Assembly (NCBI GenBank): GCA_017510405.1
Contig: JAFWNG010000013.1
Coordinates: forward strand, 310,001-374,000
Reading direction: 5' to 3'
Length of the DNA stretch: 64,000 nucleotides
Source: Solobacterium sp.
Lineage (GTDB): Bacteria > Bacillota_I > Bacilli_A > Erysipelotrichales > Erysipelotrichaceae
Shown here: positions 1 through 64,000 of the stretch, one piece after another
Layout: each line of letters begins with the position of its first letter
Numbering within the stretch: position 1 is the first letter of the stretch
Notes under the pieces: model-generated
Database searches by the model: none
Told to the model about the DNA's origin: nothing
What the model saw: only the letters and a program-made list of their open reading frames with translations
Translations under genes and position numbers: made by a program

Positions 1-2
1 CG

Positions 3-446
3 GAGAACCATCCGGTATTCTACAGCGCCAACTTCTCCTACGGTGTTGCCGTGCTGCAGAAACTGCTCGCTACCGCTGTTCCGCTTCTGGAAAAGACATT
101 TGATATGGAACTGATCGAAACACACCATAATCAGAAAGTCGACGCTCCAAGCGGCACAGCCAAGGCAATGCTTGCAGTCATGGACCCGGACAACAACTAT
201 ACAAAAGTATACGGACGTGAAGGAATCACCGGTGCCCGCGGCAAAGAGATCGGCGTACATTCCCTGCGCGGCGGTACAGAAGCAGGCGAGCATACGGTCA
301 TCTTCTTTGGAAACAACGAAAGCATTACGATCACGCACCATGCGGATAACCGGCAGATCTTCGTAGACGGAGCGATGCGTGCGGCAGAGTTCCTCTTCGG
401 CAGACCGGCCGGCATGTATACGATGAATGATCTCATGAAAGGATAA
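3..446 (+). CDS. dapB: 4-hydroxy-tetrahydrodipicolinate reductase, C-terminal part (5' end outside window)
   Basis: The reading frame is open from base 3 to the TAA at 444-446 and enters from upstream, so about 147 C-terminal residues are visible. DapB reduces hydroxy-tetrahydrodipicolinate with NAD(P)H in the cytoplasmic route to diaminopimelate and lysine. The diagnostic motif THHNQKVDAPSGTA, which holds the catalytic His pair and the Lys and Gly-Thr substrate contacts, is intact, and RGG-x-x-AGEHTVIF and the C-terminal GAMRAAEF stretch also fit the family. The gene is followed after 5 bases by ddh, so the two are co-transcribed steps of meso-diaminopimelate synthesis; dapA would be expected upstream. 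The identification is secure; only the N-terminal nucleotide-binding half is missing from the window. Confidence 0.95.
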   Translation, partial: ENHPVFYSANFSYGVAVLQKLLATAVPLLEKTFDMELIETHHNQKVDAPSGTAKAMLAVMDPDNNYTKVYGREGITGARGKEIGVHSLRGGTEAGEHTVIFFGNNESITITHHADNRQIFVDGAMRAAEFLFGRPAGMYTMNDLMKG

Positions 447-451
447 GCATT

Positions 452-1438
452 ATGAAGACAAGAATCGGTATCTTCGGCTACGGCAACCTCGGACGCGGCG
501 TTGAAAGCGCTGTAAAACATTCTTCAGACCTTGAACTGGCGGCAGTATTCACACGCCGCGATCCTTCCACGGTTAAGCTGCGCACAGAGGGCGTTCCGGT
601 CATTTCCGCTGATCAGCTCAAAGACTGGAAAGACCGCATCGATGTACTGATCCTGTGCGGCGGAAGCGCCACAGATCTGCCGGAACAGACACCGGCCTGC
701 GTAAAGGATTTCAATGTCATCGACAGTTTTGATACACATGCCCGCATTCCGGAGCACTTTGCCAATGTTGACGCGGCGGCGAAGAACGGAAAGCATGTCG
801 GCATCATCTCCGTCGGCTGGGATCCGGGCCTGTTCTCACTGGCGCGTGTTTACAGCAACGCTGTTCTTCCTTCCGGAAAAGACTACACATTCTGGGGCAA
901 AGGACTTTCCCAGGGACATTCCGATGCGATCCGCCGCATTGCCGGCGTAAAGGATGCGCGTCAGTATACCATCCCGGTACAGGAAGCACTGGACGCAGTC
1001 AGAAGCGGCAGTCAGCCGGAGCTCTCGACCCGTCAGAAACATACGCGTGAAGCATGGGTCGTTGCGGAAGATAACGCTGACCTTTCCCGCATCGAACACG
1101 AGATCGTAACGATGAAGAACTATTTCGACGAATACGATACGACGGTTCATTTCATCAGTGAGGAAGAACTGAAGCAGAATCACGGCAGTATGGGACATGC
1201 CGGCTTCGTATTCCGTTCCGGCACGACAGGCATGAACGATGAATACAGCGACATCATCGAATTCAGTCTGAAACTGGATTCCAATCCGGAATTCACATCC
1301 AGTGTTCTGGCCGCGTATGCAAGAGCTGCGAAGCGTCTCTATGACGAGGGACGCTGCGGCGCATTCACGGTACTGGATATTCCGCCGGCATATTTATGTG
1401 AACAGAGCGGTGATTTCCTCCGCGGACATCTCCTCTGA
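452..1438 (+). CDS. ddh: meso-diaminopimelate D-dehydrogenase
   Basis: A 328-residue protein of the usual family length. Ddh converts tetrahydrodipicolinate, ammonia and NADPH directly to meso-diaminopimelate, bypassing the four-step acyl pathway. The N-terminal Rossmann loop GYGNLGRGVE (about residues 9-18), FTRRDP, the CGGSATDLPEQ stretch, and the dimer and substrate segment SVGWDPGLFSLARV match the family closely, as does the late NHGSMGHAG motif. The start ATG follows the dapB stop by 5 bases, so translation is probably coupled. Together with DapB it indicates that this organism makes meso-DAP by the dehydrogenase route; whether lysine is also made from it cannot be seen here. Confidence 0.95.
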   Translation: MKTRIGIFGYGNLGRGVESAVKHSSDLELAAVFTRRDPSTVKLRTEGVPVISADQLKDWKDRIDVLILCGGSATDLPEQTPACVKDFNVIDSFDTHARIPEHFANVDAAAKNGKHVGIISVGWDPGLFSLARVYSNAVLPSGKDYTFWGKGLSQGHSDAIRRIAGVKDARQYTIPVQEALDAVRSGSQPELSTRQKHTREAWVVAEDNADLSRIEHEIVTMKNYFDEYDTTVHFISEEELKQNHGSMGHAGFVFRSGTTGMNDEYSDIIEFSLKLDSNPEFTSSVLAAYARAAKRLYDEGRCGAFTVLDIPPAYLCEQSGDFLRGHLL

Positions 1439-1446
1439 TATTCACT

Positions 1447-1472
1447 GACAGGGCATCCGTCCTGTCTTTTTT
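1447..1472 (+). terminator. intrinsic terminator after ddh
   Basis: GACAGG (1447-1452) pairs with CCTGTC (1461-1466) across an 8-base loop and runs straight into a T-rich tract. It ends the dapB-ddh transcript. Confidence 0.75.
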
Positions 1473-1491
1473 ATTCTGCTGAGCGTATAAT
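1463..1491 (+). promoter_or_regulatory. possible promoter of the M42 peptidase gene
   Basis: A perfect TATAAT at 1486-1491 lies 36 bases before the start codon, but the -35 region 17 bases upstream (TGTCTT) is poor and lies in the ddh terminator. I infer a promoter from the -10 box and from the position after a terminator. Confidence 0.4.
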
Positions 1492-1527
1492 CGGTATGGA
1501 TAACGAATGGTTTGACAAGGAGGGCAT

Positions 1528-2580
1528 ATGATCCCGGAGTTTCTTGAACAGATCCTGAATACGGCCAGCGTGAGCGGCTGTGAGGAAGAAAACCAGAAGA
1601 ACGTTCTCGCGTATATGAAAGATACGGCAGAAGCACAGACATGCGACGCTGTCGGCAACACGTTCTCATTCATACACAGAGACGCACCGTGTCAGGTGCT
1701 GCTGAGTGCGCACATGGATGAGATCGGGTTCCGCGTCGTGCAGATCAAGGACGAAGGAATGATCAAAGTGCAGGAAGCCGGCGGTGTATACCCGGCGCTG
1801 TATGCCGGCGCGCCGATGCAGATCCTGCACGAAACTGAGAGCGGGATCGTCAAGGTAAACGCCTGCGGTACATTCAGCGATGATCTTCTGAAGAACAGCG
1901 ATGTCAAGGACCGCGACCTGGTGCTGGATATCGGCGCCGCCAGCCGTGAAGAAGCGGAAAAGGCGGTGTCCGTCGGTGATCCGGTATGCGCGGATACGGC
2001 GGCCAGGGAACTGCTCGGCGGCAGGATCTCTTCACGCGCTCTGGATGACAAGGCCGGCGTCTATGTGATCGCGGAGGCCGCGAAGCGTGCCGTGCAGAAA
2101 GGCGCGGCATGCGGCATCATCGTGCATACATCGACCGGGGAGGAAACGACAGGACGCGGCGCGTGGTTTGCCGGTACGCTGAAGCCTTCCTGCTGCATCG
2201 CGGTGGACGTTACATGGGCAAATGACTGCCCGGGCGGCGATCCTGCCAAAAACGGTGATATCCGTCTTGGCAAGGGACCTGCGGTCTGTCTGTCCGGCAT
2301 GGTCAACCGGAAGATGAATGCGCTGCTGAAGAAGACAGCGGCGGAATGCGGCATCCCGGTGCAGTACGAAGTGGCAGGCGGAAGAACGTATACGGACGGC
2401 GATACGATCATGCTTACCGGCAGCGGCGTACCGACGGCTCTGGTATCTGTTCCGCTGCGCTATATGCACAGTTCCGTGGAGATCGCCGATCTGAAAGATA
2501 TTGAACAGTGCATTGAACTGATCGCGGAATTCCTGATGCGCATCGACGCCGATTTCCGCTATGAACCATTGGAGGTATAG
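1528..2580 (+). CDS. M42 family metallo-aminopeptidase (glutamyl aminopeptidase/endoglucanase-like)
   Basis: A 350-residue cytosolic dinuclear metallopeptidase. The M42 metal and catalytic motifs are present in order: SAHMDEIGF near residue 61 (first His/Asp ligands), RALDDKAG (bridging Asp), TGEETTGRGA (catalytic Glu pair), AVDVTWANDCPG (Asp ligand), and a C-terminal MHSSVE with the last His. M42 enzymes form large tetrahedral dodecamers that trim short peptides from their N-termini. A strong AAGGAGG lies 8 bases before the ATG. The last codons carry the GGAGGT ribosome site of the next gene, 4 bases downstream, so the two form a small operon. The exact substrate preference cannot be read from sequence. 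Confidence 0.9.
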   Translation: MIPEFLEQILNTASVSGCEEENQKNVLAYMKDTAEAQTCDAVGNTFSFIHRDAPCQVLLSAHMDEIGFRVVQIKDEGMIKVQEAGGVYPALYAGAPMQILHETESGIVKVNACGTFSDDLLKNSDVKDRDLVLDIGAASREEAEKAVSVGDPVCADTAARELLGGRISSRALDDKAGVYVIAEAAKRAVQKGAACGIIVHTSTGEETTGRGAWFAGTLKPSCCIAVDVTWANDCPGGDPAKNGDIRLGKGPAVCLSGMVNRKMNALLKKTAAECGIPVQYEVAGGRTYTDGDTIMLTGSGVPTALVSVPLRYMHSSVEIADLKDIEQCIELIAEFLMRIDADFRYEPLEV

Positions 2581-2584
2581 AACT

Positions 2585-2857
2585 ATGTATTATGTGGCAG
2601 ACGGAACAAAACGCTGCGGCCTGTATACGTGCAAAGCCTGCGGCAGCCGCTTTCTGAATGTGCAGATCGCTCCGAAGATCGACTGCCCGTACTGCGGTGA
2701 ACAGTCTTTCGACATGGAGATCGGACCGGATGAAGAAATGCCGGAGATCGTTCAGACAGCAGAGCTGGATGAAGTGGTCGAAGGGGAAGAGAACGTAGAA
2801 CGCTACGATACGCTGCTTTCTCTTGCCATCACCGGCGGAAACTACGACTGGATCTGA
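2585..2857 (+). CDS. small zinc-ribbon protein of unknown function
   Basis: A 90-residue acidic protein. The ATG at 2585 is chosen over an in-frame ATG at 2561 because GGAGGT at 2571-2576 is 8 bases upstream. Two CxxC knuckles, CKACG (about residue 15) and CPYCG (about residue 37), are spaced as in a zinc ribbon, followed by a Glu/Asp-rich C-terminal half. It is translated directly after the M42 peptidase. I do not recognise a named family; a nucleic-acid or protein-binding adaptor would fit the fold, but no role is assigned. Confidence 0.7.
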   Translation: MYYVADGTKRCGLYTCKACGSRFLNVQIAPKIDCPYCGEQSFDMEIGPDEEMPEIVQTAELDEVVEGEENVERYDTLLSLAITGGNYDWI

Positions 2858-2880
2858 AGTGCCCTCAGCGGCACTTTTTT
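2857..2880 (+). terminator. intrinsic terminator after the zinc-ribbon gene
   Basis: AAGTGCC (2857-2863) and GGCACTT (2870-2876) form a 7-bp stem with a six-base loop followed by six Ts. The stem starts on the last base of the stop codon. Confidence 0.85.
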
Positions 2881-2891
2881 CATATTTACGG

Positions 2892-2920
2892 CGTACAGAG
2901 AAAACGATTTCATATACAAT
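2892..2920 (+). promoter_or_regulatory. ABC operon promoter with CcpA (cre)-like operator
   Basis: TACAAT at 2915-2920 is a good -10 box; CGTACA at 2892-2897, with a 17-base spacer, is a weak -35 (3 of 6). Between them, bases 2899-2912 (AGAAAACGATTTCA) match the cre core TGnAArCGnwwwCA at every defined position except the first T. A CcpA dimer here would sit between the -35 and -10 boxes and block initiation, so carbon catabolite repression of the transporter is inferred. Confidence 0.55.
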
Positions 2921-2940
2921 AGACATAAGAGGATAGGAAT

Positions 2941-4053
2941 ATGAAAGTAATTCTGGAACATTTAACCAAACGCTACCCGAGCCGGGACAAGAACGGCAAG
3001 GATGTGATTGCAGTCAATGATTTTAATTTTGAAATTCCCGACGGCAAGCTCATCGGACTGCTCGGTCCGTCCGGCTGCGGCAAAAGTACGACATTGAATC
3101 TGATCAGCGGACTGGAAAGTCCGACAGAAGGAAAGATCTGGTTCGGTGAGGACGATGTCACCGATCTTCCGCCGGAGCACCGCGGTGTCGGACTCGTATT
3201 CCAAAGCTATGCTCTGTATCCGCATATGACGGTTCGCCAGAACATCATGTTTCCGCTTCAGAATCTGAAGGGAAAGGATAAACTGAGCAAAGAAGCCATG
3301 AATCAGAAAGCGGAAGAAGCAGCCCGTCTGGTACAGATCGAAAGACTGATGGAGAGAAAGCCGCGTGAGATGTCCGGCGGACAGCAGCAGCGTGTTGCCA
3401 TTGCCCGGGCGCTCGTCAAGATGCCGCGTATTCTGCTTCTGGATGAACCGCTGTCCAATCTGGACGCAAGACTGCGTCTGCAGACACGTGAGGAGATCCG
3501 CCGTATTCAGAAAAACACCGGCATCACGACGGTCTTCGTGACCCACGACCAGGAAGAAGCCATGAGCATCTCCGATGAGATCGTCGTCATGGAAAGCGGT
3601 ATTCTGCAGCAGATCGGCAATCCCCAGCACGTATACGATGAACCGGTGAACCTGTTTGTCGCAAAGTTCCTCGGTACGCCTGCCATCAATGTATTTGAAG
3701 GCGAAGTAAAGGGCGGTCGTCTGTTTATCGGCGGTCAGGATGTACTTGCGGTCTCCGGTGTGGAAGATCAGCCGGTCAGCGTCGGCATCCGTCCGGAAGG
3801 CTTTATTCTCAGTGAAGACGGACCGTTCCGCACAAAACTGGTCCAGGTGGAAGTCATGGGACGCGACACCAGCGTCGTATCCGAACATCCGGACTGCGTA
3901 TCCGGCCTGATCCGCTCGATCATCAGCGCGGAAAACAGAGTCGAAGCGAAAGACGGAAATGTCGCATTTGAACTGAAACCGGCGAAAGTGCATATTTTCC
4001 GCAAAGACAGCGGCGTGCGCATTCCGTATCCGGAACAGGAGAGACATGTATGA
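2941..4053 (+). CDS. carbohydrate-type ABC transporter ATP-binding subunit (UgpC/MsmK/MalK family)
   Basis: A 370-residue ATPase that powers the two permeases encoded next to it. Walker A GPSGCGKST is at residues 42-50, the ABC signature MSGGQQQR at 144-151, Walker B LLLDEP at about 165-170, with the D-loop NLDARLR and the H-loop THDQEEA after it. The C-terminal third (from about residue 240) has the TOBE-type regulatory region of MalK/UgpC proteins. Its stop overlaps the start of the first permease (ATGA at 4050-4053), so translation is coupled. Enzymes of this type import di- and oligosaccharides or glycerol-phosphate esters; the cre-like site in the promoter also favours a carbohydrate. 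The particular substrate is not determined. Confidence 0.92.
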   Translation: MKVILEHLTKRYPSRDKNGKDVIAVNDFNFEIPDGKLIGLLGPSGCGKSTTLNLISGLESPTEGKIWFGEDDVTDLPPEHRGVGLVFQSYALYPHMTVRQNIMFPLQNLKGKDKLSKEAMNQKAEEAARLVQIERLMERKPREMSGGQQQRVAIARALVKMPRILLLDEPLSNLDARLRLQTREEIRRIQKNTGITTVFVTHDQEEAMSISDEIVVMESGILQQIGNPQHVYDEPVNLFVAKFLGTPAINVFEGEVKGGRLFIGGQDVLAVSGVEDQPVSVGIRPEGFILSEDGPFRTKLVQVEVMGRDTSVVSEHPDCVSGLIRSIISAENRVEAKDGNVAFELKPAKVHIFRKDSGVRIPYPEQERHV

Positions 4054-4931
4054 GAAAACTGCGGCCCTGGCTGTATCTTCTGCCTGCGATCGCATTTCTC
4101 GGCGTATTCATGGTCTACCCGCTGATCGATGTCATGATCTATTCGATGGAAGAGGGATACAATTCCGCTTCCCAGACATACTTCGGCGTCGGACTGTATA
4201 ATTTCCGTTATGTTCTGAGAGATCCGTATTTCATTCAGGCACTGAAGAATACATTTATTCTCGTTATAATTACGGTTCCGCTTTCCACCGGGATCGGCCT
4301 GCTCATTGCAGTGGCGCTGAACTCGATCCAGAAACTGAAAGATCTGTTTCAGACGATCTTCTTCCTGCCGTATGTCACGAACACACTGGCAGTCGGTCTT
4401 GTCTTCATGATCCTTTTCAAGAAGACGGCGTATTCCGACGGTCTGATCAATGTGCTGATCCAGACATTCGGAGGAACCGGCGTAGATTTCATCGACGGTC
4501 CGTACTGGGCTAAGATGTTCGTACTGTGTTTCTATACGGTATGGGTCGTTCTTCCGTTCAAGATCCTGATCCTGACGAGCGCGCTTGCCTCGGTCAATGA
4601 GGATTACTACAAGGCAGCGAAGATCGACGGCACATCGCGCTGGCGCATCTTCTGGAAGATCACTCTGCCGATGATCTCACCGATGATCTTCTATCTGATC
4701 ATCACCGGCTTCATCGGCGCATTCAAGGCATATTCCGATGCCGTCGCGCTGTTCGGCACAGACCTGAACGCGGCCGGCATGAATACGATCGTCGGCTACG
4801 TCTATGACATGCTGTACGGAAACGGCGGCGGTTATCCGTCGTACGCTTCGGCCGCGGCACTGATCCTGTTTGCCATCGTCATGACGATTACCTGCATCAA
4901 TCTTCTGATCTCTGAGAAGACGAATGTGTAA
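4050..4931 (+). CDS. ABC transporter permease, MalF/UgpA type
   Basis: A 293-residue membrane protein with about six transmembrane helices, the first at residues 5-27. The cytoplasmic EAA loop that docks on the ATPase is visible as YYKAAKIDGTSRWRIFWKI near residue 190, ending in TLPMISP. It lacks the large periplasmic-type insertion of E. coli MalF, as is usual for UgpA/MsmF permeases of Gram-positives. It overlaps the ATPase gene by 4 bases and is followed after 14 bases by the partner permease; the pair forms the translocation channel. Confidence 0.92.
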   Translation: MRKLRPWLYLLPAIAFLGVFMVYPLIDVMIYSMEEGYNSASQTYFGVGLYNFRYVLRDPYFIQALKNTFILVIITVPLSTGIGLLIAVALNSIQKLKDLFQTIFFLPYVTNTLAVGLVFMILFKKTAYSDGLINVLIQTFGGTGVDFIDGPYWAKMFVLCFYTVWVVLPFKILILTSALASVNEDYYKAAKIDGTSRWRIFWKITLPMISPMIFYLIITGFIGAFKAYSDAVALFGTDLNAAGMNTIVGYVYDMLYGNGGGYPSYASAAALILFAIVMTITCINLLISEKTNV

Positions 4932-4945
4932 GGGGGATACAGCAT

Positions 4946-5818
4946 ATGACAAACACCGGTTACGATAAGATACAGAAAAAATCACAGCGCAGCGACAGGA
5001 CCCGCAAGATCGTCACATATATCGGGCTTGTCTTCTGGGCATTTATCGTTCTGTTCCCGTTCTACTGGATGATCCTGACGTCCGTCAAGACATACAGTTC
5101 GTACAACTCGGAGTACATCCCGAAGTTCTTCACGCTCTCACCGACGCTGCAGAACTATGTCGACGCCTTCACGGCAGTCCCGCTGGCGCAGTACTTCCTG
5201 AATACGCTGATCTTTGCCGTCATTACCACGGCGGCGATGCTGATCGTTATCATACTGTCGGCATTTGCGTTCGCACGGCTTGAGTTCAAGGGTAGAAATG
5301 CACTGTTCTCCTTCTTCCTGTCACTGATGATGATCCCGAACGAACTTGTTATCATCACAAACTTCGTTACGATCACCAATCTCGGCCTGCGCAATACCTT
5401 CACCGGCCTCATCCTGCCGTCGATCACTTCGGTGTTCTATATCTATCTGCTGAAAGAGAACTTTGAGCAGATCCCGAATGAACTGTACAAGGCAGCGAAA
5501 GTGGACGGCACTTCCGATCTGAAATATCTGTTCAAGGTCATGATCCCGATCAGTCAGCCGACGATCGTGACGATCACGATCCTGAAAGTCATCGAGTGCT
5601 GGAACTCCTATGTATGGCCGCGTCTCATCACCGACAACGAGGCGTACTTCCTCGTATCGAACGGTATCCAGGCGATCCGTGAAAACGGCTTCGGCCGTGA
5701 GAATATCCCGGCTATGATGGCAGCTGTCGTTGTCATCTCCGTACCGCTGGTCATCCTGTTCCTCATCTTCCATAAGAAGATCATGGCAGGCGTATCCAGA
5801 GGAGGTACAAAGGGATGA
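4946..5818 (+). CDS. ABC transporter permease, MalG/UgpE type
   Basis: A 290-residue permease with six predicted transmembrane helices, beginning with YIGLVFWAFIVLFPFYWMI at about residues 27-45. The EAA motif ELYKAAKVDGTSDLKYLFK with the following MIPISQPT is typical of MalG/UgpE. The ribosome site is a modest GGGGGA. Its stop codon overlaps the start of the binding-protein gene (ATGA at 5815-5818). It pairs with the preceding permease to form the channel of the importer. Confidence 0.92.
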   Translation: MTNTGYDKIQKKSQRSDRTRKIVTYIGLVFWAFIVLFPFYWMILTSVKTYSSYNSEYIPKFFTLSPTLQNYVDAFTAVPLAQYFLNTLIFAVITTAAMLIVIILSAFAFARLEFKGRNALFSFFLSLMMIPNELVIITNFVTITNLGLRNTFTGLILPSITSVFYIYLLKENFEQIPNELYKAAKVDGTSDLKYLFKVMIPISQPTIVTITILKVIECWNSYVWPRLITDNEAYFLVSNGIQAIRENGFGRENIPAMMAAVVVISVPLVILFLIFHKKIMAGVSRGGTKG

Positions 5819-7407
5819 GAACACTTCGCAGATTCCTGCTGTGCGCCGCCGCGCTGCTCCTGTGCACGGGAATGCTTTCCGGATGCCACGGATCGCAGGG
5901 AATGGCGGACTTCGCTGTGCCGGAACAGCTGGATGAAAACAGAAAATTCGAGATCACATTCTGGGCAAAGAACGATACGAACAAGACCCAGACGAAGATC
6001 TATGAAAAGGCGATCACCGACTTTGAACAGCTGTATCCGAATATTCATATCACCATCCGTCTGTATACCGATTACGGCAAGATCTATAACGATGTCATTA
6101 CAAATATCGCAACGAACACCACACCGAACGTATGTATTACCTATCCGGACCACATCGCGACCTATCTGACCGGCGCGAACACCGTTGTTCCGCTGGAAGG
6201 GCTGTTTGCGGATGAAAAGTACGGACTGGGCGGCACGGAAGTGAAATTCGATGCGCCGAAGACGGAAGAGATCGCACCGCAGTTCCTGAAGGAATGCGCG
6301 TTTGCCGAGCATTACTACGCGATCCCGTACATGCGTTCCACGGAAGCCTGCTACGTAAACCAGACCTATGTGGAAAAACTCGGCTTTACGATGCCGGAAG
6401 TCATCACCTGGGATTTCATGTTCGAGGTCGCTGAAGCAGCCATGGCAAAGGATGCGGAAGGCAACTTCGCCGTAAACGGTCAGAAGGTCATGATCCCGAT
6501 CATCTACAAGTCTACAGACAATATGATGATCCAGATGCTGAAGCAGAAGGGTGCCGGCTATTCGGATTCCGACGGCAATATTTTGATCTTCAACGATACG
6601 ACGAAAGAACTGCTGTACCAGATCGCTGAGCACGGCAAGACCGGCGCGTTCTCGACCTTCAAGATCTCATCCTATCCGGCGAACTTCCTGAATGCCGGCC
6701 AGTGCATCTTCGCGATCGATTCCACTGCCGGCGCGACCTGGATGGGTTCCGACGCGCCGCTGTCCGATATCGCCGAAGACAAGATCGTGAAGTTTGACAC
6801 CGCGGTCCGTCCGGTTCCCCAGTTTGATCCTTCCGACATGAAGATGATCTCCCAGGGACCGTCGATCTGCGTGTTCAACAAGCGTGATCCGCAGGAAGTG
6901 CTCGCTTCCTGGCTGTTTGCCCAGTATCTGCTGACAAACGAAGTACAGATCGCGTATTCCGAAACAGAAGGCTATGTACCGGTCACGACAAAGGCGCAGA
7001 TGACACCGGAATACCAGGAATATCTGGCAATGAAGGGGAGCGACAATACCGATCATTACCAGGTCAAGATCGAAGCTTCTGAGCTTCTGCTGAATCATCT
7101 GGATGAGACGTTCGTCACGCCGGTATTCAACGGATCCACATCACTGCGTGACGCCGCCGGACAGATGATCGAAAACGTCACCAAGTCGGTGCGCCGCAAG
7201 GAGACGGTAGACGACGCCTATATGGAAGACCTGTTCGGTTCCGTCACTTCCCTGTATCACCTGGATCAGATCCGCAGCGCTTCCTCCGCCAATGAACTCG
7301 GTGAACTGCCTGCAGCGTCGAAAACCCTGCTGATCACTCTGGTCGTTCTCTGGGTACTGATGGGCAGCTACTATTTCCTGCAGTACCGGCGTTCAAAGAA
7401 GGTTTGA
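5815..7407 (+). CDS. extracellular solute-binding lipoprotein (family 1) with a C-terminal membrane segment
   Basis: A 530-residue binding protein of the importer. It has a lipoprotein signal with lipobox LSGC, Cys24 becoming the lipidated N-terminus, followed by a family-1 binding fold starting FEITFWAKND (about residue 44), with TEACYVNQTYVEKLG in the middle. Ordinary members are 400-450 residues; this one carries about 80 extra residues ending in the hydrophobic stretch LLITLVVLWVLMGSYYFLQY (about 504-523) and a basic tail RRSKK. The protein would therefore be anchored in the membrane at both ends, which is unusual for a receptor that must dock on its permease. It is last in the ATPase-permease-permease-receptor operon. 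The substrate is unknown. Confidence 0.88.
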   Translation: MRTLRRFLLCAAALLLCTGMLSGCHGSQGMADFAVPEQLDENRKFEITFWAKNDTNKTQTKIYEKAITDFEQLYPNIHITIRLYTDYGKIYNDVITNIATNTTPNVCITYPDHIATYLTGANTVVPLEGLFADEKYGLGGTEVKFDAPKTEEIAPQFLKECAFAEHYYAIPYMRSTEACYVNQTYVEKLGFTMPEVITWDFMFEVAEAAMAKDAEGNFAVNGQKVMIPIIYKSTDNMMIQMLKQKGAGYSDSDGNILIFNDTTKELLYQIAEHGKTGAFSTFKISSYPANFLNAGQCIFAIDSTAGATWMGSDAPLSDIAEDKIVKFDTAVRPVPQFDPSDMKMISQGPSICVFNKRDPQEVLASWLFAQYLLTNEVQIAYSETEGYVPVTTKAQMTPEYQEYLAMKGSDNTDHYQVKIEASELLLNHLDETFVTPVFNGSTSLRDAAGQMIENVTKSVRRKETVDDAYMEDLFGSVTSLYHLDQIRSASSANELGELPAASKTLLITLVVLWVLMGSYYFLQYRRSKKV

Positions 7408-7432
7408 TTCCTTTAAAGCATGCATTTATAAT
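7404..7432 (+). promoter_or_regulatory. promoter of the OB-fold-like lipoprotein gene
   Basis: TTGATT (7404-7409), a 17-base spacer and a perfect TATAAT (7427-7432). The -35 box overlaps the stop codon of the binding-protein gene, so the following lipoprotein has its own strong promoter. The ribosome site is AAAGGGAG about 7450. Confidence 0.75.
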
Positions 7433-7463
7433 GAGATTAGTTTTCAAAGGGAGATAAAAGAAA

Positions 7464-8222
7464 ATGAAAAAGACATTCTATTCAGCATTAGCGTTCACAC
7501 TTCTTCTGGCTGGATGCTCCGGCGGCGGTTCGAAACCGGCTTCTTCCGCAGCAGCCGGTCCGGACACGGAAAAGGGAAGCGGCGTCATGACATATGAGCA
7601 GTACATGGCAGCTGACGTAGACTCCGAAGTTGTCATCGAAGCATATGTTCAGGCAAAGCAGTCCTGGTGGGACAACACAGTTACTGTTTACGCACAGGAC
7701 AACGACGGCGGCTACTTCATCTACGGCATGAAGTGCTCCGAAGAAGACAACGGCAAGCTTACCGAAGGACAGAAGATCAAGGTCAAGGGATATAAGAGCA
7801 TCTGGTCCGGTGAAGTTGAGGTCGTAGACGGCGAGTTCGAACTGGAAGAAGGCAAATGGGTCGCCCCGGCAAAAGATGTCACCGCAGCGCTTGGCACAGA
7901 CGCTCTGGTCGACAGCCAGAACCTGAAAGTAGCGTTCAAGGGCATGAAGGTCGAACCGAGCAAGGACGCAGACGGAAACGAAGTTGCCTGGACCTATAAG
8001 TGGGACGGCAGCGGCAGCGAAGGCGATGACCTGTACTTCAATGTTTCCGTTAACGGCAACACATATTCCTTCACTGTTGAATCCTATCTGTGCGACGCAA
8101 ACTCCGATACATACAAGGCAGTCAAGGAACTGAAGGTCGGTGACGTCGTCGATCTGGAAGGCTTCCTGTACTGGTACGAAGGACCGAACCCGCACATCAC
8201 TTCCGTCAAGGCAGCACAATAA
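7464..8222 (+). CDS. secreted lipoprotein of unknown function, OB-fold-like
   Basis: A 252-residue lipoprotein. The signal ends in LLAGC with Cys17 as the lipidated residue, then a Ser/Gly-rich linker and, from about residue 46, a segment (VVIEAYVQAKQSWWDN ... GGYFIYGM ... KLTEGQKIKVKGYKS) that reads like the beta-barrel OB folds of bacterial surface proteins that bind nucleic acid or sugar. A second similar unit seems to follow (VEPSKDADG ... YFNVSVNG ... VGDVVDLEGFLYWYEG). It is acidic and follows the ABC operon with its own promoter, so a link to that transporter is possible but not shown. Confidence 0.7.
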   Translation: MKKTFYSALAFTLLLAGCSGGGSKPASSAAAGPDTEKGSGVMTYEQYMAADVDSEVVIEAYVQAKQSWWDNTVTVYAQDNDGGYFIYGMKCSEEDNGKLTEGQKIKVKGYKSIWSGEVEVVDGEFELEEGKWVAPAKDVTAALGTDALVDSQNLKVAFKGMKVEPSKDADGNEVAWTYKWDGSGSEGDDLYFNVSVNGNTYSFTVESYLCDANSDTYKAVKELKVGDVVDLEGFLYWYEGPNPHITSVKAAQ

Positions 8223-8229
8223 CTGATTT

Positions 8230-8262
8230 AAAGCATCGTTGTATGACAGCGATGCTTTTTTT
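8230..8262 (+). terminator. intrinsic terminator after the lipoprotein gene
   Basis: AAAGCATCG (8230-8238) pairs perfectly with CGATGCTTT (8250-8258) across an 11-base loop, followed by Ts. The loop supplies the -35 region of the next promoter. Confidence 0.88.
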
Positions 8263-8272
8263 ACGCTATAAT
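8243..8272 (+). promoter_or_regulatory. promoter of the K+ channel gene, predicted leaderless
   Basis: TATAAT at 8267-8272 is separated from the ATG at 8279 by exactly six bases, so transcription would begin at or next to the start codon. ATGACA at 8243-8248 with an 18-base spacer is a fair -35 box. No Shine-Dalgarno sequence is present. Confidence 0.6.
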
Positions 8273-8278
8273 CACTGT

Positions 8279-9253
8279 ATGGATCAGAAAACGGCAGATC
8301 AGAAAAGAGAATCCGCAAGACGGAGAGTGTTCGATATCATACAGATCGGCAACCGGACCGATTTCGCCAGCCGGAATTTTGATATCTTTATCGTGATCAC
8401 GATACTGGTCAATATTACGGTCCTTTTTTTACAGACGTTTGATTCCATGGAACCGTACATGGATCTTCTGAAAGCTCTTGAGACGATCACGATCCTGATC
8501 TTCTGTGTTGAGTACGGACTGCGGATCTGGACTGCGAGATATCTGTTTCCGGGTGAATCCTCATGGGTGAGCATCCGCAAGTTCCTGCTGTCTTATGACG
8601 GCATTATCGACCTTCTGACGATCCTGCCGTTTTTCTTTCTGGACGGTTTCATAGCGTTCCGAATGCTGAGGGTAGTGCGTATCTTTCACCTGTTCCGGAT
8701 CAACGCAAATTACGATTCCTTCAATGTCATCAAGTCGGTCATATATGACAAGCGCAACCAGCTCGCTTCATCCGTATTCATCATCTTCATACTCATCCTG
8801 GCGTCTTCGCTGGGCATGTACAGCGTGGAACATGAAGCACAGCCGGAATACTTCCGGAATGCATTCTCCGGGATCTGGTGGAGCGTATCCGCGCTTCTTA
8901 CCGTCGGCTACGGAGACATCTATCCGGTAACGGCAATGGGCAGGATCCTGGCAATCTTCATCTCGTTCCTGGGCGTCGGCGCGGTGGCGATTCCCACCGG
9001 CATCATATCAGCGGGATTTGTGGAACAGTATTCCAAGGCGGCGAATTCCACCGTCTCACTGGAAATGGGAACTGCTTCCGTCGTGATCGACCTCGACAGC
9101 AGCTGGATCGGTCTGCCCGTTGACAGGATCCATGAAGAATATCACTGCATCATCGTGCTGATCCAGAGAGGAGATGCGGTATTTCAGCCTTCAGATGATT
9201 ACCGGGTCGCGTTTAAAGACCATCTGATCGTATATCAGGAAAAGGAGAACTGA
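8279..9253 (+). CDS. voltage-gated-type potassium channel
   Basis: A 324-residue six-helix channel of the Kv/KvAP type. The selectivity filter TVGYGD is at residues 208-213, between a pore helix (SGIWWSVSALL) and S6. The S4 helix carries regularly spaced arginines (R128, R131, R134, R140), so voltage sensing is plausible. After S6 there is a charged linker and a short RCK/TrkA_C-like domain (about 252-324, ending DHLIVYQEKEN) that may bind a ligand. The ATG at 8279 is chosen because it fits the leaderless promoter; an in-frame ATG at 8243 lies in the terminator loop. The PfkB kinase gene follows after 2 bases. Confidence 0.9.
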   Translation: MDQKTADQKRESARRRVFDIIQIGNRTDFASRNFDIFIVITILVNITVLFLQTFDSMEPYMDLLKALETITILIFCVEYGLRIWTARYLFPGESSWVSIRKFLLSYDGIIDLLTILPFFFLDGFIAFRMLRVVRIFHLFRINANYDSFNVIKSVIYDKRNQLASSVFIIFILILASSLGMYSVEHEAQPEYFRNAFSGIWWSVSALLTVGYGDIYPVTAMGRILAIFISFLGVGAVAIPTGIISAGFVEQYSKAANSTVSLEMGTASVVIDLDSSWIGLPVDRIHEEYHCIIVLIQRGDAVFQPSDDYRVAFKDHLIVYQEKEN

Positions 9254-9255
9254 CT

Positions 9256-10179
9256 ATGGGTATTGCTGTATTCGGGTGTGTATTCGTGGATATCAAGGGA
9301 TATCCGCTCGCACCGTATATCCCGCAGGGAAGAAATATCGGCCGTGTACTGCAGGTACATGGCGGCGTGTGCCGCAATGTCGCGGAAGATATCGCAAATA
9401 TCGACCTGAAGCCTTCCTTTATCACGGTCGTGGATCATTCCGGCACCAGCACGGATGTCATTGCCCATCTCAAGCGTCATAACTGTGATACGCGGTATAT
9501 CCGCCGCGCTGCCGATGCCATCGGCACATGGCTCGCAGTATTTGATAATAACGGCGACGTTGCCGCATCCATCTCCAAACGGCCGGATATCTCGCTGATC
9601 TCCCGCACGCTGGATGAACACGGAGAGACGATCTTCCGGGAAGCGGACAGCGTCATCGTGGAGATCGATATGGAGGAATACCTGCTGGAACGCATCTTCG
9701 CACTGGCGGAACAGTACGGAAAAAAGATCTATGCTGTTGTATCCAATATGTCGATCGCTATGGAGCGCAGACGGCTTCTGCAGCGGACCGGCTGTATCGT
9801 CTGCAACCAGCAGGAAGCAGAGCAGCTGTTCTCGGAAGAATACGGAGAAGTCAGACCGAGTGAACTGGCGGATATCCTGAGCCGGAAAATACGCCAGGCG
9901 CGCATTCCCGCCATGGTGATCACACTGGGTGAACGCGGTGCTGTCTATGCGTCCGACAGCGGCGAAGCCGGATGGTGCGCCGCCCAGAAAGTCGACGTGA
10001 TCGATACGACCGGTGCCGGTGATTCGTTCTTTGCCGGTGTAGCGGTCGGACTGACCTACGGCAAGACGCTGAAAGAATCGTGTGAGATCGGCACGCGTCT
10101 TGCGGCAAGTGTGATCTGCACGAAAGAAAATGTATGTCCGCATTTCCTGCCGGAAGAGTTCGGACTGAGGGCACGATGA
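9256..10179 (+). CDS. PfkB family carbohydrate/nucleoside kinase
   Basis: A 307-residue ribokinase-fold enzyme. The signature 2 motif DTTGAGDSFFAGVAVG (about residues 252-267) contains the catalytic Asp and anion hole; signature 1 is represented by VHGGVCRNVAEDIA near residue 35. The GG-x-x-RNVAE spacing resembles pseudouridine kinases more than fructokinases, but this is only a similarity in one motif. AAAAGGAG is well placed before the ATG. Its stop overlaps the start of the CHAP-protein gene (ATGA at 10176-10179). It phosphorylates a sugar or nucleoside with ATP in the cytoplasm; the substrate is not assigned. Confidence 0.85.
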   Translation: MGIAVFGCVFVDIKGYPLAPYIPQGRNIGRVLQVHGGVCRNVAEDIANIDLKPSFITVVDHSGTSTDVIAHLKRHNCDTRYIRRAADAIGTWLAVFDNNGDVAASISKRPDISLISRTLDEHGETIFREADSVIVEIDMEEYLLERIFALAEQYGKKIYAVVSNMSIAMERRRLLQRTGCIVCNQQEAEQLFSEEYGEVRPSELADILSRKIRQARIPAMVITLGERGAVYASDSGEAGWCAAQKVDVIDTTGAGDSFFAGVAVGLTYGKTLKESCEIGTRLAASVICTKENVCPHFLPEEFGLRAR

Positions 10180-11447
10180 AAAGACTTGTACGGGCAGTCC
10201 TGGCGGTGATGACTGCACTTGTAATACTTCCTGTCACCGTAAGCGAAGCATATGTGAACTGGGGGACCCGTGTAAAGATCACGGAAGACGATACGGTACT
10301 AGACGAGATCACAGTGAACGGCGTTACCGTTCCGGCGTATTATTCCCGCATCTCCGTCATGACCCAGTCAGTATATGACGGCAGTAAATATGCCTGCAGT
10401 GAGTTTGCCCGCCGCTTCTACAGTGAAGCGTATGGCATCCAGCTTTCGATCGGCAATTCCAACACAGACGCGCCGAAGTCGCTGAACGGCGGATTCTTCA
10501 CCGAGACCGATCAGCCGTCCGTCGGCGATCTTGTTACCAAGAAGACCGGCGGATCCCATTACGCGATCGTAAAAGAAGTGAATAACGGCACTGCTGTTCT
10601 GATCGAGCAGAATCTGTGGAGCGACCGCACTAATGATATCGCTCTGAAAGGGCGTTCCCTGAGCGGAGAAACCAATTATACGTACTGGCACTGGTCGGAA
10701 AGTCTGAATATGGATCAGGTGAGTGCGTTCGTGACCCGGCTGTACCGGCTGTGTCTTGGCAGAGAACCGGATGCCGGCGGTCATGCCGGATGGACGAAAA
10801 AGCTCGCGGAACGGTCGATCACCGCGTGCGACGCTGTGCGTGGATTCTTCCTCAGCAAAGAGATGAGCGGACTTGGCCTCTCCAGTGAAGAGTTTGTGGA
10901 ACGGTGCTATGCGGTCCTGCTGGACAGAGAAAGCGACGAAGCCGGAAAAGCCGACTGGGTCAATAAACTGGAGAACGGGTTCTCCCGCACCGGTATCCTG
11001 AAAGGATTCGCGGATTCCAGGGAATTCGCCGGCATATGTGAAGCTTACGGGATCACGTGCGGCACCATCACCATCTCATGGCGGGACACGAACTTCGGAG
11101 TAACTTCCTATGTCGTCCGCCTGTACCGGATGATCCTGAACCGGGAATACGACGCCGGCGGTCTGGACGGCTGGTGCCGCCGCATCCTGACGAAAGAGAT
11201 GTCAGCGAAAACAGCAGCCATGCACGGCTTCTTCCACAGCCGGGAATTCCTGAGCAGAGAACTGGCTGATGAAGAATTTGTCCGCATCCTGTATAATACG
11301 TTCCTGGACCGTGAATATGATGAAAACGGTCTGGCGGACTGGACACAGAGACTGGCAGACGGCATGAGCCGCGACGAATGCATCGCGGGATTCGCCGACA
11401 GCCCCGAATTCCGTTCGATCATGGCCCGCTACGGGATCAGGGAATAG
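10176..11447 (+). CDS. secreted CHAP-like amidase/peptidase with four DUF4214 units
   Basis: A 423-residue exported protein; the ATG at 10176 gives a clean signal peptide (cleavage after about SEA, residue 25), unlike an in-frame start at 10134. Residues 55-175 look like a CHAP cysteine amidase domain: Cys74 in YACSEFARRFY, PSVGDLV at 114-120, His128 in GGSHYAIV and IEQN at 143-146 as the third polar position. Residues 185-423 are four DUF4214 units in two pairs, each starting like FVTRLYRLCLGREPDAGG, LLDRESDEAG, LYRMILNREYDAGG and FLDREYDENG and ending in a SREF/SPEF motif. CHAP enzymes usually cut peptidoglycan peptides; the DUF4214 units may target the protein to the surface. Domain assignments are by eye. 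Confidence 0.75.
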   Translation: MKRLVRAVLAVMTALVILPVTVSEAYVNWGTRVKITEDDTVLDEITVNGVTVPAYYSRISVMTQSVYDGSKYACSEFARRFYSEAYGIQLSIGNSNTDAPKSLNGGFFTETDQPSVGDLVTKKTGGSHYAIVKEVNNGTAVLIEQNLWSDRTNDIALKGRSLSGETNYTYWHWSESLNMDQVSAFVTRLYRLCLGREPDAGGHAGWTKKLAERSITACDAVRGFFLSKEMSGLGLSSEEFVERCYAVLLDRESDEAGKADWVNKLENGFSRTGILKGFADSREFAGICEAYGITCGTITISWRDTNFGVTSYVVRLYRMILNREYDAGGLDGWCRRILTKEMSAKTAAMHGFFHSREFLSRELADEEFVRILYNTFLDREYDENGLADWTQRLADGMSRDECIAGFADSPEFRSIMARYGIRE

Positions 11448-11458
11448 AAGGCATGTAT

Positions 11459-11986
11459 ATGAAAAAACTGATTATTGCTGCAATGTGCGGCATGCTTGCG
11501 GCTTCTGCGGCGGGATGCAGAGCAAAAGAAAACTCTTCCGGGGGTGAAAAACATCCGTCGGAAGGACAGATCAGCGGGATCAGCTATAAAGCAGATCCGT
11601 CCTGGACGGTCCAGGAAGAAGACGGACAGCTTCTGCTGTATCCGGAAGGGGAACAGTCCGCCGCATCCAGGATCGTAATGTATTATACCGAAGCGGATCT
11701 CAGTGAGATGCCGGCGGAAGAAGTCTGCCGGGAGACTGCGTCAGTCTTATGGGAGACCGGTACCGATACCTATTCCGCGGAAGAAACCGAGATCAGCGGC
11801 CGAAAAGTGCTGAAGGCTTCCTGGTCGCGTCAGAAAGACGGGACAGTGCAGAACGGCATCGGCTATGTGACGCCGGTAAAGGATACCGGCATCATGATCG
11901 TCCAGTATACCTATGACGCGGATACGGAAAACCGCTACGGTGACAAAACAGAGCAGTTTGTAAAAAATCTGGTCATTCCCCAGTAA
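11459..11986 (+). CDS. small lipoprotein of unknown function
   Basis: A 175-residue lipoprotein with signal MKKLIIAAMCGMLAASAAGC (lipidated Cys20). The ATG at 11459 is preferred over one at 11453 because AGAAGG lies 7 bases upstream of it. After a polar linker, the mature part (YKADPSWTVQEEDGQLLLYP ... ILVQ-like strands ... YDADTENRYGDKTEQFVKNL) looks like a single alpha/beta domain similar in outline to PsbP/DUF-type lipoproteins. It is 11 bases downstream of the CHAP-protein stop, so the two surface proteins are co-transcribed. No function is assigned. Confidence 0.65.
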   Translation: MKKLIIAAMCGMLAASAAGCRAKENSSGGEKHPSEGQISGISYKADPSWTVQEEDGQLLLYPEGEQSAASRIVMYYTEADLSEMPAEEVCRETASVLWETGTDTYSAEETEISGRKVLKASWSRQKDGTVQNGIGYVTPVKDTGIMIVQYTYDADTENRYGDKTEQFVKNLVIPQ

Positions 11987-12004
11987 CCTTCATACCAGTT
12001 CCTA

Positions 12005-12037
12005 CAAAAAAGCGGTCAGGCTAGTCCTGACCGTTTT
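12005..12037. terminator. bidirectional terminator between lipoprotein and MT-A70 genes
   Basis: CGGTCAGG (12013-12020) and CCTGACCG (12026-12033) form an 8-bp stem; Ts follow on the + strand and six As precede (Ts on the - strand). The methylase stop codon lies in the loop. Confidence 0.85.
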
Positions 12038-12728
12038 CCGTTCCATCCGGTATGATAATTCCCGATTCCGGTATCTCAAGTCCCCAGCGGTCCCAGCCGT
12101 CTACGGCAGCGCGGGCGAACAGTTCGATGCGCGACTGCTTCGGGAACATCTTCATAATGCGTTCATGGACTTCCTGCGGCTTCTCACTGTGTTCCGTACG
12201 GCGCACCTGTACCATCTGGCGGATATTGCGCGCACCGCGGGGAGACGGGAAGCGGCCGCGGCGGAAGGCAAGAACGAACTCCGTCTGCGACAGGGTATAG
12301 CGACCCGGATTATGGACCATCTTATCCCATACAAAGGCAACGGTCTTGTACGTAAATCCCCACGCTTCGCCCAGCTTCACAGCGTTTGCCATCTGCGGAC
12401 CGGTCGTCCAGAGAAAGAGGATGCTGTCGTCCGCAGCGATGGAAGCGACATCCAGTCTGCACAGATCTTTCAGTCGTACGGTAGGGTATTGAAACGACGC
12501 CGAAGACAGAAAGATCTTTTTTTCAAAGTTTTCATTGTTTTCTCTGATCACTGAGCGGTCATACTGCATCTTTCCGCCGTAATCCCAGGGCGGGTCCGCC
12601 AGTATCACATCGTATTTCCTGTCCGGAAGCGGCGGAAAGAATTCTTCCAGAGGATTGATCTTTGTACGCCGTTTCTGATCTTTGCTGTAAAGGGAATATG
12701 CTGTTGGTGAATCATCTTTTAGTGTCAT
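12021..12728 (-). CDS. MT-A70 family adenine N6-methyltransferase (orphan)
   Basis: A 235-residue Rossmann methyltransferase. The catalytic motif DPPW is at residues 45-48 (VILADPPWDYGG), followed by ILFLWTTGPQ and KTVAFVWDKM as expected for the MT-A70 fold, with RGARNIRQMV and KPQEVHERI typical of bacterial members. Members of this family modify adenine in DNA, sometimes in phage or plasmid systems. No restriction endonuclease or specificity subunit is nearby, so it is an orphan methylase, possibly regulatory. The gene lacks a Shine-Dalgarno sequence; TGC-TAGAGT ends 6 bases before the ATG, suggesting a leaderless mRNA with a weak -10 box. It is divergent from the 57-residue gene at 12872, with a palindrome between them. 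Confidence 0.85.
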   Translation of the reverse strand: MTLKDDSPTAYSLYSKDQKRRTKINPLEEFFPPLPDRKYDVILADPPWDYGGKMQYDRSVIRENNENFEKKIFLSSASFQYPTVRLKDLCRLDVASIAADDSILFLWTTGPQMANAVKLGEAWGFTYKTVAFVWDKMVHNPGRYTLSQTEFVLAFRRGRFPSPRGARNIRQMVQVRRTEHSEKPQEVHERIMKMFPKQSRIELFARAAVDGWDRWGLEIPESGIIIPDGTENGQD

Positions 12729-12763
12729 AAATTTACTCTAGCAAATATACGGACAAATTACCA

Positions 12764-12780
12764 TTTTACATAATGTAAAA
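12764..12780. promoter_or_regulatory. perfect 17-base palindrome in divergent intergenic region
   Basis: TTTTACAT-A-ATGTAAAA is a perfect dyad with a single central base, located about 35 bases upstream of the MT-A70 start and about 90 upstream of the small gene; a partial copy (AATGTAAG, 12783-12790) follows directly. It has the shape of a dimeric repressor operator; the cognate regulator is unknown. Confidence 0.5.
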
Positions 12781-12805
12781 ATAATGTAAGGCGGTTTGAA
12801 AACTC

Positions 12806-12833
12806 TTTACAATTGAATTCCGCGTGCTATTCT
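12806..12833 (+). promoter_or_regulatory. probable promoter of the 57-residue protein gene
   Basis: TTTACA (12806-12811), a 16-base spacer and TATTCT (12828-12833), 38 bases before the start codon, with AAAGGA as ribosome site. Confidence 0.5.
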
Positions 12834-12871
12834 ATGTGTAACAAACAGTGTTTTATGAAAGGAAAATCTAA

Positions 12872-13045
12872 ATGAAAGGTCTTGAAGCCAAAACCATTTT
12901 CATGGTGGAGTATGAGACCGATACTTCTGTGGTTCGCGAATATATGACTGACGCGGATTTTGACAGGCTATTAACAGATGAGCGTGACGGTAAGATCCGC
13001 ATCATGAATCACCGGAATATCGATTTTGTACTGAATGAAGCGTAA
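12872..13045 (+). CDS. 57-residue protein of unknown function
   Basis: A short open frame with every mark of a real gene: a plausible promoter, AAAGGA about 8 bases before the ATG, and a strong terminator directly after the stop. The product starts MKGLEAKTIFMVEYETDTS and ends NIDFVLNEA; it is acidic, with alternating hydrophobic residues (KTIFMVEYE, KIRIMNHRNIDFVL) suggesting a small beta-rich fold. No cysteine, signal peptide or membrane segment is present. I do not recognise a family. It lies divergent from the MT-A70 methylase and upstream of (convergent with) thymidine kinase. Confidence 0.65.
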   Translation: MKGLEAKTIFMVEYETDTSVVREYMTDADFDRLLTDERDGKIRIMNHRNIDFVLNEA

Positions 13046-13056
13046 CACACTTCCGG

Positions 13057-13081
13057 AAGCACAGTGAAAGCTGTGCTTTTT
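13057..13081 (+). terminator. intrinsic terminator after the 57-residue gene
   Basis: AAGCACAG (13057-13064) pairs with CTGTGCTT (13071-13078) across a six-base loop and continues into Ts. Confidence 0.85.
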
Positions 13082-13092
13082 GCATGTCTGCG

Positions 13093-13120
13093 GCAAAGAA
13101 AAACAGCACAGCGTGCTGTT
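13093..13120 (-). terminator. intrinsic terminator of thymidine kinase
   Basis: On the minus strand AACAGCAC and GTGCTGTT form an 8-bp stem (13102-13120) followed by a T-rich tract (13095-13103). The stop codon at 13119-13121 overlaps the stem. Confidence 0.8.
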
Positions 13121-13688
13121 AATCATCCTTGCGCAGCTTTCCCTGAAGGAAATGCTTGCGGCACAGAGCAATATATTCATCGTTGGCGCCGAGCATGATC
13201 TGGCTGCCTTCCCGCACGATCCCGTATTTGTTGTAGCGGGCATTGCAGGTTGCTTTCTTTCCGCACCAGCACACCGTCTTCACCTCGCGGATCTCATCAC
13301 AGATCGCGATCAGCCGCTCGCTGCCTTCAAACAGATTGTTCTGGAAGTCCGCCCGCAGTCCGTAGCAGAGGACCGGTACATTCAGATCATCCACGATGTG
13401 CGCGAGGAAATCGATCTGCTGGCGGGTCGCAAACTGGATCTCATCGACGATCACGGCATCATACGTCCGGATCGCTTCATCGTCCATAGCGCATACGTCG
13501 GTCAGAAGCACGCATTCCTTTTCAAGGCCGATGCGGGAACGGATGATGTTCGCACCGTCTCTGGTATCGATATTTGTTTTCGCCAGCAGGGCACGCTGTC
13601 CGCGTTCCGAATAATTGTATTCGGCCATCAGGGCATTTGCTGTTTTGGAGCTGCCCATCGCTCCGTAGTAAAAATACAGTTTTGCCAT
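13119..13688 (-). CDS. tdk: thymidine kinase (type II)
   Basis: A 189-residue enzyme, the normal length for the family, that phosphorylates thymidine to dTMP for salvage. The P-loop GAMGSSKT is at residues 9-16, the Walker B-like AVIVDEIQF near 80, and the zinc-binding CWCGKKATCNARY with the later LCRKHF supplies the four Cys ligands of the lasso domain. The ribosome site CGGAGTG lies about 11 bases before the ATG. The gene is monocistronic, convergent with the 57-residue gene and divergent from phosphofructokinase. Confidence 0.93.
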   Translation of the reverse strand: MAKLYFYYGAMGSSKTANALMAEYNYSERGQRALLAKTNIDTRDGANIIRSRIGLEKECVLLTDVCAMDDEAIRTYDAVIVDEIQFATRQQIDFLAHIVDDLNVPVLCYGLRADFQNNLFEGSERLIAICDEIREVKTVCWCGKKATCNARYNKYGIVREGSQIMLGANDEYIALCRKHFLQGKLRKDD

Positions 13689-13817
13689 TTACACACAACA
13701 CTCCGTTAATATGTACTCATTTTATAACATTCTTTGTGCAAATGGGATTTTTTCATAGGTACGGGATAAAATGAGTGATAATATATTATTAAGGTAAAAA
13801 CAGGAGGATCCTATAAT

Positions 13818-14894
13818 ATGTTAAGAATCGGTATGCTTACCAGCGGAGGCGACTGCCAGGCACTGAATGCTGCTATGCGCGGAGTATACAAAGCAGTAAC
13901 GAACAATTCCAAAGAACCTGTTGAATTCTATGGCTTTCTGGACGGCTATAAGGGACTGATCAACAGTAACTTCAAGCTTCTGACCAGCCAGGATTTCAAA
14001 GGCCTGATGACAAAGGGCGGCACATTCCTCGGCACAAGCCGTACACCGTTCAAGCTGATCGATGAACCGGATGAGAGAGGCCGCAACAAAGTCGAATGCA
14101 TGAAGCAGACATATCATAAGCTGCAGCTTGACTGCCTTGTTATGCTGGGCGGCAACGGTTCCACCAAGACAGCAGGAAGACTTGCCGAAGAAGGTCTGAA
14201 TGTGATCACACTGCCGAAGACGATCGACAACGACCTGTGGGGCACCGATATGACATTTGGCTTCCAGACAGCGATCGAAGTAGCTACCCGTGCGATCGAT
14301 GAGATCCATACGACAGCTTCTTCCCACAGCCGTGTATTCATCGTTGAGATCATGGGACACAAAGTCGGATGGCTGCCGCTGAATGCAGGTATGGCAGGCG
14401 GCGCAGACGTGATCCTTCTGCCGGAGATCCCTTATGACATCGATAAGGTCGCTCAGGCGATCGCAGAGCGCAACGAGCGCGGCGATAAGTTCACGATCAT
14501 TGCTGTAGCAGAAGGCGCGATCTCGAAAGAAGACGCTGCTCTCACAAAGAAGCAGTATAAGAAGAAACTCGCAAAATCCCCGTATCCGTCCATTGCTTAT
14601 CAGGTCGCAGCAGAGATCTATGAAAAGACAGGTATGGAAGTACGTGTAACTGTTCCGGGACACACACAGCGCGGCGGCGCTCCGTGCCCGTATGACAGAG
14701 TCTTCGCAACACGTCTGGGCGCTGAAGCAGGCAAATACATCCTGAAGGGTGAATACGGCTTCATGGTCGGTTACCGCAACCGTGAAATGGTCAAGGTACC
14801 GCTCGAGGAAGTTGCCGGAAAACTGAAGACAGTCGATCCGGACGCAGACATCATCAAACAGGCAAAACTCGTCGGCATCTCCTTCGGAGACTGA
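13818..14894 (+). CDS. 6-phosphofructokinase, mixed ATP/PPi-type active site
   Basis: A 358-residue PfkA-family enzyme of glycolysis, phosphorylating fructose 6-phosphate. The glycine loop SGGDCQALNAA (residues 9-19), TIDND (135-139) and SSHSRVFIVEIMG are intact. Two specificity positions are mixed: the loop GGNGS (111-115) has Gly at the position equal to E. coli 104 (ATP-like) but Asn for Asp103, while PKTIDND has Lys at the position equal to E. coli 124, the residue typical of pyrophosphate-using enzymes. Phosphoryl donor is therefore uncertain. A very strong AGGAGGAT precedes the ATG, in a leader whose 18 bases are shared with the peroxidase gene at 16610. Monocistronic with its own terminator. 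Confidence 0.9.
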   Translation: MLRIGMLTSGGDCQALNAAMRGVYKAVTNNSKEPVEFYGFLDGYKGLINSNFKLLTSQDFKGLMTKGGTFLGTSRTPFKLIDEPDERGRNKVECMKQTYHKLQLDCLVMLGGNGSTKTAGRLAEEGLNVITLPKTIDNDLWGTDMTFGFQTAIEVATRAIDEIHTTASSHSRVFIVEIMGHKVGWLPLNAGMAGGADVILLPEIPYDIDKVAQAIAERNERGDKFTIIAVAEGAISKEDAALTKKQYKKKLAKSPYPSIAYQVAAEIYEKTGMEVRVTVPGHTQRGGAPCPYDRVFATRLGAEAGKYILKGEYGFMVGYRNREMVKVPLEEVAGKLKTVDPDADIIKQAKLVGISFGD

Positions 14895-14903
14895 TGCGTT
14901 TAC

Positions 14904-14929
14904 AAAGGCAGAGCGATCTGCCTTTTTTC
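14904..14929 (+). terminator. intrinsic terminator after phosphofructokinase
   Basis: AAAGGCAG (14904-14911) pairs with CTGCCTTT (14918-14925) and runs into a long T tract. Confidence 0.88.
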
Positions 14930-14941
14930 TTTTTCCGGAAT

Positions 14942-14968
14942 AAAAAAGCACATCCGGCAGGGATGTGC
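14942..14968 (-). terminator. intrinsic terminator of the DUF1846 gene
   Basis: GCACATCC (14948-14955) and GGATGTGC (14961-14968) form an 8-bp stem; on the minus strand six Ts follow (14942-14947). Confidence 0.85.
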
Positions 14969-14976
14969 ATGCTGAG

Positions 14977-16464
14977 TTACTTTTTGCGGTAAAGCTTCTT
15001 CTGGTGATATACCGGATCGAAGGTAACGTTGACGCCGAGGCGGCGGAACACATCCGCGTCCTCCTTCGGCAGGATGACGGAAGAGTGCGCTTCCGATCCT
15101 TTCAGCTTCGGCAGCTGTGCAATGGCTTTTGCTGTTTCCGGATTCCTCTGCGCTATGATTGCAAGAGCGATCAGAACTTCATCGGAATGCAGACGGGGAT
15201 TGCGGTTGCCGAGGTGATTGATCTTCAGATCCTGGATCGGCGTAACGTACTGCGGTTCGATCAGCAGTGTTTCCTTCGGAATGCCGCCGAGCGCCTTGAG
15301 GGCATTGATGATGACAGCGGCGGAAGGACCGAACAGGGAAGATGTCTTGCCGGTAACGATGCGTCCGTCTTCCAGCTGGAGCGCCATGGCTGCGTCGTCC
15401 GTTTCATGCGCCTTGTTCTTTGCCGCAAGAGCGACGGTACGGTCGGAAGGATTGAGATTGAGCGAATGCATCAGGACATCGATCTTATTCAGACCGAGCT
15501 CGGAGATGCGTTCGGATTTCACGTCCACCAGTGCCTGGTAGTAGCGGCGTACGATCTCCTGATTTGCGGCTTCCCGGGCGGCTTCGTCATCTGTGATGCA
15601 GTAGCCGACCATATTGACGCCCATATCGGTAGGGGACTGATACGGACATTTGCCGATGATCTTTTCCAGGATGCGCTTGAGCACCGGGAAGATCTCGACG
15701 TCGCGGTTATAATTGACAGCGGTCGTTCCGTACGCTTCGAGATGGAACGGATCGATCATATTGACATCGTCCAGGTCGGCCGTGGCTGCTTCATAAGCCA
15801 GGTTGACCGGATGGTGCAGGGAAAGGTTCCACACCGGGAAGGTCTCGAACTTTGCGTAGCCGGAACGGATGCCGGCAGCCTGATCATGATACAGCTGCGA
15901 GATGCAGGTAGCCATTTTGCCGGAACCGGGACCCGGTGCCGTGACAACGATCAGATTGCGGGATGTCTGAATATACTGGTTCTTTCCCAGTCCTTCCGCC
16001 GAGACGATGAAATCGACGTCGACCGGATATCCCTTGATCGGATAATGCAGATAGCAGTTGATCCCGTGCCGGCGCAGCTGTGCGCGGAAAGAATCCGCGG
16101 AAGGCTGGTGGTTGTACTGTGTGATGACGACACTGCCGACATACAGATCCAGACTGCGGAATGTATCGATCAGCCGGTAGACCTCCTGGTCATAGCTGAT
16201 GCCGAGGTCGCCTCTGCTCTTTGTATGTTCAATGTTGTTCGCATTGATGCAGATGATCAGTTCGACCTGGTCTTTCAGTTCCGTCAGAAGACGGATCTTG
16301 TTATTCGGTTCATAGCCCGGAAGTACACGGGCAGCGTGGAAGTCTTCAAACATCTTTCCGCCGAACTCCAGATACAGTTTTCCATCGAACAGGTTGATGC
16401 GTTCGAGGATCTTATCTCTCTGAAGCTGCAGATATTTCTGTGAATCGAAAGCCTGTTTACCCAT
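14977..16464 (-). CDS. DUF1846 family protein
   Basis: A 495-residue cytosolic protein matching the conserved Firmicute DUF1846 family along its length, starting [18 protein letters not shown] and containing the family landmarks [37 protein letters not shown] (a P-loop-like segment near residue 175), and [15 protein letters not shown]. The biochemical role of the family is not established; the P-loop-like GPGSGK suggests nucleotide binding. A GGAGATAG site lies 9 bases before the ATG. Monocistronic and convergent with phosphofructokinase. Confidence 0.88.
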
Positions 16465-16486
16465 AGATTTCTATCTCCATTCGCTT

Positions 16487-16495
16487 AGTATATCA
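16487..16495 (-). promoter_or_regulatory. extended -10 promoter of the DUF1846 gene
   Basis: On the minus strand TGATATACT forms an extended -10 element 23-31 bases upstream of the start codon; no good -35 box is seen. Confidence 0.45.
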
Positions 16496-16552
16496 AAGAA
16501 TCGTTCCTGCACACGAAAAAATTATGAAATTATATATTTGTATAAATTATAT

Positions 16553-16581
16553 TTGACACAATATTTATGGGAAGCTATAAT
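16553..16581 (+). promoter_or_regulatory. perfect consensus promoter of the peroxidase gene
   Basis: TTGACA (16553-16558), exactly 17 bases, TATAAT (16576-16581): an ideal SigA promoter, in an AT-rich upstream region that could act as an UP element. High constitutive expression is inferred. Confidence 0.88.
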
Positions 16582-16609
16582 GAGATCGTAAAAACAGGAG
16601 GATCCAGAA

Positions 16610-17152
16610 ATGAGTATTTATGATTACAGCGTACCGTCCAGAAACGGTGAGATCTCCATGAGCGAATACAAAGGAAAAGTACTTCTGATCGTCAATACAG
16701 CTACCGGATGCGGCTTCACTCCGCAGTATGAGGATATTGAGAAGATCTATGAAGAATTCCATGATAAAGGTCTAGAAGTGATCGATGTTCCGTGCAACCA
16801 GTTTGCCGGCCAGACACCGGGTACAGATGAAGAGATCCACGAGTTCTGCACACTGCGCTACAACACACAGTTCCCGCAGATGAAGAAGAGCGATGTCAAC
16901 GGTGAAAACGCACTGCCGTTATTTACATATCTGAAGTCCCAGAAGGGATTTGAGGGTTTCGGAAAAGGTCCGAAGGCACTGGCTATGAGCGCCATGCTGA
17001 AGAAGTTTGATAAGAACTATAAGACAAACCCGGATATCAAGTGGAACTTCACGAAGTTCGCAGTTGACCGCGAAGGCAATGTCGTTGCCCGTTTTGAACC
17101 GACGGCAAAGATGAGCGAAGTCCGCAGCTGCATCGAACAGCTGATCGGCTGA
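16610..17152 (+). CDS. glutathione peroxidase-family thiol peroxidase
   Basis: A 180-residue thioredoxin-fold peroxidase. The peroxidatic residue is Cys34 in NTATGCGFTPQY, the position occupied by selenocysteine in animal enzymes; the Gln and Trp of the catalytic tetrad are in PCNQFAGQ and KWNFTKF. In bacteria with Cys enzymes of this kind the reductant is usually thioredoxin rather than glutathione. It removes hydrogen and lipid peroxides. It is monocistronic between a perfect promoter and a strong terminator, so probably made at a high level. The 18-base leader before the ATG is identical to that of phosphofructokinase. Confidence 0.93.
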   Translation: MSIYDYSVPSRNGEISMSEYKGKVLLIVNTATGCGFTPQYEDIEKIYEEFHDKGLEVIDVPCNQFAGQTPGTDEEIHEFCTLRYNTQFPQMKKSDVNGENALPLFTYLKSQKGFEGFGKGPKALAMSAMLKKFDKNYKTNPDIKWNFTKFAVDREGNVVARFEPTAKMSEVRSCIEQLIG

Positions 17153-17173
17153 TCGTCCGTAATACCGTTACTG

Positions 17174-17200
17174 CAGGCTGTTTGCACAGCCTGTTTTTTT
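17174..17200 (+). terminator. intrinsic terminator after the peroxidase gene
   Basis: CAGGCTGT (17174-17181) pairs with ACAGCCTG (17186-17193) around a four-base loop, then seven Ts. Confidence 0.92.
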
Positions 17201-17259
17201 GTTTCGAAACATAACACAAAAGATAGATGTTCCGTCCCCGAAAGCCCTTTCATTTCAGG

Positions 17260-17286
17260 TTGATTCTTAAAGATTTGTGATATACT
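17260..17286 (+). promoter_or_regulatory. probable promoter of the Nudix gene
   Basis: TGA-TATACT (17278-17286) is an extended -10 element; TTGATT at 17260-17265 gives a short 15-base spacer, so the -35 contact is uncertain. Confidence 0.45.
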
Positions 17287-17352
17287 GATAATTAGCACGG
17301 TTAGAGAGAAATGAGTGATTCTGTGCTATACGAAAAGAAAGAGGGTCGTATT

Positions 17353-17784
17353 ATGTTGAAAGAAAAATCATGCGGAGCAGTTATCGTTAAAGAACAGAAT
17401 TCCAGATACTACACACTGATTATCCGACAGACACAGGGTCACTGGTGCTTCCCGAAAGGGCACGTGGAAGACGATGAAACAGAGCACGAGACGGCATTCC
17501 GGGAGATCGAAGAAGAGACCGGGATCCGCGTTCATTTTATTGACGGCTTCCGGGAGACGACGCACTACAGTCCGTCGGAAGGCGTAGAGAAGAAGGTCGT
17601 ATACTTCCTTGCGCGTCCGGAGAGCGGCGACGAAGCCATGCAGAAAGAAGAGATCATCGATATGCGCTGGGTCAATCTGGTAGATGCCGGTGCATTGCTG
17701 ACATACAGGAACGATGCGCAGCTTCTCAAGAAAGCAATTCGTTTCCTGCGCGAAAAGAATCCGTATTTTGAGGATAAGTATTGA
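17353..17784 (+). CDS. Nudix hydrolase (Ap4A hydrolase-like)
   Basis: A 143-residue protein; the ATG at 17353 is chosen over 17311 because GAGG lies 8 bases upstream and the product then starts at the first Nudix strand. The Nudix box G-x5-E-x7-REUxEExGU is complete: GHVEDDETEHETAFREIEEE followed by TGI. Preceding GHWCFPKGH and the small size resemble diadenosine tetraphosphate hydrolases. It would clean up modified or signalling nucleotides in the cytoplasm. Its stop codon shares a base with the next start (TGATG at 17782-17786), so translation of the pair is coupled. Confidence 0.85.
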   Translation: MLKEKSCGAVIVKEQNSRYYTLIIRQTQGHWCFPKGHVEDDETEHETAFREIEEETGIRVHFIDGFRETTHYSPSEGVEKKVVYFLARPESGDEAMQKEEIIDMRWVNLVDAGALLTYRNDAQLLKKAIRFLREKNPYFEDKY

Positions 17785-18650
17785 TGCGTTATGAAAGCGG
17801 CGCAGCGCTGCTGCGTCATCCGGAATTTCCGCGGGAAAAACTGACTGGCCTGTACGCAGATGAACAGCTTCAGCGGGAAGCGGTCATCACAGACGGAAAT
17901 ACAGCAGTGGCTGTATGTCGTTTTGACGTGAGAAATGATGAGTCTGTTCTGCTGAAGACGGTGTTTCTCCATGAAGATACTGTCAGTGCCGTACGGATCC
18001 TGGGATACATCAGCGAGCAGCTGACACGGCGCTATCAGCCGAAGCGGATCCTTGCGGAAGGTTCTTCTCCGTTCATGATCCGGGTCCTGCAGAGCTGCTG
18101 TTACTTTTCCAAAGGCAGGTACTACCAGCGAAAGATCGAGGCATGGCGGCAGATGGTGCCGGATTCCTGCTTCGATGACGAAGGCTATATCATCAACCAG
18201 GGACAGATGGATAATCTTCCGTTCGGCTGGTTCTATACCGATGCAAAAGGCTGCGGCTGGATCGCAGCGTACAACCTGATGAAGATGGCAGGGCAGGAAG
18301 TCCCGATGCAGCAGATCGCGGAACAGCTCGATGAGCGGGCGATCCTCGGACATGTCATGGGACAGTCGGAATTCTTCCTCTGGGTATGGCTGCGCGATCA
18401 GGGAGTCAATGCTCTGATGAGCGCTCCGTTTGACCGGCATGCCGTGAAAGTCATGAACGAGAGCCGTTTCGGAATCCTGCTGTATTCCCATAAGCGCGGC
18501 GCACACTACTGTGCCTACCGCAATCTCGGCAACGGAAAGATGCAGTTCTACAACGCCGTCTACGGCAGAAAGCAGCATATTACAACACCGGAGGAATTCC
18601 TGAAGACATATGCGCTGTTCCCGTTCTCCTCAGTGATCTATCTGAAATGA
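17784..18650 (+). CDS. papain/C39-like cysteine peptidase-fold protein with an extra N-terminal domain
   Basis: A 288-residue protein without signal peptide. The C-terminal half (about 140-288) has the layout of a C39-like papain fold: Cys157 at the start of a helix (KGCGWIAAYNLMKMAG), His241 in RGAHYCAYRN and Asn257 in QFYNAVYG. The N-terminal 120 residues (AVAVCRFDVRNDESVLLKTVF ... SAVRILGYISEQL ... SCCYFSKGRYYQRKI) resemble, in order of elements, an acetyltransferase (GNAT) core, but the match is weak. It is translationally coupled to the Nudix enzyme and ends at a terminator. A cytosolic protease or an inactive relative are both possible; substrate unknown. Its ATG is chosen over a TTG three bases earlier. 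Confidence 0.6.
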   Translation: MRYESGAALLRHPEFPREKLTGLYADEQLQREAVITDGNTAVAVCRFDVRNDESVLLKTVFLHEDTVSAVRILGYISEQLTRRYQPKRILAEGSSPFMIRVLQSCCYFSKGRYYQRKIEAWRQMVPDSCFDDEGYIINQGQMDNLPFGWFYTDAKGCGWIAAYNLMKMAGQEVPMQQIAEQLDERAILGHVMGQSEFFLWVWLRDQGVNALMSAPFDRHAVKVMNESRFGILLYSHKRGAHYCAYRNLGNGKMQFYNAVYGRKQHITTPEEFLKTYALFPFSSVIYLK

Positions 18651-18674
18651 TCCGCTTCAGCAGCGGATTTTTTT
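18650..18674 (+). terminator. intrinsic terminator after the C39-like gene
   Basis: ATCCGCT (18650-18656) and AGCGGAT (18662-18668) form a 7-bp stem with a T tract; the stem begins on the last base of the stop codon. Confidence 0.85.
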
Positions 18675-18691
18675 AATGCGGGTCAAATGCA

Positions 18692-18700
18692 TGATATGAT
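18692..18700 (+). promoter_or_regulatory. extended -10 promoter of the glucosaminidase gene, predicted leaderless
   Basis: TGA-TATGAT ends at 18700, seven bases before the ATG at 18708. There is no Shine-Dalgarno sequence; transcription would begin next to the start codon. Confidence 0.55.
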
Positions 18701-18707
18701 GAATAAC

Positions 18708-21428
18708 ATGAAGAATATATGGATCAAACTCCTCACTGCAGGACTGATGGGTGCTTCGGGCATCCATCCTGAAAATACATCGGGGACCGGGTCGTTTATG
18801 CTGAAAGACTATGCGGCCGGTGAACAGGAAATTGCTTCTTTTTCCGCGTATTCGGAAGCGTATGCCGCTTTTGCGGCACAGAAGGACAGCTATGGCAATC
18901 TGTGCATCACGTGGGAAGATAAAGTGCTTGCGGCGGAGTATGCGGCGGTACTGATCCCGTCTTCCGATGCGTGCGATTACAATCTTGTCTACCGTGGAAG
19001 CGACGGCAGACAGGGATATATCAACGGGTGCTACGGAAAAGACGCCTGGTATATATCGACGTCCGCCGACGGCAGTACTGTTACCTTTGCCATCAGCGGC
19101 GCCGAGGCGACTGCGTCATCGGAAGAAGTGACGATCGTTCCTCTCGAGAACATCCCGGTCACTCTGACGTCGTATACCGTGAATGACGGCATGCTGTATC
19201 ACCGTCTGCGCACATCGATGAACAGCGACCTGTTCTCTTCCCGTGTCCTGCTGGATGAAGCGCCTTCGTATCTGCAGGAAGACAGCGTCTATTTCAGTGC
19301 GGACGGCCACTGGTTTTATGCGAATGAAAAAGATCTGCTGGATGATCTGAAGGAAGGCGGTCACGGGCGTGCGGTCAACACGGAGCCCTGGTACTGCTAT
19401 TACCAGTATCTTTCCCACCGGAGCATTACCGAGCTGCTGCCGTCCGGCATGCAGAAGTGGCTGGAGGAGACAAACGGCATCAACGGACCGATGACGCAGT
19501 ATCTGGACAATGACGGCGACAGTGTATGCGATATCCTGAACCGTTCACAGTACTGGGGCACGGTAGATGCCTTCTATCAGTACCAGTATCAGTACGGAGC
19601 CAATGCGCTTCTGATGCTTGCGCTCAGCTGCAACGAAAGCGCAAGAGGACGCAGTTCCCTGGCTTTCACCAGAAATAATCTGTTCGGTCATTCCGCTTAT
19701 GATACGTCGGTGGAAGAGAGCGCATCCCGCTACATGAGTCCGGCAAATTCCATCTATTCCCATGCCCGGTACTATCTTTCCCGCAGCTACTGCAATCCGT
19801 ACTGGGTAAACTACCGCGGTGCGTATTTCGGAAACAAAGCTTCCGGCATGAATGTCAACTACGCCTCCGACCCGTACTGGGGAGAAAAAGCCGCGGCATA
19901 CTGCGGCATGATCGCGCGTGCCTCCGGCAGTGCGGACCACGGATCGCAGACGATCCTGATCTGCCGGCCGGGAGAGATCCCGGTATACCGGGATGCGGCC
20001 TGCACGGACGTCCTGTACAGAGCCGGGGTGGAGAAAGACTACGCGGCCATCGTCCTGGAAGAACTGCCGGACGCATGGCATATCCAGAGTGATCTGCACG
20101 TCGGCAGAGACGATGCGGACTATGCTTACGATTTTGCCAGTGATACCGGGTATCTCAGCAAATCGGACGTGCTGTACGTGATCGGCGGAACATCCGCCGC
20201 AGAACATGAAACGGTACGTGTCTGGTTTGATGCGGCAGGCGGAAGCTTTGCGGACGGATCGACTTCCATAAGCTACGCAATGTACCGGGGAACCGACGCA
20301 GCCTGCACGGAGCCGGTAAAGGAAGGCATGCTGTTTACCGGGTGGGATCAGAGCACTTCCGCCGTTGACGGTGACACGGTATTTACGGCGCAGTACGAAA
20401 CGATCCATTCGATCGCTATGGATACGATGCCTGAAACGGAGTATCATCCCGGGGAAACGATCTCACTGTATAACGGGACCGTTAAACTGGAAACAGACAA
20501 CGGCGAGATCATCCGTCCGCTGAACACGTCTATGGTATCCGGATTTGATATGAATACAGCCGGCACGCAGACCGTCCAGGTACAGTGCTCCGGCGCACGC
20601 ACATCGTATGAGATCCATGTTGCTGTTCCGGATAAGGCAGCGGCCGAGGCAGTCGACCTGCAGCGCGTATACGACGTCATGTATATGTTTAACAGCAAAA
20701 CACTGCGCTCCTCGGAAGCCGGCATACTTCTCGAATTGAAGAAAGATATGGATGAAAACGGCATTCCTGCGCTGACGATGGTGCAGAGGATGAAGCTGGA
20801 CACTCTGTTAAGAAGGGCAGTCGGCGACCATGCGGCCTATGTGCTGGACAGCGACTGGAAAGAAGCCGGTGTTTCCGGCCTTGCGATCGCCATGCCGCTG
20901 AGTCAGCCGCTTACCGGCAATCTGCTGTCCCGCAGCGTCTATTCGGTACGGCTTGAAAACACGGAGAATGATACTGCGCTGGTGCGGATCGCGGAGATGA
21001 CCGGAAATGTGCCGCAGTGCTCGGTAACAGTTACCGTCATGGCGGACGGGAAACCGGTAAAAGAATATGAACCGCTTGTCATTTCGATCCCGAAACCAGA
21101 TGATTCCATGTCATACAGGGTCTTCCGTATGGGGCACGGACAGGATATACTGGAGTGCCGGACAGTGGAGACAGAGCACGCTGTACGCTTTATCGCATCC
21201 GAAAACGGAACGTATCTGATCAGCGGCAGGTCCGGCAGTACGCAGGAACTGAGCGAAGACATCACGGAAAGCCTTACGGTCAAAAACAGTTCGTTTACGT
21301 CGTGGCCGCTGGTGATCATCGCCGGAGCTGCGGGACTGTTCGTGATCCTGGCAGGCATCATTGCTCTGTCGATCCGCGGAAGAAGAAGGAGAAGAAGACG
21401 TGATCATAAAAACAGTCGGTCTCGATGA
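18708..21428 (+). CDS. membrane-anchored glucosaminidase (GH73-like) with InlB-type and Ig-like domains
   Basis: A 906-residue exported protein. The ATG at 18708 is preferred to 18687, which would lie upstream of the inferred transcription start. Order: signal peptide (1-20); N-terminal beta-rich repeats; a glucosaminidase domain around residues 290-400 with the catalytic-type SCNESARGRSSLA and NNLFGHSAYD motifs of GH73/LytG-like enzymes; an SH3-like part; an InlB/Listeria-Bacteroides repeat (about 503-564: VWFDAAGGSFADG ... FTGWDQ); an Ig-like domain (about 565-640); and a C-terminal transmembrane helix (about 866-890) closed by seven arginines. It would cut the glycan strands of peptidoglycan while fixed to the membrane. 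The final bases overlap the ParB-like gene. Confidence 0.82.
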   Translation: MKNIWIKLLTAGLMGASGIHPENTSGTGSFMLKDYAAGEQEIASFSAYSEAYAAFAAQKDSYGNLCITWEDKVLAAEYAAVLIPSSDACDYNLVYRGSDGRQGYINGCYGKDAWYISTSADGSTVTFAISGAEATASSEEVTIVPLENIPVTLTSYTVNDGMLYHRLRTSMNSDLFSSRVLLDEAPSYLQEDSVYFSADGHWFYANEKDLLDDLKEGGHGRAVNTEPWYCYYQYLSHRSITELLPSGMQKWLEETNGINGPMTQYLDNDGDSVCDILNRSQYWGTVDAFYQYQYQYGANALLMLALSCNESARGRSSLAFTRNNLFGHSAYDTSVEESASRYMSPANSIYSHARYYLSRSYCNPYWVNYRGAYFGNKASGMNVNYASDPYWGEKAAAYCGMIARASGSADHGSQTILICRPGEIPVYRDAACTDVLYRAGVEKDYAAIVLEELPDAWHIQSDLHVGRDDADYAYDFASDTGYLSKSDVLYVIGGTSAAEHETVRVWFDAAGGSFADGSTSISYAMYRGTDAACTEPVKEGMLFTGWDQSTSAVDGDTVFTAQYETIHSIAMDTMPETEYHPGETISLYNGTVKLETDNGEIIRPLNTSMVSGFDMNTAGTQTVQVQCSGARTSYEIHVAVPDKAAAEAVDLQRVYDVMYMFNSKTLRSSEAGILLELKKDMDENGIPALTMVQRMKLDTLLRRAVGDHAAYVLDSDWKEAGVSGLAIAMPLSQPLTGNLLSRSVYSVRLENTENDTALVRIAEMTGNVPQCSVTVTVMADGKPVKEYEPLVISIPKPDDSMSYRVFRMGHGQDILECRTVETEHAVRFIASENGTYLISGRSGSTQELSEDITESLTVKNSSFTSWPLVIIAGAAGLFVILAGIIALSIRGRRRRRRRDHKNSRSR

Positions 21429-21675
21429 AATACAGTTTGTGCCGGCAGATCCCGGAGAGCTGACAGACAGCATCCGGACCCGCGGCATAGCCATCCCCGT
21501 ACAGGTCAACCGAACCGATGCGGGATACATTTGCATCGACGGAGCCAGGCGGCTGAGCGCCTGCCGGATCCTTGTGCAGGAAAACGAAAAGTACGGACGG
21601 ATACCCGTATGTATCCGCAATGATTACTCCAAAGCCGGCAGCGGCTTCTGGGGCAATACACAGAATCACCACTAG
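21400..21675 (+). CDS. small ParB/sulfiredoxin-fold protein
   Basis: A 91-residue protein. The GTG at 21400 is chosen because AAGGAG lies about 9 bases upstream, inside the 3' end of the glucosaminidase gene; the first residues then are MIIKTVGLDEIQFVPADPGE. The order of motifs TDSIRTRGIAIPVQV and CIDGARRLSACRIL is that of the N-terminal ParB domain (the GERR box is here DGARR). No helix-turn-helix part follows, so it is only the nucleotide-binding domain, and chromosome segregation is not implied. It overlaps the glucosaminidase by 29 bases and precedes rluB by 8 bases. Function unknown. Confidence 0.62.
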   Translation: MIIKTVGLDEIQFVPADPGELTDSIRTRGIAIPVQVNRTDAGYICIDGARRLSACRILVQENEKYGRIPVCIRNDYSKAGSGFWGNTQNHH

Positions 21676-21683
21676 GAGGAAGT

Positions 21684-22433
21684 ATGCAGAGACTTCAGAA
21701 AGTACTGGCAGCGGCCGGCGTGGCATCCCGCCGCAAAGCCGAGGAATATATCGCGGAAGGACGTGTAACGGTCAACGGTGAAGTGATCACGCAGATGGGA
21801 TACCAGGTATCTCCTCATGATGAGATCCTTGTGGACGGCGAACCGATCAAGCGGGAGGAGAAAGTCTATTTCCTGCTGAATAAGCCGAAGCATACTCTCA
21901 GCGCCGCTTCCGATGACAGGGGAAGAAAAACCGTCGTGGACTGCCTGGAAGATGTGGATGCGAGAGTCTTTCCGGTGGGACGGCTGGATTATGATACGAC
22001 CGGTCTGCTGCTTCTGACCAATGACGGCGAGTTTGCCAACAAGATGATGCATCCGTCCTCACATCTGCCGAAGACGTACGAAGTGACTGTGGAAGGCGTG
22101 ATCACGGAGAAAATGGTAAAGATGATGGAACGCGGCATCATGCTGGACGACGGAAAAACACTGCCGGCGGAAGTATTTGTCCTTCAGCAGTCCGTAAAGA
22201 AAAACAGAACCGTACTTGAGATCACGATCTTTGAAGGTCGCAACCGTCAGGTACGGCGCATGATGGAATATTTCCATTGTGAAGTAAAGTCCCTGAACCG
22301 CATCTGCTACGGATTTCTGGACCTCGGAAATCTGCAGCGCGGTCAGTACCGGAAGCTTCGCATGTACGAAGTCCGGAAACTGATGGAAATGGCAGATGAT
22401 CAGGCAAGCGTTCCGGAGATGCTGCGGAGATAA
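21684..22433 (+). CDS. rluB: ribosomal large-subunit pseudouridine synthase (RluB/RsuA family)
   Basis: A 249-residue RNA-modifying enzyme. An S4 RNA-binding domain occupies residues 1-60 (QRLQKVLAAAGVASRRKAEE, RVTVNGE), followed by the RsuA/RluB catalytic domain with GRLDYDTTGLLLLTNDG, in which the Asp of RLD attacks the uridine. Further family marks are KTYEVTVEG and EGRNRQVRRM. RluB converts a uridine near helix 80-90 of 23S rRNA to pseudouridine; RsuA acts on 16S, so the exact target is inferred from the overall resemblance. AGGAGGAAG is 3-10 bases before the ATG. Its 3' end overlaps the convergent RqcH gene by 34 bases. Confidence 0.88.
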   Translation: MQRLQKVLAAAGVASRRKAEEYIAEGRVTVNGEVITQMGYQVSPHDEILVDGEPIKREEKVYFLLNKPKHTLSAASDDRGRKTVVDCLEDVDARVFPVGRLDYDTTGLLLLTNDGEFANKMMHPSSHLPKTYEVTVEGVITEKMVKMMERGIMLDDGKTLPAEVFVLQQSVKKNRTVLEITIFEGRNRQVRRMMEYFHCEVKSLNRICYGFLDLGNLQRGQYRKLRMYEVRKLMEMADDQASVPEMLRR

Positions 22434-24043
22434 TCCGGATCCGGATCGATATAGATCATACGATAGGAACCAAGGGATACCATACCGGGACGCGCTCCCG
22501 GTATTTTTTTGAGATTCCGCACCGGGCAGTGGATGACCGGCACGCTGGAAGAACTTCGTCCGGCGGACCAGTAGGCGGCGATCTGTGCCGCCAGCCGCAG
22601 GGTGTCTTCGGAAGGCTCACTGCTGTGGATGACGACGTGACTGCCGTGATAGTCCTTGGCATGAAGCCAGGTATCGGTGCGGCGGGCGATATGCCATGTC
22701 AGTTCTTCATTCTGCAGATTGTTGCGTCCGTAGGAGATCTTCGTTCCGTCCGGAGCTGTAACGGTATGCACCGTGATCTCCTGTTTCTTTTTCTTCTTTG
22801 CCGGACGCTTGATCTTTTTGTTTTTCAGATAGCCCTGCTGCTGCAGTTCATCGCGTATTCCGGACGCGGTCTGGAAATCCGCCTGTTCCAGCTGAACAAG
22901 GACGCCCTGCAGGTATTCGATCTCATTTCGGGTGATCTGGATCTGTTCATCCAGATAGACCTGTCCTTTTTTCAGCTTGCTGTATTTCTGATAGCACTTT
23001 CTGGCGTTGCCGGGACCGTCAAAACGCACGTCAAGCGGTACGGTGACGGTACTGCCGGTCTCATAATCGATCAGATCGATGGACGACAGGCCTTTGGTAT
23101 CGCGGACGCCGTAGGTGAACAGCAGATCGCCGTAAAGCTTCCAGCGTTCGTTGTCCGCTGCTTCGTCCGCTTCATTCAACAGACGCGGCAGTTTCACGTT
23201 CTGGTGCTTCAGCTGGCGTTTGACAACATGATAGAGATCACCGGTGATCTGGCGGATCCTCTCTTTTTCCTCAGCATGGTAATACAGGATATCCAGGCCT
23301 TCGAATAGAGGGTATTCTTCTGCTTTGCCGAGATGCGTCAGCGGAATGACATGAAATGCATTGTCTTTTTCCGAGAGAAACAGACTGCTGCTGTTTCGGA
23401 TCAGACGCATGCATTCCGCAAAAGACTGGCCGTGATTCATACGGTATTCGATCTCCCGCGATAAAAGCGGCGAGAAGCCGGTAAACTGGGCGGTCAGGCT
23501 TTTGTCCGGATCGGCTTCCGTAGAAGAAAAAGGATCTTTCTTATTCTGGGAAGGGGCTTTGACAAACTCAGCGCCGGGATGGATTGTCCGTTTGCTGTTT
23601 TCAAACGGCGGGATGCGCTTGAGGGCATCGATAATGCGGTTTTCCTTGTTTACCAGTATCACATTGGCATATTTGCCCATAAGCTCGATATAAAGCTTCA
23701 GGTATTCGATATCGCCGATCTCATTGCGGCGGCGGATATTCACTGCGCACCAGCGGTCCGGTTCATCCTGTTCAATGCTTTCCATGAACGCGCCTTCCAG
23801 GTATTTCCGCATGACCATGATGAAATTGTTCGGTTCCTCCGGAGTGGGATACCGGCGGTCTGTAAACAGCATGCGGTTGTAAAGGGAATGGCAGGAGATC
23901 AGAAGCTGCTGCTTTCCTTTCTGACCGTGTGTATGAAACAGTATTTCCGTATTGGATACGGCATAGATCTTCTGGATGCGCAGGGGAAGGTACACCCTTA
24001 CTTCCTGAAGTATCTGATGAAAAACGATCCCGTCCAGTGCCAT
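22400..24043 (-). CDS. rqcH: RqcH/NFACT ribosome quality-control protein
   Basis: A 547-residue NFACT protein. In Firmicutes RqcH binds stalled 50S-peptidyl-tRNA complexes and adds a C-terminal alanine tail that marks the nascent chain for degradation. The NFACT-N domain carries the conserved Asp-Arg pair (D96-R97 in EPDRW) needed for tailing, followed by RRNEIGDIEYLKLYIELMGK. A helix-hairpin-helix region, a long coiled coil (about 300-400) and the C-terminal NFACT-R domain with WLHAKDYHGSHVVI complete the architecture. CGGAGG precedes the ATG. Older annotations call the family fibronectin-binding protein. The gene is divergent from gmk and ends inside rluB. Confidence 0.93.
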   Translation of the reverse strand: MALDGIVFHQILQEVRVYLPLRIQKIYAVSNTEILFHTHGQKGKQQLLISCHSLYNRMLFTDRRYPTPEEPNNFIMVMRKYLEGAFMESIEQDEPDRWCAVNIRRRNEIGDIEYLKLYIELMGKYANVILVNKENRIIDALKRIPPFENSKRTIHPGAEFVKAPSQNKKDPFSSTEADPDKSLTAQFTGFSPLLSREIEYRMNHGQSFAECMRLIRNSSSLFLSEKDNAFHVIPLTHLGKAEEYPLFEGLDILYYHAEEKERIRQITGDLYHVVKRQLKHQNVKLPRLLNEADEAADNERWKLYGDLLFTYGVRDTKGLSSIDLIDYETGSTVTVPLDVRFDGPGNARKCYQKYSKLKKGQVYLDEQIQITRNEIEYLQGVLVQLEQADFQTASGIRDELQQQGYLKNKKIKRPAKKKKKQEITVHTVTAPDGTKISYGRNNLQNEELTWHIARRTDTWLHAKDYHGSHVVIHSSEPSEDTLRLAAQIAAYWSAGRSSSSVPVIHCPVRNLKKIPGARPGMVSLGSYRMIYIDPDPDYLRSISGTLA

Positions 24044-24066
24044 GGCTAACCTCCGTAATATAGTGG

Positions 24067-24075
24067 ATTATAACA
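24067..24075 (-). promoter_or_regulatory. extended -10 promoter of rqcH
   Basis: On the minus strand TGT-TATAAT is a consensus extended -10 element; transcription would run 20-odd bases before the ribosome site of rqcH. On the plus strand TTGACG (24079-24084), N17, TAATCT (24102-24107) may drive gmk. Confidence 0.5.
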
Positions 24076-24128
24076 TGATTGACGGAGAAAGAAGGATTGT
24101 GTAATCTATGGAAAAGAAGGTGAAGACT

Positions 24129-24704
24129 ATGGCAAAAGGATTACTGATCGTGATCAGCGGCCCCTCTGGAGTCGGAAAAGGAACTGTCATAAAGAAATTT
24201 GTAGACGATCCGGAACTGAAACTGGCTTTTTCTGTTTCCATGACGACCCGCGGTAAACGTGCAGGAGAAGTAGACGGTGAAAATTACCATTTTGTCACAA
24301 AAGAAGAATTCGAGAGAGCGCGTGAAAACGGCGAACTTCTGGAATGCGCGGAATTTGTCGGCAACTGGTACGGAACGCCGTTAAGCGAAGTGGAGCGTCT
24401 GCGCAATGAAGGCAGGAATGTTCTTCTGGAGATCGAAGTAAACGGCTGCCGTCAGGTCCGCAACAGGGTACCGGATGCGCTGACGATTTTCATCGTACCG
24501 CCGGATATGAATGAACTGGAAAAGAGGATCCGCGGCCGTGCGACCGAGCCGGAGGAGATCGTTCAGGAACGTCTTGCGAAGGCGCAGAAAGAGATGGAAA
24601 TGATCGATCAGTACAAGTATGTTATCTGCAATGATGATGCCGATCTCGCTGCCGATATCATCCGTCTGATCATCAGGAGATACATGGAACTGGCAGAGCA
24701 GTAA
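24129..24704 (+). CDS. gmk: guanylate kinase
   Basis: A 191-residue kinase converting GMP to GDP with ATP. The P-loop SGPSGVGKGT (about residues 10-19), SVSMTTRGKRAGEVDG, and NYHFVTKEEFER with LECAEFVGNWYGTP are all present, and the length is normal. The ATG at 24129 is favoured over 24108: GAAGGTG is 8 bases upstream, and the candidate promoter would start transcription after base 24108. The YfcE-like phosphoesterase gene follows after 1 base. rpoZ, often next to gmk, is not here. Confidence 0.93.
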   Translation: MAKGLLIVISGPSGVGKGTVIKKFVDDPELKLAFSVSMTTRGKRAGEVDGENYHFVTKEEFERARENGELLECAEFVGNWYGTPLSEVERLRNEGRNVLLEIEVNGCRQVRNRVPDALTIFIVPPDMNELEKRIRGRATEPEEIVQERLAKAQKEMEMIDQYKYVICNDDADLAADIIRLIIRRYMELAEQ

Positions 24705-24705
24705 T

Positions 24706-25191
24706 ATGAAGGAGAAGGCGATCCGGATCGTCCTGATCAGTGATAACCACCTTCTGAAAGACTGCATTGGCGTGATCCGAGACATGTACCCGGACGCAGA
24801 TTATTTCTTCCATTGCGGCGACAGCGAAATGCCCCGCTATCTGCTGGATGGATATGCATGTGTTCAGGGAAACAACGATTTCTACGGTGAATACCCGCTC
24901 AATCTCACACTCGAGATCGGAAAACACCGTTTTCTGCTCACCCACGGACACCGGGATATGCTGTACGGACGGTATGACATGCTTGTACACAAAGCGGAAA
25001 AGCTTGGCTGTGATGTCGTCTGCTTCGGACATACCCACAGATATTTTGATGAGACCCTGGACGGGGTAAGGCTGCTGAACCCGGGCTCTGTCTGGCATAA
25101 CCGGGACGGCTCCGAACCGTCGTATATGCTTCTGACGCTGCGCGGCAGCGAGATTCTTGTGGAACGAAAGACTTATAAAGTTTCCCCTTGA
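24706..25191 (+). CDS. YfcE/MJ0936-type metallophosphoesterase
   Basis: A 161-residue calcineurin-like phosphoesterase. The metal-binding residues occur in order: ISDNH (a variant of the SDTHG motif), FHCGD, QGNNDF, LTHGH and CFGHTHRYF. Enzymes of this family hydrolyse small phosphodiesters in vitro and are often found next to nucleotide-hygiene genes; the natural substrate is not settled. It lies 1 base after gmk. Its stop codon overlaps the -35 box of the tRNA promoter. Confidence 0.85.
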   Translation: MKEKAIRIVLISDNHLLKDCIGVIRDMYPDADYFFHCGDSEMPRYLLDGYACVQGNNDFYGEYPLNLTLEIGKHRFLLTHGHRDMLYGRYDMLVHKAEKLGCDVVCFGHTHRYFDETLDGVRLLNPGSVWHNRDGSEPSYMLLTLRGSEILVERKTYKVSP

Positions 25192-25216
25192 ATCTGCACC
25201 GTGAGTCTGGTATATT
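25188..25216 (+). promoter_or_regulatory. promoter of tRNA-Arg
   Basis: TTGAAT (25188-25193), a 17-base spacer and TATATT (25211-25216), 12 bases before the mature tRNA. Confidence 0.7.
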
Positions 25217-25227
25217 ATATGGGCTAT

Positions 25228-25301
25228 GTCGTCGTAGCTCAGTTGGATAGAGCTTCCGCCTTCTAAGCGGACGGTCAAGAGTTCGAGTCTCTTCGACGAC
25301 G
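25228..25301 (+). tRNA. tRNA-Arg, anticodon TCT
   Basis: A complete cloverleaf of 74 bases: acceptor GTCGTCG (25228-25234) pairs with CGACGAC (25294-25300), D arm GCTC...GAGC, anticodon stem TCCGC/GCGGA (25255-25259/25267-25271) around loop CTTCTAA with anticodon TCT at 25262-25264 (reads AGA), and T arm AAGAG-TTCGAGT-CTCTT. The discriminator is G and the CCA end is not encoded. Confidence 0.95.
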
Positions 25302-25306
25302 TGTTT

Positions 25307-25337
25307 ACCGGAGATGTTCACATTTCCGGTTTTTCTT
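25307..25337 (+). terminator. intrinsic terminator after tRNA-Arg
   Basis: A 10-bp stem (25307-25316 with 25321-25330, one G-T pair) closed by a TTCA loop and followed by Ts. Confidence 0.85.
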
Positions 25338-25354
25338 TCCTGAGGAGAAATATC

Positions 25355-26041
25355 ATGAATTCCTATTATGATGAGATCATTGAAACGATCCGGAGGGCAG
25401 TGGATCAGAAAGACTGGATGACTGCCGAAGTGCTTCTGCGCCAGGAGCTTGCCGTACCGTATATCCCGGAAGACTATGAGAACGAGTTCCATCGTCTGTT
25501 CAAAGAAGTGATCCGGGGAAAAGCGGAAGAGCAGAAGCCTGCGGAAATGCCTCTGGACAATCTTCTTGAACAGCTGAAGAAAACACCCCGGGAACAGCTT
25601 TCCGCGGCGGCGGAGCTGGCTTCCAGAAACCTGCGCAGCTGTACGGAGGAAATACGGGAATATCTTTCCGCGGAACCGTATCCGGATGCGGCGGCGCTCC
25701 TGATCGAAGCACTTGCCGAACAGGAGATCGCCGAAGAGTTCACACTGAATAAAGAAGGCGTTACGTACGAGTTCTATCCTGATGACGTTACCGTTCCCTC
25801 ACAATGCGAAGGCTTCCTGGAAGGGATACGTCTGCTGGAAACGATCTACGGCAATGACCGTCCGGACGTGCTGAATATGTGCCGGACACTCCTGGTTCAT
25901 GCCGTTTACCGGAATCTTCCTCTGACGTACGAGAAAGAAGAAGCGCCGTGGCTTCTGAAGGAGATCATTGCCTCGGTAAGCGATATGCTCGGGGATGAAA
26001 GCATCCGCACGGAAGCGGACAAAGTCCTCTCAGGAAATTAG
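25355..26041 (+). CDS. DUF3196-like protein
   Basis: A 228-residue soluble, acidic, mainly helical protein starting MNSYYDEIIETIRRAVDQKD; the ATG at 25355 follows GAGGAGAAA, while the longer frame from GTG 25301 would begin in the tRNA. Helical pairs such as WMTAEVLLRQELAVPYIPED and FLEGIRLLETIYGNDRPDVL suggest a TPR-like superhelix in the manner of the DUF3196 family, conserved upstream of tig in relatives. No catalytic motif is seen. Its last codons form the 5' half of the first CIRCE operator of tig. Confidence 0.6.
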   Translation: MNSYYDEIIETIRRAVDQKDWMTAEVLLRQELAVPYIPEDYENEFHRLFKEVIRGKAEEQKPAEMPLDNLLEQLKKTPREQLSAAAELASRNLRSCTEEIREYLSAEPYPDAAALLIEALAEQEIAEEFTLNKEGVTYEFYPDDVTVPSQCEGFLEGIRLLETIYGNDRPDVLNMCRTLLVHAVYRNLPLTYEKEEAPWLLKEIIASVSDMLGDESIRTEADKVLSGN

Positions 26042-26064
26042 CACTATTATATTGACAGTGCTAA
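26038..26064. promoter_or_regulatory. CIRCE operator 1 (HrcA site) of the tig-lon operon
   Basis: TTAGCACTA, nine bases, CAGTGCTAA: each half matches the CIRCE consensus TTAGCACTC-N9-GAGTGCTAA at 8 of 9 positions, the substitutions being at the innermost base of each half. It overlaps the -35 box of promoter P1 and the stop codon of the upstream gene. Confidence 0.9.
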
Positions 26065-26080
26065 CAACATGGTGTAGGAT
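26052..26080 (+). promoter_or_regulatory. tig promoter P1, overlapping CIRCE
   Basis: TTGACA (26052-26057), a 17-base spacer and TAGGAT (26075-26080). The -35 box lies inside CIRCE 1, and CIRCE 2 begins just after the -10 box, so bound HrcA would block it at both sides. Confidence 0.75.
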
Positions 26081-26081
26081 G

Positions 26082-26108
26082 TTAGCAGGCACAACTACAG
26101 AGTGCTAA
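26082..26108. promoter_or_regulatory. CIRCE operator 2 of the tig-lon operon
   Basis: TTAGCAGGC, nine bases, GAGTGCTAA: the right half is a perfect CIRCE half-site and the left matches 7 of 9. Centre-to-centre distance to CIRCE 1 is 44 bases, about four helical turns, so two HrcA dimers would lie on the same face of the DNA. Confidence 0.82.
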
Positions 26109-26142
26109 AAGTATCAAAATACTGCGATTTATCTTTATTCGG

Positions 26143-26172
26143 ATGACATGTTTCTGTCTTCTTTGATATAAT
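26143..26172 (+). promoter_or_regulatory. tig promoter P2, CIRCE-independent
   Basis: TGA-TATAAT (26164-26172) is a consensus extended -10 element; ATGACA at 26143-26148 with an 18-base spacer is a possible -35. It lies downstream of both CIRCE elements and would give basal expression. Confidence 0.6.
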
Positions 26173-26207
26173 ATCGTGGCATGTTTTAAGAAAAGGAGAT
26201 TATGTCT

Positions 26208-27479
26208 ATGGCAAACTGGACACTGACAGAAAAGGCAAAAGGCGAAATGACCGTCAAGATCGACGGCGATGCATGGAAGAAAGCGGTAAACAAAGCGTTC
26301 AACCGCATTGCAAAAGAAGTAAGCATTCCGGGCTTCCGGAAGGGCAACGTTCCGAAGGCGATGATCGAAAAGAGGATCCCGCGTTCCGCTGTATATGAAC
26401 AGGCTATCGATGACAACATTCAGAACTGGTTCCAGAGCGCTCTGGAAGAGTGCGGCATCCGTCCGATCGCACAGGCGGATTCCAATCTGAAATCCGTATC
26501 TGAAGACGGCGTTGAACTTGCGTTCACTGTCAAGGTAGAACCGGAAGCAGAACTGAAAGACCTCAGCGATGTAAAATACGAAGTCAAGCTCGAAGAAGTT
26601 ACGGATAAAGATATCGAAAACGAGATCAACCGTATTCGTGAAAGATATGCGGAGAACGAAGAAGTTGAAGGACCGGCTGAAGAAGGCGACACAGTCGATA
26701 TCAACTATGTCGGCAAAAAAGACGGTGTACCGTTTGAAGGCGGTTCCGCAAATGACTACAAACTTAAGCTCGGTTCCCATACGTTCATTCCCGGATTTGA
26801 AGAAGGTCTGATCGGCGCAGTCAAAGGCGAAGAAAAAGAACTGACGCTCAAGTTCCCGGAAGACTACCATTCCGCAGATCTGGCCGGCGCAGATGTCGTA
26901 TTTGAAGTAACTGTAAATGATGTAACAAGACAGGTTCTTCCGGAAGTCAATGAAGAATTCGTGGAAGACCAGAATATCCCGAATGTCGATACTGTAGAAC
27001 AGTTCCGTGAACATATCCGTACCCGTCTGACAGACACTGCAAAGAGAAATGCAGAAGCTGCAGCAGAAAACGATATGATGGAAGCATTCGCAGCAGCAGT
27101 TGACGTAGAGGTTCCGGAAGAAATGATCGAAGAAGAGGCAAACAGCCAGGTACAGCAGCAGGCTACACAGCTGCAGCAGTACGGAATGTCTCTGTCCGGA
27201 TATCTGCAGATGCTTGGCCAGACGGCTGAACAGTTCAAAGAGTCCTTCCGTGAACAGGCGGAAAAGACGAACCGTGTCCGTCTCGGTCTCAAAGCCCTTG
27301 CCAAGCGTGAAGGCTTTGTTGCCAGCGATGAGGAACTGGAGAAGAAATTCCAGGAGATCGCCGATATGTATAATATGGCGGTCGACCAGGTCAAACAGTA
27401 TGTCCAGCGGGAGACACTCCGTCAGGATCTTGCGAATGAGAAAGCAATTGAATTCCTGAAAGGAAACCGTTCGGAATAA
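26208..27479 (+). CDS. tig: trigger factor chaperone/prolyl isomerase
   Basis: A 423-residue ribosome-bound chaperone. The ATG at 26208 is preferred to 26202 because AAGGAG would be only 3 bases from the latter and 9 from the former. The N-terminal domain has the ribosome-docking signature GFRKGNVPK (about residues 45-53); an FKBP-type isomerase domain occupies about 150-245 (EGDTVDINYVGKKDG, FIPGFEEGLIGAVKGEE), followed by the helical C-terminal cradle. It shields nascent chains at the exit tunnel. Directly upstream lie two CIRCE operators and two promoters; a hairpin terminator separates it from lon. Confidence 0.95.
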   Translation: MANWTLTEKAKGEMTVKIDGDAWKKAVNKAFNRIAKEVSIPGFRKGNVPKAMIEKRIPRSAVYEQAIDDNIQNWFQSALEECGIRPIAQADSNLKSVSEDGVELAFTVKVEPEAELKDLSDVKYEVKLEEVTDKDIENEINRIRERYAENEEVEGPAEEGDTVDINYVGKKDGVPFEGGSANDYKLKLGSHTFIPGFEEGLIGAVKGEEKELTLKFPEDYHSADLAGADVVFEVTVNDVTRQVLPEVNEEFVEDQNIPNVDTVEQFREHIRTRLTDTAKRNAEAAAENDMMEAFAAAVDVEVPEEMIEEEANSQVQQQATQLQQYGMSLSGYLQMLGQTAEQFKESFREQAEKTNRVRLGLKALAKREGFVASDEELEKKFQEIADMYNMAVDQVKQYVQRETLRQDLANEKAIEFLKGNRSE

Positions 27480-27486
27480 CTAACGT

Positions 27487-27514
27487 AAGACGCATTCCGA
27501 TGCGTCTTCTTTTT
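27487..27514 (+). terminator. hairpin terminator/attenuator between tig and lon
   Basis: AAGACGCAT (27487-27495) and ATGCGTCTT (27500-27508) form a 9-bp stem with a TCCG loop, then C and five Ts. No clear promoter follows before lon, so partial read-through, or a promoter not recognised by eye, must feed lon. Confidence 0.8.
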
Positions 27515-27545
27515 CAGAAAAGTACCAGTAAAGGAGGTGCGATTC

Positions 27546-29858
27546 ATGAGTAATGCAAATGTGAAAGTACCTGTTGTCTGCACCCGCGGGATCATCGTAT
27601 TCCCGGGGCAGGACGTCATGATCGAAGTCGGCCGTTCGAAATCGATCAACGCAGTCAACCTGGCTGTGGACGCGTACGACAAGATGGTCTGGATCGTCTG
27701 CCAGCAGGATATGATGGTCGACAATCCGGGTATTAAAGACCTGTACAGCACAGGAACTCTTGCAAAGATCAAAGTACTCCGCAAGAAGGAAGGCTTCATG
27801 CGCGTTACATTTACCGGAATGAAGCGGGCACGCCTTGTTCAGCTGGAGGACAGTGACCGCATCATGATGGCCGATGTCGAACCGGTGGATGATATTCACG
27901 GTGATCCGATGGAAGAGATGGCGCTTGTAAAGCGCATCATCTCGGAATTCGAACACATGTCCACCATTACGGCGTCCTTCCCGCAGGAAGTCATCCGTCA
28001 GTTCTCCAACGGCGTAAGCGCTGTTGCGCTGACAGATCAGTTTGCCCAGTATTTCATGATGGATCAGGCAGCGAAGCAGAAGCTTCTGGAGACAGCGGAT
28101 GTCAACGAAAGAATGCTTCTGATCATCGCGGAACTGAACAAGCAGCAGAAATACTCGCAGATCGAACAGGTCATCAATGAAAAGGTCAAAGAGCGCATCG
28201 ATGACAACCAGAAAGAATACTTCCTGCGTGAAAAGATGCGTGCGATCAAAGAGGAACTGGGCGATGTTTCCAATTTTACCGATGATGCGGCACAGATCCG
28301 CGAGATGCTGGATAAGAACCCGTATCCGGATCATGTAAAGGAAAAAGCGCTGGAAGAACTGCGCCGGTATGAGATGCTGCCGCCGGGAAGCGGTGAAGCA
28401 AGTGTCAGCCGGACATATCTTGACTGGCTGCTGAAAGTACCGTGGTGGCAGGAAACACAGGACAACGAGGACCTCAAATCCGTCCGCGGCGTGCTGGATG
28501 ACGACCATTACGGTCTTGAGAAAGTCAAAGACCGCATCATGGAATATCTCGCAGTCAAGCAGATGACGCAGTCTCTGAAGAGCCCGATCCTCTGTCTGGT
28601 TGGTCCGCCGGGCGTCGGTAAGACTTCCCTGGCAAAATCCATTGCGAGAGCGCTGGACCGCCGTTTCGTCAAGATGAGCCTTGGCGGCGTACGGGACGAA
28701 GCAGAGATCCGCGGACACCGCCGTACATATCTCGGCTCTCTGCCGGGACGCATCATCCAGGGCATGAAGAAAGCGGAAGTGATCAATCCGGTATTCCTGA
28801 TCGATGAGATCGACAAGATGGGCATGGACTACAAGGGCGATCCGAGTGACGCCATGCTGGAAGTACTGGATCCGGAACAGAACTCTCTGTTCTCCGATCA
28901 CTACCTGGAAGAACCGTATGATCTTTCCAAGGTGCTGTTTATCGCAACTGCCAACTATCTGGAAAACATTCCGGCACCGCTGCAGGATCGTCTCGAGATC
29001 ATTCAGCTGCCCAGCTATACCGAGATCGACAAGGTCAACATTGCGAAGGAACATCTGATTCCCAAGCAGCTGGAAACGAACGGTCTCAAAGCTGCCCAGC
29101 TCAAACTGAAGGAAGCAGAGATCCTGTATCTGATCCGTCACTATACACGGGAAGCCGGTGTTCGTCAGCTGGAGCGTGTGATCGCTTCGCTTTGCCGCAA
29201 GAGCGTTCTTGAGATCCTCAACAGTGACGTCAAGAGCGTATCGATCACCAGAAAGCGGATCCAGAAATGGCTTGGCAAAGAGATGTATGAGTACGGTTCC
29301 AAGGAAAAGAAGAACCAGATCGGTGTCGTTACCGGTCTTGCGTATACGGCATTCGGCGGCGACGTTCTGCAGATCGAAGTGAACTACTTCACCGGCAAGG
29401 GACGTCTGGTCATGACCGGCCAGCTGGGCGATGTCATGAAGGAAAGTGCCGAGATCGCGCTTGACTACATCAAGGCGCATGCAAAGGAACTGAATATCGA
29501 TCCGAAGTTCTTTGACGAGCACGATATTCATATCCATGTACCGGAAGGTGCTGTGCCGAAGGACGGACCGTCGGCCGGCGTCACGATGACGACTGCGCTC
29601 GTATCTGCGATCTGTGAGCGTCCGGTCTATTCCAACATCGCAATGACCGGCGAAGTAACGCTGCGCGGACATGTTCTTCCGATCGGCGGCCTGCGTGAGA
29701 AATCACTGGCAGCGCACCGTGTCGGCATCGAAAAGATCCTGATCCCGAAGAACAATCTGAGAGATCTGGACGATATTCCGCAGATCGTCCGCGACGGCAT
29801 TACATTCATTCCTGTCGAGGAAGTTTCTCAGGTGCTGAAAGAAGCACTGGTGAAATAA
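27546..29858 (+). CDS. lon: ATP-dependent protease Lon (La)
   Basis: A 770-residue Lon-type AAA+ protease. The ATG at 27546 (AAGGAGGTG upstream) is chosen over the in-frame GTG at 27537, which overlaps that site. The N-terminal substrate domain covers about 1-300; the AAA+ module has Walker A GPPGVGKT and Walker B FLIDEIDKM; the protease domain has the Ser676-Lys719 dyad in KDGPSAG and GGLREK. It degrades misfolded and regulatory proteins in the cytoplasm. It follows tig, with engB overlapping its stop (TAATG), an arrangement kept in many Firmicutes (usually tig-clpX-lon-engB; clpX is absent here). Confidence 0.95.
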   Translation: MSNANVKVPVVCTRGIIVFPGQDVMIEVGRSKSINAVNLAVDAYDKMVWIVCQQDMMVDNPGIKDLYSTGTLAKIKVLRKKEGFMRVTFTGMKRARLVQLEDSDRIMMADVEPVDDIHGDPMEEMALVKRIISEFEHMSTITASFPQEVIRQFSNGVSAVALTDQFAQYFMMDQAAKQKLLETADVNERMLLIIAELNKQQKYSQIEQVINEKVKERIDDNQKEYFLREKMRAIKEELGDVSNFTDDAAQIREMLDKNPYPDHVKEKALEELRRYEMLPPGSGEASVSRTYLDWLLKVPWWQETQDNEDLKSVRGVLDDDHYGLEKVKDRIMEYLAVKQMTQSLKSPILCLVGPPGVGKTSLAKSIARALDRRFVKMSLGGVRDEAEIRGHRRTYLGSLPGRIIQGMKKAEVINPVFLIDEIDKMGMDYKGDPSDAMLEVLDPEQNSLFSDHYLEEPYDLSKVLFIATANYLENIPAPLQDRLEIIQLPSYTEIDKVNIAKEHLIPKQLETNGLKAAQLKLKEAEILYLIRHYTREAGVRQLERVIASLCRKSVLEILNSDVKSVSITRKRIQKWLGKEMYEYGSKEKKNQIGVVTGLAYTAFGGDVLQIEVNYFTGKGRLVMTGQLGDVMKESAEIALDYIKAHAKELNIDPKFFDEHDIHIHVPEGAVPKDGPSAGVTMTTALVSAICERPVYSNIAMTGEVTLRGHVLPIGGLREKSLAAHRVGIEKILIPKNNLRDLDDIPQIVRDGITFIPVEEVSQVLKEALVK

Positions 29859-30454
29859 TGCAGTATCATGACGCAAAGCTTCTGGCCACTGCCGCTGCGG
29901 CTGCGCAGTGGCCGGAAAGCAGTCTGCCGGAGATCATCTTCGTCGGGCGTTCCAACGCCGGCAAGAGCACTCTGATCAACACGCTTGTCAACCGGAAGAA
30001 TCTTGCCTATTCGGGAAAGACGCCCGGAAAGACAAGACTGCTGAACTTCTTTCTGATCGACAATAAAGTCGTATTTACGGATGCGCCGGGATACGGCTAT
30101 GCGATCCGCGATGCCGAAAGCGCGAAGAAGTTCTCCAAGCTGATCGATCCGTATTTCAAATACCGTGACCAGCTGAAGGGGATGGTGCTTGTGACGGATT
30201 CGAGAAGAGAGCCGAGCAAAGATGATATCGCCATGATCGAATACGGACGTGCGGCGCATCTGAATATCGTGATCGCATGCACGAAGGCGGACAAGCTTTC
30301 CCGCAGTCAGCTGCTGCGCAATATGAAAGTGATCCGTGAGACGCTGGGCGTCAGCGCGGATGCACTGATCCCGTGTTCTTCCATCGAAAAAACAGGCATG
30401 GATGAACTCTGGGCAAAGATCGATTCTGTGATCGGGACAGACACTCTGCAGTGA
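29858..30454 (+). CDS. engB: ribosome-biogenesis GTPase YsxC/EngB
   Basis: A 198-residue TRAFAC GTPase needed for 50S subunit assembly. Motifs G1 GRSNAGKST (about 32-40), G2 GKTPGKT, G3 DAPGYGYA, G4 TKAD and G5 CSS are all present. Its ATG shares a base with the lon stop, so the two are translationally coupled. The stop codon lies inside its terminator hairpin. Confidence 0.93.
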   Translation: MQYHDAKLLATAAAAAQWPESSLPEIIFVGRSNAGKSTLINTLVNRKNLAYSGKTPGKTRLLNFFLIDNKVVFTDAPGYGYAIRDAESAKKFSKLIDPYFKYRDQLKGMVLVTDSRREPSKDDIAMIEYGRAAHLNIVIACTKADKLSRSQLLRNMKVIRETLGVSADALIPCSSIEKTGMDELWAKIDSVIGTDTLQ

Positions 30455-30469
30455 GTGTCTGTCTTTTTT
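30436..30469 (+). terminator. intrinsic terminator of the tig-lon-engB operon
   Basis: GACAGACACTC (30436-30446) and GAGTGTCTGTC (30453-30463) form a perfect 11-bp stem with six Ts; the engB stop at 30452-30454 lies inside it. Confidence 0.93.
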
Positions 30470-30493
30470 CATATTTCTCCGGACTGCAGTGTA

Positions 30494-30502
30494 TGCTACA
30501 AT
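30494..30502 (+). promoter_or_regulatory. extended -10 promoter of murG
   Basis: TGC-TACAAT, 24 bases before the murG ATG, is an extended -10 element; the -35 region is poor. Confidence 0.5.
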
Positions 30503-30525
30503 GAATGGAAATGGAGTGATTAGCA

Positions 30526-31602
30526 ATGAAAGTTGTGATAGCAGCCGGAGGCACAGGCGGACATATCTATCCTGCATTAGCCCTGGCAGATATATTAAAA
30601 AAAGAAAAGCCGGATACTGATATTCTTTTTTTCGGATCCAGCGGCCGCATGGAGGCAGAAGTCATTCCTGCCCGCGGCTACCGTTTTCACGGTGAGGACA
30701 TGACGGGCACCAACGGCGGCGTGGCTGCCAAAGTGCGTTCTCTTCTGTCCCTTGTAAAGGCAGGGAGAAAATGCCGTAAACTGCTGAAAGAGGAAAGACC
30801 GGATATCTGTGTCGGATTCGGCAATTACATCAGCGTTCCGCTGATCCTTACCGCGCATGCAATGAAGATACCGACGATGATCCATGAACAGAACAGTTTC
30901 GCCGGAAAGGCCAACCGGCTGCTTTCCCGCAGCTGTGATGCCATCGTAACGTGCTACGCTTCCAACGAAGAGCAGATGCCGAAAGAGAAGATCCGTCTGC
31001 TCGGCAATCCGCAGGCCACGACTGCGGCAGATACCGGGTATGATCCGTCCGTCCTGACGGAGATGGGACTGGATCCGGAAAAGCCGTTCGTTCTGGTCAT
31101 GATGGGATCCCTCGGCAGTGAATCGGTATCGGGCATCATCGATCAGGCATGTGCCATGCTGGACCGTTCCTACCAGGTCGTCATCGCGGCCGGCAGGGAC
31201 AATGAATACGAGTTCACGCATACGGACCCGGTCGCTCACAGAGTCGTTCCATATGTGGACGGCAAGAAAATGCTGAAGGGATGCGAGGCAGCGGTGCTTC
31301 GTGCCGGAGCGACAACCATGGCGGAGATCGGCGCGATCGGATGCGCAGCCATCCTGATCCCGAGCCCGTTCGTACCGAACAATCACCAGTACTACAATGC
31401 CGCGGAATACGCCGATCAGGGCGCTGCGATCCTGCTGGAAGAAAAAGATCTGACGCCGGAAAAGCTGGCTGCTGAGCTCAACGCCCTGATGAAAGATGAT
31501 GCGAAGCGCGCCGTACTGCGGGAAAATACAAAGAAGGCAGGCAGGCGGGATGCCGCGTACCGCATGATCGAATGGATGGAGGAACTTGCCGATGGAAGAT
31601 AG
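30526..31602 (+). CDS. murG: lipid II synthase MurG (UDP-GlcNAc transferase)
   Basis: A 358-residue membrane-associated GT28 enzyme that adds GlcNAc to lipid I at the inner face of the membrane. The glycine-rich loop GGTGGHIYPALALAD (residues 8-22), HEQNSFAGKANRLLS, the second G-loop MMGSLGSESV and the UDP-GlcNAc-binding GATTMAEIG with PSPFVPNNHQYYNA are intact. GGAGTG is 8 bases before the ATG. It overlaps murB by 11 bases. Unlike most Firmicutes, murG is followed by murB-divIB and not preceded by ftsW or murD within this window. Confidence 0.95.
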   Translation: MKVVIAAGGTGGHIYPALALADILKKEKPDTDILFFGSSGRMEAEVIPARGYRFHGEDMTGTNGGVAAKVRSLLSLVKAGRKCRKLLKEERPDICVGFGNYISVPLILTAHAMKIPTMIHEQNSFAGKANRLLSRSCDAIVTCYASNEEQMPKEKIRLLGNPQATTAADTGYDPSVLTEMGLDPEKPFVLVMMGSLGSESVSGIIDQACAMLDRSYQVVIAAGRDNEYEFTHTDPVAHRVVPYVDGKKMLKGCEAAVLRAGATTMAEIGAIGCAAILIPSPFVPNNHQYYNAAEYADQGAAILLEEKDLTPEKLAAELNALMKDDAKRAVLRENTKKAGRRDAAYRMIEWMEELADGR

Positions 31603-32497
31603 AATTCTGAACGAGCTTTCTCAATTCGGCAGAGTAGAGACAGGAAGGCTTCTGGCCACGATGACGACACTGCGCATCGGCGGACCGGCCGACTATGTCG
31701 TCTATCCCGAAAACGATATTGCTGTGGATTCCCTGATCTCCTTTCTGGACAATGAGGGAATTCCGTACAAACTGCTCGGAAAGGGCAGTGACATACTGTG
31801 TTCGGATGATCCGTATCACGGCGTGATCATCCGTCTGGACAAGAATTATAACGACGCATTTTTCAAGCAGAACATACTCACGGCGCAGGCCGGATGTTCC
31901 ATCATCGCGCTGGCTTCCGAGTGCATGCGCAGAGGTCTGTCCGGGCTTGAGTTTGCCAGCGGCATCCCCGGTACACTTGGCGGAGCTGTCTTCATGAATG
32001 CCGGCGCGTACCGTTCGGACATGGCGGCGATCGTGAAAGAAGTCAATATCTACCGCGACCGGAAAGTCGAATGGATCTCAAATGAAGAATGCGAATTCCG
32101 GTACCGGCACAGCATCTTTCAGAGACATCCGGACTGGATCATTCTTGCGGTGCGCATGGAGCTGACGCCGGAAGATCCGAAAGTGATCGAAGAACTGATG
32201 AATGACCGCCGGAAAAGAAGATTTGAATCCCAGCCGCTGAACTATCCGAGCTGCGGATCCGTTTTCCGCAATCCGGAAGGCAGAAATGCATGGGAACTGA
32301 TCGACGGAGTCGGCTACCGCGGACGCAGCATCGGCGGTGCCAAGGTATCGGAAAAACACTGCAATTTTATTGTCAATACAGGCAACGCAACTGCCGCAGA
32401 CTACCTTGCTCTGGTCGAGGAAATACAGAATGCCGTGTTTGAAAAATACGGAATATCCCTGCGTACAGAAATGGAGAAATTCAATTGGACATTCTAG
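31592..32497 (+). CDS. murB: UDP-N-acetylenolpyruvoylglucosamine reductase
   Basis: A 301-residue FAD enzyme (type II MurB length) that reduces UDP-GlcNAc-enolpyruvate to UDP-MurNAc. The ATG at 31592 is 9 bases from GGAGG, whereas the in-frame TTG at 31586 is only 3 bases away. FAD-binding LRIGGPADYVV, SGIPGTLGGAVFMNAGAY, the catalytic Ser in YPSCGSVFRNP and the final Glu in LRTEME are present. It overlaps murG by 11 bases and divIB by 13, so the three cell-wall genes are coupled. Confidence 0.95.
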   Translation: MEDRILNELSQFGRVETGRLLATMTTLRIGGPADYVVYPENDIAVDSLISFLDNEGIPYKLLGKGSDILCSDDPYHGVIIRLDKNYNDAFFKQNILTAQAGCSIIALASECMRRGLSGLEFASGIPGTLGGAVFMNAGAYRSDMAAIVKEVNIYRDRKVEWISNEECEFRYRHSIFQRHPDWIILAVRMELTPEDPKVIEELMNDRRKRRFESQPLNYPSCGSVFRNPEGRNAWELIDGVGYRGRSIGGAKVSEKHCNFIVNTGNATAADYLALVEEIQNAVFEKYGISLRTEMEKFNWTF

Positions 32498-33618
32498 ACG
32501 AAAAGGATGAGATTCTCGATGTCCCTGTCTTCGGGGAAGATGTGGAAGAGATCTTTTACAAGAAAAGAGAAAAGAGAAACCGGAATAATTACCGTGACAG
32601 TCAGCCGAAGCTGATCCGTCTGGCGGCTGTGTTCTGCATAGCGGTACTGATTGCGGCGTATTTTCTCATGCCCGGCAATAAAGTCTATGCGCTGTCCATT
32701 TCCGGCAACCGGTATCTGAGCAAAAAGTATATACAGGATCTGAGCGGGATCACGAATGATACCTACTTTTACGCCAATATACCGATGCTCGTGGAAAAGA
32801 AAATAAAAGAAGAACCACTGGTGGACACATGCCGCGTATCGCTGGAAAAGGGAAATGTGATCCGCGTGGAAGTGACGGAGAAGAAAGTGGTCGGATACCG
32901 TTACTACGATGACGCGTATCTTCTGTATGCGGACGGCAGTGAAAGCAAGCTGAAAAGCGAATATCTCAGTATTATTGCCGAAGTGCCGCTGATCGTCGGC
33001 TTTGACGAGGACGAACAGACACGGCTTCTTGCCAAGGCATTCGCCAATGTGAATACCGAAATGATTCAGGAGATCGCCGAGATCACGCAGTACGCACTGC
33101 CGTACGACAGTGAGATCATGAAGATCCTGATGCGCAACGGCGGGTATTTCATTGCCAATTACTATAACGCGGAAGTGATCAATCACTACAACGCTTTCTA
33201 CGACAAGCTGAACCATAAAGACTGGTGCATCTTTGCGGTAGATGAAAACCAGTACGCCGATGCCTATTCGCATATCTGTCCGTGGGATGACACATCGGAG
33301 GAACGCGAATACTGGACCGATGAAAAAGGCCGCGTGATCGTGAATGAATACGGTGACGGCATCGTTAAGCATTATTATACGGACCTTGCCGGTCATCCCG
33401 CTCTGGATGAAAAGGGGAACCGTATCCCGATCCCGATCGATGACAACGGTCACGAGATCAAAGACCCGGATTTCCAGGAGAACTACGAAAAAGGCTACTA
33501 TAAGACCGGTGAACTTGTAATTCCGGAAGAACCGGAAGAACCGGTGGACCCGGAGAATCCGGACGCTGTACCGGATCCGCAGACACAGCCGTCGCCGAAA
33601 CCCGATGATATCGGATAA
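32485..33618 (+). CDS. divIB: cell-division protein DivIB/FtsQ
   Basis: A 377-residue bitopic membrane protein. It starts at a TTG (32485), 8 bases after GGAG and inside the end of murB, reading DILDEKDEILDVPVF. A cytoplasmic basic region is followed by one transmembrane helix (about 44-63), a POTRA domain (ALSISGNRYLSKKYIQDLSG, about 69-135), the beta domain, and a Pro/Glu-rich C-terminal tail with PEEPEEPVDPENPD. It bridges FtsL and DivIC in the divisome. The tail is long (about 100 residues beyond the beta domain). ftsA and ftsZ do not follow. Confidence 0.9.
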   Translation: MDILDEKDEILDVPVFGEDVEEIFYKKREKRNRNNYRDSQPKLIRLAAVFCIAVLIAAYFLMPGNKVYALSISGNRYLSKKYIQDLSGITNDTYFYANIPMLVEKKIKEEPLVDTCRVSLEKGNVIRVEVTEKKVVGYRYYDDAYLLYADGSESKLKSEYLSIIAEVPLIVGFDEDEQTRLLAKAFANVNTEMIQEIAEITQYALPYDSEIMKILMRNGGYFIANYYNAEVINHYNAFYDKLNHKDWCIFAVDENQYADAYSHICPWDDTSEEREYWTDEKGRVIVNEYGDGIVKHYYTDLAGHPALDEKGNRIPIPIDDNGHEIKDPDFQENYEKGYYKTGELVIPEEPEEPVDPENPDAVPDPQTQPSPKPDDIG

Positions 33619-33638
33619 GCGAATACGGATTACCGGAT

Positions 33639-33667
33639 TTGTAGGAATACGCAGTATTTGGTATAAT
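33639..33667 (+). promoter_or_regulatory. promoter of asp23-fakA
   Basis: TTGTAG (33639-33644), a 17-base spacer and TATAAT (33662-33667), the latter preceded by TGG as an extended -10. AAAGGAG lies before the asp23 start. Confidence 0.75.
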
Positions 33668-33694
33668 TTTTAAGGTTAAAGGAGATTTATTTCC

Positions 33695-34054
33695 ATGACA
33701 GTAGAAAGAAAGACAAACTACGGAAATATATCCGTATCGGAAGATGCGATCGCATCTCTTGTCGGAGGCGTGATCACCGAGTGCTACGGTGTAGTCGGCA
33801 TGTCCAGCAAACAGGTCCTGCGTGACGGCTGGGCAGAACTGCTGAAGAAAGAAAACTACGCCAAAGGCGTCGTTGTCCGCAAAGATGACCACGGCCTGTC
33901 CATCGACCTGTATATTATCGTAAGCTTCGGCGTTAAGATCTCCGAAGTGGTGCAGGAAGCACAGAAGAAGGTCAAATACATTCTTGAAACAACTCTGGCA
34001 CAGGATGTCAGCGCCGTAAATGTGTTCGTACAGGGCGTGCGTACAGTGGAATAA
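33695..34054 (+). CDS. Asp23/Gls24 family protein (YloU)
   Basis: A 119-residue cytoplasmic protein with the complete Asp23 domain: YGNISVSEDAIASLVGGVIT, CYGVVGMS, KGVVVRKDDHGLSIDLYIIV and VNVFVQGVR. In staphylococci relatives are abundant membrane-associated envelope-stress proteins; in Bacillus, as here, yloU stands directly before fakA/yloV. AAAGGAG is 11 bases before the ATG. fakA starts 9 bases after its stop. Confidence 0.92.
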   Translation: MTVERKTNYGNISVSEDAIASLVGGVITECYGVVGMSSKQVLRDGWAELLKKENYAKGVVVRKDDHGLSIDLYIIVSFGVKISEVVQEAQKKVKYILETTLAQDVSAVNVFVQGVRTVE

Positions 34055-34063
34055 GGGGGCAAT

Positions 34064-35671
34064 ATGGAAAAGCTGAATGGTCTTGTATTCCGCGGCATGC
34101 TGGAAAGCGGATGCAATCATCTGAATAACCGCAAAAAGGAAGTCGATGCACTGAACGTGTTCCCGGTACCGGATGGTGATACCGGAACAAATATGTCCCT
34201 GACATTCTCAAACGGTGTAAATGAAGTCATAAAGAGCGGAAGTGATTCACTGCCTGTCGTAGCGAAAACGCTGCAGAGAGGCCTGCTTATGGGCGCTCGA
34301 GGCAACTCCGGTGTAATTCTTTCCCAGATCTTCCGCGGCTTCTACCAGGGAGTCAAAGACAAGGAAGAACTGAGCGCAGCCGATCTCAGCGAAGCAATGC
34401 TGAACGGTTCCGCGCGTGCCTACAAAGCCGTCATGCGTCCGGTCGAGGGAACGATCCTGACCGTCGTACGTGAATCAAGCGAAGCAGCTGCGAACGCACT
34501 CAAGGAAAACCCGGAACTGTCGATCGAAGGCTATATCGACATTCTGTGCGATGAAGCAAAGAAGTCCGTCGATCATACTCCGGAACTTCTGCCGGTCCTC
34601 AAAGAAGCGCACTGCGTTGACTCCGGCGGCACCGGACTTCTGATGATCTTTGACGGCTTCCGTGCCTACCTTGTCGGAAAGCCGTTCACAGCGGACGAAA
34701 AGACAGAAGCTCCGGCCGAAGAAAAATCACCGGTGGCTTCCGGATACCGCACCGAGTTCATCCTGAACTTCAACGACCACGGCAGACGTTCCTTCAAGGA
34801 AGAGCGTTTCCGCAAGTCTGTGGAACAGCTCGGCAATAAGATCACTCTGATCACCGACGAGAACGGCATCCGCCTGCGTCTGAACACGATGACGCCCGGT
34901 GAGATCCTGATGCTCGGTCAGAGATACGGCGACTTTGCGAAAGTACAGATCGAAAACATTCAGGACGACCTGAATCCGTCCATTATCGAGGAAGCGGAAA
35001 AGCCGGTCGAAGAGAAAGAATACGGCATCATCGCTGTCGCAGCGGGTGACGGTCTTGCAAAACTCTTTAAAGACTACCGGTGTGATATCGTTGTTTCCGG
35101 CGGCCAGACGATGAACCCGTCCACTCAGGACTTCATCGATGCCATCGGACAGATCCATGCCCGTCACATTTTCATCCTTCCGAATAACTCGAACATCATC
35201 ATGGCTGCGAAACAGGCTGCCCATGTAACAAAAGACAAAGATATTATCGTGATCGAGACGAAGAGCATCCTGCAGGGCATCAGCAGCTGCATCGTCTTCA
35301 ATCCGGATGACGCACCGGAGACCAACAAGGACAACATGCTGGACGCAGTTGCCCATGTGCGCAGCGGTTCCGTCACCTACGCGATCAAGGATACGACCGT
35401 AGACGGCAATGAGATCCATGCCGGTGACTACATGTCCATCCTCGAACATGATATTATCCATACCGATCGTGATGCGGTCGGCGCTGCAAAGTATCTGATC
35501 GATACCATGTGCGATGAGGACAGTGAGATCGTCACGCTCATCCGCGGCAAGGATGCGACCGAAGAGCAGTGCAGCGAACTGGAACAGTACATCAGCGAAA
35601 ACTACGAAGTGGACGTTGACGTACAGAACGGTGAACAGCCGGTATACAGTTTCTTCATTGGTGTTGAATGA
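34064..35671 (+). CDS. fakA: fatty acid kinase catalytic subunit FakA (DAK2/YloV)
   Basis: A 535-residue protein with an N-terminal DhaL-type ATP-binding domain (VFPVPDGDTGTNMSLTF at about 30-46 with the Asp ligands; GARGNSGVILSQIFRGF) and C-terminal YloV domains. FakA, with a FakB acyl carrier, phosphorylates exogenous fatty acids to acyl phosphates for membrane synthesis. No fakB is in the window. Being able to use host fatty acids fits with the absence of the fab/plsX block expected between recG and rnc. The stop codon lies in the terminator stem. Confidence 0.9.
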   Translation: MEKLNGLVFRGMLESGCNHLNNRKKEVDALNVFPVPDGDTGTNMSLTFSNGVNEVIKSGSDSLPVVAKTLQRGLLMGARGNSGVILSQIFRGFYQGVKDKEELSAADLSEAMLNGSARAYKAVMRPVEGTILTVVRESSEAAANALKENPELSIEGYIDILCDEAKKSVDHTPELLPVLKEAHCVDSGGTGLLMIFDGFRAYLVGKPFTADEKTEAPAEEKSPVASGYRTEFILNFNDHGRRSFKEERFRKSVEQLGNKITLITDENGIRLRLNTMTPGEILMLGQRYGDFAKVQIENIQDDLNPSIIEEAEKPVEEKEYGIIAVAAGDGLAKLFKDYRCDIVVSGGQTMNPSTQDFIDAIGQIHARHIFILPNNSNIIMAAKQAAHVTKDKDIIVIETKSILQGISSCIVFNPDDAPETNKDNMLDAVAHVRSGSVTYAIKDTTVDGNEIHAGDYMSILEHDIIHTDRDAVGAAKYLIDTMCDEDSEIVTLIRGKDATEEQCSELEQYISENYEVDVDVQNGEQPVYSFFIGVE

Positions 35672-35695
35672 CCGCGTGTCATTCAACACTTTTTT
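35661..35695 (+). terminator. intrinsic terminator of asp23-fakA
   Basis: GTGTTGAATGAC (35661-35672) pairs with GTCATTCAACAC (35678-35689), a perfect 12-bp stem with six Ts. The fakA stop at 35669-35671 is in the 5' arm. Confidence 0.93.
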
Positions 35696-35722
35696 GTATT
35701 CGCCCTGTTTCTCAGGTATTAT
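35694..35722 (+). promoter_or_regulatory. promoter of the GH1-GH170 operon
   Basis: TTGTAT (35694-35699), 17 bases, TATTAT (35717-35722); GAAAGGAG follows before the ATG. No cre-like site was found. Confidence 0.65.
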
Positions 35723-35759
35723 AAAAGCAGAAGCATTTTATGAAAGGAGCACATAATTT

Positions 35760-37244
35760 ATGAGTTTTCCCAAGGATTTTCTGTGGGGCGGCGCGATTGC
35801 GGCCAACCAGTATGAAGGCGCATGGCTGGAAGGCGGAAAGCAGCCGAATGTCACCGATGTTCTCGTCGGCATCATGTCCAGACAGCCGGGCATCGCATGG
35901 AACGACGAAACGAAAAAATATGAATTAAAACTCGATCCGGACAAAGTATATCTTTCCCACGAAGCAGTGGACGGCTATCACCGCTACCGGGAAGATCTGA
36001 AACTGATGAAAGGCATGGGATTCAATTCTTTCCGGACATCCATTGCCTGGGGACGCATCTATCCCAACGGCGACGAAGAAGAACCGAATCAGGAAGGAAT
36101 CGAATTCTACCGTGATATGTTCCGCTGCATGCGCGAACTGGAAATGGAACCTGTCATCACACTGTCGCACTATGAGACGCCGCTTCATCTCGTGACTGAA
36201 TACGGCGGATGGAGAGATCCTCGTCTGATCGAATACTGGAAGCGGTATGTCACAACAGTATTCCGTGAATTCAGCGATCTTGTGCACATGTGGCTGACGT
36301 TCAACGAAGTGAACAACGCATTCCGCATCCCGCTGGTTGCGGCCGGTGTCCTGACAGTGAACGATCCGAAAGATCCGTCCGATCCGATCGGTTCCACCAC
36401 CAATCAGGATATCTGGGATGCCTATCACAATATTCTCGTTGCCAACGCCTGGACGGTAAAAATCGGACATGAGATCTGTGCGGACAACCAGGTCGGCTGT
36501 ATGCTGACAAGTTCCAACGTTGCGACCTATCCGTATAACTGCGATCCTCAGAATGTATTCGGCGCCCTGGAAACACAGCGTATGGCAAACTTCTATTTCG
36601 GCGATCCGTTCTGCCTGGGCATTATCCCGACGTACCTGAACAAAGTCTGGAAGAAGCAGGGCGTCACTGTCGTCTTCACCGAAGAAGAAAGGGAACTGAT
36701 CCGGAAATACACCGTAGACTTCTTCTCATTCAGCTACTACCGTTCCGGTACGTACGATGCCGAATTTGAAATGTCCGGTGATACCGGCGGACTGACCGGA
36801 CGGACGAATCCGTATCTGAAAGACAAGGCTCCGGAACCGTGGAAGTGGCCGGTCGATCCGGAAGGCATCCGCTATACGCTGAATGTCCTGTATGACCGCT
36901 ACCATCTGCCGCTCTATATCGTGGAAAACGGCGTCGGTCTGGATGAGGATCTGGATGAAAACGGTGAGATCCACGACACCTTCCGCTGCCACTATATCGA
37001 TGAACATCTCCGCAATGTTCACAAAGCGCTGGAAGACGGCGTTGACTGCCGCGGCTATCTGTACTGGGGACCGATCGACGTGGTTTCCGCAGGCACCGGC
37101 GAAATGAAAAAGCGCTATGGATTTGTCTACGTTGACCGGTTCAATGACGGACACGGCACTCTGGAACGCCGCATCAAGGACTCGTATTACCACTACAAGG
37201 AAATCATCGAAAGCAACGGCGAAGTACTGCTGAAGGAGGAATAG
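35760..37244 (+). CDS. GH1 6-phospho-beta-glycosidase
   Basis: A 494-residue TIM-barrel glycosidase. It starts SFPKDFLWGGAIAANQYEGA; the acid/base Glu183 is in LTFNEVNN and the nucleophile Glu389 in YIVENGVG. The phosphate-binding pattern of BglA-type enzymes is conserved near the end: WGPIDVVSAGT, EMKKRYGFVYVD, with the Ser, Lys and Tyr that hold the 6-phosphate. It cleaves phosphorylated beta-glucosides brought in by a PTS, though no PTS gene is nearby. It is 4 bases from a GH170 gene; together they may handle a phosphorylated disaccharide. Confidence 0.92.
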   Translation: MSFPKDFLWGGAIAANQYEGAWLEGGKQPNVTDVLVGIMSRQPGIAWNDETKKYELKLDPDKVYLSHEAVDGYHRYREDLKLMKGMGFNSFRTSIAWGRIYPNGDEEEPNQEGIEFYRDMFRCMRELEMEPVITLSHYETPLHLVTEYGGWRDPRLIEYWKRYVTTVFREFSDLVHMWLTFNEVNNAFRIPLVAAGVLTVNDPKDPSDPIGSTTNQDIWDAYHNILVANAWTVKIGHEICADNQVGCMLTSSNVATYPYNCDPQNVFGALETQRMANFYFGDPFCLGIIPTYLNKVWKKQGVTVVFTEEERELIRKYTVDFFSFSYYRSGTYDAEFEMSGDTGGLTGRTNPYLKDKAPEPWKWPVDPEGIRYTLNVLYDRYHLPLYIVENGVGLDEDLDENGEIHDTFRCHYIDEHLRNVHKALEDGVDCRGYLYWGPIDVVSAGTGEMKKRYGFVYVDRFNDGHGTLERRIKDSYYHYKEIIESNGEVLLKEE

Positions 37245-37248
37245 TATC

Positions 37249-38337
37249 ATGAAACAGCTCGGCATTTCCGTATACCCGGAACACACTACAAAAGAAAAAG
37301 CATATGCCTATATGGAAAAGGCAGGAAAACTCGGATATAAACGCGTATTCACATGTTTCCTGTCCGTCACGGAGTCAAAGGAAGATACCATCCGCAATTT
37401 CCGTGAGTTCTGCGAAGTCGCGCACAAAGCAGGACTGACTGTATCAGCGGACACAAATCCGGAAGTCTTCCGGAAACTGGACGCTACTCCGTACGACCTC
37501 TCCGTATTCCATGAGATCGGTCTCGACATCATCCGTCTGGACGGTCATTTCGGAGAAGTGGAAGATATTGCGATCACCCATAATCCGTACGGCATCAAGA
37601 TCGAATACAACGCATCCGGAACGATCGGCATTGAAAACCTGATCGAATGCGGCGCAGACGAAGAAAATATGTGCTTCTGCTCCAACTTCTTCCCGCAGCG
37701 CTTCACCGGCATGGGACTCGACAGATATGTGGAACTGACATCCCGGTATAAGAAGGCCGGCATGCGGGTCGCCAGCTTTGTCACTTCCCAGGAAGACAAC
37801 ACATTCGGTCCGTGGCCTGTATATGACGGACTGCCGACACTGGAAATGCACCGCGATCTTCCGATCGATCTGCAGCTCCGTCATCTGAATGCGATCAATC
37901 TGTGCCAGGACATCTTCATCGGCAACTGCTTCGCGTCCGACGAAGAACTGAAAGTACTTGCGGATACCGATCTCACCAAGATCAATATGAAGATCGAACT
38001 GGAACCGGATATCTGTGAAACAGAGCGCGACATCATCTTCTGGGACCGCCATGCGCACCGTGACGACTGCAACGATCTGATCATCCGTTCCAGCTGGCCG
38101 CGCGTTGTCTTCAAAGGCAAAGCCATTCCGTTCCGTCCGCGGAAAGACAAAGTCGTTCACAGGGGAGACGTTCTTGTCGTCAATGACAATCTGGAACATT
38201 ACAGAGGTGAGCTCTGGATCGTTCTGAAAGACATGGAGATCAACGATTCCTATAATCTCGTCGGACATCTGAAAGAACACGAGGATATCCTGCTGGATTA
38301 CGTGAAGCCGAGAGGTCTCTTCGGGATCATCGAATAA
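37249..38337 (+). CDS. GH170/MupG-family phospho-glycosidase (DUF871)
   Basis: A 362-residue protein of the former DUF871 family: an N-terminal TIM barrel (LGISVYPEHTTKEKAYAYM; LDIIRLDGHFG; IEYNASGTIG; CSNFFPQRFTGMGLDRY) and a small C-terminal cyclophilin-like beta domain (RPRKDKVVHRGDVLVVND). Characterised members (MupG) are 6-phospho-N-acetylmuramidases that split MurNAc-6P-GlcNAc in cell-wall recycling. Next to a phospho-beta-glycosidase and an O-acetyltransferase pair, a role on a phosphorylated disaccharide is likely, but murQ and murP are not present here. AAGGAGGAA is placed before the ATG. Confidence 0.85.
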   Translation: MKQLGISVYPEHTTKEKAYAYMEKAGKLGYKRVFTCFLSVTESKEDTIRNFREFCEVAHKAGLTVSADTNPEVFRKLDATPYDLSVFHEIGLDIIRLDGHFGEVEDIAITHNPYGIKIEYNASGTIGIENLIECGADEENMCFCSNFFPQRFTGMGLDRYVELTSRYKKAGMRVASFVTSQEDNTFGPWPVYDGLPTLEMHRDLPIDLQLRHLNAINLCQDIFIGNCFASDEELKVLADTDLTKINMKIELEPDICETERDIIFWDRHAHRDDCNDLIIRSSWPRVVFKGKAIPFRPRKDKVVHRGDVLVVNDNLEHYRGELWIVLKDMEINDSYNLVGHLKEHEDILLDYVKPRGLFGIIE

Positions 38338-38348
38338 GCATAAGAAAA

Positions 38349-38381
38349 GATCTGCGTCAGTGTTGATGCAGATCATTTTTT
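38349..38381. terminator. bidirectional terminator between GH170 and acyltransferase genes
   Basis: GATCTGCGTCA (38349-38359) pairs with TGATGCAGATC (38364-38374) with one G-T pair; six Ts follow on the + strand and an A-rich run precedes. The acyltransferase stop (minus strand) lies in the stem. Confidence 0.88.
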
Positions 38382-39488
38382 CTTTTTGAATGAAAGCAGG
38401 GCGTGACTCCAGATACTCAGAATAACGATCAGTAAGATCTGCAGTACCGCCAGGAAGGGCAGACCCTTCGGGAACAGGACGCCGGTGATGAAGAAGACCG
38501 GATACTGCCAGAGATAAATATCATAGCTGCAGCGTGAGATCCATTCACTCAGCCGGTCATCCAGGAAGTACTGCAGGTGCTTCCGGTTCATCTGCAGGAT
38601 CTCGATCAGCAGTACAACAGCCAGCGTATACAGCTGCATGCCGGGGAAGTACACAAGCATCTTTGTGCCCGGACATGTAAAGTAGATCAGTACGGTAACC
38701 GCCAGGAACAGCAGATAGATCGTTCGCGTGACCGCCGCATGACGGAAGCGGAGCACGGTAATGTGCAGGTTTTCCTGATGCAGAAGTCCCAGCACCACAC
38801 CGGCCATCAGGGAGAACAGACGCGTATGTGTACTGTAGTATATGGCAGTGATATTCACTTCCCCGCTGAAGAGCATCTGCACCGGCATGACCAGGAACGA
38901 TACCAGCATAAGGATCGTGAATGTCAGAAGGGCATTAGCGCGGGAGCTGTGCGTTCTGACCGTCCGGTACAGCAGGGCAAGCAGCGGCCAGATCAGATCG
39001 AACTGGATCAGGATCGCTATGTACCACAGATGCGTAAACGGAGAAGTATTCGTCAGGTTGGCGAAATAGTCCGCCTGCATGCCGATCTGCCAGTAGTTGT
39101 TGTATCCGCCGAGAATGCTCAGCACCTCTTTCTGGCTGTTGGCAAGCCGGTTGGGATCGATCAGTGCCAGGGCACCGATGGAGGCGAGGATCACCAGGAT
39201 CAGCGCCGGGTATATACGCAGGAAGCGTTTTTTATAATATGCCAGAGGACGGAAACGTCCGTTCGGAAACAGATCACTGATCTTGTACGCAGACAGGTAT
39301 CCGCTGAGAACAAAGAAGATCAGGACACCGAAGTATCCGCCTTTTACGACTGTGGGGAATCCATGGTAGAACAGAACACCAAGTGCAGCCAGTGCCCTGA
39401 GTGAGGATAATCCCCTAATTCGCTGGGGTCTCTTCGTTTTCCGGTTCTGGTTCTGCGAGTTTGATGTGCTTGGTCTTTTTAAGCTCAT
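38373..39488 (-). CDS. membrane O-acyltransferase (Acyl_transf_3, OatA-like transmembrane module)
   Basis: A 371-residue polytopic protein with about ten transmembrane helices. The N-terminal family core RGLSSLRALAALGVLFYHGF includes the conserved His before the Gly; YKKRFLRIYPALILVIL and the C-terminal SYDIYLWQYPVFF are also typical. Such proteins move acetyl groups across the membrane. It starts at an ATG 74 bases inside the SGNH gene, giving a Ser/Asn/Lys-rich cytoplasmic tail; no later ATG precedes the core. Together the two genes supply the halves normally fused in peptidoglycan O-acetyltransferase OatA. Confidence 0.85.
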   Translation of the reverse strand: MSLKRPSTSNSQNQNRKTKRPQRIRGLSSLRALAALGVLFYHGFPTVVKGGYFGVLIFFVLSGYLSAYKISDLFPNGRFRPLAYYKKRFLRIYPALILVILASIGALALIDPNRLANSQKEVLSILGGYNNYWQIGMQADYFANLTNTSPFTHLWYIAILIQFDLIWPLLALLYRTVRTHSSRANALLTFTILMLVSFLVMPVQMLFSGEVNITAIYYSTHTRLFSLMAGVVLGLLHQENLHITVLRFRHAAVTRTIYLLFLAVTVLIYFTCPGTKMLVYFPGMQLYTLAVVLLIEILQMNRKHLQYFLDDRLSEWISRCSYDIYLWQYPVFFITGVLFPKGLPFLAVLQILLIVILSIWSHALLSFKKKK

Positions 39489-40236
39489 AACGTCGGATTT
39501 CCTTTGTAATCGTATCAGCGATCAGATTTGCATAGGCATAGGAGCCTTCGGTCGTGGGATGCAGCGCATCTGAGGAGATATACGCGCTCCGGTTGGCAAG
39601 CGCCAGTGTTTCCCAGTCGATGTAGAACGCATTGTCATAGCGCTCGATGACACGCAGCGTCACTTCGTTGGAATCGTTGGAGACACCGTAGGTGGACAGC
39701 CAGAAGGTCGGTCTGCCGCCGGAATGACGGATCAGTTCTTCCACGTCTTCCTCATGGATATAGCAGTTGGTTCCCAGCGAATATACGATCACTTCGCCGA
39801 GCTGATCCTGGGCTTCGAGTTCATAGAGGGCGTTCATGCCTTCATAAATCGTTCTGCCGAATACGGCATCGAAGTAGCCGTTCGGGAATACTTCATACAG
39901 CTGCGGAAGGGCAGCCAGCATGACGGAGTCACCGATCCCGACGACCCGCATCTCACGGGCATCGCGGAAGCGCATGCCGTTTCCTTCACGGGATACTGTC
40001 TCAGGTTCTTCGCCCGTACCGTTTTCCGAATCCGTCAGGTTTTCCTGCTGCTGTTTTTTCATGGCTTCTGCCTTTTCCTGGTTTTCCCGCAGCATTTCTT
40101 CAATGTCTTTCTGACCCTGCTGTACGCGCGGGGGTATGGTCACAAGTGCATAGGCGCCGTAGCCGGACAGCCCCAGCATCGCCGTGCTCATTACGATAAA
40201 CATCGCACGAAATACTTTATTCATTCCTTTATTCAT
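39415..40236 (-). CDS. SGNH-fold extracellular esterase/acetyltransferase
   Basis: A 273-residue protein with an N-terminal transmembrane anchor (about 9-33), a Lys/Glu/Gln-rich coil linker (40-90) and an SGNH domain (95-255). The blocks are visible: Ser104 in VGIGDSVMLAA, Asn157 in SLGTNCYI, and Asp223/His226 in DALHPTTEGSYAYAN. This is the composition of the C-terminal domain of OatA, which transfers acetyl to MurNAc O-6. It precedes the acyltransferase gene on the same strand and overlaps it by 74 bases. The start has no ribosome site; a TATAAT ends 8 bases before the ATG. Confidence 0.85.
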   Translation of the reverse strand: MNKGMNKVFRAMFIVMSTAMLGLSGYGAYALVTIPPRVQQGQKDIEEMLRENQEKAEAMKKQQQENLTDSENGTGEEPETVSREGNGMRFRDAREMRVVGIGDSVMLAALPQLYEVFPNGYFDAVFGRTIYEGMNALYELEAQDQLGEVIVYSLGTNCYIHEEDVEELIRHSGGRPTFWLSTYGVSNDSNEVTLRVIERYDNAFYIDWETLALANRSAYISSDALHPTTEGSYAYANLIADTITKEIRRYELKKTKHIKLAEPEPENEETPAN

Positions 40237-40244
40237 ACCGTTCT

Positions 40245-40250
40245 ATTATA
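40245..40250 (-). promoter_or_regulatory. promoter -10 of the SGNH/acyltransferase operon, near-leaderless
   Basis: On the minus strand TATAAT ends eight bases before the ATG at 40236, predicting an untranslated leader of zero to two bases. No convincing -35 box. Confidence 0.5.
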
Positions 40251-40305
40251 TAGGAAAAAGTCTTTTATGCCTTATTAATTATGCGTCTTTGAAAAAATAA
40301 ACGCA

Positions 40306-40314
40306 TGGTATAAT
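40306..40314 (+). promoter_or_regulatory. extended -10 promoter of recG, predicted leaderless
   Basis: TGG-TATAAT ends six bases before the recG ATG, and no Shine-Dalgarno sequence is present. ATGCGT (40281-40286) and ACGCAT (40301-40306) form an inverted repeat over the spacer. Confidence 0.6.
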
Positions 40315-40320
40315 GGCGCT

Positions 40321-42324
40321 ATGGATCTTAAAAATAAGAGGTTTCATCTGACAAAGAAGCGGCTGGAGGCACTGGAAAAACTCGGTCTTACCGACAGTGA
40401 CGATGTTCTTTCCTATTACCCGTTCCGCTATGACATTCTGAACTGCCGTCCCTTTGAGACATGGCAGGAGAAAGAGAAAGTGGCATTTGAAGCTTCCGTC
40501 ACATCACCAGTGCGAACATGGCGGCGGGGAAAGCTGTCCACGAGCACGTTTGAGGTAATGGCATATGACAGGATCCTGAAGATCACGATCTTCAACCGGC
40601 CTTGGGCAAAGAATCTTGTACTGGATCAGACGGTTACGATCCAGGGCATCTATATGGGGAAAAACCGCGTGACGGCAATGACGTATGACACGAAGCCGAT
40701 CGCGGAGCACGAGGCGGTAACGCCGGTATACAGCATAAGGGAAGGCATCCAGCAGAAGACCGTGCGGGAATGCGTACGCATCGTTTTTGAGGAGATGCAG
40801 AACGAGATACGCGATCTTGTCCCGCAGCGGCTGATCCTGGCATACCGGCTTCTGCACAAGGCAGACGCACTGCACCGGATCCATTTTCCGGCTTCTGCGC
40901 AGGACGTGAAACTGGCGCAGCGCACATTGAAATACGAGGAATTCCTGCGCTTCTTCATCGCTCTGGAATTATCCCGGCAGGAAGAAAGCAGCAGTATTGC
41001 CAAACCGGTAAGACGCATCTCGATGGAGACCGTCAAGCAGGCAATACGGGATCTTCCGTTCGAACTGACACGGGACCAGTACGCAGCGCTTCTGGATATT
41101 CTCAAAGATATGAGTTCCCACAAGTGCATGTACCGCCTTGTACAGGGAGACGTCGGCTGCGGCAAGACAGCGGTGGCGGCGCTGGCGATGTATGCGTGCG
41201 CCAAAGCGGGATACCAGTGTGCGCTTCTGGCACCGACGGAGATCCTGGCACGCCAGCATCTGCTGTCCTTCCGATCGCTGATCAAAGACAGCAGCGTACG
41301 CAGCGAAGTATTATATTCCGGTCTTTCAGGACCGGAGAAGCGGCAGATCCTGAAGGATACGGCAGAAGGGAAGATCGACGTTCTGATCGGCACCCATTCG
41401 CTCATTCAGGATGAAGTGACTTTTCAGAATCTCGGCCTTGTTGTGGCCGATGAACAGCAGCGCTTCGGCGTGGAACAGCGGAAAAAGCTGCGGGAAAAGG
41501 GACAGAATATCGATTTCCTGCTGATGAGCGCGACGCCGATCCCGCGTACACTGGCATCCACTCTGTTTGCGGATATGGATCTTTCCACCATCGAGACGCT
41601 TCCGGCGGGACGGCGCGCACCGGTAACTGTGCGGATCAGCGAGAACAGCTTCCGCAGTGTTCTGAACGACGTCAGGGATCTTCTGAAGCGCGGCCGTCAG
41701 CTGTATGTCATCTGCGCCGCCGTGGAAGACAATCCGGACTATCACGCACGCAATGTATACGATACAGCCGAAGCACTTGCAAAACTGTTTCCGCAGTATA
41801 GGACAGCGTATCTGCACGGACGCATGAGCAGTGAGGAAAAGCAGGAGATCATGCGGCAGTACGCCGATAATACGGTACAGATCCTGGTTTCCACGACCGT
41901 CGTGGAAGTCGGCATGAACGTTGTCAATGCGACCGGCATGATCATCTATGACGCTGACCGCTTCGGCATGTCCCAGCTGCATCAGCTGCGCGGACGCATT
42001 CAGCGCGGCAGTGAGCAGGGGTACTGTTGGCTGCTTTCCGGCTCCGATGACCCGGCTGTCGCGGAGCGTCTGGATGTACTGACCAGGACCTGTGACGGTT
42101 TTGAAATCTCCTATCAGGATTTACGATTAAGAGGTCCGGGTGATATACTAGGAACAAGACAGAGCGGTGTCCCGGGTTTTATTCTGGGCAACGTGATCGA
42201 GGATACGGACATTATTCGTACTGCCCGCAAAGACGCGCAGGCAGTGGTGCAGGATCCGGACGATCCGGATCATATTCCCATCCTGGAAGAAGCAGCTTTT
42301 AAAGCTGACAGATATTTGGACTGA
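40321..42324 (+). CDS. recG: ATP-dependent DNA helicase RecG
   Basis: A 667-residue branch-migration helicase that reverses stalled forks. The N-terminal wedge/OB domain (to about 230) contains YYPFRYD and the OB strands; the helicase core has Walker A GDVGCGKT, motif Ia APTEILARQH, motif II DEQQRFG (most RecG proteins have DEQHRFG), motif III MSATPIPRTLA, motif V STTVVEVGMNV and motif VI QLRGRIQRG. The C-terminal RecG signature DLRLRGPGDILGTRQSG is intact. rnc follows after 4 bases. The start codon sits 6 bases after a TATAAT box. Confidence 0.95.
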   Translation: MDLKNKRFHLTKKRLEALEKLGLTDSDDVLSYYPFRYDILNCRPFETWQEKEKVAFEASVTSPVRTWRRGKLSTSTFEVMAYDRILKITIFNRPWAKNLVLDQTVTIQGIYMGKNRVTAMTYDTKPIAEHEAVTPVYSIREGIQQKTVRECVRIVFEEMQNEIRDLVPQRLILAYRLLHKADALHRIHFPASAQDVKLAQRTLKYEEFLRFFIALELSRQEESSSIAKPVRRISMETVKQAIRDLPFELTRDQYAALLDILKDMSSHKCMYRLVQGDVGCGKTAVAALAMYACAKAGYQCALLAPTEILARQHLLSFRSLIKDSSVRSEVLYSGLSGPEKRQILKDTAEGKIDVLIGTHSLIQDEVTFQNLGLVVADEQQRFGVEQRKKLREKGQNIDFLLMSATPIPRTLASTLFADMDLSTIETLPAGRRAPVTVRISENSFRSVLNDVRDLLKRGRQLYVICAAVEDNPDYHARNVYDTAEALAKLFPQYRTAYLHGRMSSEEKQEIMRQYADNTVQILVSTTVVEVGMNVVNATGMIIYDADRFGMSQLHQLRGRIQRGSEQGYCWLLSGSDDPAVAERLDVLTRTCDGFEISYQDLRLRGPGDILGTRQSGVPGFILGNVIEDTDIIRTARKDAQAVVQDPDDPDHIPILEEAAFKADRYLD

Positions 42325-42328
42325 TACT

Positions 42329-43009
42329 ATGAGCAAAAACATTGAAGAATGGCTGAAAGAAAGAGATATTACAGTAAATAATCCCGACCTCATCCGGCAG
42401 GCTTTTGTGCATTCCTCCTATGCGAACGAACACCGCAACCGCAGGGATAACGAACGTCTGGAGTTTATGGGGGACGCGGTCCTGCAGCTGTGGAGTTCCC
42501 AGGCGATCTATCCGCTCGGCCTCAGCGAAGGGCAGATGACCCGTCTGCGGGCTCAGCTGGTATGTGAGAAGGCACTGGCGATCTACGGCAGGCAGCTGCA
42601 TCTGAACGATTTCCTGCTGCTGGGAACCGGCGAACGGAAGAACGGCGGCAAAGACAAGGATGCCATCATAGCAGATATGGTAGAGGCATTCCTGGGCGCA
42701 CTCTATCTGGATCAGGGATGGTACGCGGTCGACCGCATTCTGGACGAAGTGATCACACCGCGTCTGGAACATCCGGAGGATGTCGGCGTCATTCACGATT
42801 ACAAGACAAAGCTGCAGGAATACGTGCAGGCAGATACGCGGCGGACCGTCAGTTATGTACTGGTCTCCGAGACCGGTCCGAGCAACCATCCGGAGTTCAC
42901 GATGAACGCGGTCGTTGACGGACTGATCATGGGTACCGGCGTCGGTTCCAGCAAGAAACAGGCAGAACAGAATGCAGCCAAGGACGCATTCGATAAAATG
43001 GCAAAATAA
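42329..43009 (+). CDS. rnc: ribonuclease III
   Basis: A 226-residue double-strand RNase for rRNA and mRNA processing. The catalytic signature ERLEFMGDAVLQLWSS (about 44-59) and the second metal site DMVEAFLGALYLDQGW are present, followed by a dsRBD (about 155-226: DYKTKLQEYVQ ... GVGSSKKQAEQNAAKDAF). It starts 4 bases after recG; in Bacillus the fapR-plsX-fabD-fabG-acpP genes lie between these two and smc-ftsY follow rnc, all missing here. Confidence 0.95.
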   Translation: MSKNIEEWLKERDITVNNPDLIRQAFVHSSYANEHRNRRDNERLEFMGDAVLQLWSSQAIYPLGLSEGQMTRLRAQLVCEKALAIYGRQLHLNDFLLLGTGERKNGGKDKDAIIADMVEAFLGALYLDQGWYAVDRILDEVITPRLEHPEDVGVIHDYKTKLQEYVQADTRRTVSYVLVSETGPSNHPEFTMNAVVDGLIMGTGVGSSKKQAEQNAAKDAFDKMAK

Positions 43010-43027
43010 TTACGGAGGACAGCGGCT

Positions 43028-44302
43028 ATGAGAATCACAGAACTGAAGAATTATGTACAAAACGGTGAACTCGACACAAAACTGGAGGAGCTGTACGGCA
43101 GTGAGCAGACTGCCGCGCAGAAAGAACGCTATCTCAGCATCCTGAACAAGGCGGAGAAGCTGTACGGTGACCGCGAAGCCTCCTTATTCAGCGCTCCCGG
43201 CCGTACGGAAGTAGGCGGAAACCATACCGATCATCAGCTTGGAAAAGTGCTGGCAGCCAGTCTGAATCTGGACGTTCTGGCAGTTGTGATTGCAACGGAA
43301 GACAATGTGATCCGCTATGCTTCAAAGGGCTTTGAAGTAGCGCCGGTCGACATTACCGACCTCAGCATCCATAACGATGAAGCCAATACGACCGAAGCCC
43401 TGATCCGCGGCACCGCTGCCGGATTCGCAGCGGCGGGCTATAAGACCGGCGGATTCTGCGCCTATGCGGAAAGCGATGTTCTGCCCGGTTCCGGCATGAG
43501 TTCTTCAGCAGCGTTTGAAGTGCTCCTCGGAACGATCCTGAATCATCTCTACAATGACGGAGCCGTTTCTCCGGAATTCGTTGCCAAGAACGGACAGTAT
43601 GCCGAAAACGTATACTTCATGAAACCGTGCGGACTGCTCGATCAGATGGCATGTTCCGTCGGCAGCTTCGCCGCCATGGACTTCGCCGATCCGGCAAATC
43701 CGGTCGTAGAGAAAGTCGACTTTGACCCGGCGGATTACGGCTTCGATCTGATCCTGACAGACTGCAAAGCCAGCCATGCCGAGCTTTCCCATGAATACGC
43801 TGCGATCCCGCTGGAAATGAAGCAGGTCGCACGTCTGCTCGGACAGGAAGTACTCGGCCGCTGCACCATGGAACAGCTCGTTGCCAACGCTGCAGTGATC
43901 CGTAAGGATTGCGGAGACCGCGCGTTCCTGCGTGCATATCATTTCCTGAATGAGACGGTACGGGCGGAAAAAGAAGCAAAGGTTCTTCAGGAACGCAATA
44001 TCGACGCTTTCCTGGAACTGATCAAAGAATCCGGCAGATCCTCCTGGATGTATCTGCAGAATGTCAACGTCAACGGCGACGATAAGAACCAGTCGCTCGG
44101 TGTCGGTCTTGCTCTCAGTGAAGAAGTGATCGGAAACAGCGGGGCATGGCGCGTACACGGAGGCGGCTTTGCCGGAACGATCCAGGCATTCGTCCGCCAC
44201 GAAGACAAAGAACGCTATATCGCTGTCATGAACTCGGTATTCGGCAGTGATTCCTGTTATGTACTGAAGATCCGCAACTGCGGCGGCATCCGCATCGCCT
44301 GA
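43028..44302 (+). CDS. galK: galactokinase
   Basis: A 424-residue GHMP kinase that phosphorylates galactose at C1. The galactokinase signature is in the variant form FSAPGRTEVGGNHTDHQLGK (usual form GR-x-N-L-I-G-E-H-T-D-Y), seen in many gut Firmicutes; the GHMP ATP-binding loop is LPGSGMSSSAAFEV, and the C-terminal motif 3 is HGGGFAGTIQAFV. GGAGG lies 8 bases before the ATG. galT and galE are not adjacent; the gene is instead between rnc and a HerA-like ATPase. Confidence 0.9.
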   Translation: MRITELKNYVQNGELDTKLEELYGSEQTAAQKERYLSILNKAEKLYGDREASLFSAPGRTEVGGNHTDHQLGKVLAASLNLDVLAVVIATEDNVIRYASKGFEVAPVDITDLSIHNDEANTTEALIRGTAAGFAAAGYKTGGFCAYAESDVLPGSGMSSSAAFEVLLGTILNHLYNDGAVSPEFVAKNGQYAENVYFMKPCGLLDQMACSVGSFAAMDFADPANPVVEKVDFDPADYGFDLILTDCKASHAELSHEYAAIPLEMKQVARLLGQEVLGRCTMEQLVANAAVIRKDCGDRAFLRAYHFLNETVRAEKEAKVLQERNIDAFLELIKESGRSSWMYLQNVNVNGDDKNQSLGVGLALSEEVIGNSGAWRVHGGGFAGTIQAFVRHEDKERYIAVMNSVFGSDSCYVLKIRNCGGIRIA

Positions 44303-44312
44303 GGAGACGACA

Positions 44313-45812
44313 ATGTTAAAGGACGGCAAAATCTTCATCGGCAAAGCCGGTGACAAAGAAATGTATCTTATTCCTTCCCTGATGAACCGTCACGGACTGA
44401 TCGCCGGCGCTTCCGGCACCGGCAAGACAGTTACTGCAAAAGTGATCGTGGAGTCGCTGAGCGAACTCGGCGTTCCGACATTTATCGCCGACGTCAAGGG
44501 CGACCTGTCCGGTATGATCGTCAGCGGAAACTATGAAACGATCCAAGGACGTCTGGAATCCATGGAAGTCACGGATTTCGAATGCAGAAAGTTCCCGGTC
44601 CACTTCTTCGACGTCTATCGGGAAAAAGGACACCCGATCCGTTCCATTCTGCAGGATATGGATCCGGTCCTGATCTCGCGTATTCTTGATCTGTCTGATG
44701 CCCAGCAGGGTGTCATCAATATCGTATTCAAAGCCGCAAAGGACATGGACCTCGATATCATCGATCTGAAGGATCTGCAGGCAATGACGACCTATGTCGG
44801 CCAGCATGCCTCGGATTTCACTCTGAAATACGGTACGATCTCCAAACAGTCCGTCGGCGCGATCCAGAGAAAGCTTCTGGAACTGGAAAACCAGCGCGGC
44901 GATCTGCTCTTCGGCATGCCGGCACTGGCGATCGACGATCTGCTGGATACGCAGGGCGGCTGCGGCATCATGAATATCATCGAATGTGAGAAGCTGTTCC
45001 ATCATCCGATGCTGTATTCCACATTCCTGTTATGGCTGCTGGACAAACTGTACAGAGAACTGCCGGAAGTCGGTGATCTGGAGAAGCCGAAGATCGTCTT
45101 CTTCTTCGATGAAGCACATCTGCTCTTCGACAATGCCTCGAAGCAGCTGATGGACAAGATCGAACAGATCATCAAGCTGATCCGCTCGAAGGGCGTAGGC
45201 ATCTTCTTCATCACCCAGTCCCCGGCGGACATTCCGAATTCCGTTCTCGGTCAGCTGTCCAACCGCATCCAGCATTCGCTGCGCGCATATACGCCGACAG
45301 AGATCAAAGCCGTGAAACTGGCAGCGGATTCGTTCCGTCAGAATCCGGAGTTCAATACCGCCGAAGTCATCACGAATATGAAGACCGGTCAGGCACTGGT
45401 CTCCGTCCTGGATGAAGACGGCGCTCCGTGCATCGTTCAGAAGACAAAGATCCTGCCGCCGAAGTCCAGCATGGATATCGCGCCGGAGATCAGCGTACTG
45501 AACTGCATCAATTCCGATTCACTGGCCGGCAAGTACGAGCGTGAGTTCGATCCGGACAGCGCATATGAGGAGATGGACAGGATCTACGCGAAAGAAGAAG
45601 AGGAGAAAGCTCTCCTCGAAGAAGAAAAGCGCCTTGCCAAGGAACGCGAGGCACAGGAAAAGGAAGAGGCGAAAGAAGCCGCCCGCAGAGAAAAAGAAGC
45701 CAATGCGTGGAAAGACCGGCTGATGAGGAAAGCCAAATCCAAAGCAGAAAACGAGATCCTGAATATTACGGTCCGTTCTGCCAAGAAGTTCCTGAAAGGA
45801 CTGCTTAAGTAA
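44313..45812 (+). CDS. HerA-like ATPase (DUF853/YjgR family)
   Basis: A 499-residue RecA-fold ATPase of the HerA/FtsK superfamily. Walker A is ASGTGKT (about 32-38) followed by FIADVKGDLSGMI; Walker B is VFFFDEAHLLF; FITQSPADIPNSVLGQLSNR resembles the sensor and arginine-finger region of DUF853. The last 90 residues are a highly charged coiled coil (EEEEKALLEEEKRLAKERE) and a basic tail. DUF853 proteins are widespread, and their role, perhaps DNA handling, is unproved. It lies 10 bases after galK and ends at a terminator. Confidence 0.85.
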   Translation: MLKDGKIFIGKAGDKEMYLIPSLMNRHGLIAGASGTGKTVTAKVIVESLSELGVPTFIADVKGDLSGMIVSGNYETIQGRLESMEVTDFECRKFPVHFFDVYREKGHPIRSILQDMDPVLISRILDLSDAQQGVINIVFKAAKDMDLDIIDLKDLQAMTTYVGQHASDFTLKYGTISKQSVGAIQRKLLELENQRGDLLFGMPALAIDDLLDTQGGCGIMNIIECEKLFHHPMLYSTFLLWLLDKLYRELPEVGDLEKPKIVFFFDEAHLLFDNASKQLMDKIEQIIKLIRSKGVGIFFITQSPADIPNSVLGQLSNRIQHSLRAYTPTEIKAVKLAADSFRQNPEFNTAEVITNMKTGQALVSVLDEDGAPCIVQKTKILPPKSSMDIAPEISVLNCINSDSLAGKYEREFDPDSAYEEMDRIYAKEEEEKALLEEEKRLAKEREAQEKEEAKEAARREKEANAWKDRLMRKAKSKAENEILNITVRSAKKFLKGLLK

Positions 45813-45821
45813 AATCATCTG

Positions 45822-45843
45822 AAAAAAGGCATCTGCCTTTTTT
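45822..45843 (+). terminator. intrinsic terminator after the HerA-like gene
   Basis: AAAAAAGGC (45822-45830) and GCCTTTTTT (45835-45843) form a 9-bp stem with an ATCT loop; the A run makes it usable on either strand. Confidence 0.82.
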
Positions 45844-45867
45844 CATTCGAAACGGGAAGGAGAGTTT

Positions 45868-48800
45868 ATGGAGTTAAAAGATCTGCCCTGTCTGAGCGAC
45901 GGGGAAAAAGAACAGCTGGAAAAGTGTTCCCTGACGGGTGTCCGCTTTTATGCGGCAGACTGCCGGGTGGAAATGGATCTGCACAGTCCCGAAACACTTC
46001 CCTATACACTGTATACATCGCTCCGGGAAGGCGTAGAGGAGACTCTCGGAATTCCGTGCCGGATCCATGTGAAAGCGGAACAGTCCGATGTGTCTCAGCA
46101 GACCATCCAGGATTATATCGAAGAGATCTGCCGGCAGGATACTTCCTTTCTGCCGTACCATGATGTGATCTTTACGGTCGATCCGGAAGCCCGCTGTCTG
46201 GGATTCCTCTTTGAAAAAGAAGAGGACTGCCGCCGGGCGGAAGACCTGGAAGGAGACCTCGCCGAAGCCCTTGGCGATCTCGGCATCGTCGGCTACGGCA
46301 TCCGGTGCCAGCATACCGTCGTACAGCCGACCGAAGTGGAGACAGTCGTCATGGACTCCGTTCCGGAAACGACAGATAACAGCCCCCGGAAGAAACGCCG
46401 CAAGAACAATTACCGTGTGCGGGTGCAGGATTATACCCAGATCAAACTGGAAGACGTACAGTTCCCGGTCACAGACGTACAGTTCACCGGCGATGTATTC
46501 AAAGAAGAGATCACCGAGACAAAGGTCGGCCGCCACATACAGAGTCTTTCTGTCTTTGACGGTACGGACGGCATCACGGTCAAGCGTTTTGAAGGACGAA
46601 ACTGGTCGATTGATGATTTTAAAGAAGTCGGTCCCGGCGACCGCGTCCGGTTCTTCGGAAGCATTGAAAACGACAACTTTCTGCATGAGCTGGTATTCAT
46701 TCCCAGCTATCTTGAAAAACAGGAAAAACAGACGGTCAAGGATACGGCCGACGAAAAGCGGATCGAGTTCCATGTGCATTCCGGCATGTCGGAAATGGAC
46801 GGCGTATGCGCTGCGGCGGATATCGTCAAATACTGCTGGGATATCGGCCATGAGGGATTCGTATTATGCGACCATGGGGATGTGCAGGCATTCGTCAAGG
46901 CATACAACCAGGTACAGTCTCTGAAGTCCAAGGACAAGTCCAGAGAGTTCAAAGTCGGTCTCGGGTGCGAAATGAACATGGCAAACGATCATCTGCTGAT
47001 CGTGCGGAACAGTGTGGATGAACCGATCGACACAGCGGAATATATCTGCTTCGACCTTGAGACGACCGGTCTTTCCTGCTATTTCGACCATATTATCGAG
47101 TTCGGCGCTGTCCGCATCAAAAACCAGACGGTGACTGACCGCCTGCAGATGTTTATCAAGCCGCCGGTGCCCATCCCGCCGTTTATCGTATCCAAGACCA
47201 ATATCACAAACGATATGGTCCGCCGGGCAAAGACGTTTGAAGAAGCCGTGGATGAGATCCTCGAATGGATCGGAGACGGCATCCTGGTCGCCCATAACGC
47301 TACATTTGACTACAACTTCCTGAACGAAGAACTGCGGCGTCTCGGAAGAGAACCGCTGCACAATACGGTGATCGATACTCTGGATATGTCCAGGGCGATC
47401 CTGCGGGAGAGAAGGGCATACCGTCTGGGCAACATCTCCCGTCACTACCGCATTCCCTACGACGAGGAAGTGGCGCACCGTGCCGACTACGATGCCGAAG
47501 CGCTCGCCGGCGTGTTCATGTGCCTGCTCGCCGACTCGAGAAAGATGTTCGGCTGTGAAAGTGTTGCCGATCTGCAGACAAAGCTGGAAAGCGATATGGA
47601 CTTCGCCAAAGTGCGCAGAAGCCATGTGTGCGTGATCATCAAAGACCAGAAAGGCGTCAAGGAACTGTACCGTCTGGTCACCGAATCCAATACGAAAACA
47701 CTTGCCATCATGGGCAAATCCAATACGAAAGAAGGCTCCGAGGGGATCGTGGAACCGCGTATCCTGCGCAGCCGTCTGAACGAATCCCGCGAACATCTTC
47801 TTCTCGGTTCCGCCTGTCTGAACGGCGAAGTGTTCGAACTTGCCTGCAACGGATGCGATCATGATCTGGAAGAGGCAATGAAGTTCTATGACTACATCGA
47901 ACTCCAGCCGCTTTCCAACTATTCGATCTCGATCGCGACCGGCGCCATCCCCGGCGTCACGCGGCTGAAAGAAGTACAGAAGCGTATCATTGCCATGGCG
48001 GAAAAACTCGGCAAACCGGTCATCGCCGACAGTGATGCGCATTACTGCACGAAAGAGCAGAAAATATTCCGGGACATCTTTATCGCTTCCCAAGGCGTCG
48101 GCGGCGTCATTCATCCGCTGTATATCCGGGATGAAGCGCTGCGTCTGCGCACGAAGAATCCCGATCAGCATATCCGCATGACCGAAGAGATGATCCGGGA
48201 ATTCGGCTGGCTCAATGACACCGACCTGATCCGCCGCATCGTGATCGAGAACCCGAAAAAGCTCTTTGATATGATCGAAGAGGTGCGGCCGGTCCCGAAG
48301 GGAACATTCCCGCCGACGATCGAAGGTTCGGACGAAAAACTGCGTCAGATCTGTTACGATACGGCGAATAAGACCTATGCGTTTGAAGGCAAGGTCCCGG
48401 ACAATGTAATGGAACGTCTGAATACCGAGCTGGACAATATCATCCGCAACGGCTTCGGCGTGCACTATTACATTGCCCATCTGCTGGTCAAGAAATCCAA
48501 CGAAGACGGCTACGTCGTCGGCTCCCGTGGATCGGTAGGATCGTCCTTTACCGCCACGATGACCGGCATCACCGAAGTCAATCCGCTGCCGCCGCATTAC
48601 CTGTGTCCGAAGTGTCACTACAGTGAGTGGAAGGATCCTGCGGAAGTGCTTTCCGGCTATGACCTGCCGGATAAGATCTGTCCGCACTGCGGGGCAGTCA
48701 TGAAGGGCAACGGACACAATATTCCGTTCCAGACATTCCTCGGCTTCAACGCAGACAAGACACCGGATATCGATCTGAACTTCTCCGGCGAATACCAGGC

Positions 48801-50211
48801 CAACGCGCATGCGTTCATCAAGGAAGTCTTCGGTCCCAAGAATGCGTTCCGTGCCGGTACGATCTCAAACGTACAGGAAAAGACAGCCTTCGGCTACATC
48901 CTCGGCTACTGCGAAAAGATGCATAGACCGGAGATGCGGCAGGCGATGAAAGATTATCTTGCCAGCGGCTGCCAGTATACAAAGCGGACGACCGGCCAGC
49001 ATCCGGGCGGAATCATCATCATTCCGACGGAATATGAGGCGGCAGACTTTACGCCGATCCAATACCCGGCCAACGATCCGAAATCCGAGTGGATGACGAC
49101 CCATTACGACTTCCATGACATCCATGACAATGTTCTGAAATTCGATATTCTCGGCCATGTCGATCCGACGGCAATGCGTCTGATGACAAGCATATCCAAA
49201 ATGAATCCGCTGGATATCCCGATGAACGATCCGGAGACCATGAGCGTCTTCTACAGCGACGATGCGCTGCGGGCGGATCCCCGCATCTACAAGCGGGAGA
49301 CCGGCGCGCTCGGTCTGCCGGAATTCGGTACGGCAAATACCCGGAAAACTCTGGAACAGACCCGACCACATACATTCAGCGATCTTGTCATCATTTCCGG
49401 TCTTTCCCACGGTACCGATGTCTGGGCCGGCAATGCCCAGGAACTGATCAAGCAGGGAATGCCGCTGCAGGAAGTCATCGGATGCCGTGACGATATCATG
49501 ACGTATCTTCTCAACAAGAAGCTGGAACCGCTTGACGCGTTCAAGATCATGGAAGATGTCCGTAAGGGCAGAGGCCTGCGCGAGGATCAGGAAAAGGTCA
49601 TGCGGGAACATGATGTACCGGACTGGTATATCAACTCCTGCAAGAAGATCAAATACATGTTCCCGAAGGCACATGCCGTCGCCTACGTTATGATGGCGGT
49701 GCGCATCGCCTGGTACAAAGTGCACGAACCGACGACGTTCTATATCCAGGTCCTGTCGCTGCGCTGCGATCAGTACGATCTGCCGGTCATGATGAAGGGC
49801 ATCGAAGCCATACGGGAACGCATGGACGATATCAACACCAGACTGCGCACCCGGGACAAGGTCAATCCGGTCACGCCGAAAGAAGAAGCACTGGTCGATA
49901 CGCTGGAGATCTGCGAGGAACTCTATGCCAGAGGATACCGGATCGGAAATATCTCCATGAAGAAATCCCTGGCGACGACATTCCGCGTCGACCCGGACGA
50001 TCCGAAATGCTTCATTCCGCCGTTCGTTGTACTGGAAGGTCTCGGCGCCGGCGTTGCACGCTCGGTGGAAAAAGCCCGTGACGAACAGGAATTCATTTCC
50101 AAACAGGACATTCTGAAACGTACGCAGCTCTCGCAGACAGCGATCAAGAAACTGGAAAAACTCGGCTGTCTGGAAGGAATGCAGGAAACGAACCAGATGA
50201 GTCTGTTCTGA
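45868..50211 (+). CDS. polC: DNA polymerase III alpha subunit, PolC type
   Basis: A 1447-residue replicative polymerase of the Gram-positive PolC class. In order: N-terminal domains (1-210), OB fold (about 210-290, ITVKRFEGRNW), PHP domain start (RIEFHVHSGMSEMDG), an inserted DnaQ-like 3'-5' exonuclease (about 390-560, with CFDLETTGLS, VAHNATFDYNF and HRADYDAEA), the rest of PHP, and the polymerase core with SRGSVGSSF, a zinc-binding CPKC...CPHCG pair, and TPDIDLNFSGEYQ holding the catalytic Asp residues. The C-terminus ends in QMSLF, a beta-clamp-binding peptide (QxxLF type). The order, size and clamp motif leave no doubt that it is PolC rather than DnaE. Confidence 0.97.
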   Translation: MELKDLPCLSDGEKEQLEKCSLTGVRFYAADCRVEMDLHSPETLPYTLYTSLREGVEETLGIPCRIHVKAEQSDVSQQTIQDYIEEICRQDTSFLPYHDVIFTVDPEARCLGFLFEKEEDCRRAEDLEGDLAEALGDLGIVGYGIRCQHTVVQPTEVETVVMDSVPETTDNSPRKKRRKNNYRVRVQDYTQIKLEDVQFPVTDVQFTGDVFKEEITETKVGRHIQSLSVFDGTDGITVKRFEGRNWSIDDFKEVGPGDRVRFFGSIENDNFLHELVFIPSYLEKQEKQTVKDTADEKRIEFHVHSGMSEMDGVCAAADIVKYCWDIGHEGFVLCDHGDVQAFVKAYNQVQSLKSKDKSREFKVGLGCEMNMANDHLLIVRNSVDEPIDTAEYICFDLETTGLSCYFDHIIEFGAVRIKNQTVTDRLQMFIKPPVPIPPFIVSKTNITNDMVRRAKTFEEAVDEILEWIGDGILVAHNATFDYNFLNEELRRLGREPLHNTVIDTLDMSRAILRERRAYRLGNISRHYRIPYDEEVAHRADYDAEALAGVFMCLLADSRKMFGCESVADLQTKLESDMDFAKVRRSHVCVIIKDQKGVKELYRLVTESNTKTLAIMGKSNTKEGSEGIVEPRILRSRLNESREHLLLGSACLNGEVFELACNGCDHDLEEAMKFYDYIELQPLSNYSISIATGAIPGVTRLKEVQKRIIAMAEKLGKPVIADSDAHYCTKEQKIFRDIFIASQGVGGVIHPLYIRDEALRLRTKNPDQHIRMTEEMIREFGWLNDTDLIRRIVIENPKKLFDMIEEVRPVPKGTFPPTIEGSDEKLRQICYDTANKTYAFEGKVPDNVMERLNTELDNIIRNGFGVHYYIAHLLVKKSNEDGYVVGSRGSVGSSFTATMTGITEVNPLPPHYLCPKCHYSEWKDPAEVLSGYDLPDKICPHCGAVMKGNGHNIPFQTFLGFNADKTPDIDLNFSGEYQANAHAFIKEVFGPKNAFRAGTISNVQEKTAFGYILGYCEKMHRPEMRQAMKDYLASGCQYTKRTTGQHPGGIIIIPTEYEAADFTPIQYPANDPKSEWMTTHYDFHDIHDNVLKFDILGHVDPTAMRLMTSISKMNPLDIPMNDPETMSVFYSDDALRADPRIYKRETGALGLPEFGTANTRKTLEQTRPHTFSDLVIISGLSHGTDVWAGNAQELIKQGMPLQEVIGCRDDIMTYLLNKKLEPLDAFKIMEDVRKGRGLREDQEKVMREHDVPDWYINSCKKIKYMFPKAHAVAYVMMAVRIAWYKVHEPTTFYIQVLSLRCDQYDLPVMMKGIEAIRERMDDINTRLRTRDKVNPVTPKEEALVDTLEICEELYARGYRIGNISMKKSLATTFRVDPDDPKCFIPPFVVLEGLGAGVARSVEKARDEQEFISKQDILKRTQLSQTAIKKLEKLGCLEGMQETNQMSLF

Positions 50212-50241
50212 TTGACAAATTCCCTGTACGGGGAGTATAAA
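50212..50241 (+). promoter_or_regulatory. promoter of the thrS T-box transcript
   Basis: TTGACA (50212-50217), 18 bases, TATAAA (50236-50241), immediately after the polC stop. Confidence 0.75.
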
Positions 50242-50243
50242 TA

Positions 50244-50472
50244 TTCATGTAAATGCGTTTATGCAGGACACGGTCATTTTCAGGCTGATGAAGAGAGGAT
50301 ACCGGATGGTGCAAGGTATCTGAGGCGGGATCTGATTACTACCTGTTCAGCAGTTCCGTAATGGGATACCGCAGCTCTGCGTTACAGAGAAACAAGCGTC
50401 TGCAGAAGCATTCTGCAGGAAGTAAGGTGGTACCGCGCATACAGCGTCCTTTCATACAGGGACGCTTTTTTA
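50244..50472 (+). ncRNA. T-box leader (tRNA-Thr sensing) of thrS
   Basis: The 277 bases between polC and thrS hold a T-box riboswitch. The T-box sequence GGTGGTACCGCG is at 50426-50437; Stem III CTGCAGAA/TTCTGCAG is at about 50399-50418; the Stem I apical motif GGTGCAA is near 50308. The terminator AGCGTCC/GGACGCT (50443-50449/50460-50466) with a T tract competes with an antiterminator that includes the T-box. Uncharged tRNA-Thr would stabilise the antiterminator and turn on thrS. The specifier is probably an ACN codon around 50336-50343, not fixed by eye. Confidence 0.92.
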
Positions 50473-50488
50473 TGGGAGGAAAAACAAT

Positions 50489-52240
50489 ATGCGAAACTTC
50501 AAAGAAGATGCTGCACTGAACACGCTGAATCACAGCTGTGCGCATCTGATGGCCCAGGCCGTCAAACATCTGTACCCGAATGCAAAATTCTGGGTCGGAC
50601 CGGTCGTAGAGGAAGGATTCTACTACGATATCGATCTCGGTGATGCAGTCATCCGCGATGAAGATCTGCCGAAGATCGAAAAAGAAATGAAAAAATGCGC
50701 AAAAGCCGACAAGCGCATCGTCCGTCAGGAGATCACCCGCGAAGAAGCTCTGCAGCAGTTCGCAGATGATCTGTATAAAGTGGATCTGATCGAGCGCATG
50801 CCGGAAGGCACGAATATCTCCATGTATACCCAGGGCGACTTTACGGATCTCTGCCGCGGTCCCCATGTCAGCAGCACAAAAGAATGCCGCAACTTCAAGC
50901 TTCTGAAACATTCCGGCGCATACTGGAAAGGCGATAAGAACAACAAAGTCCTGCAGCGTATCTACGGTGTCTGTCTGCCGACGGCAGAAGAACTGGAAGA
51001 TCACCTGAATGATCTCGAAGACGCAAAGCAGCGCGATCACCGCAAGCTCGGCAAAGATCTGTCCGTATTCATGTTCTCCGAGACGGTCGGAAGCGGTCTG
51101 CCGATGTGGCTGCCGAACGGCTTCACGATCCGCCGCATTCTTTCCGACTACATCATGGATAAGGAACTTGCCCAGGGCTACGTGCATGTCATGACGCCAA
51201 GCGTCGTCAGCACAAAGCTCTACAAGATCTCCGGTCACCTTGCTCACTACAAGGATGACATGTTCCCGATCATGGAACGTGATGGTGATGAATACTGCCT
51301 GCGTCCGATGAACTGCCCGGAACACATGATCATGTACAAGAGCACGCTGCATTCCTACAGAGATCTGCCGATCCGCATTGCCGAGATCGCGAATGATTTC
51401 CGCTTCGAAGCAGGCGGCGCACTGACCGGTATTGAACGTTCCCGCGCATTCACGCAGAACGACTCCCATATCTTCTGTACACCGGAACAGATCGCTCAGG
51501 AGATCAAGAATGTTACAAAGCTCATCCTTGATGTCTACGGCGACTTCGGATTTGAGAACTATTCCTTCCGTCTCTCTCTGCGCGACAAGGAGAATACGGA
51601 GAAGTATTTCGGAAATGACGCACTCTGGGAAAAGAGCGAAGCCGAACTGCGTGAAGTTCTGAAGGAAATGAACGTTCCTTACTACGAGGCAGAAGGGGAA
51701 GCTGCTTTCTACGGACCGAAGATCGATGTCCAGGTACGCAGTGCTCTCGGACATGACGTCACACTGTCCACGATCCAGCTTGACTACCAGCTGCCGGAAC
51801 GCTTCGAACTCGAATATGTTGATCATACCGGCGCAAAGGTTCGTCCGGTCGTCATCCACAGAGCGATCCTCGGATCCCTTGACCGTTTCGTCGCATTCCT
51901 TCTGGAAGAGACAAAGGGTGCTCTGCCGCTGTGGCTGTCCCCGCGTCAGGTCGTTGTCATTCCGGTCTCGCCGGAAGCGCACAGCGAATACGGCGAGAAG
52001 GTCGTCGCTGAGCTGAAAAAACACGGTGTCCGCGCTGAACTGGACAACCGCAACGAGAAACTCGGCTACCGCATCCGTGAAGCACAGACGCATAAGATCC
52101 CGGTTGAGATCGTCGTCGGTGACGGTGAGATCGCCGAAACAGCTGTCACTGTACGCCGCTACGGAAAGAAAGAAGCTGCCAAGAGCACTCTGGCAGACTT
52201 CATCAACGATATTCTCGACGAGATCGCAGAACGCCGCTGA
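50489..52240 (+). CDS. thrS: threonyl-tRNA synthetase lacking the TGS domain
   Basis: A 583-residue class II synthetase. Editing domain motifs HSCAHLMAQAV (near residue 17) and CRGPHV are present, so mischarged Ser-tRNA-Thr can be edited. In the catalytic core the zinc ligands are the Cys of RPMNCPEH, the His of QNDSHIF and the His of VIHRAILGS. The anticodon-binding domain is at the C-terminus. Usual ThrRS (about 640 residues) begins with a 60-residue TGS domain, which is absent here: the editing domain starts only 15 residues after the ATG, and the upstream bases are T-box. GGGAGGAAAA precedes the ATG. Confidence 0.95.
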   Translation: MRNFKEDAALNTLNHSCAHLMAQAVKHLYPNAKFWVGPVVEEGFYYDIDLGDAVIRDEDLPKIEKEMKKCAKADKRIVRQEITREEALQQFADDLYKVDLIERMPEGTNISMYTQGDFTDLCRGPHVSSTKECRNFKLLKHSGAYWKGDKNNKVLQRIYGVCLPTAEELEDHLNDLEDAKQRDHRKLGKDLSVFMFSETVGSGLPMWLPNGFTIRRILSDYIMDKELAQGYVHVMTPSVVSTKLYKISGHLAHYKDDMFPIMERDGDEYCLRPMNCPEHMIMYKSTLHSYRDLPIRIAEIANDFRFEAGGALTGIERSRAFTQNDSHIFCTPEQIAQEIKNVTKLILDVYGDFGFENYSFRLSLRDKENTEKYFGNDALWEKSEAELREVLKEMNVPYYEAEGEAAFYGPKIDVQVRSALGHDVTLSTIQLDYQLPERFELEYVDHTGAKVRPVVIHRAILGSLDRFVAFLLEETKGALPLWLSPRQVVVIPVSPEAHSEYGEKVVAELKKHGVRAELDNRNEKLGYRIREAQTHKIPVEIVVGDGEIAETAVTVRRYGKKEAAKSTLADFINDILDEIAERR

Positions 52241-52268
52241 TCGTTTCGAGAACTGAACACACTGCAGT

Positions 52269-52311
52269 GAACCGCCTGAGACCGGACCATCCGGCAGGGC
52301 GGTTCTTTTTT
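52269..52311 (+). terminator. intrinsic terminator of thrS
   Basis: GAACCGCC (52269-52276) and GGCGGTTC (52298-52305) form the outer stem with an inner CCGG/CCGG helix, followed by six Ts. Confidence 0.85.
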
Positions 52312-52316
52312 GATAA

Positions 52317-52348
52317 ACAAAAAAAGGGACAGCTGTTATAACTGTCCC
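52317..52348 (-). terminator. intrinsic terminator of proS
   Basis: GGGACAG (52326-52332) and CTGTCCC (52342-52348) form a stem; the A run at 52317-52325 gives nine Ts on the minus strand. Confidence 0.88.
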
Positions 52349-52364
52349 TAAACAGATGTGATAA

Positions 52365-54050
52365 TCAGCCGAGGAATTCGCGTACTTTTGCGACTGCTTC
52401 CTCAACCGGTATCTCAACAGATTCACCGGTGCGCGGCTTGAACTCAACGATACCGTCCGCTGCTTTGCGTCCTACCGTGATGCGGCAGGGGATACCGATC
52501 AGTTCCATATCCTTGAACTTGACGCCCGGACGCGCGTCACGGTCATCCAGCAGTACATCGATGCCGGCTGCTTCCAGTGCATCGTGGATCTGATTGCCGA
52601 GGGCGACCTGGTTTTCATCTTTCATTGCGACCGGCACGACTGCGACCTGGTACGGAGCGAGGTGCTTCGGCCAGTTGATGCCGTTTTCATCGGCGTTCTG
52701 TTCGACAAGCGCGCCCATTGCACGGGCCGGTCCGATGCCGTAGCTTCCCATCCAGACATACTGGAGCTTGTTGGAGGCATCCAGATACTGCAGGTCGAGC
52801 GCCTTGGAATACTTCGTGCCGAGCTTGAATGTATTGCCGACTTCGATGCCGTGAGCGAACTTGATCTTTCCGCCGCAGCACGGACATGTGTCGCCTTCCT
52901 GGATATTGCGCAGATCACCGCACATATCCACTTTGAAGTCTTCGGTATTTACATGGATATAGTGATATCCGGTCCTGTTCGCACCGGTAATGAAGTTATG
53001 CATGTGCATGACTTCGTCATCTGCCACAAGACGGCATCCGATCCCGACCGGGCCGGCAAAACCGACTTCGGCATTGGTTACCTTTACAACAGTCTCCGGT
53101 TCTGCCAGTTCCACTTCGTTGGCATTGAACATCTTTCTGAGCTTCGTCTCATTCACGTCGCGGTCGCCGCGCACCATGACTGCGACCGGCTCGCCGTCTA
53201 CGTCATAGATCAGTGTTTTAACGAACTTCTTAACATCTTCCTTAAGATACTCGGTCACTTCCTCGATCGTGCGGGAATGCGGCGTCTCGACCAGTTCATA
53301 CGGGAGATGCGCTTCTTCCGGAGCGATCTCACTGATGCACGCAGCAACTTCGATATTGGAAGCGAGGTCGCAGCTGTCGCAGAGCACCAGGATGTCTTCG
53401 CCCATCGGTGCGATCGCCTGGAATTCTTCGGACAGCAGTCCGCCCATGACGCCGGTATCGGCACGTACGATCTTATATTCCAGATTCAGGCGGTCCATGA
53501 TGTTCTTGTAGGCATTGAACTGCTTGGCATATGCTTCGTTCAGACCTTCTTCATCTTTATCGAATGTATAGGAGTCCTTCATGATGAACTCACGCACGCG
53601 GATCAGTCCGTAGCGCGGACGCGGCTCATCACGGAACTTTGTCTCGAACTGGTACAGTGAGAAGGGCATGTCCTTATAGGAACGGATCTGCATCTTTGCG
53701 GCGATGGCAAAGAGTTCTTCATGCGTCGGACCGAGAACATAGTTCTGACCCTTGCGGTCCTTCAGGGCAAACATGCTGTTTCCGAAGCCGGCTCTGCGGC
53801 CGCTGGCAATATATACATCCTCCGGGATCAGGGCAGGCATGCGCAGTTCCTGACATCCTGTCTTGTTCATCTCATCTCGGATAATATCCATGATCTTATC
53901 CATGACGCGCCAGCCGAGCGGCAGCATCATATAGACGCCGGCAGACGTCTTTTTGATGTATCCGGCACGGACAAGCAGATTTGAACTCAGTGAATCTTCG
54001 TCTTTCACATTCTCACGAAGTGTAAAAAAATAGCTGTTGTTAAGTTTCAT
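52365..54050 (-). CDS. proS: prolyl-tRNA synthetase, bacterial (ProS1) type
   Basis: A 561-residue class II synthetase. Motif 2 is QFETKFRDEPRPRYGLIRVREF and motif 3 is GSYGIGPARAMGALVEQ. The insertion (INS) editing domain that deacylates Ala-tRNA-Pro lies between about residues 225 and 405 and includes FVKTLIYDVDG and a GDTCPCCGGK zinc-like knuckle. The C-terminal anticodon-binding domain ends it. GAGGA is 8 bases before the ATG. Convergent with thrS and divergent from guaB. Confidence 0.95.
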   Translation of the reverse strand: MKLNNSYFFTLRENVKDEDSLSSNLLVRAGYIKKTSAGVYMMLPLGWRVMDKIMDIIRDEMNKTGCQELRMPALIPEDVYIASGRRAGFGNSMFALKDRKGQNYVLGPTHEELFAIAAKMQIRSYKDMPFSLYQFETKFRDEPRPRYGLIRVREFIMKDSYTFDKDEEGLNEAYAKQFNAYKNIMDRLNLEYKIVRADTGVMGGLLSEEFQAIAPMGEDILVLCDSCDLASNIEVAACISEIAPEEAHLPYELVETPHSRTIEEVTEYLKEDVKKFVKTLIYDVDGEPVAVMVRGDRDVNETKLRKMFNANEVELAEPETVVKVTNAEVGFAGPVGIGCRLVADDEVMHMHNFITGANRTGYHYIHVNTEDFKVDMCGDLRNIQEGDTCPCCGGKIKFAHGIEVGNTFKLGTKYSKALDLQYLDASNKLQYVWMGSYGIGPARAMGALVEQNADENGINWPKHLAPYQVAVVPVAMKDENQVALGNQIHDALEAAGIDVLLDDRDARPGVKFKDMELIGIPCRITVGRKAADGIVEFKPRTGESVEIPVEEAVAKVREFLG

Positions 54051-54072
54051 ATCGTTATCCTCTAACCCCGCA

Positions 54073-54101
54073 AGTATATCATATCTGACACTTTACTTTA
54101 A
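54073..54101 (-). promoter_or_regulatory. promoter of proS
   Basis: On the minus strand TTAAAG, 17 bases, TATACT preceded by TGA (extended -10). Its -35 box (54096-54101) touches the -35 box of the guaB promoter on the other strand, so the two divergent promoters overlap. Confidence 0.6.
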
Positions 54102-54120
54102 TATTTTTTGTACTTATAAT
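54092..54120 (+). promoter_or_regulatory. promoter of guaB
   Basis: TTTACT (54092-54097), 17 bases, TATAAT (54115-54120). GGGAGGAG follows before the start codon. Confidence 0.65.
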
Positions 54121-54149
54121 ATGAACAATTATGAGGGAGGAGCACGCTT

Positions 54150-55664
54150 ATGGCCAAGTATTACGACACAACAAGTCATACTTTCAGTGAATATCTTCTG
54201 GTTCCGGGACTGACCAGAAAAGAAAATATCCCGACATCGGTTTCCCTTAAGACACCTCTGGTCAAATACAACAAGAGAAACGGTGAAGAGTCCGCAATGA
54301 CATTGAATATTCCCATGGTCAGTGCTGTTATGCAGTCTGTTTCGGGAGACCGTCTCGGAGTTGCTCTGGCCAAGGAAGGCGGTATGTCTTTTATTTTCGG
54401 TTCTCAGCCGATCGACTCTCAGGCAGCCATGGTTGCCCGCGTCAAGAATTATAAAGCCGGCTTCGTCGTAAGTGATTCCAACGTCACGCCGGATACGACC
54501 CTGCGCGAAGTACTGGATCTGGCTGAAAAAACCGGCCACTCCACAATGCCGGTCACAGAAGACGGTACATCGAACGGCAAACTGATCGGTCTTGTCACTT
54601 CCCGTGACTACCGTGTATCGCGCATGGATGTCGGCGTTAAAGTCAGTGAGTTCATGACGCCGCGTGAAAAACTGATCGTTGCAGATCTCTCCTATAACCT
54701 CAGCGACTGCAATGACCTGATCTGGGAACATAAACTGAACACACTGCCGATCGTCGATGAAAAAGACCGTCTGCAGTATCTCGTATTCCGCAAGGACTAT
54801 GCTTCGCACAAAGACAATCCGAATGAACTTCTGGATGAAGAGAAGCGCTACATGGTCGGTGCCGGCATCAACACACGCGACTACAAGGACCGTGTTCCGG
54901 CGCTTGTAAAAGCAGGCGTGGACTGCCTGGTCATTGACTCTTCCGACGGCTACAGCGAGTGGCAGGCGGATACACTGGACTGGGTCCGCGCAACATACGG
55001 CGATAAGGTCAAGATCGGTGCCGGCAATGTCGTTGACGGCGACGGTTTCCGTTATCTTGTTTCCCACGGTGCTGACTTTGTCAAGATCGGCATCGGCGGC
55101 GGTTCGATCTGCATCACCCGTGAGACAAAGGGTATCGGCAGAGGCCAGGCAACTGCCGTGATCGAAGTTGCCAAGGCACGCGATGAATACTATGAAGAGA
55201 CCGGTATCTATGTACCGATCTGCTCGGACGGCGGCATCGTCTACGATTATCACATCGTTCTGGCGCTTGCCATGGGTGCGGACTTCGTCATGCTGGGAAG
55301 ATACTTCTCCCGTTTCGAGGAAGCTCCCGGACAGAAGCTCATGATCAACGGCTCCTTCGTCAAGGAATACTGGGGCGAAGGCAGCAACCGTGCAAAGAAC
55401 TGGCAGAGATATGATCTGGGCGGAAAGGGAAAACTGTCCTTTGAAGAAGGTGTTGACTCCTACGTTCCGTATGCGGGAACTCTGAAGGACAACGTTGCCG
55501 TAACGACATACAAAGTGAAATCCACCATGTGCAACTGCGGTGCGCTCACGATCCCGGAACTGCAGGAAAAAGCAAAGCTTACGCTTGTTTCCTCCACCTC
55601 GATCGTTGAAGGCGGTGCGCATGATGTCATCGTCAAGAACAACGACCGCGAGTACAACCAGTAA
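54150..55664 (+). CDS. guaB: IMP dehydrogenase
   Basis: A 504-residue enzyme oxidising IMP to XMP with NAD, the committed step to GMP. The catalytic loop [12 protein letters not shown] contains Cys321; [13 protein letters not shown] and IGAGNVV are the NAD/IMP contacts, and [21 protein letters not shown] follows. A Bateman (two-CBS) domain lies at about residues 105-230 ([10 protein letters not shown] ... [11 protein letters not shown] ... [12 protein letters not shown]), which in many bacteria senses purine nucleotides. The flap RYDLGG and late MCNCGALTI segment are slightly different from Bacillus but fit the long-flap subgroup. Monocistronic. Confidence 0.93.
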
Positions 55665-55670
55665 TGAAAG

Positions 55671-55695
55671 AGGAAGGCCGTGCCTTCCTTTTTTC
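55671..55695 (+). terminator. intrinsic terminator of guaB
   Basis: AGGAAGGC (55671-55678) and GCCTTCCT (55682-55689) with a CGT loop and six Ts. Confidence 0.9.
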
Positions 55696-55702
55696 ACGGA
55701 AA

Positions 55703-55734
55703 TAAAAAACAGGAATGAGTACCGTCTCATTCCT
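55703..55734 (-). terminator. intrinsic terminator of the DUF5662 gene
   Basis: AGGAATGAG (55711-55719) and CTCATTCCT (55726-55734) form a 9-bp stem; the A run before it gives Ts on the minus strand. The stop codon is within the stem. Confidence 0.88.
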
Positions 55735-56296
55735 GCCGCGGAGATCTGTTATTAAGCAGATGACTCTGCGGATGCCACTGCCGCAGTTCTTCCTTCAGCC
55801 ATGCAAAGGCTGCATCTTCTCCTTCGTCGCGGATCCGCGTGAGGATCGTGCGCAGTAGCTCTGCCGTCTTCGGATGCATGTACTGCTTATCGTTTTTTGC
55901 TTCAAAGTAATTCAGTGCCGATGCGGATGTATACTTCTCTTTCTCGTATACCTTGCACGCGGCAACACGGTCGCATACCATTTCCACAACGTAAGGGAAG
56001 GGCATCTCGATCGGCTGCCAGACACCGTCCAGCATGTCATACCAGTATTCCCAGTGATGGCGGTTGTGTCCCTTGTGATGAAGCCAGCCGAGTGAATAGC
56101 CGTAGATCTCCTTTTCCGCGGTATACGGGGAACGGAAGCCCTGGAAGAAACGCACGCTCACGAGGAATTCCTGCGGCGAGTATTTGGAAAGGTCATGCAT
56201 AAGACCCTGACGGTACAGACCGCATTTGAAGCAGTTTCTGCGGACTTCGGCACGGTGGGTGTTAACGGTTTTCAAATGTGCAGCAAATCTGTTCAT
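55727..56296 (-). CDS. DUF5662 family protein
   Basis: A 189-residue soluble protein rich in His and Trp. It has MHDLSKYSPQEF (near residue 33) and WLHHKGHNRHHWEYWYDML (near 71), an arrangement of His and Asp that could bind metal in the manner of HD-type hydrolases, and a C-terminal helix EEDAAFAWLKEELRQW. The family is common in gut Firmicutes and has no known function. No ribosome site; TGC-TATTAT ends six bases before the ATG, predicting a leaderless mRNA. Divergent from nusB. Confidence 0.75.
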   Translation of the reverse strand: MNRFAAHLKTVNTHRAEVRRNCFKCGLYRQGLMHDLSKYSPQEFLVSVRFFQGFRSPYTAEKEIYGYSLGWLHHKGHNRHHWEYWYDMLDGVWQPIEMPFPYVVEMVCDRVAACKVYEKEKYTSASALNYFEAKNDKQYMHPKTAELLRTILTRIRDEGEDAAFAWLKEELRQWHPQSHLLNNRSPRQE

Positions 56297-56302
56297 GCCA
56301 CA

Positions 56303-56311
56303 ATAATAGCA
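56303..56311 (-). promoter_or_regulatory. extended -10 promoter of the DUF5662 gene, predicted leaderless
   Basis: TGC-TATTAT on the minus strand, six bases before the ATG at 56296. Confidence 0.55.
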
Positions 56312-56353
56312 TGGAACAGGGATTCTGTTGCAAATGCAATATACCTTTATTCA

Positions 56354-56362
56354 TGGTAAAAT
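56354..56362 (+). promoter_or_regulatory. extended -10 promoter of the nusB operon
   Basis: TGG-TAAAAT with ATGCAA 17 bases upstream; CAGGAG precedes the nusB ATG 18 bases further on. Confidence 0.5.
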
Positions 56363-56380
56363 ATACAGCAGGAGTGAACT

Positions 56381-56758
56381 ATGAAACGACACGAACAACG
56401 CGAAAAAGCTATGATCACGGTATATCAGTATCTGATGATGCCGCGGAATACACAGGAACTGATCGAATCGGTATTTGATATGCCGGAGGATGCCATCGAA
56501 CCGTATTTCAGCGATGTCATCCACGACGCGATCGCCAATGAGACAAAGTATGCGGGATATCTGGACAGAGTGATGGATAACTGGAGCTACGACCGCCTCG
56601 GATGTATTGAAAAAGCGATCCTGCTGGTAGGCTGTGCCGAGTTCAATCAAAAGAAGACGGAAGCGGCAGTCATCATCGATGAAGCTGTCCGGATGGCAAA
56701 AAAATACTGCGGTGAAGACAGCTACAAGTTCATTAACCGCGTCCTGGATGTTATATGA
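56381..56758 (+). CDS. nusB: transcription antitermination factor NusB
   Basis: A 125-residue all-helical RNA-binding protein that, with S10 (NusE), holds boxA RNA in rRNA antitermination. The N-terminal RHEQREKAMITVYQYLM and the C-terminal CIEKAILLVGCAEF-x-n-AVIIDEAVRMAKKYCGEDSYKFINRVLD blocks are typical. CAGGAG precedes the ATG. Its stop overlaps the xseA start (ATGA), so translation is coupled. Confidence 0.93.
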   Translation: MKRHEQREKAMITVYQYLMMPRNTQELIESVFDMPEDAIEPYFSDVIHDAIANETKYAGYLDRVMDNWSYDRLGCIEKAILLVGCAEFNQKKTEAAVIIDEAVRMAKKYCGEDSYKFINRVLDVI

Positions 56759-58161
56759 GCGGACTGCATTACCGGAGCGTAGATGAACTGGTAGCAGCCC
56801 TGAAAAGGATCGTCAACGGACAGCCGGCCCTGCAGAATATAGCGGTGGACGGAGAAGTGCTGAAGGCACGCATGTCCACGAACGGCCATCTGTACTTTAC
56901 TCTGAAGGATTCCACCGGCGGCGGTGAGATCGGCTGTATCGTATGGGCAAGTACGGTGCGGCGGCTGTCATGGCTGCCGAAGAACGGCGACCGGATCACG
57001 GTGACCGGAACCGTAGAGATCAAGTACACGACAGCAGATCTGAAACTGTATGCCGTCAAAATGGAGCCGGCAGGCATTGCCCAGTTTTATCTGCAGTATC
57101 AGCAGCTGCGGGCACGTCTGGAAAAGGAAGGTCTGTTTGACCCGGCGCATAAGAAGCCGCTGCCGAAGTACCCGATGGATATCGCGGTCGTGACCGGTGA
57201 CGGTACGAGCGGCTATCAGGACGTCATGCACTGGCTCGGACAGCGCTGGCCGGTCGCGAAAGTAAAGGCATATCCGTGCATGGTGCAGGGAAACAGTGCT
57301 CCGCGCGATATTATAAGAGCTCTGCTGGCTGCCGATCAGTGCGGTCATGATATTATCCTGCTTGTCCGGGGAGGAGGCGGCTTCATGGAACTGTTCTGTT
57401 TCAATGATGAACAGCTGGCCAGATGCATCTACAGCCTCAATACACCGGTAGTGACCGGTATCGGACATGAAGATGATATGACGATCGCCGACAGTGTGGC
57501 AGACCTCAGAACGAACGTTCCGAGCGCCGCTGTAGTGGAATCCGTCCCGGACATCAACGATGTGATGAATACACTCGCCGTCTTTGAAAACAGCATGCGC
57601 ATCAGCGTGAACAATGCCGTTGCGCGCCGCAAAGAGGCAATGAAACGAATAACCGAAATGCCGGTATGGTCGCATCCGGAACGTCTGTATGAGCCGTACC
57701 GCATGCGGATCCGCAGCAGCGAACAGACGCTGATGACGGTAAAAGAGAAAACGAACCGTGAACGTACCAGGCTGAACAGTCTGTACCAGCAGTTCCAGAG
57801 CATCATGAACAGAAAGACCCAGGAATGGGACCGGCGCATCAGCCGTTCTGTCTATGAAATGGAAACGGCGGTGCGGAACCGGGTAAACAGCGAACAGACA
57901 CGGTGCGGACAATATGAAGCAAAACTGAATGACAGCATCAAAGCCGCCGCGGAAGCGAAGAAGAAACAGTTTCTTTCTTCCGTACAGCTCCTGGATGCGC
58001 TGTCTCCGCTGTCCATCCTGTCACGCGGCTACAGTGTCGTCCTGAAAAACGGCGCTGCCGTCCGGCGCGTCGGGGATACCGAACCGGGAGATCTTCTTAC
58101 CGTTCGGCTGAGTGACGGTGAGATCTTCACAGAAATGAAAGGAAAGACGGTATATGAGTAA
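56755..58161 (+). CDS. xseA: exodeoxyribonuclease VII large subunit
   Basis: A 468-residue nuclease subunit. An N-terminal OB domain (about 20-105: LQNIAVDGEVLKARMSTNGHL) is followed by the catalytic domain with DIILLVRGGGGFMELFCFND (usual form RGGGSxEDLW; the Ser is Gly here), TPVVTGIGHEDDMTIADSVAD, and a long coiled coil from about residue 280 that binds XseB, ending in GYSVV. ExoVII degrades single-stranded DNA in repair. It overlaps nusB by 4 bases and xseB by 8. Confidence 0.92.
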   Translation: MSGLHYRSVDELVAALKRIVNGQPALQNIAVDGEVLKARMSTNGHLYFTLKDSTGGGEIGCIVWASTVRRLSWLPKNGDRITVTGTVEIKYTTADLKLYAVKMEPAGIAQFYLQYQQLRARLEKEGLFDPAHKKPLPKYPMDIAVVTGDGTSGYQDVMHWLGQRWPVAKVKAYPCMVQGNSAPRDIIRALLAADQCGHDIILLVRGGGGFMELFCFNDEQLARCIYSLNTPVVTGIGHEDDMTIADSVADLRTNVPSAAVVESVPDINDVMNTLAVFENSMRISVNNAVARRKEAMKRITEMPVWSHPERLYEPYRMRIRSSEQTLMTVKEKTNRERTRLNSLYQQFQSIMNRKTQEWDRRISRSVYEMETAVRNRVNSEQTRCGQYEAKLNDSIKAAAEAKKKQFLSSVQLLDALSPLSILSRGYSVVLKNGAAVRRVGDTEPGDLLTVRLSDGEIFTEMKGKTVYE

Positions 58162-58366
58162 CGAAGCAAAGACATTTGAAGACTCCATGGCTCGTCTGGA
58201 AGAGATCGTAAAAGAACTTCAGAACAACGAGAAACCGCTGGATGAAATGATCACACTGTTTGAAGAAGGACTCCGCCTTGTCAATGCATGCAATACCAGA
58301 CTGAATGATTTTGAAACACAGATCAATGAGATCGTAAGGAAGAACTCTCTTCATGACAATTCCTGA
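58154..58366 (+). CDS. xseB: exodeoxyribonuclease VII small subunit
   Basis: A 70-residue helical-hairpin protein with the family pattern TFEDSMARLEEIVKELQNNE and LFEEGLRLVNACNTRLND. It binds the XseA coiled coil. It overlaps xseA by 8 bases and ispA by 14, so the three are translationally linked. Confidence 0.93.
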   Translation: MSNEAKTFEDSMARLEEIVKELQNNEKPLDEMITLFEEGLRLVNACNTRLNDFETQINEIVRKNSLHDNS

Positions 58367-59195
58367 GTTTGAAAAGCTGCTCGAAAGCTGCATGGACGCG
58401 GTAACGCCCAGCCGTACCGAAGAGGCAATGCGGTATTCTCTTACGGCAGGGGGAAAGCGGATCCGTCCGTTGCTGCTGTTCGAAGTGCTGAAAGGATACG
58501 GAGCTGATCCGGCAAAGGGGAAAGAAGCCGCGGCTGCTCTGGAGATGATCCACACCTATTCGCTCATTCATGATGATCTGCCGGCCATGGACAACGATGA
58601 TCTGCGCCGCGGCGTTCCGACCTGTCATAAACAGTTTGATGAGGCGACGGCGATCCTTGCCGGAGACGGACTTCTGACGCAGGCATTCGTTACGCTGGCA
58701 AACAGCAGCCTCACACCTCAGCAGGCCGTATCCTGCATGAAGATCCTGTCGGAAATGGCCGGTGCGGACGGAATGATCCTCGGTCAGACGCTTGATATAG
58801 CCGAAGAAACGAAGCTGACATGGGAAGATCTGGTGCGTGTGCATCGTTATAAAACAGGCTGTCTGCTGAGCGCGCCGCTCATGATGGCAGCGGTGATCGC
58901 CGGCCATGAAGACGCCGTCGAGACATGGCACGAAGCGGGAAACGCACTTGGTCTCGCATTCCAGATCCAGGACGACATCCTGGATGTCGAACTTACCGCG
59001 GAAGAGTTCGGAAAATCGAATTCGGACGAAAAGAATGATAAAATAACAAGTGTAACAGTATTAGGGATAGAAACAGCTAAAACAGAAATGGCGCGTCAGT
59101 ATCAGCGGGGGCTGGATACTGTGCGCTCAATAAGGGGGTTTGATTCAGAAAGCTTTGCAGCTATGGTCGAAGCGATTCAAAAGCGCAGAAAATAG
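58353..59195 (+). CDS. ispA: geranyl/farnesyl diphosphate synthase (polyprenyl synthetase)
   Basis: A 280-residue trans-isoprenyl synthase. The first Asp-rich motif DDLPAMDNDDLRRG and the second QIQDDILD bind the Mg-diphosphate of the allylic substrate; GGKRIRPLLL binds IPP. The two residues in front of the first motif (HD) and the extra two residues within it (DDLPAMDND) are those of type II bacterial FPP synthases. It makes FPP for bactoprenol. dxs follows after 11 bases, giving isoprenoid-supply linkage. Confidence 0.92.
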   Translation: MTIPEFEKLLESCMDAVTPSRTEEAMRYSLTAGGKRIRPLLLFEVLKGYGADPAKGKEAAAALEMIHTYSLIHDDLPAMDNDDLRRGVPTCHKQFDEATAILAGDGLLTQAFVTLANSSLTPQQAVSCMKILSEMAGADGMILGQTLDIAEETKLTWEDLVRVHRYKTGCLLSAPLMMAAVIAGHEDAVETWHEAGNALGLAFQIQDDILDVELTAEEFGKSNSDEKNDKITSVTVLGIETAKTEMARQYQRGLDTVRSIRGFDSESFAAMVEAIQKRRK

Positions 59196-59206
59196 GAGGC
59201 GTATCT

Positions 59207-61090
59207 ATGAATCTGAATGAAATCCGAAATCCTGATTTTCTCAGAACAATGGATGAGAAGCAGATGGATGAGCTCGCAAGAGAGATCCGTGAGTTTCTGA
59301 TCCAGAACATATCAAAGACCGGCGGACATCTTGCCAGCAATCTCGGTGTTGTGGAACTGACGATCGCACTTCACCGTGTTTTCAGTGTTCCCGAAGATAA
59401 AGTTTTCTTCGATGTCGGACACCAGTGCTATACACATAAGATCCTTACCGGACGGGCGGACCGTTTCCCCACACTGAAGCAGTTTCAGGGCCTCAGCGGT
59501 TTCCAGAAGCGAAACGAAAGCCTGTATGATGTCTGGGAAGCGGGACACAGTTCAACGTCACTGAGCGCTGCTCTGGGCATGGCTGTGGCCAGAGATCTTC
59601 ATCACGGCAGCTATTCCATCGTACCGGTGATCGGAGACGGTGCGCTCAGTTCCGGAATGTCTCTGGAAGCGCTGAATCAGATCGGTTCCGAAAAAAGAAA
59701 GATCATCATTGTATTCAACGACAATAATATGTCGATCTCCCGGAATGTCGGCGCCATGGCGAAAGGCTTTTCCAAGCTGCGCGCCGGAAAGGGATACAAT
59801 GATCTGAAACGAAATATGAAAAAAGGCCTGATCCGCAATTCCTTCGGACGGGCTGTCTATACAGGTCTGAAATCCATCAAGGATACCGTACGCGATACGA
59901 TCATTGATGAGGGCATTTTCGGTGAGTTCAACCTGGATTATCTCGGTCCGGTCGACGGACATAATCTGCATGACCTGATCGAGGCGTTCGAGACCGCCAG
60001 AACACATGACAGACCGGTTGTCGTCCATGTCATCACCAAGAAGGGGAAAGGATACCCGTTCTGCGAAAATGATATTGACGGCAGATGGCACGGCATCGGA
60101 CCTTTTGATATTCATTCCGGCCGGGAAAAGCACGGTACTCCGGAAGGCTTTATTTCCTGGAGCGCTCTTATGAGCAATACCGTTACGGAACTGGCAGAAA
60201 CGAATAAGGATATCGTAGCGGTTACTCCTGCCATGGTATACGGAAGCTGTCTGCAGACCTTCTTTGCGAGATATCCGGAGCGAAGCTTTGACTGCGGCAT
60301 TTCCGAAGAACATGCGGCGACATTCTGCGCCGGCCTGGCACTTTCCGGCATGCGTCCGTATTTCACGGTATACAGTTCCTTCCTGCAGCGTGCGTACGAT
60401 CAGATCAATCATGACATCTGCCGTATGGATCTTCCGGTCGTGATCGGAATCGACAGGGCAGGACTGTGCGGCGGCGACGGCGATACCCATCACGGTGTAT
60501 TCGATATCGGCCTGCTCAAAGCGCTGCCAAATATGATCCTGGCTGCGCCGTCTACTGCGCAGGAAGCGAAAGACATGCTGTATACCGCGTTCCGCACAGA
60601 TCATCCGTACGCAATAAGATTTTCCAAGGATTTTGTCAGAATTCCGGGTAAATATGAAATGAGGACGATTGAGACCGGAAAATGGGAAATGTACAACGAC
60701 GCTCCGGACAACAAAGTGATCGTACTGACCTATGGATCAGACGTGCAGACACTGCTGAATAAGGTCACTGTGAATGCGCTGCCGGTCACCGTAGTCAACT
60801 GCCGGTTCCTGAAGCCGATCGATACAGAAATGCTCTGTGACATCGCAAAGCGGGATGCATCCGTGATCGTATATGAAACAGATATGCTGGAAAACGGTCT
60901 CGGCGCATCTGTACTGGAGTATCTGAATGATCAGGGTCTTACGATGAAGATCCGCCGTTTCGGCATCCCGGACCGCTATGTTCCGCAAGGCTCCAACCAT
61001 CAGCTGAAACGCATGATGGGGCTCGATCTCAATACCCTCATGGACGAAATACTAAAGGATCTGGAACATGCTGAAATATCTGTACATTAA
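59207..61090 (+). CDS. dxs: 1-deoxy-D-xylulose-5-phosphate synthase
   Basis: A 627-residue thiamine diphosphate enzyme, the first step of the MEP isoprenoid pathway. The order of landmarks is LASNLGVVELTIALH, VGHQCYTHKILTGR, the ThDP motif GDGALSSGMSLEALNQIG with NDNNMSIS, and in the Pyr domain ISEEHAATFCAGLALSG with the catalytic Glu, then GIDRAGLCGGDGDTHHG. AGGAGGCG precedes the ATG. recN begins within its last 23 bases; the tlyA and argR genes that usually lie between are missing. Confidence 0.95.
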   Translation: MNLNEIRNPDFLRTMDEKQMDELAREIREFLIQNISKTGGHLASNLGVVELTIALHRVFSVPEDKVFFDVGHQCYTHKILTGRADRFPTLKQFQGLSGFQKRNESLYDVWEAGHSSTSLSAALGMAVARDLHHGSYSIVPVIGDGALSSGMSLEALNQIGSEKRKIIIVFNDNNMSISRNVGAMAKGFSKLRAGKGYNDLKRNMKKGLIRNSFGRAVYTGLKSIKDTVRDTIIDEGIFGEFNLDYLGPVDGHNLHDLIEAFETARTHDRPVVVHVITKKGKGYPFCENDIDGRWHGIGPFDIHSGREKHGTPEGFISWSALMSNTVTELAETNKDIVAVTPAMVYGSCLQTFFARYPERSFDCGISEEHAATFCAGLALSGMRPYFTVYSSFLQRAYDQINHDICRMDLPVVIGIDRAGLCGGDGDTHHGVFDIGLLKALPNMILAAPSTAQEAKDMLYTAFRTDHPYAIRFSKDFVRIPGKYEMRTIETGKWEMYNDAPDNKVIVLTYGSDVQTLLNKVTVNALPVTVVNCRFLKPIDTEMLCDIAKRDASVIVYETDMLENGLGASVLEYLNDQGLTMKIRRFGIPDRYVPQGSNHQLKRMMGLDLNTLMDEILKDLEHAEISVH

Positions 61091-62711
61091 AAACTATGTT
61101 CTTATCGACGAACTGAGCCTGGATCTGGAAAACGGATTCAGCGCTTTTACCGGTGAAACGGGTGCCGGAAAATCCATCCTGATAGATGCGATCTCACTGC
61201 TCTGCGCTGCCAGAGCAAGCTCCGCCCAGGTAGCACACGGTAAGGAAAAAGCCATCGTTGAGGGAACTTTCGCCTTTGAACCGGACGGACGTGTATGCAC
61301 TCTGCTGAAAGAAGCCGGCTTTGAACCGGAAGAAGAAGTTGTCTTTACCCGTGAGATCTATGCCAACGGAAAATCAACAGCGCGGATCGACCGCCGTACG
61401 GTTACGCTCGCTTTCCTGCGCGAATGCCTGGAAGATGAGATCGATATCCACGGACAGCGGGATACAGCGTATCTCCTGCGGCCTTCCATCCACGTGGATC
61501 TTCTTGACGAATACGCTTCGCTTCAGGACATGCGCAGTGCCGCTGCGGAAGCCTACAGACAGTACAGAGATCTTACGGATGCGAAAGAGAAAGCGCTGAA
61601 CGAGACGTACAACGAATCCGATCTCGAGTTCCTGCAGTATCAGATCGATGAGATCGAAGAAGCGGATCTGCAGCCGGGAGAAGATGAAGAACTGGCAGAA
61701 AAAGAACGCCAGTACCGTCTGATCAAGGCAAATTACGAACGGATCCAGAATGTCCTGAATGTATACCGGACGAATGTTTCGGATTCTCTGTATGACATGA
61801 ACAAAGTCATGGCATCGGTTCAGACTGATGAGAAGCTGGAAGAGATACAGACGGCTGTAAATGACAGTTATTATGCGCTTTCCGACGCCATGTCTTCTCT
61901 GGAACGCTACATGGACAGCCTTGATCTTTCCGAAGAGGAGATCAATTCCATGCAGGAGCGCCTGTATATCCTGCAGAAGCTCAAGCGCAAATACGGACGC
62001 ACGATCGAAGACATCCTCGCCCGTAAGGAAGAAATGAAAGAACAGATCGAGCGAATCCGCAACCGTCAGGAATACCTGGATAAAATGGACCGCAGGATCG
62101 CGAATGCTCTTCGTGAATACAATAAAAAAGCCGGTGAACTGTCCGCAAAGCGTCATGAAGCCGCTCCTCGTCTGGATCAGGATATCCGCGGACATCTGCA
62201 GGACCTGATGCTTGAAAATGCTGTATTTGTGACTTCTATCGAAGAAGGGGAGCCGTCCGCGAAAGGAAGCGACCGCGTCGAATTCATGATCTCAATGAAC
62301 CGGGGAGAACCTGTCCGTCCGCTCAGCCGCACTGCCAGCGGCGGCGAACTGTCCCGTCTCATGCTTGGCCTGAAAGTCATCTTCTCGCGCCTGCAGAAGA
62401 TCCATACCGTTATCTTTGATGAAATCGATACCGGGGTCAGCGGACCTGTCGCTACCGCCATCGGCCGCAAGATGCGCACACTGTCAGAGGACTGTCAGGT
62501 ATTTGCCGTTACCCATCTGGCACAGGTAGCGGCCTGTGCCGACAGACAGTATCTTGTTCATAAAGACGCCGGTGAAGACTCCACGCATACCAGTGTCGCT
62601 CTTCTGGAAGAAGATGAACGAATCCGCCAGCTGGCGCTGATCGCAAGCGGAGAAATCACGGAATCCTCCGTTCGCGCTGCGGAAGAACTGTATCGGAGGA
62701 ACCGTTCCTGA
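61068..62711 (+). CDS. recN: DNA repair protein RecN
   Basis: A 547-residue SMC-like ATPase acting early at double-strand breaks. Walker A TGETGAGKSILIDAI (about 26-40), a medium-length coiled coil (about 160-360), the signature SGGELSRLMLGLK and Walker B VIFDEIDTGVSG are intact, with the D/H-loop region AVTHLAQVAACAD. It overlaps the dxs 3' end by 23 bases and dinB follows after 1 base, so a repair pair is made at the end of this operon. No LexA-type box was identified near it. Confidence 0.95.
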   Translation: MLKYLYIKNYVLIDELSLDLENGFSAFTGETGAGKSILIDAISLLCAARASSAQVAHGKEKAIVEGTFAFEPDGRVCTLLKEAGFEPEEEVVFTREIYANGKSTARIDRRTVTLAFLRECLEDEIDIHGQRDTAYLLRPSIHVDLLDEYASLQDMRSAAAEAYRQYRDLTDAKEKALNETYNESDLEFLQYQIDEIEEADLQPGEDEELAEKERQYRLIKANYERIQNVLNVYRTNVSDSLYDMNKVMASVQTDEKLEEIQTAVNDSYYALSDAMSSLERYMDSLDLSEEEINSMQERLYILQKLKRKYGRTIEDILARKEEMKEQIERIRNRQEYLDKMDRRIANALREYNKKAGELSAKRHEAAPRLDQDIRGHLQDLMLENAVFVTSIEEGEPSAKGSDRVEFMISMNRGEPVRPLSRTASGGELSRLMLGLKVIFSRLQKIHTVIFDEIDTGVSGPVATAIGRKMRTLSEDCQVFAVTHLAQVAACADRQYLVHKDAGEDSTHTSVALLEEDERIRQLALIASGEITESSVRAAEELYRRNRS

Positions 62712-62712
62712 T

Positions 62713-63891
62713 ATGTCCCGTGTATACTTTCACATAGATCTGAATGCGTTCTTTGCCAATGCGGAGATCCTGCTGGATCCTTCTCTTGCCGGAAAACCGA
62801 TCGCTGTAGCAGGCAGTACGCGCCGAAGCGTTATTTCCACGTGCAGCTATGAAGCACGGACGTTCGGCGTACACAGCGCCATGCCGGTCAGCGAAGCCAG
62901 ACGTCTCTGCCCGCAGCTGATCCTGCTGGAGGGACACTATACCTGGTACAGTGAACTGTCCCGCAGATTCATGCAGATCGTTTCCCGCTATACCCAGGAA
63001 GTAGAGCAGGCCTCTGTGGATGAATGCTATGCCGATGTCACCGATGTGATACGCCGCTATCCCAGACCGCTCGATCTTGCGACTGAGATGCAGCAGACGA
63101 TCCTGCGCGAGACCGGCATTCCGTGTTCGATCGGTGTCGGACCGAATATGATGCTTGCCAAGATGGCCAGCGATATGAAAAAGCCGATGGGCATCACTGT
63201 CCTGCGTCTGCGCGATGTACCGCAGAAAATGTGGCCGCTGCCGATCGGAGATCTGCGCGGGATCGGAAACCGGACCGTGCCGCTTCTGGAAGACGCCGGG
63301 ATCCGCACGATCGGTGATCTGGCCAATCCCCGGGACATCAATGCCGTAAGAGAAGTATTCGGAAAGCAGACAGAGCACATGATCCGTAAAGCGCAGGGCT
63401 ACGACGACCGTGTGCTGGTCAGGGAATATGATGCCCGCTCCATGGGCGTATCGGAAACGATGCTGGAAGATGTTACGGATTACGAAGAGATCCGCGGACT
63501 CTTCCGCGTTCTTGCCCGACGGCTGTCCTCACGTCTGAAAAAGGCGGAAAAGGCCGGCAGTCTTGTGCAGATCCGCATCTGCTATTATGACTTCCGGAAT
63601 ATCGACCGTTCCGCAAAAACACAGAACCCTGTCAACCGCAGCGATGATCTGTTCGTCCAGGCGATGTCTCTGTTTGACAGCAACTGGGATGGTGATCCGG
63701 TGCGTCTTGTCGGCATATCCGTGAGCGACTTTACATCAGACGCAGGCGTCATCTCCAGACTGAATCTGTTTCATGATGATATGGAAGACGATGAAAACAC
63801 TGACGACATTCTTTCGGATCTTAACCGCCAGACCGGCACATCTTCCTTCATGCGTGCTTCGGCGCTGCTGAAAAAGGAGGCCGATCAATGA
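62713..63891 (+). CDS. dinB: DNA polymerase IV (Y-family)
   Basis: A 392-residue translesion polymerase. The catalytic acidic residues are in FHIDLNAFFANAE (Asp near residue 9, steric-gate Phe near 13-14) and EQASVDECYADVT (Asp-Glu near 105). PCSIGVGPNMMLAKMASDM and IPIGDLRGIGNRT (helix-hairpin-helix) also fit, and the little-finger domain ends at about 345. The last 40 residues are acidic and unrelated to the typical clamp-binding tail, though SRLNLF (about 353-358) could serve as one. Its stop overlaps the start of the XerD-like gene (ATGA). Confidence 0.92.
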   Translation: MSRVYFHIDLNAFFANAEILLDPSLAGKPIAVAGSTRRSVISTCSYEARTFGVHSAMPVSEARRLCPQLILLEGHYTWYSELSRRFMQIVSRYTQEVEQASVDECYADVTDVIRRYPRPLDLATEMQQTILRETGIPCSIGVGPNMMLAKMASDMKKPMGITVLRLRDVPQKMWPLPIGDLRGIGNRTVPLLEDAGIRTIGDLANPRDINAVREVFGKQTEHMIRKAQGYDDRVLVREYDARSMGVSETMLEDVTDYEEIRGLFRVLARRLSSRLKKAEKAGSLVQIRICYYDFRNIDRSAKTQNPVNRSDDLFVQAMSLFDSNWDGDPVRLVGISVSDFTSDAGVISRLNLFHDDMEDDENTDDILSDLNRQTGTSSFMRASALLKKEADQ

Positions 63892-64000
63892 ATACTTACG
63901 CTGCTATGAAACAGTATCTTGCGTATCTGCAGATCAACGAAGGCAGCAGTCCCCGGACAGTCAGTTCCTATCACAACGATCTGAACCAGTATCTGCTCTG
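63888..64000 (+). CDS. tyrosine recombinase XerC/XerD-like, N-terminal part (3' end outside window)
   Basis: Starts at the ATG overlapping the dinB stop, 10 bases after AAAGGAGG, and runs off the window after 37 residues. These read MNTYAAMKQYLAYLQINEGS and SPRTVSSYHNDLNQYLL, the typical SAM-like core-binding domain of Xer recombinases. The context after recN is that of xerD. The catalytic domain is not visible, so XerC and XerD, or another integrase, cannot be separated. Confidence 0.8.
   Translation, partial: MNTYAAMKQYLAYLQINEGSSPRTVSSYHNDLNQYLL

Follow-up and report, generated by a model that had tools for sequence, protein, structure and literature searches.

A two-promoter control region very probably governs the tig-lon(-engB) genes in the window analyzed here, a 64,000-nucleotide stretch of DNA from Solobacterium sp. 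This region would comprise a promoter repressed by HrcA (P1) and an HrcA-independent promoter (P2), with lon reached by read-through of a hairpin located after tig. The HrcA/CIRCE switch and double operators are already known; what is new is the choice of target genes, tig and lon, and the unexpectedly conserved hairpin between them. The features of the locus are:

26038..26064, forward strand: CIRCE1, predicted HrcA operator with 2 mismatches to TTAGCACTC-N9-GAGTGCTAA, conserved in the genus
26052..26057, forward strand: P1 -35 hexamer TTGACA, a promoter match within CIRCE1; exactly TTGACA here in 15 of 16 aligned species
26075..26080, forward strand: P1 -10 hexamer TAGGAT, between the two CIRCEs, with its register conserved in 16 species
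26082..26108, forward strand: CIRCE2, predicted HrcA operator covering the putative start of P1, with 2 mismatches and a degenerate left arm, TTAGCAGGC
26143..26172, forward strand: P2, a promoter match with an extended -10 (ATGACA, 18 bp, TGA-TATAAT), outside both CIRCEs
26208..27479 (start 26202 or 26208), forward strand: tig, trigger factor (Pfam Trigger_N, FKBP_C, Trigger_C)
27487..27508, forward strand: intercistronic terminator-like hairpin, AAGACGC-N8-GCGTCTT followed by CTTTTT, with the stem conserved through the order
27549..29858 (start 27537 or 27549), forward strand: lon, ATP-dependent protease (Pfam LON_substr_bdg, AAA, Lon_C)
29858..30454, forward strand: engB-like ribosome-binding GTPase (Pfam MMR_HSR1)

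The original prediction had placed two CIRCEs 44 bases apart at 26038-26064 and 26082-26108, with the P1 TTGACA inside the first and an extended -10 promoter downstream and free of CIRCE, ahead of tig, lon, and an engB-like GTPase gene. The coordinates proved exact, a promoter scan recovered both promoters, and Pfam identified the three genes. CIRCE1 (TTAGCACTATTATATTGACAGTGCTAA) and CIRCE2 (TTAGCAGGCACAACTACAGAGTGCTAA) each carry 2 mismatches over the 18 fixed positions of the pattern, and their spacing of 44 bp is measured from start to start. A functional CIRCE has been limited to at most 2 mismatches (PMC5138195), and both tig sites lie within this limit. One arm of CIRCE2 is perfect and the other degenerate, and its binding by HrcA could be weak. 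The gene upstream ends with TAG (26039-26041), overlapping the first bases of CIRCE1; its product has a weak match to DUF3196 in Pfam.

P1 consists of TTGACA, a 17 bp spacer, and TAGGAT, matching the consensus at 10 of 12 positions, while P2 consists of ATGACA (26143-26148), an 18 bp spacer, and TATAAT (26167-26172) with a TG extension, matching at 11 of 12. These are the only promoter matches between 25900 and 26260, where 0.3 would be expected. Operator and promoter overlap, with the -35 hexamer of P1 inside CIRCE1, the -10 hexamer between the sites, and the predicted start in the left arm of CIRCE2. Across 16 species with a 44-bp pair, TTGACA occupies one fixed position of CIRCE1, similarity to TATAAT is highest at exactly 17 bp from that hexamer (mean 4.31/6, next best 3.38), and the TA and final T of the -10 hexamer are invariant. 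The P2 motif TGnTATAmT lies 38-50 bases ahead of the start codon in 32 of 33 species, compared with 1.2% after shuffling; the sole exception is L062, whose start codon the scripted count misplaced and whose P2 is visible in the alignment. The idea that the P1 transcript carries a structured RNA leader was rejected, as the sequence folds no better than shuffles (z -0.05) and matches no Rfam family.

Conservation within the genus was followed in tig loci from 40 genus genomes and further genus members of an order-wide draw, 33 of which had a complete and correctly placed upstream region and were counted, although the counts are not independent, some genomes being close relatives (e.g., L069 and L074). 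Read from the alignment, two CIRCEs precede tig in 24 of the 33 species, one in 9, and no species lacks them; the scripted count gave 23, 9, and 1, because it misplaced the start codon of L062, both of whose sites are present in the alignment. Among the 16 aligned species, nearly all share the same TTAGCAGGC-type departure from the consensus in the CIRCE2 left arm (26082-26090), for which a start-site constraint or a tuned affinity are candidate reasons. It might be argued that one CIRCE matters at a time, the second being either a remnant or a site for fine adjustment that does not act cooperatively, as the 9 species with a single site retain CIRCE1 in some cases and CIRCE2 in others, and as one CIRCE2 arm is degenerate. 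This is rather unlikely, since the 24 species with both sites hold them at a spacing of 43-46 bp, all 16 aligned species have an identical right arm in CIRCE2, and the composite arrangement persists across the class at other HrcA targets. A CIRCE with TTGACA in its right half and another CIRCE beginning after it occurs in 155 of 395 class genomes, with 0 control matches.

The absence of hrcA had been named beforehand as a finding that would speak against HrcA control. The gene was looked for and is present on the same contig as the window (G000:C33:238713-239363; PF01628, E 4e-46). At up to 3 mismatches, the genome holds 11 CIRCE sites, compared with 0 for a reversed control pattern, and these fall into seven loci:

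hrcA-grpE-dnaK-dnaJ-clpB: CIRCE pair, 44 bp, the same spacing as at tig
tig-lon: CIRCE pair, 44 bp
groESL: CIRCE pair, 47 bp
htpG: CIRCE pair, 33 bp
two hsp20 genes: a single CIRCE each
ftsH: a single CIRCE

HrcA, HSP20, FtsH, HSP90, ClpB, trigger factor, and Lon were checked with Pfam, whereas grpE, dnaK, dnaJ, and groESL were assigned by reading the sequences and gene order. All sites other than those at tig precede known heat-shock genes. Loss of CtsR, the regulator of class III genes, is a candidate cause of this broad HrcA regulon; a search for it (PF05848, PF17727) gave no match in 40 genomes, with a control that matched Lactococcus lactis alone and missed Bacillus subtilis. The HrcA of this one lineage would cover a broad protein-quality set that includes folding helpers, a disaggregase, and two proteases.

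The conserved CIRCEs before tig, the P1 -10 hexamer in register with TTGACA, and the presence of P2 fit an HrcA-repressed P1 together with an HrcA-free P2, and the predicted HrcA control of tig-lon is well supported. In the proposed mechanism, HrcA dimers on CIRCE1, over the -35 hexamer, and on CIRCE2, over the start site, would block P1 at normal temperature. Heat or misfolded protein would tie up GroEL, HrcA would lose activity, and the opening of P1 would raise trigger factor and Lon, while P2, downstream of both operators, would provide basal transcription independent of HrcA. The lon gene would be transcribed by read-through of the conserved hairpin after tig, which would probably set Lon at a level below that of trigger factor. 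The GroEL titration step is borrowed from other bacteria; that HrcA activity depends on free GroEL is stated in passages of PMC7737663 and PMC3828012 that cite earlier published work. Under heat, CIRCE promoters of Mycoplasma gallisepticum changed no more than many CIRCE-free promoters (PMC4245973), and heat induction of P1 should therefore not be assumed. The original prediction that trigger factor and Lon come together under the heat-shock repressor, with P2 keeping basal expression, gains from the presence of hrcA and the genus-wide conservation of the CIRCEs, P1, and P2. That prediction did not include the conserved hairpin after tig, and P1 and P2 may control lon less fully than tig.

The tig and lon genes are adjacent in 35 of 35 genus loci and are also kept together in the family and order, and engB homologues lie 3' of lon in 20 of 20 relatives. 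The closest named record is a sheep-rumen MAG labelled Solobacterium sp., with a tig identity of 76%. A second, shorter trigger-factor-like ORF (G000:C27:88462-89334), sharing 33% identity over residues 130-419, is encoded elsewhere in the genome, and extra trigger-factor-like copies are likewise present in a second family of the order.

The intercistronic hairpin, AAGACGC-ATTCCGAT-GCGTCTT followed by CTTTTT, begins eight bases past the tig stop, and in other species it lies further from this stop. With a GC-containing stem and a T-run it has the form of an intrinsic terminator, termination itself being predicted. The stem reads exactly AAGACGC/GCGTCTT in 54 of 67 loci from the order and one neighboring family (29/35, 17/21, 7/9, and 1/2). 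Of the remaining 13 loci, nine carry a variant stem that still pairs. The other four did not score as positive for the hairpin, although two of them (L065 and L237) show related hairpins by eye. A stricter pattern, which demanded outer pairs that vary, was matched in 9 of 247 genomes. In the control comparison, the hairpins 3' of engB in 11 relatives all differed from each other, and 9 other relatives had none there. The other hairpins in the window lack the AAGACGC/GCGTCTT stem, and the stem pattern occurs once in this genome. One stem position is A-T in 56 cases, G-C in 4, and the intermediate G-T in 3, a variation that fits selection at the RNA level. Intrinsic terminators require no particular stem sequence, so that a plain terminator does not account for the conservation of this stem.

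If the hairpin after tig were a full terminator, lon would be uncoupled from both P1 and P2. HrcA might accordingly govern tig alone, the hairpin ending most transcripts and lon having either a weak promoter inside the operon or low, constant expression. The stability of the hairpin with its T-run (-11.2 kcal/mol for a 41-nt stretch) speaks for such a division, which is nevertheless improbable because no promoter-like match lies between the hairpin and lon in the window, no -10-like match was found in the tig-lon gaps of the 35 genus loci, the one promoter match inside tig (27100-27127) is at chance level, and the pair has stayed together beyond the genus. As there is no evident promoter after the hairpin, lon is probably reached by read-through. 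Translating ribosomes can suppress a plain terminator that lies close to a stop codon (PMC4824070), and such suppression of the stop-proximal hairpin would allow read-through in this window, but the hairpins of other species stand at a greater distance from the tig stop.

As to the identity of the hairpin, Rfam returned only meaningless eukaryotic matches below threshold and thus no family, and no description of it was found in the open-licence papers searched. A gene set sharing the hairpin was rejected as a candidate, extra copies lying in 12 places beside unrelated genes with no second target among them. A DNA operator is less likely, since the loop varies in length from 2 to 9 across loci and the stem contains G-T pairs. 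Tentatively, the hairpin may be a sequence-specific RNA element, retained across the order and bound by some factor, that acts after the HrcA-controlled promoter to tune the amount of Lon against that of trigger factor. The conserved hairpin constitutes a separate lead on how Lon levels are set.

Family and order names follow the search tool, and most of the genomes are incomplete MAGs. Outside the genus, tig has a single CIRCE before it in 13 of 55 genomes of the same family and in 15 of 26 genomes of a second family of the order. In the second family the geometry differs, as the site does not span the TTGCA/TGTATAAT promoter but sits immediately upstream of it; in loci L118-L140 the tig CIRCE overlaps the 3' end of the preceding reading frame. 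Elsewhere in the class, 1 of 65 readable loci has a CIRCE with at most 2 mismatches before tig. The original prediction suggested seeking paired CIRCEs before tig in relatives; pairs were seen in the genus, and single sites are common in the order outside it. That the repeats arose by chance or serve another regulator has a negligible probability, as the number expected by chance in the window with 3 mismatches allowed is 0.02, 0 of 100 shuffled windows contained two CIRCEs at this threshold, the reversed pattern had no match in the genome, the sites are conserved in the genus and order, and the other genomic CIRCEs all stand before known heat-shock genes.

HrcA and CIRCE form the regulon of class I heat-shock genes in Bacillus subtilis and other bacteria. 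The present system shares with it the inverted repeat, the presence of hrcA in the genome, and sites that overlap a vegetative-type promoter, but differs from the classical regulon in also including htpG, hsp20, ftsH, clpB, and lon. In the open-licence literature searched, tig was not found at the head of a CIRCE operon. Pairs of CIRCEs at a single promoter are also reported for the dnaK operon of Lactococcus lactis (PMC1676014) and for dnaK and clpB of Spiroplasma (PMC5138195), where the target genes differ. The pair itself is real, but the double operator is less noteworthy than originally claimed and not exceptional. It is the usual form at hrcA in the order, where 9 of 10 hrcA loci of the second family carry a pair spaced 46 bp, and it is widespread across the class.

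Control of lon by CIRCE in mycoplasmas, on which the original prediction drew, is documented in the literature (PMC7737663, PMC4245973, PMC5138195). In Mycoplasma pneumoniae, a CIRCE lies upstream of lon, after the trigger factor gene (PMC7737663), and lon is a published CIRCE target in M. gallisepticum (PMC4245973) and Spiroplasma melliferum (PMC5138195). Among the genomes compared here, a CIRCE stands between tig and lon in 6 of 7 loci of the mollicute-type family f5, in which TGA encodes an amino acid, and a weaker CIRCE-like repeat, TTGGCACTC-N9-GATTGCAAA, which may be a weakened HrcA site, occupies this place in 6 of 6 loci of families f11 and f15 (L226-L231). In this window no CIRCE lies between tig and lon, and the Mollicutes-type placement directly before lon is not seen. 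As in Mycoplasma and Spiroplasma, lon is a predicted HrcA target, and tig adjoins lon, as it does in M. pneumoniae and the majority of the mollicute-type loci compared. Unlike the Mycoplasma arrangement, the operators here lie upstream of tig and would cover both genes, and this difference in position makes the regulatory history of tig-lon testable.
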